Shown here: in pieces, positions 1 to 32,315 of the stretch
How the letters are laid out: every line of letters begins with the position of its first letter
Position numbering within the stretch: position 1 is the stretch's first letter
Assembly: GCA_021810245.1 (NCBI GenBank)
Contig: JAJZJF010000012.1
Location: forward strand, 1-32,315
From: a bacterium
GTDB lineage: Bacteria; Elusimicrobiota; Elusimicrobia; UBA1565; UBA9628
Reading direction: 5' to 3'
DNA: 32,315 nucleotides
The notes under the pieces: generated by a model
The model's input: only the letters and a program-made list of their open reading frames with translations
Told to the model about the DNA's origin: nothing
Databases searched by the model: none
Program-made: the position numbers and the translations under genes

Positions 1-938
1 AGTTCAATTAAGTCGTTAGGATTGACCCAACGATCGAGATCAAGTCCGCAGCCTCGGTAATAGGTTCCGGAACCTAAAATATCTCCCGGATAAATCGTTT
101 CTTCCTGGGAGACATGGGAAATCATGGTCTCAAAGCTCCAATACCTTCCTCCGGAGTTTCCTTCACTCCATTTTTCGCCATTCACGGAAACCGACATGGC
201 AAGATCGTTCGGGTTTTTGATTTCATCGGGAGTGACTAGATAAGGCCCAAGACCGGTGGCGAAATCTTTTCCCTTGGCGGGGCCCATGCGGCAGATCATC
301 TCATTTTTTTGAATATCGCGGGCGGAAAAATCGTTGAGGATGGTATAGCCGGCGATATATTTTCCGGCGTCTTGAACGGAGATGTCGCGGCCTTTTTTTC
401 CGATGATGCAGGCGATCTCAAGCTCAAAATCAAAACGGCGGGTATAACTAGGCCAGGGAATATTTGCCTTATGCCCATAAATCTCGCGATGATTTCCTTT
501 GTAATAAATCGGTTGATTATACCAGGCTTCGCTTAAAGGCTCATTTCGGCGTTTTGAAGCCTGTAGGGCGTGATCTTCAAAAGCGAAAAAGTCTCTCAAA
601 GAGGGAGGCTGTGGAACCGGGGCCAGGAAGCGGATATCAGATTCCGAATATTCAATTTTTTCGCCGGCTGCTTGAACGGGAATTCTTTGGGGAAAATTTT
701 TAGAGAGAAAATCAAGGGTTTCTCTCACGGCGGCGAGAGATTCTTCCCCCATTTCCAAAAAGGCGATGATTTCCGGTGGAACCAAGGCGTCGGCTAATTT
801 TTGCGGATTTGATTTGTTTTCGGACTCAAAGCGATGGCGGGTGGCTAAGTTGAGATCAAAAATGCGATGGTTGAGCACGGCGCCCAAGCGTTTAAGCGGG
901 CCTATCGGAGAAGATATCTCAAAACTTAAAAGCTTCAT
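1..938 (-). CDS. Fumarylacetoacetate hydrolase (FAA) family protein, 3' end truncated by window edge
   Basis: Manual reverse translation from ATG at 938: MKLLSFEISSPIGPLKRLGAVLNHRIFDLNLATRHRFE...RRFDFELEIACIIGKKGRDI...GYTILNDFSARDIQ...GPAKGKDFATGLGPYLVTPDEI...GDILGSGTYYRGCGLDLDRWVNPNDLIE; typical FAA hydrolase motifs. Missing from the ORF track because no stop lies inside the window. Confidence 0.88.
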   Translation of the reverse strand, partial: MKLLSFEISSPIGPLKRLGAVLNHRIFDLNLATRHRFESENKSNPQKLADALVPPEIIAFLEMGEESLAAVRETLDFLSKNFPQRIPVQAAGEKIEYSESDIRFLAPVPQPPSLRDFFAFEDHALQASKRRNEPLSEAWYNQPIYYKGNHREIYGHKANIPWPSYTRRFDFELEIACIIGKKGRDISVQDAGKYIAGYTILNDFSARDIQKNEMICRMGPAKGKDFATGLGPYLVTPDEIKNPNDLAMSVSVNGEKWSEGNSGGRYWSFETMISHVSQEETIYPGDILGSGTYYRGCGLDLDRWVNPNDLIE

Positions 939-946
939 CGGAGTTG

Positions 947-957
947 GGGACTGTCCC
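947..957 (+). repeat. REP-like palindrome core GGGACTGTCCC
   Basis: Exact core, context gttGGGGACTGTCCCtaatt. Confidence 0.85.
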
Positions 958-982
958 TAATTATTGTAAAATCAAAAGAGCC

Positions 983-1054
983 GGGCCGTTAGCTCAGCGG
1001 TAGAGCGCTGTCCTCACACGACAGATGTCAGAGGTTCAAATCCTCTACGGCCCA
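983..1054 (+). tRNA. tRNA-Val (anticodon CAC)
   Basis: Cloverleaf: acceptor GGGCCGT/ACGGCCC, anticodon stem CTGTC/GACAG with loop CTCACAC, T arm AGAGGTTCAAATCCTCT; CCA not encoded. Confidence 0.93.
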
Positions 1055-1078
1055 AGGTTTTAACCTTTTGATTTTTTG
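1055..1078 (+). terminator. Weak intrinsic terminator between tRNA-Val and the convergent MscS-like gene
   Basis: AAGGTTTTAACCTT short hairpin followed by TTGATTTTTT just after the tRNA 3' end. Confidence 0.35.
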
Positions 1079-1734
1079 ACGAAATCGCGAATCAGTTCCG
1101 CCGCCGCGTCTTTCCCGCCCAGGCCAAAAGCGATCGCCGCAGCGAGGCCGACCGAGGCAAAGAGAATCTCAATAGCGACAGTTAAGAGTTCCATTTTAAA
1201 TCCCAATTGCTCAAGCGCGGTCATTGCGGTAAAAATGAGAACGAAGGTGTAGGTAATCTGGGCGAGAAACGCGCTACCTGAAAGCCCATTTGATTTTGCC
1301 GCGTTTTCAACCACAGTTGATAGAAAGCGCGCGAAGAAAAGGCCGGCAAATAAAATCAAAAGAGCCGCGACCACGGTCGGCAAGAAAAGAGCGAATTGCT
1401 CTAAGAGGTTTGACACCACGGTCATATTGACCGCGTTGGCGGCCGAGATGATGAATATAAACAGGATAAACCAGTAGATTAGGAAAGAAGCGACATAGGC
1501 GGGCGATTTTCCAAAGCCCAAATGAGAGAAGACCTCGTTGAGGCCAATGCGGCTGGTGTAATCATCGAGATGGGCGCGTTCAAAGAGCTTGTCAACCACC
1601 GTTCTCAGCGCTCTGGCGACAAACATCCCGATAATCAACAAGACGATGGCCGCCGCGAGCTGCGGCAGATGCGAGGCGAAACGATTTAACGCGTCGCTTA
1701 ACGGATCTAGAATCAAGCTGGTATAGGCGTTCAT
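1060..1734 (-). CDS. MscS-type small-conductance channel-like / conserved TM helix protein
   Basis: ORF 224 aa; repeated amphipathic TM helices (LLIIGMFVARALRTVVDKLFER, LLILFAGLFFARFLSTVVENA) ending FGLGGKDAAAELI, as in conserved-TM-helix MscS-related proteins. Confidence 0.7.
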   Translation of the reverse strand: MNAYTSLILDPLSDALNRFASHLPQLAAAIVLLIIGMFVARALRTVVDKLFERAHLDDYTSRIGLNEVFSHLGFGKSPAYVASFLIYWFILFIFIISAANAVNMTVVSNLLEQFALFLPTVVAALLILFAGLFFARFLSTVVENAAKSNGLSGSAFLAQITYTFVLIFTAMTALEQLGFKMELLTVAIEILFASVGLAAAIAFGLGGKDAAAELIRDFVKKSKG

Positions 1735-1765
1735 GGTTTTATCTTAGAGAAGTTTAAGGCGTTTG

Positions 1766-3256
1766 TCAATCGAAATATCCATCCAGAATCAGAAGGCGGG
1801 CTTTTTCTATTTCGCTGGAAAGCGGACGGTCTTGAAGATCAGGGGGGATTTGTTCCCTGAGCTTTTTAAGGAAGCTCAAAACTCCGAGGCCGGGCTTAAG
1901 AGGTTTGTGATATTCCATTGCGGAGGCGGCGCAAAGAACTTCAATAGCGATAATTCGCGAAACATTGTTGAGAATTTTTTTAAGCTTTAACGCCGCGCCC
2001 ATTCCCATGCTGACGAAATCTTCTTGATTGGCCGAAGTGGGTATGGAATCGCTGGAAGAAGGATGAGCCAAGATTTTGTTTTCAGAGGCCAAAGAGGCCG
2101 CCGCGACTTGGGCGATCATCCAGCCGGATTCAAGCCCAGGGCGCTGCGCCAAAAAGGGTTTGAGCCGCGGGGCTTGCCCTAAAATGAGCTGAAAAATTCG
2201 CCGTTCGGACATGTTGCCCAGCGAGGTAAGCGCGATAGCGGCAAAATCAAAGGCAAAACTTAAGGCCTGGCCGTGAAAATTGCCCGCGGAAATGATTTCT
2301 CCATTGGGGAACACGATGGGGTTATCCGTGACGCTCTCCATTTCGCGCTCGACCGTTTTTCTTGAAAACTCAAGCGCGTCAAAGACCGCGCCATGGACTT
2401 GGGGAAGGCATCTAAGACTGTAAGGATCCTGAACGCGGGGGTCGTTTGTTCGGTGGGATTCTCTTAAGGCGCTGCCTTTAAGAAGATGTTTCAGCTGCCG
2501 TGCCGCCTCTATCTGTCCCGGATGCGGCTTGAGCTTTTGAATTTGATCCTCGAAAGGAGTTGGGGTTCCCGTCAGGGCTTCTAAACTCAGGGCGGATGCC
2601 TTTTGCGCCGCTTCAAAAACTCGGTAGGCGAAAGACAAGGCCAGTCCCCCCACCGCCTGCATTGCCTGCGTTCCATTAATGAGAGAAAGGCCTTCTTTGG
2701 CTTCTAGCTTAATTGGAGAACATCCAATGGCGCGGAGAAGCTGGGAACTTTTCATTAATTTCCCTTTTAAAAAAGCGTTCCCTTCTCCGATCAGTAAAAG
2801 AGCCATATGGGCTTGGGGCGCCAAATCTCCGCTGGCGCCGACCGAACCTTGGGAGGGAATAAACGGAGAAGCTTGGGAGTTAAATACCCTGAGCATATGC
2901 TCGATGAGTTCTACGCGCGCCCCGGAATATCCTCGGGAAAGTTCATTAGCCCTTAAAAAGAGAATAGCCCGGGCTTCTTCTTGACTCAGAATTTCTCCCA
3001 CTCCGCAGGCGTGGCTTAAGACGAGATTTCTTTGAAGCTCAAGGAGTTTGTCTTTTGGGATTTTTTGGGAGGCTAAGCTCCCAAAGCCGGTATTAATCCC
3101 ATAGACGGGATTTTGGCCGGAGGCGATTTTTTCGACAATAAAGCGCGATTTTTTGATTGGAGAAAGACTGGATGCGGGTAAAATAGCGCTAAGCGACTTG
3201 CCCAAGAGCGGCAGGTCAAAAAGCGAAAGCTTTTTAGGGAGCCTAAATTCTTTCAA
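1766..3256 (-). CDS. hutH: Histidine ammonia-lyase
   Basis: MIO motif in SVGASGDLAPQAHMALLLIGEG; YGINTGFGSL; YSLRCLPQVHGA; AGNFHGQALSF. The ORF-track start (3409) lies inside the thiolase gene; TTG at 3256 (MKEFRLPKKLSLFDLP) or 3268 is a more plausible start. Confidence 0.85.
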   Translation of the reverse strand: MKEFRLPKKLSLFDLPLLGKSLSAILPASSLSPIKKSRFIVEKIASGQNPVYGINTGFGSLASQKIPKDKLLELQRNLVLSHACGVGEILSQEEARAILFLRANELSRGYSGARVELIEHMLRVFNSQASPFIPSQGSVGASGDLAPQAHMALLLIGEGNAFLKGKLMKSSQLLRAIGCSPIKLEAKEGLSLINGTQAMQAVGGLALSFAYRVFEAAQKASALSLEALTGTPTPFEDQIQKLKPHPGQIEAARQLKHLLKGSALRESHRTNDPRVQDPYSLRCLPQVHGAVFDALEFSRKTVEREMESVTDNPIVFPNGEIISAGNFHGQALSFAFDFAAIALTSLGNMSERRIFQLILGQAPRLKPFLAQRPGLESGWMIAQVAAASLASENKILAHPSSSDSIPTSANQEDFVSMGMGAALKLKKILNNVSRIIAIEVLCAASAMEYHKPLKPGLGVLSFLKKLREQIPPDLQDRPLSSEIEKARLLILDGYFD

Positions 3257-4388
3257 TGGCGACGGCAACGGACTCTCCCCCTCCAAGGCATATAGCCGCG
3301 ATGCCGCGCTTTTTTTCACGCGCTTTAAGCGCGTAGAGAAGAGTGACCAGTATCCGCGCTCCGCTGGCTCCCAGAGGATGTCCCAAGGCGACGGCGCCGC
3401 CGTTGACATTGACTTTTTCCGGAGAAAGGCCGGCCAGTTTAGAGACCGCTAAAGCGACGACGCTGAAAGCTTCGTTGACCTCGAAAAGATCGACTGAGTC
3501 TTTAGACCAGCCTGTTTTTTTGAGAAGCTTGTCGATGGCTCCGGCGGGCGCGGTCGTAAACCATTTCGGCTCTTGGGAAAATGTCGCCCAGCCAACGATG
3601 CGGGCGAGCGGTTTTTTCCCCGCGGCCCCTTTGGCGTTGGATAAAACCAGAGCGGCGGCGCCGTCGTTAAGCTTTGAAGCGTTAGCCGCGGTAATGGTGC
3701 CGCCGGTTTTAAAGACGGGTTTAAGCCGCGCGATTTTTTCGGGCTTTCCCCTTCCGGGTTCCTCGTCTAAAGCGATTCCGTCGACGGGAAATATCTCTTC
3801 CGAAAAAGCGCCGCTTTGTTGGGCTTTAAGAGCCCGCGCGTAACTTTCGGCGGCATGCGCGTCCTGCATTTCGCGTGTGAGGGCATGGGTTTCCGCGCAC
3901 AACTCCCCGCATTCTCCCATATGCCAATTGGAATAGGGATCGATGAGTCCGTCTTTTAAAATGGAATCAACTAAGACTCCGTTTCCATAGCGGTATCCAT
4001 TTCGCGCTTTTTCAAGTAAAAAAGGAGCTTGGGACATGGACTCCATTCCGCCGGCAGCCGCATAGTCTTCTTCGCCAAGGGCCAGAGATTGCGAAGCCAT
4101 CATGACCGCCTTAAGCCCCGAGCCACAGACCTTGTTGACGGTCGCAGCCCCCACTGAAACCGGAATTTGAGCCTGGATCATCGCTTGCCGGGCCGGGGCT
4201 TGCCCCACTCCACCTGACAAGACATTGCCCATCACGACTTCTCCTAAAGCGTCTGGCGAGATTCCCGCTCTTTTGACAGCTTCGGCTAAAATCTTTCCCC
4301 CTAATTGAGGCGCGCTATAACTGGCCAGCGCTCCGTTAAGCGAGCCAATCGGCGTTCTGACGGCAGACAGAATAAATATATCTTCCAT
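3243..4388 (-). CDS. Acetyl-CoA acetyltransferase (thiolase)
   Basis: MEDIFILSAVRTPIGSLNGALAS, NKVCGSGLKAVMMASQSL, GGMESMSQAPFLL, NVNGGAVALGHPLGASGARILVTLL, CLGGGESVAVAIERI. Confidence 0.93.
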   Translation of the reverse strand: MEDIFILSAVRTPIGSLNGALASYSAPQLGGKILAEAVKRAGISPDALGEVVMGNVLSGGVGQAPARQAMIQAQIPVSVGAATVNKVCGSGLKAVMMASQSLALGEEDYAAAGGMESMSQAPFLLEKARNGYRYGNGVLVDSILKDGLIDPYSNWHMGECGELCAETHALTREMQDAHAAESYARALKAQQSGAFSEEIFPVDGIALDEEPGRGKPEKIARLKPVFKTGGTITAANASKLNDGAAALVLSNAKGAAGKKPLARIVGWATFSQEPKWFTTAPAGAIDKLLKKTGWSKDSVDLFEVNEAFSVVALAVSKLAGLSPEKVNVNGGAVALGHPLGASGARILVTLLYALKAREKKRGIAAICLGGGESVAVAIERI

Positions 4389-4404
4389 GTTTCCCCCTTT
4401 TTTT

Positions 4405-4427
4405 GAGTTAGGGACAGTCCCTAACTC
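4405..4427 (-). repeat. REP-like palindrome with 11-bp arms
   Basis: GAGTTAGGGAC A GTCCCTAACTC; overlaps the stop codon of the DUF3307 gene. Confidence 0.88.
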
Positions 4428-5139
4428 ACTTATAATACAAGATTCGGGAGGTTAAACCGCAAATTCCGGCGATAGAGCTCCCTACAAATAAGCTCGTCCA
4501 TGAAAACGATTTCCATTTTTTTAAGCGAAGAGAAATCATGCCCAGCAGCCACAAAGGAGCCGCAAAAGCCCAGAAATTTTTTGGCAGCATGAAACACAGG
4601 GCAAAGCCCAGCCTTTCCGTTATCTGGGCGTATTTTTGAAAAGCGTCGGGGAAAGGCTTGTTAAAAAGATCTTGTTCGATAAAGTAAATTAGAATTCCGC
4701 TCATATGAGTAGCGACGACAAACAAACAGCCCAGGACCGGCCAAATTTCGGGAACTAATTGAGTCGCGGGATTTGAAAATTGCAGGAGAGGCGCGACCGC
4801 GAAAATGGCGGTCGCGTGAATAACTTGATCCCAAAGAAAGTAGAGGGTGTTGTCCGGAGTATGATAGCGGAAAATGGTAAAAACCCGCCACTCATCTTCA
4901 ATCCAATGGGCCAAGAATAAAAGAATGACGCAAGCCCAGCCGTTGAGGCTAAAATCTTTCCATTCAATCCAGGGGCGGGACAGGTAGGGATAGGTCAAAA
5001 GAGCGTAAAAAACCGGGTGCATCGCGCAATGAAACAACATCCCAAAAATATTTTTGCGCTTCCAGCGGTTGACGGCGTTGGTTTGAAAAGTGAAATCCGC
5101 CAATAAATGCCCAAAGAGTAGCCGCCAAAATATAATCAT
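4426..5139 (-). CDS. DUF3307 family membrane protein
   Basis: N-terminus IIFWRLLFGHLLADFTFQTNAVNRWKRKN is typical of DUF3307; several TM segments. Confidence 0.72.
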   Translation of the reverse strand: MIIFWRLLFGHLLADFTFQTNAVNRWKRKNIFGMLFHCAMHPVFYALLTYPYLSRPWIEWKDFSLNGWACVILLFLAHWIEDEWRVFTIFRYHTPDNTLYFLWDQVIHATAIFAVAPLLQFSNPATQLVPEIWPVLGCLFVVATHMSGILIYFIEQDLFNKPFPDAFQKYAQITERLGFALCFMLPKNFWAFAAPLWLLGMISLRLKKWKSFSWTSLFVGSSIAGICGLTSRILYYK

Positions 5140-5156
5140 TTAAATAAGGGTTTCCA

Positions 5157-7211
5157 TTATTTGGCGCTCAGGTGAATGATTCCGTCCCAGGGGGTGCTCT
5201 CTTGGGCCTTTTTGCAAGCGGAAAGATAAAACGAAGCGATTCCGTCATTGGGAATAATTTTTAGAAAGGTATCAAAAAGCGCTATTGCGTTGACATATTC
5301 TTTGTTGCGGACATCTTGAAGCGCTTGATTGTAAATTGGAAGGGCCGTTTTCCAGGCGCGGGGCAATGCGCCTTTTCGCGCTAAAATCTGGTAGGTCTTA
5401 ATTGGAGTTTCCTTTCCTAGGACGCGAATGATTCCCACTTCCCTGGCTTCAATTTCCGTCTTGGCTTCGGAATAGACCGCTTCGCTAATCATGGTTTTAG
5501 ATCGGAAAAACTTATTGGCTCCTTCAAGCCGAGAGGCTAAATTGACCTCGTCTCCGATGACCGTGTACTGCAGTTTATTCTCGCTTCCGGTCAGCCCCAC
5601 GGTGACGAAACCGGAGTTGATTCCGATGCGGACTTCAGGGGTATGCGCGATTCCGGCAGGAAGGTTTTTATTGAGCTCTAAAACGGCTTCCTGGATGGAC
5701 AAGGCCGTCAGGCACGCTTTGACGCGGTGAGATTTGACCTCGACCGGCGCGTTCCAAAACGCCATGATGGAGTCTCCGATATACTTGTCGACCACGCCTT
5801 GGTGATCTTGGATGACCTGGCTAAGTCTTGAAAGGTAGCGGTTTAAAAACGCGATTAAATCTTCCGGAGACATTTTTTCCGATATGCTGGTGAAATGAGC
5901 GATATCGAGAAAGAGAATCGTCATATCTTTTTTCTCGCCTCCCAGTTTTACCTTCTCGGGGTTTCTGGCGAGATTTTCGACGACCTCGGGAGAGACAAAC
6001 TGCGCGAATAAATTTTTGATGAATTTTTTTTCGCGGCCTTCGGTTAGGGACTGATAAATGGTTTCTCCGATAAACGAGAAAAGAAGAGCCGTGGACGGAA
6101 GAACAAATTCAATCCGAATTCCATTAAGAAATTGCCACTCGCAAAACCCAGTCCAGGCCAGGAAAATTCCGAGAGTTGAAAAACTCGCCACAAGCGGAGA
6201 TAAACGCCTAAGAAAAAAGGGCAGCCAGATAAACAGGAGGATGATCAAAATCTGATAATAAGGAGGCCAGGGGCGCATCCAATTGTGATGGAGTAAATTA
6301 TCGATGACATTGGCGTGATACTCAACGCCTGGGCTAGTATCTTTAAATGGCGATGGAAAATGGTCAAAAGCGGCTAAGGCCGTCGATCCTACCAAGACCA
6401 AGGAGCCTTTAAAAACATTTTTTATCTCTGGCGGCAAATTGGGATCTAGGATTTTCGCAATTGAAATGATGCGGTGTGGAGACTGACGGATGTCTCGTGC
6501 GTTTAAGGGCGCCACAGCCTGATTTTCCGTCTTATAATAAGAATAAGTTGGAGGATTGAAATTGATGAAAAAATATTGTTCGGAGGCGTTCCGTGGAATA
6601 ATTGAATTGAGAGGTTTTCCAGTAAAAATCGTATAGGCTGGAACCTCAAGGGCTTCTGCGCTTAAATTAGTTTCCGGATTTTTTATAGAAGAGTGGAAAA
6701 GGCGGAATCTCCGGATATGTCCATCGGCGTCGATATCGTCTCCAATTGAGACGTATCCAAAGTTTTTGACAACATTGAGTAGCGGAGAAATGGGCAAGGT
6801 CAAAGCGCTTTTTTTGCTGGGGTCAAAGGCATATGGCAAAACGACCGATTTAAATTTTTGGAGAGATTGGGCTAACTGCTTGTCTCCTTTTCTATGGTCG
6901 ATAAAAAGAACGTCAAAGACCAGGGTTTTAACCCCTAATTGCCTCAGGCGATCACTCAGTTGAGCAAAAACCGATCTTGGCAGCGGATACCCATAGCGCT
7001 CAAGGGTTGAGTCATCGACCGCGGCGATAATGATTCGCGGGTCTCCTCGTTTTAAAAGAGGACGATTGACCTGAAAAAGAAAATCCTGCCAGCCATTTTC
7101 TTGGCCTTTAAAAAAATTATCTTTCTTGACCCCAAATAGAATGGGCCTATACAGGAAAATAAAAACGAGGCTTAAGCCTAAAGAAAAAACGAGGCCGAAG
7201 CGGCGTCTCAT
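5157..7211 (-). CDS. CHASE2 domain-containing class III adenylate/guanylate cyclase
   Basis: N-terminal CHASE2-like extracellular region (DPRIIIAAVDDSTLERYGYPLPRSVFAQLSDRL...), three TM helices, cyclase domain MTILFLDIAHFTSISEKMSPEDLIAFLN...VDKYIGDSIMAFWNAP...VRIGINSGFVTVGLTGSENKLQYTVIGDEVNLASRLEG. Confidence 0.92.
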   Translation of the reverse strand: MRRRFGLVFSLGLSLVFIFLYRPILFGVKKDNFFKGQENGWQDFLFQVNRPLLKRGDPRIIIAAVDDSTLERYGYPLPRSVFAQLSDRLRQLGVKTLVFDVLFIDHRKGDKQLAQSLQKFKSVVLPYAFDPSKKSALTLPISPLLNVVKNFGYVSIGDDIDADGHIRRFRLFHSSIKNPETNLSAEALEVPAYTIFTGKPLNSIIPRNASEQYFFINFNPPTYSYYKTENQAVAPLNARDIRQSPHRIISIAKILDPNLPPEIKNVFKGSLVLVGSTALAAFDHFPSPFKDTSPGVEYHANVIDNLLHHNWMRPWPPYYQILIILLFIWLPFFLRRLSPLVASFSTLGIFLAWTGFCEWQFLNGIRIEFVLPSTALLFSFIGETIYQSLTEGREKKFIKNLFAQFVSPEVVENLARNPEKVKLGGEKKDMTILFLDIAHFTSISEKMSPEDLIAFLNRYLSRLSQVIQDHQGVVDKYIGDSIMAFWNAPVEVKSHRVKACLTALSIQEAVLELNKNLPAGIAHTPEVRIGINSGFVTVGLTGSENKLQYTVIGDEVNLASRLEGANKFFRSKTMISEAVYSEAKTEIEAREVGIIRVLGKETPIKTYQILARKGALPRAWKTALPIYNQALQDVRNKEYVNAIALFDTFLKIIPNDGIASFYLSACKKAQESTPWDGIIHLSAK

Positions 7212-8221
7212 TTCTTGCGGGAAGGCGAAGGTTTTATTCCAAGCCTTCCCTTGATTTGAGCTTCGGCAAAACCAATCAAGCTAATGGTGGCCGGATCTTT
7301 TTCTTGTTTAGAAAGTTTTTGAAGAGCTTTGAGGGCTTTTTTCCCGCCGGCCATTCCTAAAATAGTCACGGCTTCTTGACGCAAGAAAGGGTCTTTTTGC
7401 TTTAGGGCTTTAAGCGCGATATTTTTTCCCTGAAAATTCCCTAATTTTGAAAGAGACCGCGCTGCATTAAGGCTCACGGAAAAGTTTTTATCCTTGAGGG
7501 CTTTGAGAAGAGGCGCGATCGCCAATTTCCCTCCGGTCGATCCCAAGGCGATGACCGCGGCCTCGCGAACATTGATATCAGGGTCCTTGGTCAAAGCGGC
7601 CAAAGCGGCGGAGGCTTCTTGAGATTGAATTTGCCCCAAGGCCGCGGCGGCGGTTTGCCGAATATTGGCGTTGGGACTTTTAAGGGTATGAATTAAAGCT
7701 GGTACCGCGGCGGTCGCGTGAAGGCTACCCAAGGTTTTTATTGCTGCAAAGCGAACGCTTTCATGGGAATCGGAGATTGCTGAAATTAAGGTTGGAATTG
7801 CCGCGGGGTCGGCCAAATAGGCCAAGGCGACGGCGGCGTTTTGCCGAACCTGGGAAGATTGTGAAGAGGCTAAAAGTTGGGCGATTTGAGGAGCGTCCGC
7901 CTTGACTCTTAAAAGACCTAGGGCATGAATGGCTGAGGCGCAGACGGCCGGGTCTTTATCCGACAGCGCTTGGGTTAAAGGCGCGATGGAGGCGGGGTTG
8001 TGGTTTTGCGCGAGCGTTTGAATGGCTGATAAGCGAACAGACGGGATCGGACTTTTGATGTTTTCCAAAGCCGTTAAGTAAGGGTCTTGAGGAACTAGGG
8101 GATGAGGAACCGTGGCGGTGGGCGTTGGCGCGGCGTCGCTATTGGGCTTGGGGTTATTTTGAGCGGAAAAACCCCGCACGGATAAAGCTAAAAATACGAA
8201 AACAAACATGAAATTTTTCAT
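7208..8221 (-). CDS. Secreted/periplasmic HEAT-repeat protein
   Basis: Signal peptide MKNFMFVFVFLALSVRGFSA, then about 8 HEAT/PBS-lyase repeats (e.g. DPAVCASAIHALGLLRVKADAPQIAQLL, NANIRQTAAAALGQIQSQEASAAL). 4-nt ATGA-type overlap with the downstream cyclase gene. Confidence 0.88.
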   Translation of the reverse strand: MKNFMFVFVFLALSVRGFSAQNNPKPNSDAAPTPTATVPHPLVPQDPYLTALENIKSPIPSVRLSAIQTLAQNHNPASIAPLTQALSDKDPAVCASAIHALGLLRVKADAPQIAQLLASSQSSQVRQNAAVALAYLADPAAIPTLISAISDSHESVRFAAIKTLGSLHATAAVPALIHTLKSPNANIRQTAAAALGQIQSQEASAALAALTKDPDINVREAAVIALGSTGGKLAIAPLLKALKDKNFSVSLNAARSLSKLGNFQGKNIALKALKQKDPFLRQEAVTILGMAGGKKALKALQKLSKQEKDPATISLIGFAEAQIKGRLGIKPSPSRKK

Positions 8222-8233
8222 CGTTTTCTCCTT

Positions 8234-8926
8234 TTATTGCGTTCGCAATAAATCTATCTCGATTCTACGATTTTTTGCCCGCCCTTCTGCGGTGTTATTA
8301 TCCGCAATGGGATGATATTTCCCGTAGCCGATGGCGGATAATCTTTGTGGGTTGATTCCTTGTTTTTGAAGGAAAACTAAAACGGAATATGCGCGGGCCA
8401 TGGAGAGTTCCCAGTTTGATTTGTATTTTCCGCCGCGAACAGGGACATTGTCGGTGTGGCCTTCGATTTGAATGGGGTTGTCAAGAGTCTTGAGTTGTTG
8501 GGCGACCGCCGCCAAGATTTTTTCAGAACGCGGAGCCAGCGTGGCCCTTCCGGAATCAAAGAGAACGGCGCTGGCCAAAATGAGGCGAATTTTTTTGTCC
8601 CAAGTTTCTATTTTGGCATACTTAGACAAATCCTTCTTGTCGAGGGCTTGTTTAAGCTGGGTCACCATGGACTCTTCTTTTTCTCTTTTGATGAGCCGGT
8701 CATAATCCAGAGAAGAGCCCTTGCCGCCGAACACTTTTTGAATTTTTATCAGGGACTGTTGGTATTTGATATTTTCGGTCGTTTTTCCGCCAGATTTTGA
8801 GAGCGTAAAAGAGAACATAATCAAAAAGAAAATCATGAGGTAGCTCATGAAATCGCCATAGGTAATCGCCCATTGGGCGGATTTTGAGAGCTGGTTTTCC
8901 AGTTCCTCGTGTCGCGCTCGTCTCAT
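8234..8926 (-). CDS. motB: MotB-family stator protein (OmpA/MotB C-terminal domain)
   Basis: N-terminal TM with conserved Asp context WAITYGDFMSYLMIFFLIMFSFT; C-terminal peptidoglycan-binding OmpA motif IQIEGHTDNVPVRGGKYKSNWELSMARAYSVLVFLQKQGINPQRLSAIGYGKYHPIADN. Confidence 0.9.
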   Translation of the reverse strand: MRRARHEELENQLSKSAQWAITYGDFMSYLMIFFLIMFSFTLSKSGGKTTENIKYQQSLIKIQKVFGGKGSSLDYDRLIKREKEESMVTQLKQALDKKDLSKYAKIETWDKKIRLILASAVLFDSGRATLAPRSEKILAAVAQQLKTLDNPIQIEGHTDNVPVRGGKYKSNWELSMARAYSVLVFLQKQGINPQRLSAIGYGKYHPIADNNTAEGRAKNRRIEIDLLRTQ

Positions 8927-8935
8927 ATGGAAATA

Positions 8936-8946
8936 GGGACAGTCCC
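8936..8946 (-). repeat. REP-like palindrome core
   Basis: GGGACAGTCCC, 10 nt upstream of the motB start. Confidence 0.85.
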
Positions 8947-8954
8947 CTTTTCTT

Positions 8955-9692
8955 TCATAGATAGGATTTTAGCTTTCGCGAAATAATAACCGCGGGCGTG
9001 CGTTGGAGAATTTCATAAACCCCTTCGAGAATCATGGATTTGGCCTGCATTTCTCTCCAATACCTGATGCGCAGTTTCCCGGCGATGGGAACGCAAAAGA
9101 CGTTAGCCGTGGCGATGCCGTAGAAAGCGGTCGTGATGGCCACCGCCATGGCGGATCCCACCTGGGCCGGGTTGGCGATTTGGCGCAGGACATCGACAAT
9201 TCCAATCAATGTTCCTAGAAGGCCAAACATGGGCGCCAAAATGCCCGCCGTTCTAAAGACGTTGACCGCCTCGTTTTGCAAATCGGAGTTTTGAACGATC
9301 TCATTTTCCAGGACTTGCCTTAAAATTTCCGGGTTATTATATTCAACGGCAATTTGAGCGGCGTAGGACAAATAACCGGAAGCGACCGCTTTGTTGACGT
9401 TTTGAAAGGCGCTCATCCCGCGAGACTGAATATCTTGGGCCAAGGACATCACGGCGTCCATAATTGCCAGGCGATCAACATATGGATCGGCTGAGAATAA
9501 GTCGGCCAAAGAGGCGCCTGTTCTAATCAAAATATCCAGCGGGGTGTTAATCATCAAGGCGCAGAAAGTGCCCCCAAGGACAATTCCAATTCCATGCCAG
9601 TTGATAAAGATCGCGGGAAGCCCTCCGGTTGAGAGGCCTATCGCGGTTAAAATGAGAATCGCTCCGAGACCGATGATTGAGGTTAGTTCCAT
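8955..9692 (-). CDS. motA: MotA-family stator protein
   Basis: MELTSIIGLGAILILTAIGLSTGGLPAIFINWHGIGIVLGGTFCALMINTP; GILAPMFGLLGTLIGIVDVLRQIANPAQVGSAMAVAITTAFYGIATANVFCVPIAGKLR. ORF track start 9722; start at 9692 fits the family better. Confidence 0.9.
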   Translation of the reverse strand: MELTSIIGLGAILILTAIGLSTGGLPAIFINWHGIGIVLGGTFCALMINTPLDILIRTGASLADLFSADPYVDRLAIMDAVMSLAQDIQSRGMSAFQNVNKAVASGYLSYAAQIAVEYNNPEILRQVLENEIVQNSDLQNEAVNVFRTAGILAPMFGLLGTLIGIVDVLRQIANPAQVGSAMAVAITTAFYGIATANVFCVPIAGKLRIRYWREMQAKSMILEGVYEILQRTPAVIISRKLKSYL

Positions 9693-9732
9693 GTTGCTTA
9701 TTATATAAGGAAAGAAAAGCAAATTCCAAATG

Positions 9733-9753
9733 AAATGGGGACAGTCCCCATTT
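9733..9753 (-). repeat. REP-like palindrome
   Basis: AAATGGGGAC A GTCCCCATTT between the coiled-coil gene and motA. Confidence 0.87.
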
Positions 9754-9754
9754 T

Positions 9755-11053
9755 TTACTTGTCAGGCGGAGCGCTAAATCCTGCGTCAATGACGGATAAT
9801 ATTTTCTGAAAATCTTGTTCCAGACTCTCGATCTCGTCGTTGGAATTGCCTCGATCGTAAAGGGGGGCGCTCTGAGTCAAGGGCATTTGCGAAGGGAAAG
9901 AATTAAGCCAATCTTTGAAGATATTTTCTTGGCTCGCTAGATGATTAAGAGAAGAACCTATTTTGTTGAGCCCTTCTTTTGTTGCTTCGGCGGTTTCCTC
10001 ATTAACTTGTTTAAAATGAGCGAATGCCTGATTGAGAGAATCTAGCTGGGAGGCGACTTGGGGACGCGCTCTCAACCAGGATTCAAGTTGAAGATGATGA
10101 GAAAGAGTCTCTTTCAATGTTGCTTCGGTTTTTTTTGCTTGGAATTGTGCGGCGGCCGCCGCTTTTTGGTTTTGAAGAAGAGCTTGGCTCAGTTCCGCTT
10201 GGTAGGCAAGAAACGAATCAACGCGGCCTTCCAGATTTCTAAATTTTTTCTCCATCTTCTCAAGGGTTTCATTTTTACGCTCATTTTCTTCTTTGAGAGA
10301 ATCGACTGATTTTAATATCGCGCTTATTTGAGACTCAATCTGCCCTCTCAAGTTTTTCAGCAGAATTTTTAACTCTTCTTCCGATTGCATCTGCTTGTTC
10401 GCGTTTTCTTTAAGAACCTTTTCAGAAGCGGCGTCTCTTTCTTTTATTTCCAGAAGCTCTTTTTGTAGTTTTTCGTTTTGAATTTCTAAACGAGACAGGG
10501 CCTCTGAAAGCGGGCGGACCCGTTCTTCTATTTTTTGAGAGATGTCTTCTTGGGGAACTTCGGCTGGAGATTCTGGCTTTCTCGCTTCAAGTTCCTCGAT
10601 GCGTCTCCGGCAATAGGCTAGATTATCCTTCATCTGTCGGTCGGATTCCTCTAGCCGCCTTTGGGCGGCGAGGTTTTGAAGAAGGGCTTCGGTTTCTCTT
10701 CTCGCCGCCTCTTGGGATTTTTCCCGCTCTCTTAGGGCCACCTCGGCTTGAATGGCGCGCTCTTGCATTTGTTGAAGTTTGTCCAAGTTAGGAGCTGCCC
10801 TTAACTCCTCAATTTTCTTTTCGATGGCTTCAAGGCGAGACTCTACGCCTTTAATCAAATCGGGAGAAGGATTGCCGGGCGCGAGAGAAGAGGTGACAGG
10901 CGCGGGGCTTGGGGTTGCGGCTGGCGCAACCGGAATCGGCTGAGGCGGCGGGATATTAGGGGAGGCCTCTTCCGGAACCTCCTCAAGAGCCCGCAATGAC
11001 GCAAAGATTGAACCTTTAGGACTACTCTCGGCCATACTTATAGAATACAGCAA
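9755..11053 (-). CDS. Long coiled-coil protein with Pro/Ala-rich N-terminus, unknown function
   Basis: 432-aa ORF, extensive E/K/Q/L heptad-like composition, in the same operon as MotA/MotB. Confidence 0.75.
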   Translation of the reverse strand: MLYSISMAESSPKGSIFASLRALEEVPEEASPNIPPPQPIPVAPAATPSPAPVTSSLAPGNPSPDLIKGVESRLEAIEKKIEELRAAPNLDKLQQMQERAIQAEVALREREKSQEAARRETEALLQNLAAQRRLEESDRQMKDNLAYCRRRIEELEARKPESPAEVPQEDISQKIEERVRPLSEALSRLEIQNEKLQKELLEIKERDAASEKVLKENANKQMQSEEELKILLKNLRGQIESQISAILKSVDSLKEENERKNETLEKMEKKFRNLEGRVDSFLAYQAELSQALLQNQKAAAAAQFQAKKTEATLKETLSHHLQLESWLRARPQVASQLDSLNQAFAHFKQVNEETAEATKEGLNKIGSSLNHLASQENIFKDWLNSFPSQMPLTQSAPLYDRGNSNDEIESLEQDFQKILSVIDAGFSAPPDK

Positions 11054-11095
11054 AAAGGCGTTTTAATCACGAAGAAATGACGAAGAAACGCTCCG

Positions 11096-13624
11096 CTACC
11101 TCCGCTGCTTTCCATTGCTTTCTTTTGCGTCTTTTTCTTCTTCCATGGGAGATTCATGGATTTGAAGCCCTAATTGCGGCGCGATGGTTTTAATGCGCTG
11201 TTCTGAGATGAGTTCAGAAACGCTTTTCCCAATTTTGTCTTGGGCCGTTTCCGCTTGTTCTATTGTCGGAGAAGAAGCTTCAATCATTTCGCTTAAGACT
11301 CCCCAAGCCTTTTCCGACAGGTTTTGCTTGATGGCTTCTACCACGCTTTGAGGACCCTCGTGGAGGGCCGCGCTCCACTCTTGATAGGTGACCAAGGACA
11401 AAAGGTACGACCATTCTTGGGGCGTGAGTTTTGAAAGATCCTCGATGAAAAAGACCCTCTTTCTCAATTCCTCGGCGAGGGCGGCGTTTTGAGCGCGCAC
11501 GGCTTCAAGCATTTCATGCCGCCTTTTCTGGCTGGCCGCCGACATGAGTTCAGCCAGGTAATGAACTCCTCCCACGGCGCCGGACAGACGCCTTTCCAAC
11601 TCTTCTTTGAGGTTGACGATAATTTCAGGATCGATAAAACGCGGCCTGGCTAATTGACTGATGACGGAACTGGCCAGTTCCGGCGGAAGGGCCTCGATGA
11701 GTTTCTTAGATACTTCCGGAGCCAAACGAGAGGCGACAATGGCGATATTTTCAGCCGGTTCCGGCAGGAGCATTTGAGCCAATGTCTCGACTTGCTCTAT
11801 TCTAACTTCGAACATGATTGGCGCGTTTTTGCTTTCTTCCGCATTTTCTCCTGATCTTTGTTCTCCAATCATCAGAGTATTGCGTCCTAAAACACCTCCC
11901 GAGCCTTCCCCACTTTCGCTTTCAAGCCCTTTCATGTCCATTGAAATTTGCTGAGCCTGGACATTAGCCATCATTCTCATGGCATCGGCAATCTTGATGA
12001 ACCCGACGGCGATGACAACGAGAGCCATAAAAAAGAGAAAGCCGGTCAGGATATACCTTAGGAGCATCCCGGCTGTTTGGGGCGAATACCACACCGTTTT
12101 CCAAATCGGCGAAAATTCTGTGTGGACGACGGTCAGAGAATCCCCTCTCTTAGGATTGAGATTGAGAAGGTCCGCCGTAATTTTCCCGATTTCGGAACTG
12201 CGATTGCCTTTGACGGAGTTGTCTAAAATTAACGTCACATCTAGGCGTTTGACAAAGTTGGAGGGGAAAGAATCTTCCTTTTTATAGCCTTTCATTTGTG
12301 GCGGCGGCGCGGGCATGACCGGGCCGCCGGAATCAAGAGGAACCCCGGGCAAAAGTTCTTCCGGACGCGCGGATTTGCTCGGTTCTTGCCAAAGGTAGGG
12401 CAAGCCCGATGTTTTGGTGGTCGTGATGCTGGCCCCTTCGGTTTTAAAACTTTCCGTTTTCGTAAAATCAAGGGTTGCATTGATAATGACCTTGGCGCGA
12501 TTAGGGCCCAGGATATTGAGCAGAACTCCGTCTACCTTTGTTTCGAGAGATTTTTCAAATTTAGATTTTTCAAGAAAAGGAACCACTGTTTGCGCTTGGA
12601 TGGGCTTTGGGATCAAAGAAAGGCTAAGCAATCCAAGAAAGGCCAAAGTCAGCCGCATCGGATTTGAACGCGCGGGGCGCCTAGCCTTGAGCGGAATTCG
12701 CACCCAGAAAGTGGATCCATGCCCGAGCCCGCGACTGTCGACGCCGATTTCTCCGCCGTGAGCCTGGACGATTTCTTGGGCAATAGCCAGCCCCAAGCCC
12801 CAGCCGCCCTTTCGAGCTTTTTCGTCTTTGATATGTTTGGATTGATAGAATTTCTCAAAAATTTTCCGGCGCTCTGTTGGGTGAATTCCAGGTCCGTTGT
12901 CTTGAACGGAAATCATCGCCATTCCCCCCGCAACCTCGGCTCTGAGTTCGACTCGCCCCCCCGCGGGAGTAAATTTAACGGCGTTTCCTAGGAGATTGGT
13001 CAATACCCGCCAAATACGGTAGCGGTCGGCGGTGATGCTAATTCCCGGCGGAGGTTCCCGAACGGAGAGAATGACGCCTTTGTTTGAGGCTCCGGGGGCC
13101 AGTGTCGCCCCCACTTCTTGAATGAGCCCCGCCAGATCAAAGGGAGACATTTCCATGCGGAATTTTCCCGCCTCGATGACGGCGAGATCGGTGAGATCTC
13201 CCATCAGATGGTTGATTTGTCTCGTCGCGGTCAAAATCATTTTAGAGAGGACCTGTTCTTTGGGCCCCAAATTTTTATTTCGCGAGAGTATATCGCTGTA
13301 TCCCGTGATCGCGGTCAAAGGATTGCGGATGTCATGAACCGCCATTGATAAAAACTTCATCTTGAGATTATTGAGCCGAGCGAGTTCTTCATTATTCATT
13401 TGAAGGCGCAGGGACAAAGCTTCCAATTCTTGAGCTTTTTTCCCCAATTGGCTTTTGGCGACGGCGATTTGAGTCATGAACTTGGTAAACATAAGGTTAT
13501 TTCCCCTTTGCTTTGCGAAATAGCGATTGGATTGCGTGAACTCCATGACCCGGCTGACCACAAACATCAAAGCCCCCAGGACAATAAAGAGGCTTGGAAT
13601 AAAAACCAAGGCAATCATGTCCAT
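11096..13624 (-). CDS. Fused ORF: sensor histidine kinase (HisKA-HATPase) joined to a truncated FliF-like C-terminal domain, TM and FliG-like domain
   Basis: H box AVHDIRNPLTAITGYSDIL, N box LTNLLGNAVKFTPAGG, G boxes VQDNGPGI/GGWGLGLAIAQEIV; then MRLTLAFLGLLSLSLIPKPIQAQ (signal peptide-like, ATG at 12658), FliF-C-like EKSLETKVDGVLLNILGPNRAKVIINATLDFTKTESFKTEG, TM YILTGFLFFMALVVIAVGFI, FliG-like NIAIVASRLAPEVSKKLIEALPPELASSVISQLARPRFIDPEIIVNLKEELERRL. Could be two genes (about 12659-13624 and 11096-12658). Confidence 0.8.
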   Translation of the reverse strand: MDMIALVFIPSLFIVLGALMFVVSRVMEFTQSNRYFAKQRGNNLMFTKFMTQIAVAKSQLGKKAQELEALSLRLQMNNEELARLNNLKMKFLSMAVHDIRNPLTAITGYSDILSRNKNLGPKEQVLSKMILTATRQINHLMGDLTDLAVIEAGKFRMEMSPFDLAGLIQEVGATLAPGASNKGVILSVREPPPGISITADRYRIWRVLTNLLGNAVKFTPAGGRVELRAEVAGGMAMISVQDNGPGIHPTERRKIFEKFYQSKHIKDEKARKGGWGLGLAIAQEIVQAHGGEIGVDSRGLGHGSTFWVRIPLKARRPARSNPMRLTLAFLGLLSLSLIPKPIQAQTVVPFLEKSKFEKSLETKVDGVLLNILGPNRAKVIINATLDFTKTESFKTEGASITTTKTSGLPYLWQEPSKSARPEELLPGVPLDSGGPVMPAPPPQMKGYKKEDSFPSNFVKRLDVTLILDNSVKGNRSSEIGKITADLLNLNPKRGDSLTVVHTEFSPIWKTVWYSPQTAGMLLRYILTGFLFFMALVVIAVGFIKIADAMRMMANVQAQQISMDMKGLESESGEGSGGVLGRNTLMIGEQRSGENAEESKNAPIMFEVRIEQVETLAQMLLPEPAENIAIVASRLAPEVSKKLIEALPPELASSVISQLARPRFIDPEIIVNLKEELERRLSGAVGGVHYLAELMSAASQKRRHEMLEAVRAQNAALAEELRKRVFFIEDLSKLTPQEWSYLLSLVTYQEWSAALHEGPQSVVEAIKQNLSEKAWGVLSEMIEASSPTIEQAETAQDKIGKSVSELISEQRIKTIAPQLGLQIHESPMEEEKDAKESNGKQRR

Positions 13625-13643
13625 GGCGACTCCCCCCAGAAAG

Positions 13644-13654
13644 GGGACTGTCCC
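13644..13654 (+). repeat. REP-like palindrome core
   Basis: aaaGGGGACTGTCCCCttttttt between the PorV-like gene and the kinase-FliF/G gene. Confidence 0.85.
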
Positions 13655-13661
13655 CTTTTTT

Positions 13662-15212
13662 TCATTTTATGTACATCTCCATAAACTTCTTGAGATCGAC
13701 GTCCTTGGGGTCCAAAGAAAGGGCCTTCTCATATGCTTTCTTGGCTTCTCTCTTGTGCCCCCAGGCGAAATAAGCGCTTCCTAGGCGAGTCCAAGCGGAG
13801 GATTCATCGGGATTAATTGTGATGGCCTGTTGGCAATCCTTGACGGCGTCGGCAAAGCGCTTTTGATAAATAGCCTGAAGCGCGGTTTCCATTTTCTTAG
13901 AGACAAATTCCGCTGGCGGCAGCAAATCTCCCTCCGAGACCTTCATCCTAGTAAGATAAGCCATCGTCTTAACAAAGTCAATATAGGGCATTGTTTTATT
14001 TCCGGAGCCTGCGGCCACCGAAGCCCAAATCATCGCCGCGCCATCGTGTCCGTCTAAGTAAGAGAAAATGGATTTTTGAGCCAAGAGGGCCGCTTGGTCT
14101 TGGGAACGAAGCGTTTTAATCTCATCGGGGCGTTCTTTGAGATCTAAGGCGTTGTTAAAAGACTCTAAAAGTTTTAACTTTTCCTTCCATTCTTGTGGGA
14201 CTTGTGCGGGATCGATGCCCAGCGCTTCTTCAAGGGCGAGCTGCGCATTGAGATAGTTGCGCCTATTGAGCTCTTTTTTTGCCGCTTCAAGATAACTGTC
14301 GGTGTAGGTGGTCAGGGGCTTTTCTTTTTTCTTTCCCGAGAAACGGTAATTGAGAGAAAATCTTTCTCCGAGACCAAAGACGGGATCGTTGACCATTGCG
14401 ACATCGGCCTCAAGAGATTTGTAATAGATGCCGGCTCCAAATGTGAGGCCTTCCGGGATATACCCGGCGCGGATGGCGAACATCCATATCCGATATTCAG
14501 CGCCGATTCCATAATCTCCGTCATCTCCATAATCAGCGGAGATGAGAAGATTGTCTATGGGGGTGATGGCAAGTCCAGTGCGAACGACTGTTGGAAGCCG
14601 GTCAAAGGTATTTTGCGCGCCGCTAAATCCATTTTGAATGACCACGCCCGCGGTGACCATATTGTCGAAAAAAGGCCCGTATTGAGCTCCGAGATTTCCT
14701 CCGTAAAGCATGTCGGAAGAACTTCCTCCAAGGCTGCGGCTGAGGCCCTGAAAAGATCCCCCCAAGGATAAATTGGGGATGATGACGTTTCTCAGTCCAA
14801 ACCCCGCGCCGTATCCGGTTTCTTGAAAGCCAAAACTTCCGGTCAGATTATTTTGAGAATCCCGCTGTTCGGCTCCGCTGATTCCCATGTTTAGGGCTTC
14901 TACGCCCCAGGCTCCTGGCATTTTTGAAAAATTTTGGGCGTAGGATAAGTCTTCATATGACGCTCCGCCGATGAGACTTGCCTGCATGGCGCTGATATCG
15001 GGACCATTGAGAAGACCGAGACCCGCCGGATTGTAATAGAGAGAAGAGGCTCCGCCTGCAATAGCGGTATAGGCGTTTCCCATTCCCATCGCGCGGGCAT
15101 CGGCTCCAAATTGAAATATCTCGTTGGGAGATCCGGCGTAGAAGCTGCTGGCAAAAGCCGCGCTCGTGAAACAAAGCAAAAAAAGGGACAGTCCCCATTT
15201 CCAAGGGAACTT
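13662..15212 (-). CDS. PorV/PorQ (UPF0164)-like outer-membrane beta-barrel protein with C-terminal TPR repeats; start codon uncertain
   Basis: GLSLFLLCFTSAAFASSFYAGSPNEIFQFGADARAMGMGNAYTAIAGGASSLYYNPAGLGLLNGPDISAMQ is a PorV/UPF0164-type N-terminus; TPR at the end (DESSAWTRLGSAYFAWGHKREAKKAYEKALSLDPKD). No ATG/GTG/TTG in frame close to the signal peptide; the longer ORF to 15953 is antisense to the transposase. Confidence 0.78.
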   Translation of the reverse strand, partial: KFPWKWGLSLFLLCFTSAAFASSFYAGSPNEIFQFGADARAMGMGNAYTAIAGGASSLYYNPAGLGLLNGPDISAMQASLIGGASYEDLSYAQNFSKMPGAWGVEALNMGISGAEQRDSQNNLTGSFGFQETGYGAGFGLRNVIIPNLSLGGSFQGLSRSLGGSSSDMLYGGNLGAQYGPFFDNMVTAGVVIQNGFSGAQNTFDRLPTVVRTGLAITPIDNLLISADYGDDGDYGIGAEYRIWMFAIRAGYIPEGLTFGAGIYYKSLEADVAMVNDPVFGLGERFSLNYRFSGKKKEKPLTTYTDSYLEAAKKELNRRNYLNAQLALEEALGIDPAQVPQEWKEKLKLLESFNNALDLKERPDEIKTLRSQDQAALLAQKSIFSYLDGHDGAAMIWASVAAGSGNKTMPYIDFVKTMAYLTRMKVSEGDLLPPAEFVSKKMETALQAIYQKRFADAVKDCQQAITINPDESSAWTRLGSAYFAWGHKREAKKAYEKALSLDPKDVDLKKFMEMYIK

Positions 15213-15942
15213 TTGCGCCCCCCTGGCCGTATAAGAAATAGGGACAGTCCCTATTTCTGAACTAGAGGAGTAATTGTATGCCAAGACATGGAAGGATCTT
15301 GATTGAAAATGGGGCTTATCACTTAATGGCTCGCGGCAATAATAGGCAGGCTGTTTTTCATGATCCGGTTGATTATGAAAAATTCCTAGACATATTGATT
15401 TGGGCCAAAAAGAAAAATCCTTTTTGGCTTTGCCATTATGTCTTAATGCCCAACCATGTTCATTTCTTAGTTCGTGTTCTGAAATCGGAAAATTTAAGCA
15501 AGGCCATGCAACGGCTTTTCCAGGGATATTCCGATTACTTTCGGGGAAAGAATTCTCTAGTGGGGCATCTCTGGCAGGGGCGGTATAAAAGCGTTGCTTT
15601 ACCGACCGACAAAAGTCTTCTTCTCTGTGGACGCTATATTGAATTAAATCCCGTTCGGGCTGGTTTGTGTCAAAGTCCTGAGGATTATGATTGGTCCAGT
15701 TGCCGATTTTATTTAAGAAAAGGGGACAGTCCCCTTTTTCGCTCTCTTTTGGATGAGAACCCTGCTTATTCTTTCCTCGGAATTTCGCCTGATGAGAAGG
15801 CATGTATTTATCGAGAAATCTTGAAAAGAACTGAGGATGATGAAACGATCCGTGGTGTGATGGGGCTTGCGTCTTGCCCTGGTCGTCCGAAAAAAAAGGG
15901 ACAGTCCCTTTTTTGATAGGGCTAAAAAATGGGGACAGTCCC
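15185..15942 (+). mobile_element. RAYT locus with clustered REP-like palindromes
   Basis: Intact GGGACAGTCCC cores at 15185-15195, 15241-15251, 15723-15733, 15898-15908 and 15932-15942, all A-centred on the + strand, around the transposase. Confidence 0.75.
15278..15916 (+). CDS. REP-associated tyrosine transposase-like protein (RAYT, Y1/IS200-like HUH family)
   Basis: MPRHGRILIENGAYHLMARGNNRQAVF...YVLMPNHVHFLVRVLKSENLSKAMQRLFQGYSDYF...GHLWQGRYKSVAL...RYIELNPVRAGL; HUH motif HVH and Tyr in YSDYF. Surrounded by five copies of the GGGACAGTCCC palindrome, one internal and one spanning its C-terminus. Confidence 0.9.
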   Translation: MPRHGRILIENGAYHLMARGNNRQAVFHDPVDYEKFLDILIWAKKKNPFWLCHYVLMPNHVHFLVRVLKSENLSKAMQRLFQGYSDYFRGKNSLVGHLWQGRYKSVALPTDKSLLLCGRYIELNPVRAGLCQSPEDYDWSSCRFYLRKGDSPLFRSLLDENPAYSFLGISPDEKACIYREILKRTEDDETIRGVMGLASCPGRPKKKGQSLF

Positions 15943-15952
15943 TTTTTTCTCA

Positions 15953-18900
15953 TCAGTGAATTACCCCAATTTTGTATTGGACGGTCGCGCCATTGGCTTT
16001 AAGAATCGCGATATAAATGCCCTTGGACACCTTGCGTCCTCCGGCATCACTCCCGTCCCAGGTGACGGTGTTTACCCCTTGTTCTCCTCCCGCTCCGCCG
16101 CCTGAAAAACTCATCGTGCGCACGAGATTTCCGAAAACGCTATAAATCTCTATCGTGACATTGCCCGGAGCGTCCAAGGTATAGACGATGGTCGCCACGC
16201 CGGAATTAGAGTTAAAAGGATTGGGGTAGGAAGAAACATTGGATATCCCGGCCGTTGATTGCGTTCCATAGAGAACGCGAATCGTGTTGGAAGGCGAGCT
16301 TTGCACCCCCGCTCCGTTGACCGAACTGACACGAAACAGCAGAGTCCCTTGCGGCGGGTTATTGAATAAGAAGGGAGATGCGGGAATAAAATTTGCCGAC
16401 AAGGTCCCGTGAGGGCCGGCGACCAAGGCTGTCACCGCTCCAGTCTTGGCGTTGTACCAGGTCGGATGTTCCACATCGGAGTATTCAAGAAGGTATCCCG
16501 AAAGTCCCGAAGGCCCAGCCGTTCCAGGATTCCAATTAAGGTAAATTGAACTCGCGCCTATTTGAGCCGCTAAATTTGTCGGTGGGCCGGGAGTAATAAG
16601 GTCTACGAGAAACCCGGGACTCGTTCCCACGGGGCTTGTATAACCATAATTAGATGTCGCTTCAACTGAGACGTAGTAGGTCGCTCCGTTTGAAAAGAGA
16701 AGTCCCGTTGCCGTGAAACTCGAGGCGTTAAGCGGAATCGCGGTGTAAGGCGCGACATCCACTCCGCCCGGAGTCGTTCCTACGGCGTAGGCCGCGCTGG
16801 AGATGGAGCCGACCGAGACAGTTGAATACCAGATAAAAGTGACCGAGTCAAAAGAACTGGTGTAGCTTCCGTTTGGAAGCGTCACCAGCGGTTGCGTTGG
16901 AGTTTTGGCGTTTAGAATCGGCGCCAAAGCCGAGACAAAAGGAAGACTTGAGCCAGACACGGTGTCTGGCGGCGCGACTGTAAAGTTTGAGGCTCCGGCC
17001 AAAGATATTCCAATAGTGTCTCCTGGAGTCGCGTTGATGTCGATAGTGAGCGTCACGAAATAATTTAAGGGCGTGACGTTCGTGATTTGAGGATTAAAAA
17101 ACGCGATATTGGCGAGTCCCGAGATAAATGTTCCACTTCCAATTAAGACATCGCTTGAGTCCCAAACGCCGTTGCCGTCGGAATCGGCGTAAACTTTTAC
17201 GGCGTCAATTCCAGAATCAGGGAGACTCCCATCTCTCGATATCGCGATATTAGTCCATGTTACTGAACTGCGCAGAGTTGAGACCGTGATCTCCGCCGCC
17301 AGAGCTTCTTGAGCTTGCACGACTCCCGCGGGGTTGATTAGAGATGTTCCCGATGGAGTCATGATGTCAGGCTCTTTTGTGATAGGAACGACGCTTGAGT
17401 TCGCGGGAAAAGTCGTCGTTGATGGGACAATAAAGTTGGGCGCATTCACGCTTAGATCGCTGGTCGTGGTCACGGCTACGCCGAAGGTATGATAATAATC
17501 GGCAGTGGAGCTAATATCAACCGCCATTATTAAACGAATTGGGGTTGTGCTGACGTTTAAGGGATTGGTGAGGCTTAAAACCGCGGCGCCTCCGACAAAC
17601 GGGTAGTTCGCGGCGGCAAGCAAAGGGTCTTGCGAAACGCTGAGGATTCCATTTCCGACTGCGTCTTGATAAATCTCCGCGCGCGAAATATCCAAACTCG
17701 TCGCGGTTCCTGAAGACTGAATTGTCAGAGCGCTCAGAGCCAAGGCGTATTGCGTGGTGTTGAGCGTCAAATTAAGCATTTGCTGGTTGGTCGCGCCCTG
17801 CATGAGACTTGACGGCGCCTCATCTTGCCCCGATACAAAAAGCCCCGCCTGAGTGGCGGTAATGGGCGAGGTTGAGGAATCAATAGGAAAAGTTCCGGAG
17901 ATACTCGTTCCGGGGTTTGTCAGAGTAATGGAGAGACTGCTTTGAATTCTCCCTCCCAAAGTGTCGCCGGTAACGGCCGTTGGGCTAATATCGTAGGTGA
18001 CAAAATAGACGTAGGTCGTTCCGGCATAAAGCGTTTGAGTCGAAAAATTAATTTGAGCGACGCCGTTTGTGAATTGCGCCGACCCCAGGAAATTGAAAAT
18101 AGCGGGGTCAAAAGCTTCGGGCGGGTTCGGATCCTGCCAGAATTTTACGGAGGAAACGTCGGTGTCATGACCAATTCCAAGACGATTGACGGAAATCCCC
18201 GCAAATGCCGTGTTCTGGGTATTGACGTTAAAACTCGCTTTCAAAACGGTGTAGTTGGAAATGCCTTGAAGGAAACTTGCAGGCGCGAGATTGGCTCCCA
18301 CGATTGAGAGAGTGTTGAGATTTTCAACCGTCATCGTGGAAGATGCCACCGGAGTGCTCAAAAAGACCACGGTGTCAAGAGTGTCAATGAGCTGGACATC
18401 TGTGGTTGTGGTTACCGCGATTTGCATGGTGTCGCCCAAAGCGGCGTTGACGGAAAGATTAATGACCGCAAAATAATAGATGGGCGTTTCATTGACGGTG
18501 TCTGAGGCCGCGGGCGCGGTGAAAGCGACAGTCGCGACTCCGTTAGTAAATGAGTCATTTCCTGATGAAACGAGCCCGTCTACTCCCGGATCGTAGATTC
18601 CATTGTTGTCGTTATCGCGATAGAGAGAAATCGAGCTAATGTCATTAGAGGGCGCGGTTCCCTGAAGATGAAAAACAATTTTTGAAAGAGTGCTCGTTCC
18701 GGGTGTGGTGGCGGGAACTTGAAATTTCAGAGCCAGCATTGAAATTCCGGTTGTTCCGGGAGAGTCATATGACGGAGCTTGGCTGACTGGAGTGACGTCT
18801 AAATTGTTGGGGCCGTCGACTATGGTCGCCGTGCTTGAAATCAAGGGGTAAATATTTTTCTGGCCGCCGCTAGCTGAATAGCCGCTAGAAAACACAAATG

Positions 18901-21900
18901 AAGCGGTGGAGGCTATTTCAGAACCTATTGTGTCTCCATCGGTCGCTTGATAATTTGCCGTCAAGACGACGAAATAGGCTTGCGTCGAAGTATGGATATT
19001 TTCTGTCGAGGTGAAAACAACGAGAGCTTCGCCGCCGGAAAATGAGACTGGGTTTGAAATTTGGGCGTCGACGGTAGATGAAAAAACTCCATCATTAAGC
19101 GAGTCGCGCCAAATAGACACATTGGAGACATCAGAATCAGTTCCACCTCCGACGCGCTGAACGGTAATCCCTGTCCAAGGCGCCGTTCCACTCACGCTCT
19201 GAAGCGTCATGCGGATAAAAGCCGCGTCGGTGCCCTGCGGAATTGAACTGGGAGCGACATTGGCGGTTGTAAGAATAACATCGGTGGGAATTGTGTCGAC
19301 TAAAATTGCGTAGGGACCGATCTGCGTGGAATTTCCGGCCATATTAGACGCGGAGAAAAGCACTTGATTGGTCGCGCTACATGGAGAAATTCCGCCGCAA
19401 GTCAGGGTTGTTTGAGAGGGTGCGAGATTGATGTTTTGAATCGACAATGTTTGAGCGGAACTCGTTCCGTCAGACCCTGAGAGAATTGTTGATATGGGCG
19501 TAACCTGCCAGAGATTCCCCAATTGATCGCCCGCGTAGAGCTGATCGTTAAAACCTGAAAGAGCCGACAAAGTCCCTCCTGGAACCGATAACGAGCGGCT
19601 CCAGATAGCGCCATTGGCGCTTGCGTAAAGGTTGCCGTTTCCATCTCCCACATAAAGTTCCCCGGAAAAAACGGCTAAAGCGTGGACGCTCGTTCCGGGA
19701 TATTGTGTTTGTTTGGACCAGGCCGCTCCATTGGAGCTTACGTAGAGTCCGTTTGTGTCTCCGGCATAGAGTTTGCCGCTAAAAACCGCCAATGAAAAGA
19801 TTCCGGATCCGGGATATCCGCTTTGCTGCGACCAGAGGGTTCCATTCGGGCTCGAATAAAGATGCCCGGAGGAGTCCCCCACATAGATTTGGCCATTAAA
19901 GTTAGCCAAGGAGATTAGGCTTGCGCTGCCGCTAAATACGCGGCTCCAAGAAACTCCATCTGGACTGCTGTAGATATTTTTCCCGCTGTCGGCGCAGTAA
20001 ATTCTTTTATTAAAAACGTCGATGCTGTTGATGGCGGAAATTCCGGGGTAGCCGGAGATGGCCGCGCTCCAGGCGCTTCCATTATAAGAGTAGAGTTTCC
20101 CCGCCGAATCTCCGGCGTAAAGCTGATTATTAAAAACGGTCATCGCCGATACATTCCCCGTCCCATCGGTAAATGAAGTGCTCCAGGGGCTTCCATTGAC
20201 GAAAACCTTGCCGCCATTAGACGTCGCGGCATAGATGTTTCCTTGGAACTCGGCGAGACTATTGACGGCGGTTTCTCCCGTTAGAACAGGATAGGAAGAG
20301 ACGGAAGATATCCAGCTTTGTCCGGTATCGGTAGAATAAATAGCGCCGTAAGAATCGCCCGCAACCTGCGGATTGTCATGTCCATCTCCGGAGAAGCTGA
20401 CCGCCGAACTCGACACCGCGAGCCCCGAGTCGGTTTCTTGAATGGTAATTTGAGCCGTGACTCCCGACAAAAGTAAATTGATTTGAGGTTCGGTGACAGT
20501 GCTTCCCTGCGCGTTAAAACTCTCAAAGCCAGATCCCGTTGGAGATGAAAAATCGGTCACAAAACTATAAATACTCGACCAAGCGCTGACATTGCCGAAC
20601 CCGTCCTCATTTTGAATTCTCCAGTAGTAAGTCGTACCGCTCAGGAAAGCGGTAACAGGGTAAGTCGAGATATAGGCCCCGTCCGCGGTAGTGACTTGAG
20701 TGCTGGAAACAACCGCCGGCGTGCTAATCGATATAAGAAGGCTTGAAAAAGCGGGAGAATTAGACACTTCAAGATTGGTATAAGCGGGTTGATGAAGCCC
20801 CGCGACAATGGATGTACTGGGACCGGTCCAATCAAAATTGGGGTCAAGCCCAATATTCTGGCCATTGGCGGGATAGCTTGGCGTCGGCGGGGCTGGAAGG
20901 GTGGTGTCAACGAAAACGGCGTAAGGTCCGGCCTTCAGAGCGTTATCCGCAAGGTTTGAAGCGGTAAATATGATTTGGTCGGTCGCTCCACAGGGATAAA
21001 CGCCTCCGCAGGTGATGGAGTTAGTCGAGCTGACCAGATCAAGGCCATATGTGGAAAGAGTTTCAGCCGACGTCGTTCCATCAGAGCCAGAAAGCACCGC
21101 TGTTACGGGCGCCAATTGATGGACTTGGCCATTTGTGTCTCCGGCGTAAAAATTCCCATTATAAGAGGAAAGCGAGATAATCCCCGCGCCAAGATAGGTT
21201 CCCGTGCTCCAGTTGACACCGTCGGAAGTAAAATGCAGATACCCATTAGCGTCTCCCGCATAGAGTTGGCCATTAAAAATACTCATAGCGGTAATGTCGC
21301 TTCCAACTGGAATTCCGACATTCCAAGTTTTTCCATCAACGCTGGAATAAACGTCGCCTCCTATTCCACCCGCATAGAGGCGACCATTAAAAACTGCCAA
21401 GACCGCAATGCCCTGGTTGAGAGTAATCCCAGTAGTGTTCCAAGCGGTATTATTAGCGCTTTCATATATTTTTCCGGTGACCACGTCTCCCGCATAAATA
21501 GCGCCATTAAAAGCGGCTAAAGCGTAGATGGAGTTGGCTCCCGTGGCGGTGTCGCTCCAACTCGTTCCGTTGGCGCTGGAATAAACATGTCCATTGGCTC
21601 CATCTCCGGCGTATAAAGTGCCGCCTAAAACCGCGAAAGTTCGTATTTGATTGCCGATATTGGCCGCAAGACTCCAGATTCCGCCTGAGTCCGAAAAGAC
21701 GCTGCCGTTGCTGCCCGCATAGAGCTCTCCGTTAAACGCCGCTAAAGCGTAGATGGGGCTGCTGACGGAGGTCCCGCTCCAATTGATCCCATCCGGGCTG
21801 ACATAGACGTCTCCATGAGTATAATCTCCCGCATAGAGTTCTCCGGCAAAACTGGCGAGAGCTCCCATGTTATCTCCGGAACTGCCTACCAGTGCGCTCG

Positions 21901-24313
21901 TGGAAGCGGCCCAACTAATCCAGTTTTGACCGGCATTTGTCGAATAAATCGCGCCGAAACCGCTGGTGGTTTGGGGATCGTCATGCCCGTCTCCTAGAAA
22001 AGCCAAGGCTCCGCTTGAAACGGCGAGGCCTGAAATAGAATCTTGAACCGTAATCTGCGCGGTCACGCCCGCGGCGAGAGTATTGAGCTGACTTTCGGTC
22101 AAAGACGATCCAATTTGATTGAAACTTTCAAAACCGGACCCGCTAGGACTCGAAAAATCAGTGACAAAACTTGCGACGTTCGACCACGCGCTTGCCGCGC
22201 CAAAGCCGTCTATCGTTTGAACTCTCCAATAATAAGAGGTATTGTTCGCGAATGTCGTGGCGGGGTATGTCGAGATATAGGCCCCATTGACCGTGGGGAT
22301 TGCCGTGCTGACGATAATAGCCGGCGTGCTAATCGAAATAAGAAGGCTTGAAAAATTCGAAGAATTTGAAACCTCCAAATTATAGTGGACGGGCTGCTGC
22401 AGAGATGAGATAAGCCCAGCGCTCGGGCCTTGCCAGTCAAAATTGGGATTGACATTGATATATTGTCCGTTTGCGGGATATGTCTGCGTCGAGATCGCGG
22501 GTTCGACCGTCGTGTCGACCAAAACCGCGTAAGGCCCCGCGCGCACGGTATTTCCCGCCATGTCAGATGCCGTAAACATCACTTGGTTTGTGGCCGTGCA
22601 AGGATAAGTTCCGCCGCAAGTCGTCGCGCTCGTCGATGTGACAAGATTTAAATTTGTGGCGGAGAGAGTTCCCGAAGGCGTTCCGTTTCCGCCAGGGAGA
22701 GTGGTTGAGACCGGTGTCAGGCGGATGAGATCTGGCCCCGCCGCGGCATAAAGCGTTCCGTTAAAATTAACCGGCGCTCCAGCCCCTCCTTGCCCTGTGC
22801 CGCCTGAAATAGTGGGAAACCAATTAGTCCCGTCCGGTGTTTCATAAATCTTAGCGGTATTTGTGCTGATTCCAACATAAAGTTTTCCGTTGGCTACGCC
22901 GAGAGTGTTAGCTGTGCCGCCTAAAGAAGGATTTGTGAGAGAACCATTGTCTGCAGTCCAAGTGAGACCATCTTGGCTGGAATAAATGAGCGGATTTGCC
23001 CCTCCATTTTGTGTGCCCGCATAAAGTTTCCCATTAAAAACCGTTGCGCCGCTGAGAGTTCCCGGTGTGGATTGATATTCAATGTTTGTCCAGTTAAATC
23101 CATCGGGACTTCTAAATAGTCCGCTGCAACTTATTCCGGGGCTTTCGTTAATATTGGCGTAAATTTCACCGTTGAATGTAAAAAATCTTGCGTAGTTGTC
23201 CGAGCATACTGAAAGATTTGCCGTATAGACCCAGTTAACTCCATCTTGTGTGCTATAAATAGCGCTGCCAGGATAAAACGCGGCAAAGAGAGTTCCGTTA
23301 AAAACACCGAGACCCGTTGCTCCAGCGTTAAAAACAACGCTGACCCCGTTGCTGGTATTAATAGAAACGATAGCATTGGTTGTCGCAAAAAGATGATTAT
23401 TAAAAACGACAAAATGGCCCACGCCTCCGGATCCGGAATAGACCGTATTCCAGAGCGTTCCGTTAGAAGTGTAGATGATAGTCCCATTGCTAAGGCCGGC
23501 ATAGAGAAATCCATTGAATACAGCTAGGACGTCAATATTGGCTCCAGCATATGGGACGCTGATGTTGAGCGCGGAATAATCTTCCCAGCTCGACCCGGCG
23601 TCCGTTGAATAGAGAACGCCGTATCCGCTAGTTCCCGTTGCGGCGTCATTGTCATCACCGGAAAATGGAAAGGCGGATGTTGAAATAGCGAGTCCGCTAA
23701 TGGAATCAGCGACGGAAATCTGCGACGTGACGCCCGAGGCGAGAGTAATAAAAGTGTTTTCCGGCGTAAATTGATTTGAAGAATTGAGGCTTCCAAAATT
23801 GGAGGCCGAGACATTGGGGGAATTGGCGAAATTGGTGACAAAGCTAAACGTGCTCCAAGACATGCTTTGGCCGCCCGATCCGTCTGTCGCGTAAACGCGC
23901 CAATAATAGGTCGTGTTGTTGGAAAGCGGAGTTCCTGAAATATAAGTTCCTCGAGTTCCCGCGAGATTTGTGCTTAGAATCACGGCTGGCGTGGAAATGC
24001 TGATCACGGCTCCCGAGACAAATGTGGGGTCGGTATTGACATCAAGATTCCAAACGGGCGAAGTGGAAAGAGCGATAGTCGTTGTTGAGGGCCCTATCCA
24101 GTTGAAATTAGGGACGTTATTTTGAAGGTTAAAGTAAGACCCGTTAGCCGGGTAAGTGGGCGTCGCTATCGCCAATTGCACCTGCGCCCTTGCGGCAGGC
24201 GCGAGCAAGAGAAGAACAAGGGACAGGCCGAACCATAAAGCCTTTCTTGTAGATGTTCCAGCACGCTCTCGCTTCGCGAGCGAAGGCAGTCCCCATTGCG
24301 CCCAAGGGAACAT
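15953..24313 (-). CDS. Giant secreted repeat protein (~2786 aa) with Fn3-like and propeller-like repeats, Asp-rich repeats and a C-terminal FlgD/T9SS-type sorting domain
   Basis: ATG at 24313 (MFPWAQWGL...) with signal peptide ALWFGLSLVLLLLAPAARAQ; repeated YPANG...DWxGPS modules; repeated AxFNGxLYAGDxxGxxYxSxDGxxW units; C-terminus SSYPNPFNSNSGVATIVYTLDAPGNVTIEIYSVFGNLVRTM...VTWDGSDAGGRKVSKGIYIAILKANG. The ORF-track start (24610) is rejected because it runs antisense through tRNA-Asp. Confidence 0.85.
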   Translation of the reverse strand: MFPWAQWGLPSLAKRERAGTSTRKALWFGLSLVLLLLAPAARAQVQLAIATPTYPANGSYFNLQNNVPNFNWIGPSTTTIALSTSPVWNLDVNTDPTFVSGAVISISTPAVILSTNLAGTRGTYISGTPLSNNTTYYWRVYATDGSGGQSMSWSTFSFVTNFANSPNVSASNFGSLNSSNQFTPENTFITLASGVTSQISVADSISGLAISTSAFPFSGDDNDAATGTSGYGVLYSTDAGSSWEDYSALNISVPYAGANIDVLAVFNGFLYAGLSNGTIIYTSNGTLWNTVYSGSGGVGHFVVFNNHLFATTNAIVSINTSNGVSVVFNAGATGLGVFNGTLFAAFYPGSAIYSTQDGVNWVYTANLSVCSDNYARFFTFNGEIYANINESPGISCSGLFRSPDGFNWTNIEYQSTPGTLSGATVFNGKLYAGTQNGGANPLIYSSQDGLTWTADNGSLTNPSLGGTANTLGVANGKLYVGISTNTAKIYETPDGTNWFPTISGGTGQGGAGAPVNFNGTLYAAAGPDLIRLTPVSTTLPGGNGTPSGTLSATNLNLVTSTSATTCGGTYPCTATNQVMFTASDMAGNTVRAGPYAVLVDTTVEPAISTQTYPANGQYINVNPNFDWQGPSAGLISSLQQPVHYNLEVSNSSNFSSLLISISTPAIIVSTAIPTVNGAYISTYPATTFANNTSYYWRVQTIDGFGAASAWSNVASFVTDFSSPSGSGFESFNQIGSSLTESQLNTLAAGVTAQITVQDSISGLAVSSGALAFLGDGHDDPQTTSGFGAIYSTNAGQNWISWAASTSALVGSSGDNMGALASFAGELYAGDYTHGDVYVSPDGINWSGTSVSSPIYALAAFNGELYAGSNGSVFSDSGGIWSLAANIGNQIRTFAVLGGTLYAGDGANGHVYSSANGTSWSDTATGANSIYALAAFNGAIYAGDVVTGKIYESANNTAWNTTGITLNQGIAVLAVFNGRLYAGGIGGDVYSSVDGKTWNVGIPVGSDITAMSIFNGQLYAGDANGYLHFTSDGVNWSTGTYLGAGIISLSSYNGNFYAGDTNGQVHQLAPVTAVLSGSDGTTSAETLSTYGLDLVSSTNSITCGGVYPCGATDQIIFTASNLADNALKAGPYAVFVDTTLPAPPTPSYPANGQNIGLDPNFDWTGPSTSIVAGLHQPAYTNLEVSNSPAFSSLLISISTPAVVSSTQVTTADGAYISTYPVTAFLSGTTYYWRIQNEDGFGNVSAWSSIYSFVTDFSSPTGSGFESFNAQGSTVTEPQINLLLSGVTAQITIQETDSGLAVSSSAVSFSGDGHDNPQVAGDSYGAIYSTDTGQSWISSVSSYPVLTGETAVNSLAEFQGNIYAATSNGGKVFVNGSPWSTSFTDGTGNVSAMTVFNNQLYAGDSAGKLYSYNGSAWSAAISGYPGISAINSIDVFNKRIYCADSGKNIYSSPDGVSWSRVFSGSASLISLANFNGQIYVGDSSGHLYSSPNGTLWSQQSGYPGSGIFSLAVFSGKLYAGDTNGLYVSSNGAAWSKQTQYPGTSVHALAVFSGELYVGDGNGNLYASANGAIWSRSLSVPGGTLSALSGFNDQLYAGDQLGNLWQVTPISTILSGSDGTSSAQTLSIQNINLAPSQTTLTCGGISPCSATNQVLFSASNMAGNSTQIGPYAILVDTIPTDVILTTANVAPSSIPQGTDAAFIRMTLQSVSGTAPWTGITVQRVGGGTDSDVSNVSIWRDSLNDGVFSSTVDAQISNPVSFSGGEALVVFTSTENIHTSTQAYFVVLTANYQATDGDTIGSEIASTASFVFSSGYSASGGQKNIYPLISSTATIVDGPNNLDVTPVSQAPSYDSPGTTGISMLALKFQVPATTPGTSTLSKIVFHLQGTAPSNDISSISLYRDNDNNGIYDPGVDGLVSSGNDSFTNGVATVAFTAPAASDTVNETPIYYFAVINLSVNAALGDTMQIAVTTTTDVQLIDTLDTVVFLSTPVASSTMTVENLNTLSIVGANLAPASFLQGISNYTVLKASFNVNTQNTAFAGISVNRLGIGHDTDVSSVKFWQDPNPPEAFDPAIFNFLGSAQFTNGVAQINFSTQTLYAGTTYVYFVTYDISPTAVTGDTLGGRIQSSLSITLTNPGTSISGTFPIDSSTSPITATQAGLFVSGQDEAPSSLMQGATNQQMLNLTLNTTQYALALSALTIQSSGTATSLDISRAEIYQDAVGNGILSVSQDPLLAAANYPFVGGAAVLSLTNPLNVSTTPIRLIMAVDISSTADYYHTFGVAVTTTSDLSVNAPNFIVPSTTTFPANSSVVPITKEPDIMTPSGTSLINPAGVVQAQEALAAEITVSTLRSSVTWTNIAISRDGSLPDSGIDAVKVYADSDGNGVWDSSDVLIGSGTFISGLANIAFFNPQITNVTPLNYFVTLTIDINATPGDTIGISLAGASNFTVAPPDTVSGSSLPFVSALAPILNAKTPTQPLVTLPNGSYTSSFDSVTFIWYSTVSVGSISSAAYAVGTTPGGVDVAPYTAIPLNASSFTATGLLFSNGATYYVSVEATSNYGYTSPVGTSPGFLVDLITPGPPTNLAAQIGASSIYLNWNPGTAGPSGLSGYLLEYSDVEHPTWYNAKTGAVTALVAGPHGTLSANFIPASPFLFNNPPQGTLLFRVSSVNGAGVQSSPSNTIRVLYGTQSTAGISNVSSYPNPFNSNSGVATIVYTLDAPGNVTIEIYSVFGNLVRTMSFSGGGAGGEQGVNTVTWDGSDAGGRKVSKGIYIAILKANGATVQYKIGVIH
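16920..19280 (-). repeat. About five degenerate ~150-aa Asp-rich repeats in the giant protein
   Basis: Recurring pattern ...VSxxxxWRDxxxDGxFxxxxD / LYRDNDNNGIYDPGVD / YADSDGNGVWDSSD followed by xFxxGxAxxxF and Y(F/Y)xVxxxxxxxAxxGDT. Confidence 0.65.
19290..24165 (-). repeat. Three tandem ~1.6-kb coding modules inside the giant gene
   Basis: Approximate modules 22505-24165, 20900-22500 and 19290-20890. Each starts YPANG...(N)FDWxGPS and ends CGGxxPCxATxQVxFxASxxAxNxxxxGPYAVLVDT. Confidence 0.75.
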
Positions 24314-24348
24314 TTTTGAGGGCTTTGCCGTATGAATAGAGAAGGACT

Positions 24349-24420
24349 TGCCGGGTAGCTTAACGGTAGAGCGCCCGCCTGTCAAGCGGAAAGATGCGAG
24401 TTCGAGTCTCGCCCCGGCAG
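24349..24420 (+). tRNA. tRNA-Asp (anticodon GTC)
   Basis: Acceptor TGCCGGG/CCCGGCA with discriminator G, D arm AGCTTAACGGTAGAGC, anticodon loop CTGTCAA, T arm GCGAGTTCGAGTCTCGC. Confidence 0.92.
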
Positions 24421-24479
24421 GTCTTTTCTTTTTTAAAGTGTTGCAATAGCCTATTAAACTTGCGGGGCAAATTTTAGAC

Positions 24480-24508
24480 TTGACAACAGTCAGGGCCCCT
24501 GCTAAACT
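24480..24508 (+). promoter_or_regulatory. Sigma70-type promoter upstream of a candidate small RNA
   Basis: TTGACA (24480-24485), 17-nt spacer, TAAACT (24503-24508). Confidence 0.65.
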
Positions 24509-24514
24509 AGATAT

Positions 24515-24567
24515 GACAGGCGGACGGTTGCAAGCTACCCAAGGCCCCGGTTTCCCGGGGCCTTTTT
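24515..24567 (+). ncRNA. Candidate short non-coding RNA (~50 nt)
   Basis: Begins just after the promoter at 24480-24508 and ends in a strong intrinsic terminator; no ORF of note. Confidence 0.5.
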
Positions 24568-24570
24568 CTT
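24541..24570 (+). terminator. Strong intrinsic terminator
   Basis: AAGGCCCCGG TTTC CCGGGGCCTT perfect stem followed by a T-rich tail TTTCTTT. Confidence 0.85.
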
Positions 24571-24705
24571 TCTTAGCGGGAAGTGTCGCCTGCTTTTTTT
24601 GATTTCCCATTCCTTGAGATTGTATACGAAAATCACGCGTGAGTCACGAAGAAACGGCGAAGGAACGGAAAGAAACGGAAAGGAAAAGAAGGCAAAAGGA
24701 AAAAG

Positions 24706-24716
24706 GGGACTGTCCC
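24706..24716 (+). repeat. REP-like palindrome core
   Basis: aaaaaGGGGACTGTCCCtttttt immediately downstream of the 24721..25035 gene. Confidence 0.85.
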
Positions 24717-24720
24717 TTTT

Positions 24721-25035
24721 TTAACGAATGAAGCGCAGAGCCGTCATTAGAAGACTTAAGAAAGCGACGGTGCCGAGGAGGAGTTTTGTTATCTGCGCAA
24801 ACCGCCCGTTCATGTCGTTGGTGATCTGCTCAAACCTCTTGTCCATGACGCCGCGCAGTTCGGTAATCTCCGTATCGAGATGGGCGATGTGATTGAATTG
24901 AGACTTGAGAATCAGCGGGATGGCGTGCTCTTCAGACAGCGTCCCGCGCTCAGTAATTTCCCTCTCCGCGTCCTGGGCTTTCTTGTCCAGGAACTTCATC
25001 AATATTTCGTGAGTCGCCTCGTCGAATATGGCCAT
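24721..25035 (-). CDS. Small coiled-coil protein with C-terminal TM anchor, unknown function
   Basis: 104 aa; MAIFDEATHEILMKFLDKKAQDAE...LDTEITELRGVMDKRFEQITNDMNGRFAQITKLLLGTVAFLSLLMTALRFIR. Confidence 0.65.
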   Translation of the reverse strand: MAIFDEATHEILMKFLDKKAQDAEREITERGTLSEEHAIPLILKSQFNHIAHLDTEITELRGVMDKRFEQITNDMNGRFAQITKLLLGTVAFLSLLMTALRFIR

Positions 25036-25100
25036 ACAGACAGTGTAGCAGGAATTTCGAGACTTTTCAACTCATCCCATGAGTCTCGGCAAATAAAAAA

Positions 25101-25111
25101 GGGACTGTCCC
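25101..25111 (+). repeat. REP-like palindrome core
   Basis: aaaaaaGGGACTGTCCCtttttt. Confidence 0.85.
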
Positions 25112-25145
25112 TTTTTTAATTAATATTTGCTAGATTAATTCAGAA

Positions 25146-25838
25146 ATGGAAGTTCTGATAGCGTCAGGCGAGCCTTTGGGAGGGATTTGGGAAGAGGCAT
25201 TTTCTCTCCGCGGCTGGAAAATCTTAAAAAGCGCGGATTTTAAAAGCGCTTTAGGCCTTTTGCCCAAGCTCCCGGGCGCGGTCATCATCGCCGAATCCTT
25301 GTTGCCGGACGCCTTAAGCCTTAAACTGATTCGGGAAAAAGGCCGCGGGATTTCTCTTTTGGTCGCCTCAAGAACCCAAGTTCCCTCGCGCTTAGTCGAG
25401 CTTTTAAACGCCGGGGCCGATGACGTGATTTCTTCTGATATCCCAGGAGAGCTTCTCGCGGCGAAACTCGAAGCCGCCCTTCGGCGTTTTAAACCTCCGG
25501 AAGCCAAGGAGATTAAGTCTAAAGACGGGAAAATTAAAATCAATCGTTTAAAGCGAGAGGCCTCTTTAAACGAAAAGGTTCTTGATTTGACAAAAACGGA
25601 ATTTGAACTTCTCGCTTTTATCCTGGAGCGCCCGGGATTTGCGCTTGAGAGAAGAACCTTGCTCCAGATGATCCGTTCCGATTCAGACAGCGTTCAATCC
25701 TCGACGGTGGATAAACATGTCGAATCCTTGCGAAAAAAACTCGGAGAATGGGGATCCTGCATCAAAACCGTTCACGGCATCGGCTATGCCTGGGAAAACG
25801 GGACAGTCCCCTTTTCTTCGCAGGGAAGGAAAAGATAA
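25146..25838 (+). CDS. OmpR-like winged-helix regulator with degenerate receiver domain
   Basis: C-terminal Trans_reg_C: LDLTKTEFELLAFILERPGFALERRTLLQMI...STVDKHVESLRKKLGEWGSCIKTVHGIGYAW; N-terminal receiver fold lacking the canonical Asp residues. Confidence 0.85.
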   Translation: MEVLIASGEPLGGIWEEAFSLRGWKILKSADFKSALGLLPKLPGAVIIAESLLPDALSLKLIREKGRGISLLVASRTQVPSRLVELLNAGADDVISSDIPGELLAAKLEAALRRFKPPEAKEIKSKDGKIKINRLKREASLNEKVLDLTKTEFELLAFILERPGFALERRTLLQMIRSDSDSVQSSTVDKHVESLRKKLGEWGSCIKTVHGIGYAWENGTVPFSSQGRKR

Positions 25839-25854
25839 AAAAGGGGACTGTCCC
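25800..25854 (+). repeat. Inverted REP-like doublet
   Basis: GGGACAGTCCC at 25800-25810 and GGGACTGTCCC at 25844-25854; the centre base and T-tract flanks place them in opposite orientation. Confidence 0.8.
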
Positions 25855-25868
25855 TTTTTGGGGAGATT

Positions 25869-26252
25869 ATGGAACAATCACGCAAGATTTTAATCGCCGA
25901 TGACGACCCCAGCGTGCGGGAGATACTTCGCATGATGCTGGAAGAAGACGGCTATGCCGTTGTCGAGGCCGTAGATGGACAGCAGGCTTGGGACAAGCTT
26001 AATACGGAAGGCGCGGATATGGGCATTTTTGATCTCAATATGCCCCGCCTTGACGGACTTCAACTCACCCAGCGCATTCGCCAAGATTCTAGGTATTCTG
26101 AACTGCCGATTTTAATGCTGACCGTTCGGGCTTTAGTCATTGAGCAAATTCGGGGATATGACCGCGGGGCCGATGAATACGTGACCAAACCTTTTGAGCG
26201 TGAAGTTCTTTTGGCAAGGGTCAAGGCTTTGGAACGCCGCTTGGGGGCTTGA
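25869..26252 (+). CDS. Single-domain response regulator (receiver)
   Basis: KILIADDDPSVREILRMMLEEDGY...GIFDLNMPRLDGLQL...LPILMLTVRA...GADEYVTKPFEREVLLARV. Confidence 0.92.
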   Translation: MEQSRKILIADDDPSVREILRMMLEEDGYAVVEAVDGQQAWDKLNTEGADMGIFDLNMPRLDGLQLTQRIRQDSRYSELPILMLTVRALVIEQIRGYDRGADEYVTKPFEREVLLARVKALERRLGA

Positions 26253-26310
26253 CTTTCTTTCGGTTTCTGATAGGACAAGGCGGTTTGAAAGAATTAAACA
26301 GACAATAATT

Positions 26311-26673
26311 ATGGGAAAAAACATTTTTATCGTCGAGGATTTGCCGATCATGCGGGATTTGTTGTCGACTAACCTTGAGAGTTTGGGCCATAAGGTCGTG
26401 GGCTTTGCCGAAAATGGGAAAGAAGCCATCGCTCATTATGCCGAGCATAACCCCGATCTGATGACCTTGGATATTTCGCTTCCCGATATGGACGGGCTTT
26501 TCGTTTTAAAAGAAATACGACTGAAACACCCGCAGGCGAAAATTCTAATCGTGACAGCCAACGATCAAAAAATGCTCCAAAAACAGGCCTTGGCGATGGG
26601 GGCCAGCGGAGTTTTGCTCAAGCCCTTTGTCATTGAGGATGTTACGGCCGCTTTGTCGAAGGTCTTCTCATAA
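26311..26673 (+). CDS. CheY-like response regulator
   Basis: MGKNIFIVEDLPIMRDLLSTNLESLGHKVVGFAENGKEA...MTLDISLPDMDGLFVLKEIR...ILIVTAND...GASGVLLKPF; ATG at 26311, internal to the longer ORF-track call. Confidence 0.92.
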   Translation: MGKNIFIVEDLPIMRDLLSTNLESLGHKVVGFAENGKEAIAHYAEHNPDLMTLDISLPDMDGLFVLKEIRLKHPQAKILIVTANDQKMLQKQALAMGASGVLLKPFVIEDVTAALSKVFS

Positions 26674-26680
26674 TTCATTC

Positions 26681-27274
26681 ATGGAATCTCTTTCCGAGCG
26701 AGAACAGAGACTAATCTTAAACGCGCTTGACGCCGGGGCGCAAAAAACGGCGCAGTACCTTTCTAAGCTGAGCCAAGAATCTTGGAAATGCACCGCTTCT
26801 TCCATCTATCATAATTTTGAAACTCCGCTTTTTTCGACTTTCCCCGATTCCGAGAAACCCTATTGGTCGGCCTATCTTCCCCTTCAAGACGGAGTTCCTT
26901 TGGGGGTTCATCTGATTATGCCTCCCGACAGCGTCGCTTCCTTAGGGCGGGCCTGGAACAAGATTTATAGCCCGATAGACGCCCATACCACGTTTCCCCC
27001 CCAAGACGTAGTCCGAGAAATATCTAATATTGTCGCGCATGGTTTTTGCGGAGAATTGGGAGAGCTTTTTTCAACCATTTTAATTTTGTCTGTCCCGGAA
27101 GTTTTGGAAGGCAGTAGACGCCGTCTGGTAGAAGAAGGGTTTAAAAAAATTGCCGGAGCCAATGTTTTGGTCGTCAGCAATATCGTGATGTCTCAATCTG
27201 ATTTTACGATCCGTTGCGAACTTTATTTCTACGCGGAATCGGAAATGATCAAACTTTTTCTTCGCGGCAACTAG
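26681..27274 (+). CDS. CheC-like / chemotaxis phosphatase-related protein
   Basis: ATG at 26681, 7 nt after the cheY-like stop; EISNIVAHGFCGELGELFSTILILSVPEVLEG resembles the CheC/CheX E..N...G pattern. Confidence 0.6.
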   Translation: MESLSEREQRLILNALDAGAQKTAQYLSKLSQESWKCTASSIYHNFETPLFSTFPDSEKPYWSAYLPLQDGVPLGVHLIMPPDSVASLGRAWNKIYSPIDAHTTFPPQDVVREISNIVAHGFCGELGELFSTILILSVPEVLEGSRRRLVEEGFKKIAGANVLVVSNIVMSQSDFTIRCELYFYAESEMIKLFLRGN

Positions 27275-27289
27275 AGTTCTGCCCTCAGT

Positions 27290-28249
27290 TTAGAGCAGAT
27301 CAAATTCCGAGTGAAGATAAAAAACGGCGGCCGGGGCCAAGACCATTCCCGCCACGCCTAAAATCGCCTCCCCCAGAATAAGCCCCACTAAAATTTCCCA
27401 GGCCGGAACCTTCATCTGCTCTCCGAAAACCTGGCCCTGAATGGGATATTGCGCGTGGTGTAAAACCAAAAGAGAAACAAGCGCGAGAATGGCGGTTCTT
27501 GTCGAAACGGTAAAGGCTGCCGCCAATATGGCGGCGTTGGTGACCGCGCCTCCGATGACGGGCAAAAGCCCCAGAACGAAGGTTGCCGTAATCAAAAAAC
27601 GCATGTAAGGGATTCCCAGGATTAAAAGCAAAAACGAGACCAGTCCCGTGTTGATCAATGAAATCGTAAACTGAGCGCCAAAGGCTTTCTGAAAACCTTT
27701 CATAAAGAGTTCCATCCGAGCCGACATCTCTTCTCTAAGCCTTTCGGAAAACCCGGCTTCGGGATTGGTTTTATTTTTTTCTTCCCAAAAACAGGCGACA
27801 GCGGCAAAGATTGCCAGGGCAATTTGCAGAAATCCCTTGGTTAATAGAGAACTGGCATGGGTGATTTGTCGAAGATTATCCTTGGCGGAACCGGCAATCA
27901 AGGCGCGGATGTCATCGAGATTGTCAAAGGGAAGAGAAATGCCCCATTGATCCGCCAAGGATTTAATTTTGGGAATAAAGAGAGAAACGATCATGGGCGC
28001 GCGAATGGCGGCCAAGTGAACGAAGGCGGCCAGTATCCAGAAAAAAACGGCGGAAATAATTAGAAAGGAAAAAAGGGCGATGAGTTTAGAACTTGTGTTG
28101 CCAAATTTTTTGACGGATATTTTTCTCGCCGATTCAAGTATCAATAGAGAGATCAGTCCCGCCAAGAGAGCCGCTCCCAATTGAAACCAAATAATCAATC
28201 CCGCCGCGATGCCGAAAAGAAAATAAGACGCCTTGCGTTCTACGCTCAT
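27290..28249 (-). CDS. AI-2E family transporter (PerM/YdiK-like permease)
   Basis: 319 aa, multi-TM; FLLLILGIPYMRFLITATFVLGLLPVIGGAVTNAAILAAAF...HHAQYPIQGQVFGEQMKVPAWEILVGLILGEAILGVAGMVLAPA. Confidence 0.85.
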   Translation of the reverse strand: MSVERKASYFLFGIAAGLIIWFQLGAALLAGLISLLILESARKISVKKFGNTSSKLIALFSFLIISAVFFWILAAFVHLAAIRAPMIVSLFIPKIKSLADQWGISLPFDNLDDIRALIAGSAKDNLRQITHASSLLTKGFLQIALAIFAAVACFWEEKNKTNPEAGFSERLREEMSARMELFMKGFQKAFGAQFTISLINTGLVSFLLLILGIPYMRFLITATFVLGLLPVIGGAVTNAAILAAAFTVSTRTAILALVSLLVLHHAQYPIQGQVFGEQMKVPAWEILVGLILGEAILGVAGMVLAPAAVFYLHSEFDLL

Positions 28250-28306
28250 AATTAAAAAAGCATTACTCCTTGCGTTAGTTTATCAAAATGTCCAAAAACT
28301 AAAAAG

Positions 28307-28315
28307 TGTTATAAT
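28307..28315 (+). promoter_or_regulatory. Extended -10 promoter element upstream of the mgtA-like gene
   Basis: TGTTATAAT (TGn-TATAAT); predicted leader of about 115 nt before ATG 28435. Confidence 0.5.
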
Positions 28316-28434
28316 GGATTTCAGGAATTTATTGCAAATTTATTGAAATTTTTTTCGCGGAGTAGCGTGCAAATAAAGCTGATAAAAAAACCGACGCCAA
28401 TTTCGGAGATTGCGTTTCTGGCAAGAAGGCGCTA

Positions 28435-31035
28435 ATGGGAACAATTCCTCAATCTCTCAACTTGATGGACGCTTCCGCTTTAAACGCGCCGGAATTTTTA
28501 GCTCGCGTCTCTTCAAGCGAACAAGGCTTGACCGAAGAAGAAGCTCAAGAGCGCCTGGAAATTTTAGGCCCTAATCTCACCCAGGACCCCAAGGACAAAA
28601 GTTTAATTCTTGATTTTCTTCTGCGTTTTAAAAATCCCCTCATTATTCAGTTAACGGTCATCGCCGCCATTTCTCTTTTCATGGGCGACTTAAGATCGGC
28701 GATCGTGGTTTTTGGGATGCTTTTTTTAAGCGTGATTTTGTCCTATGTCCAGGAAACCCGCTCCAACAACGCGGTCGAGAAACTCATCGCCATGGTTAAA
28801 ACCACGTGCCTGATTTTAAGAAATGGACAAGAACTTTCAATTCCGCCTCAAAATCTCGTTTGCGGAGACCTCGTCCTTCTAGCCGCGGGCTCGATTATCC
28901 CGGCGGATCTTAGGCTTATTTCCGCGAAAGATTTCTTTGTCAGCCAGGCGGCTTTGACCGGCGAATCGATGCCGGTTGAAAAAAATGCTTTTCCATGCGA
29001 CGTTTCGGGAAAGACCATTCTTGAGCTAGGAAATATTTGTTTCCAGGGTTCCAATGTCCTGAGCGGAAGCGCCAAGGGCGTGGTTGTCGTTACTGGCGCC
29101 AAGACCTATTTCGGCGAAATATCTAAAAAATTGGGCGAACAAAAAGTTTTGACCAGTTTTGACAGGGGCATCTCGGATTTTACTTGGCTGATGATCCGAT
29201 TTATGATCGTCATGGTCGCGGTTGTCTTTTTTCTGGTAGGAATTACTCGGGGCGGCTGGCTGGACGCTTTGATGTTTGGACTAGCCGTCGCCGTGGGGTT
29301 GACTCCGGAAATGCTTCCCATGATTGTCACCGTTAACTTATCCAAGGGCGCTCTAATGATGTCGTCAAAAAAGGTGATTGTTAAACGCCTTAACTCGATT
29401 CAAAATCTAGGCGCGATGGACGTTCTCTGCACGGATAAGACCGGAACGCTAACCCAGGACCGGATTATCTTGGAAAAACACGTGGACGTCACCAATCGGG
29501 AATCCGAAGACGTTCTCAGATACGCCTACATGAACAGCTTTTATCAAACAGGGCTCAGAAATCTATTGGACAAGGCGATTTTGTCTCATTCCGATCTGGA
29601 TGTCGAGCGCAGCTGCCGAAAAGTCGACGAGATTCCTTTTGATTTCGTGCGCCGCCGGATGTCGGTCGTCATCGATTACGAGGGAGACCATGTCCTGATA
29701 TGTAAGGGCGCAGTCGAAGAAATTTTTAGCGTCTGTAATCGCTATCAAGTCGATGAGGCCGTCTATCCTTTAATCGACATGCTCAAAAGAGACCTGCTTG
29801 AAGAGTATGAAAGTCTCAGCGCCGATGGGTATCGCGTTTTGGCCGTCGCTTACCGCGATTTTTCGACCGCGAAAGAAAACTTCTCCGCTTCCGACGAAAA
29901 AGATCTCATTTTGCTGGGCTATATCGCTTTTTTTGATCCGCCCAAAGATTCCGCCGCGGTCGCGATAAAAGCTTTAAACCGCGCGGGGGTCGCGGTCAAG
30001 GTCTTGACCGGAGACAATTCCCTGGTGACAAAAAAAGTCTGCAAAGACGTGGGGCTTGAGGTTTCCGAAATTATCACCGGAGACATCCTCCAAAAAATGG
30101 ACCCTCAAAAATTCAAGGAATCGGTATTGAAACATTCGATTTTTGCCCGCTTATCTCCCTCCCAGAAAGAGGAGATTATTACGACCTTGCGCGAGAACGG
30201 GCATGTCGTGGGATTTTTGGGAGACGGCATCAACGACGCCTCGGCGCTTAAAAGTTCCGACGTCGGGATTTCTGTCGATACCGCTTCCGATGTCGCGAAA
30301 GAATCCGCCCATATCGTCTTGCTTGAAAAAAGCCTAATGGTTTTAGACGATGGAATTATCGAGGGGCGAAAGGTTTTTGGAAATATCATTAAATATATCC
30401 GCATGGGGGCTAGCTCTAATTTCGGAAATATGTTTAGCATGCTGGGAGCGGTTTATCTCCTTCCTTTTCTTCCCATGGAGCCCATTCAGATTTTGGTCAA
30501 CAATCTCCTCTATGATTTTTCCCAGGTCGGAATTCCCTTTGATCGGGTAGACGAAGATTATTTGCGAAAGCCCCGAAAATGGGACATCTCTCTTATTAAA
30601 AAATTCATGCTGTATCTTGGACCCGTGAGTTCTCTTTTCGATTACACGACTTTTGCCTTAATGATGTGGTTTTTCGGCTGTCATTTGTTTTCAAATCCCC
30701 AGACTCCGGCATCTACCAAGGAATATTTAGAGCGCTTGTTTCACACCGGCTGGTTTGTCGAATCCTTGATCACTCAAACGTTGGTCGTCCATATTATTAG
30801 AACCCGCCATATCCCCTTTATCCAAAGCTGGGCAAGCCCGGGCTTGTTTTTGACCACTGGGGGCATCGCTTTGATAGCGGCCATTCTGCCCTATTCTCCC
30901 ATTGCGTCCTATATTGGGCTAGTCCCCCTTCCCTGGTCTTTTTGGCCGTGGTTGCTTTTGACTCTTTTTGCCTACGCCCTATTGGCGCATCAGGTCAAGA
31001 TGCGGTTTTTAAATCTCAATCCCGCCGACGCTTAA
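28435..31035 (+). CDS. mgtA: Magnesium-translocating P-type ATPase (MgtA/MgtB-like)
   Basis: 866 aa; DKTGTLTQDRIILEKHVDV, TGESMPVEKNAF, VKVLTGDN, GFLGDGINDASALKSSDVGISVDTASDVAKESAHIVLLEKSLMVLDDGIIEGRKVFGNIIKYI. Confidence 0.92.
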   Translation: MGTIPQSLNLMDASALNAPEFLARVSSSEQGLTEEEAQERLEILGPNLTQDPKDKSLILDFLLRFKNPLIIQLTVIAAISLFMGDLRSAIVVFGMLFLSVILSYVQETRSNNAVEKLIAMVKTTCLILRNGQELSIPPQNLVCGDLVLLAAGSIIPADLRLISAKDFFVSQAALTGESMPVEKNAFPCDVSGKTILELGNICFQGSNVLSGSAKGVVVVTGAKTYFGEISKKLGEQKVLTSFDRGISDFTWLMIRFMIVMVAVVFFLVGITRGGWLDALMFGLAVAVGLTPEMLPMIVTVNLSKGALMMSSKKVIVKRLNSIQNLGAMDVLCTDKTGTLTQDRIILEKHVDVTNRESEDVLRYAYMNSFYQTGLRNLLDKAILSHSDLDVERSCRKVDEIPFDFVRRRMSVVIDYEGDHVLICKGAVEEIFSVCNRYQVDEAVYPLIDMLKRDLLEEYESLSADGYRVLAVAYRDFSTAKENFSASDEKDLILLGYIAFFDPPKDSAAVAIKALNRAGVAVKVLTGDNSLVTKKVCKDVGLEVSEIITGDILQKMDPQKFKESVLKHSIFARLSPSQKEEIITTLRENGHVVGFLGDGINDASALKSSDVGISVDTASDVAKESAHIVLLEKSLMVLDDGIIEGRKVFGNIIKYIRMGASSNFGNMFSMLGAVYLLPFLPMEPIQILVNNLLYDFSQVGIPFDRVDEDYLRKPRKWDISLIKKFMLYLGPVSSLFDYTTFALMMWFFGCHLFSNPQTPASTKEYLERLFHTGWFVESLITQTLVVHIIRTRHIPFIQSWASPGLFLTTGGIALIAAILPYSPIASYIGLVPLPWSFWPWLLLTLFAYALLAHQVKMRFLNLNPADA

Positions 31036-31044
31036 CTTAAAAAA

Positions 31045-31055
31045 GGGACAGTCCC
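31045..31055 (+). repeat. REP-like palindrome core
   Basis: aaaaaaGGGACAGTCCCtattt, 10 nt after the mgtA stop. Confidence 0.85.
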
Positions 31056-31150
31056 TATTTATTTCCTTATTTTTTAAGAATAAAATTGAATATTTGAAAG
31101 ACAAATGTCTCATTTTGTGAAATTATCATTTATTTTTATGGATAAAAAAG

Positions 31151-31161
31151 GGGACTGTCCC
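31151..31161 (+). repeat. REP-like palindrome core
   Basis: aaaaaGGGGACTGTCCCtaattt, 20 nt upstream of the PLP enzyme ATG. Confidence 0.85.
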
Positions 31162-31180
31162 TAATTTGCTAGAATGAATT

Positions 31181-32315
31181 ATGAATACAAAAGGAAAGTT
31201 CTCAACCCGGGCCGTTCATGCCGGGCAAAAGCCCGATCCCGCGACAGGGGCCGTCATGACTCCGGTCTATCTGACCTCAACCTATGTCCAGGAATCTCCC
31301 GGGGTCCACAAGGGATTTGAATATTCAAGAACGCAAAACCCGACTCGAAAGGCCCTGGAAGAAAACCTCGCGGCTTTGGAAAGCGGAGAATATGGCCTTT
31401 GTTTTTCAAGCGGAATGGCGGCTATCAGCGCGGTTATTTCCGCTTTGAATTCCGGAGATCACGTAATTAGCGGAAACGATATTTACGGAGGCACCTACCG
31501 GGTTTTTACCAAGGTCTTTGAGCGCTTTGGAATCCTCTTTGATTTTGTGGATACCACCGATCCCAAAGAGGTTCTTAAAAAAATAACGCCAAAAACAAAG
31601 CTTTTGTGGCTTGAAACCCCGACCAATCCTCTTCTTAACATCACCGATATTTCCGAGGTTTCTAAAATCGCGCACGAAAAAAACGTCTCCGTCGCGGTCG
31701 ACAATACCTTTGCGACTCCTTATCTTCAAGAGCCGCTTACTCTCGGAGCTGATTTGGTCGTTCATTCAAGCACCAAATATATCGGCGGGCATTCCGATGT
31801 CGTGGGAGGCGCGGTAATTACATCGGATAAATCCTGGCATGAACGCCTTAAATTTATTCAAAATTCGGTTGGAGCGGTTCCCGGGCCGATGGACTCTTTT
31901 CTTCTCTTGCGCGGAACCAAGACCCTGGCCTTGAGAATGGAGCGGCATTGCGAAAACGCCCTTAAAATCGCGCGCTTTCTTTCTCAACATCCCAAGGTCT
32001 TAAAGGTCTATTACCCAGGCCTTGAATCCCACAAGGGACATACTCTAGCCAAAAAACAAATGCGGGCTTTTGGCGGAATGATTTCTTTTGAACTCGCGGA
32101 TGGTTTTGAGGCGGCTAAAAAAATGGCCTCTCAAATGAAGATTTTTTCCTTAGCCGAAAGCCTCGGCGGAGTTGAATCGCTAATTGGTCATCCCGCCACG
32201 ATGACCCACGCCGCCATTCCCCGGGAAGAAAGGCTCAAGCGCGGTCTCACTGACGGACTCATTCGCCTCTCTGTCGGAATTGAAGACGCGGAAGACTTGA
32301 TTTCAGATCTAGATC
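31181..32315 (+). CDS. Cystathionine gamma-synthase/lyase family PLP enzyme, truncated by window edge
   Basis: Manual translation: MNTKGKFSTRAVHAGQKPDPATGAVMTPVYLTSTYVQ...YSRTQNPTRKALEENLAALESGEYGLCFSSGMAAISAV...VDNTFATPYLQEPLTLGADLVVHSSTKYIGGHSDVVGGAV...SLGGVESLIGHPATMTHAAIPREERLKRGLTDGLIRLSVGIED. Confidence 0.93.
   Translation, partial: MNTKGKFSTRAVHAGQKPDPATGAVMTPVYLTSTYVQESPGVHKGFEYSRTQNPTRKALEENLAALESGEYGLCFSSGMAAISAVISALNSGDHVISGNDIYGGTYRVFTKVFERFGILFDFVDTTDPKEVLKKITPKTKLLWLETPTNPLLNITDISEVSKIAHEKNVSVAVDNTFATPYLQEPLTLGADLVVHSSTKYIGGHSDVVGGAVITSDKSWHERLKFIQNSVGAVPGPMDSFLLLRGTKTLALRMERHCENALKIARFLSQHPKVLKVYYPGLESHKGHTLAKKQMRAFGGMISFELADGFEAAKKMASQMKIFSLAESLGGVESLIGHPATMTHAAIPREERLKRGLTDGLIRLSVGIEDAEDLISDLD

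Follow-up and report, generated by a model that had tools for sequence, protein, structure and literature searches.

A flagellar-type rotor and stator encoded with PorV-type and giant surface proteins in flagellum-free Elusimicrobiota

In flagellar motors, MotA5B2 stators rotate under ion flow and push on FliG_C; the RBM3 and beta-collar of FliF form the part that builds the S-ring, with RBM3 able to form large rings, and the cytoplasmic tail of FliF together with FliG_N joins FliF to FliG. Laboratory constructs in which the two proteins are joined have been made inside the flagellum of Salmonella and Vibrio (PMC11481574, PMC9389320), and a passage of the latter that cites Sakai 2019 describes an engineered FliF-FliG fusion-deletion rotor that turns in Salmonella. 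The type IX system has been described as specific to Bacteroidota (PMC7463736, PMC7906972), and its motor, GldLM, as not homologous to MotAB (PMC13104615). The Agl-Glt machinery of Myxococcus moves surface contacts with a MotAB-family motor outside flagella; AglRS belongs to the generic (GIT) clade (PMC12505986), and the machinery is described without FliF or FliG (PMC13104615).

Here we analyse a stretch of 32,315 nucleotides (the window), which is an entire contig (C34) of an Elusimicrobiota genome of 2.03 Mb in 152 contigs that is 93.65% complete. Its motor module shares with the flagellar motor a full-length stator of MotAB/PomAB type, including the MotA prolines and the MotB Asp, as well as the RBM3, beta-collar and TM2 of FliF and the M and C domains of FliG, but differs in having no export gate, rod, hook or FliM/N, and in joining FliF and FliG in one protein with a fused histidine kinase, in an operon that also encodes a PorV-type barrel and a giant protein. 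With type IX secretion and gliding in Bacteroidota it has in common a SprA homologue, the PorV-type barrel, CHU_C and type A sorting domains, giant surface proteins and, as expected here, an ion-driven motor of 5:2 type, whereas MotAB and FliFG replace GldLM and SprA lies outside the operon. Unlike the motor of Agl-Glt, its MotA is flagellar-type and comes with a FliG rotor; like the engineered fusions, it joins the C-terminal part of FliF to FliG, but the fusion is natural, shorter and flagellum-free.

The module lies in a minus-strand gene series that runs from 24610 to about 5157 with gaps of -4 to 42 bp, in the order giant protein, PorV/TPR protein, rotor fusion, coiled coil, MotA, MotB, HEAT-repeat protein and CHASE2-cyclase (Table 1). 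Comparison of loci indicates that the last two genes are retained within the same genus, and their products are accessory. The window also encodes an aromatic amino acid lyase (1766-3409, 581 bits) that has no relation to the motor module.

Table 1. Coordinates of the features of the module in the window
Feature	Position	Strand	Evidence and remarks
CHASE2-nucleotide cyclase	5157..7211	-	Pfam; gene overlaps HEAT gene
Exported HEAT-repeat protein	7208..8221	-	ORF list and Pfam; part of the operon, separated by 12 bp
MotB-type stator subunit (ion-binding Asp25; peptidoglycan-binding OmpA domain)	8234..8926	-	
MotA-type stator subunit	8955..9692	-	Pfam/NCBIfam, PDB match
Coiled-coil protein, 432 aa, predicted cytoplasmic	9755..11053	-	ORF
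Rotor fusion ORF, 842 aa	11096-13624	-	Pfam and structure-library profiles
FliG middle (11576-11788) and C-terminal (11192-11503) domains	11192..11788	-	FliG_M, FliG_C, PDB
FliF-like part (RBM3, beta-collar, TM2)	11990..12586	-	FliF_C, profile, hhalign
Signal-peptide-like TM ahead of FliF-like part	12590-12658	-	
Histidine-kinase part (HisKA and HATPase) of rotor fusion	12686..13489	-	Pfam; residues 88-313
N-terminal TM of rotor fusion, residues 1-25	13550-13624	-	
PorV/PorQ-type outer-membrane barrel with C-terminal TPRs	13662..15170	-	PorV_fam, PDB PorV
Giant secreted/surface protein, 2885 aa	15953..24610	-	DUF6242 repeats, Ig/fn3, C-terminal FlgD_ig-like (residues 2807-2867)

Pfam and PDB matches bear out the original prediction of MotA and of a MotB with an ion-binding Asp and an OmpA domain, and identify the pair as a full-length stator. 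MotA scores 79 bits with PF01618 and is covered over its entire length by the alignment to solved MotA/PomA (E 3e-27); its reading frame is open to 9722, with the first ATG at 9692. MotB contains MotB_plug (38 bits) and OmpA (82 bits) domains and matches MotB in the PDB (E 3e-32). The equivalents of the channel prolines P173 and P222 of MotA are invariant in 32/32 homologues, and the Asp25 motif of MotB, which lies in a membrane helix in the context YGDFMSYLMIFF, is kept in every homologue with an intact N-terminus. Phylogenetically, MotA separates from the ExbB/TolQ proteins of its own genome. For the adjoining coiled-coil protein, a family search gave nothing above cut-off; many other loci have a coiled-coil ORF at the equivalent position, and the gene is fast-evolving, with a dN/dS above that of its neighbours. 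At five loci from other classes of the phylum (L117, L118, L120, L121, L124), a TPR-like ORF of 1.6-1.9 kaa replaces the coiled coil after the FliFG gene.

The rotor protein had been placed at 11096-12658. FliF and FliG segments do lie there, with strong support from HMM and structure profiles, but the real ORF extends to 13624 and begins with a histidine kinase. Pfam scores are 49.7 bits for HisKA, 96 for HATPase_c, 25.7 for FliF_C (cut-off 23.8), 42 for FliG_M and 50.6 for FliG_C. A family profile built from 16 homologues matches FliG structures (1lkv, E 9e-55) and residues 227-506 of Salmonella FliF (6scn, E 3.5e-13), and hhalign aligns the family with residues 111-323 of E. coli FliG (E 9.8e-16) and with the beta-collar region of E. 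coli FliF, including a conserved KRGDSL motif (E 3.8e-8). The FliF part had also been thought too short for the ring-building domains: RBM1 and RBM2 are indeed missing, as are the cytoplasmic tail of FliF and FliG_N, but RBM3 and the beta-collar are present, along with TM2, FliG_M and FliG_C. Direct fusion of FliF to FliG may make the tail and FliG_N unnecessary. The FliM-binding EHPQ motif of FliG_M is not conserved, which fits the absence of FliM. Genomes from other families retain the kinase-rotor frame (809-840 aa) with 33-40% identity, so the fusion is no assembly artefact. A structure model of the rotor fusion, for which the alignment consisted of only three close sequences, had a pLDDT of 40.7, too low to be of use.

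Upstream of the rotor, the module extends beyond the original prediction to the PorV and giant surface-protein genes; two further module copies and a link to SprA, elsewhere in the genome, likewise go beyond that prediction. The window PorV protein scores 65.6 bits with NCBIfam PorV_fam, under the cut-off of 90, and its orthologues at two other loci score above it (112 bits for L062, 90.3 for L064); the family profile matches PorV in the PDB (6h3i_F, E 1.8e-19), a structure in which PorV and SprA are partners. The ORF opens at 15953, and its first ~250 codons, which lie in a repeat-rich stretch, are probably non-coding. A dispersed palindrome, AAGGGGACAGTCCCCTT, which is REP/MITE-like, has 16 matches in the window at up to 2 mismatches against 0.01 expected, with copies at 8933, 9735, 13641, 15182, 15720, 15895, 15929, 24703, 25098, 25797 and 25841, mostly in intergenic gaps of the operon and within the 5' portion of the PorV ORF; it is also present in two same-genus loci (L045, L047) and in L013.

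The FlgD_ig-like C-terminus of the giant protein scores 26.8 bits against a cut-off of 27, with orthologues at 30.5 and 30.8, and orthologous giant-protein C-termini occupy the equivalent position in other genomes. At sister loci, CHU_C was matched in surface proteins of the neighbourhood with 32.6 and 39.4 bits (cut-off 27), as was TIGR04183, a type A sorting domain, with 30 bits (cut-off 23). A SprA-like protein of ~1,800-1,900 aa occurs in 55/57 genomes and as a single copy in the genome of the window, outside the module (G000:C134). The SprA family profile matches SprA in the PDB (E 1e-23); a phmmer search of the PDB with one SprA-like protein gave no match. SprA is commoner than the module, and two genomes (G048, G054) have SprA and no FliFG. 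The GldM profile TIGR03517 matched 0/54 genomes, in a search that gave no match in the positive controls either.

The original prediction noted no rod, hook or export genes around the motor genes, and this holds genome-wide. FlhA (PF00771) is absent from the genome of the window and from 55/57 relatives (present in 2/57); the rod/hook family Flg_bb_rod (PF00460) is absent from this genome and found in 1/57 relatives, and FliMN_C (PF01052) likewise, with 1/54; flagellate control genomes were positive for all three. A non-flagellar type III gate of the FlhA/SctV kind was also not found in this genome. Because export gate, rod and switch are absent, a flagellin filament is very unlikely here, and the case that would have undone the prediction, a full flagellar gene set elsewhere with this operon as its duplicate, was searched for and ruled out. 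A single relative, G051, combines FlhA, rod and FliMN genes with ordinary separate FliF and FliG (L093:14463-17106, G051:C2) in a true, apparently complete flagellum, which makes it a useful outgroup. Another relative has an FlhA gene with rod and FliMN absent and a MotB-like gene on the same contig (L094, G045:C59); the gene could belong to a type III system or to a partial flagellum, or be a contaminant.

The genome of the window encodes FliG_C at C34 (the window), C62 (L013) and C83 (L012); a separate MotAB pair accompanies it at all three loci, and the proton-path residues of the stators are kept. Directly downstream of MotB in the C83 type lie genes for a caspase-domain protein and a DUF4384/weak FlgT_N protein (L012:6758-8353 and 5611-6606), and ORFs of equal length follow in L064.

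The FliF-FliG fusion is present in 50/57 relatives, with up to six matches per genome, or in 49/57 when G051, whose FliG is truly flagellar, is set aside. Across the phylum, other classes included, FliFG occurs in 44/120 genomes (43 without G051); it is absent from one family with small genomes of 1.3-1.7 Mb (f12). At 37 FliFG loci, the genes within 6 kb include PorV in 33, MotA in 33 and MotB in 32; two of the loci lacking PorV are real exceptions (L100, L107), and the other two end at or near the gene (L057, L108). Ten further loci from the wider phylum have PorV adjacent in nine, the tenth ending at the gene (L116), with the giant protein often upstream and MotAB seen in four. Thus, PorV is near 42/47 FliFG loci overall, in answer to the neighbourhood comparison proposed with the original prediction, and, as loci were picked by FliFG alone, the PorV and Mot neighbours are not a selection effect. 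Moreover, the FliG and MotA trees share their main clades, and these follow locus type. Congeneric copies have a dN/dS of ~0.05 (0.03-0.07 for kinase, rotor and MotA), and the module genes are under strong purifying selection.

Conservation, selection and gene neighbours all support the proposal of a repurposed ion-driven machine. With the parts, their conservation, their synteny and the absence of flagellar genes read from sequence, the reading that we favour, with some reservation, is that ion-driven MotAB rotates a ring of FliF-FliG and that this ring in turn drives PorV and surface adhesins assembled at the outer membrane, for gliding-like movement or type IX-like export. MotA and MotB would form a 5:2 stator, anchored to peptidoglycan through MotB, in which MotA pushes FliG_C at the cytoplasmic rim of the ring. 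Homology suggests that TM2, RBM3 and the beta-collar would form a ring that spans the inner membrane, reaches into the periplasm and rotates. From synteny, this ring may be coupled to the PorV-type barrel, which it would drive via the TPR regions; the barrel would carry the giant CTD-type surface protein, itself presumably exported by the class-wide SprA translocon. The output would likely be moving surface adhesins, as in gliding, energised type IX-like export, or both. It counts against this explanation that SprA is encoded at another locus and is more widespread than the module, and that the torque charges are only partly kept. In FliG_C of the window copy, R281 is replaced by K, D288 by E and D289 by M; among the MotA homologues, K, R, H or Q stands at R90 and mostly Q or R at E98 (Q in the window).

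An alternative is that the same motor, standing in for GldLM, has the sole job of energising outer-membrane export of CTD proteins, without cell movement. The operon does hold PorV, the partner of SprA in 6h3i, CTD-type cargo adjoins it, SprA is class-wide and GldM was matched in none of 54 genomes, although that search lacked a positive control. We nevertheless consider an export-only role unlikely: export in the two genomes with SprA and no FliFG runs without the module, and export alone would hardly seem to call for a large rotor ring and a stator fixed to peptidoglycan. Some export thus dispenses with the module, which more probably drives surface movement, or part of the export, than powers all export by itself. 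The kinase invites another reading, in which the rotor-fused enzyme is a sensor of surface contact or of the load on the envelope, and the module signals and does no work. Two of three locus types have the kinase fused to the rotor or next to it, with a separate adjoining gene in L054 and C62-type loci, and a CHASE2-cyclase shares the operon; however, the third, widespread C83-like type has no adjoining kinase and keeps rotor, stator and PorV, which makes a purely sensory device very improbable. Within the motor that we favour, the kinase, fused or adjoining, would take over the role of CheY/FliM-type control, and the fusion suggests that phosphorylation is the means.

It is also improbable that MotAB converts energy in the manner of Zorya or Tol/Exb, with FliF-FliG as a scaffold and not a rotor. 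ZorB models match MotB at 82 bits, a coiled-coil protein adjoins MotA and one copy (L012) has a caspase-like gene next to it, but ZorA models do not match MotA, the ZorA-type tail is missing, and MotA matches PomA/MotA over its full length and separates from the ExbB/TolQ of the same genome. Furthermore, FliG is retained as M and C, precisely the part that contacts MotA. A role in Zorya defence is rejected on the lack of a ZorA match and because the neighbours that were scanned include no ZorC/D/E. Finally, a module with rotor and stator but no genes for filament or export could be the decaying remnant of a lost flagellum, as known in other species (PMC12199754). We give this almost no credence and reject it: the dN/dS, the several copies per genome, their conservation across classes, the intact channel residues and the new conserved partners (PorV, kinase and giant protein) all contradict decay.

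The original prediction knew of no named system with this composition, and we found none in the open-access literature, nor any description of FliG or FliF in this phylum or with type IX secretion. The parts belong to known families, and it is uncertain whether the composed machine is a new kind rather than a variant. A new kind is argued for because the module fails the defining features of flagellum, Zorya and type III systems that were tested, the motor differs from that of Bacteroidota type IX, and no description was found. We tentatively suggest, at somewhat less than even confidence, a third kind of surface-moving machine: a flagellar rotor-stator core, flagellum-free across much of the phylum, that turns type IX-like adhesin or export complexes under a kinase built into the rotor. 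If this is true, a flagellar rotor and stator can work without export apparatus, rod or filament, SprA/PorV-type export would be placed outside Bacteroidota beside a different engine, and a minimal one-protein rotor (RBM3, TM and FliG_MC) would be on offer for structural work. That a flagella-free group of uncultured bacteria often carries several copies of the motor core beside type IX-type surface proteins suggests that a rotary engine has been re-used to move or export surface proteins.
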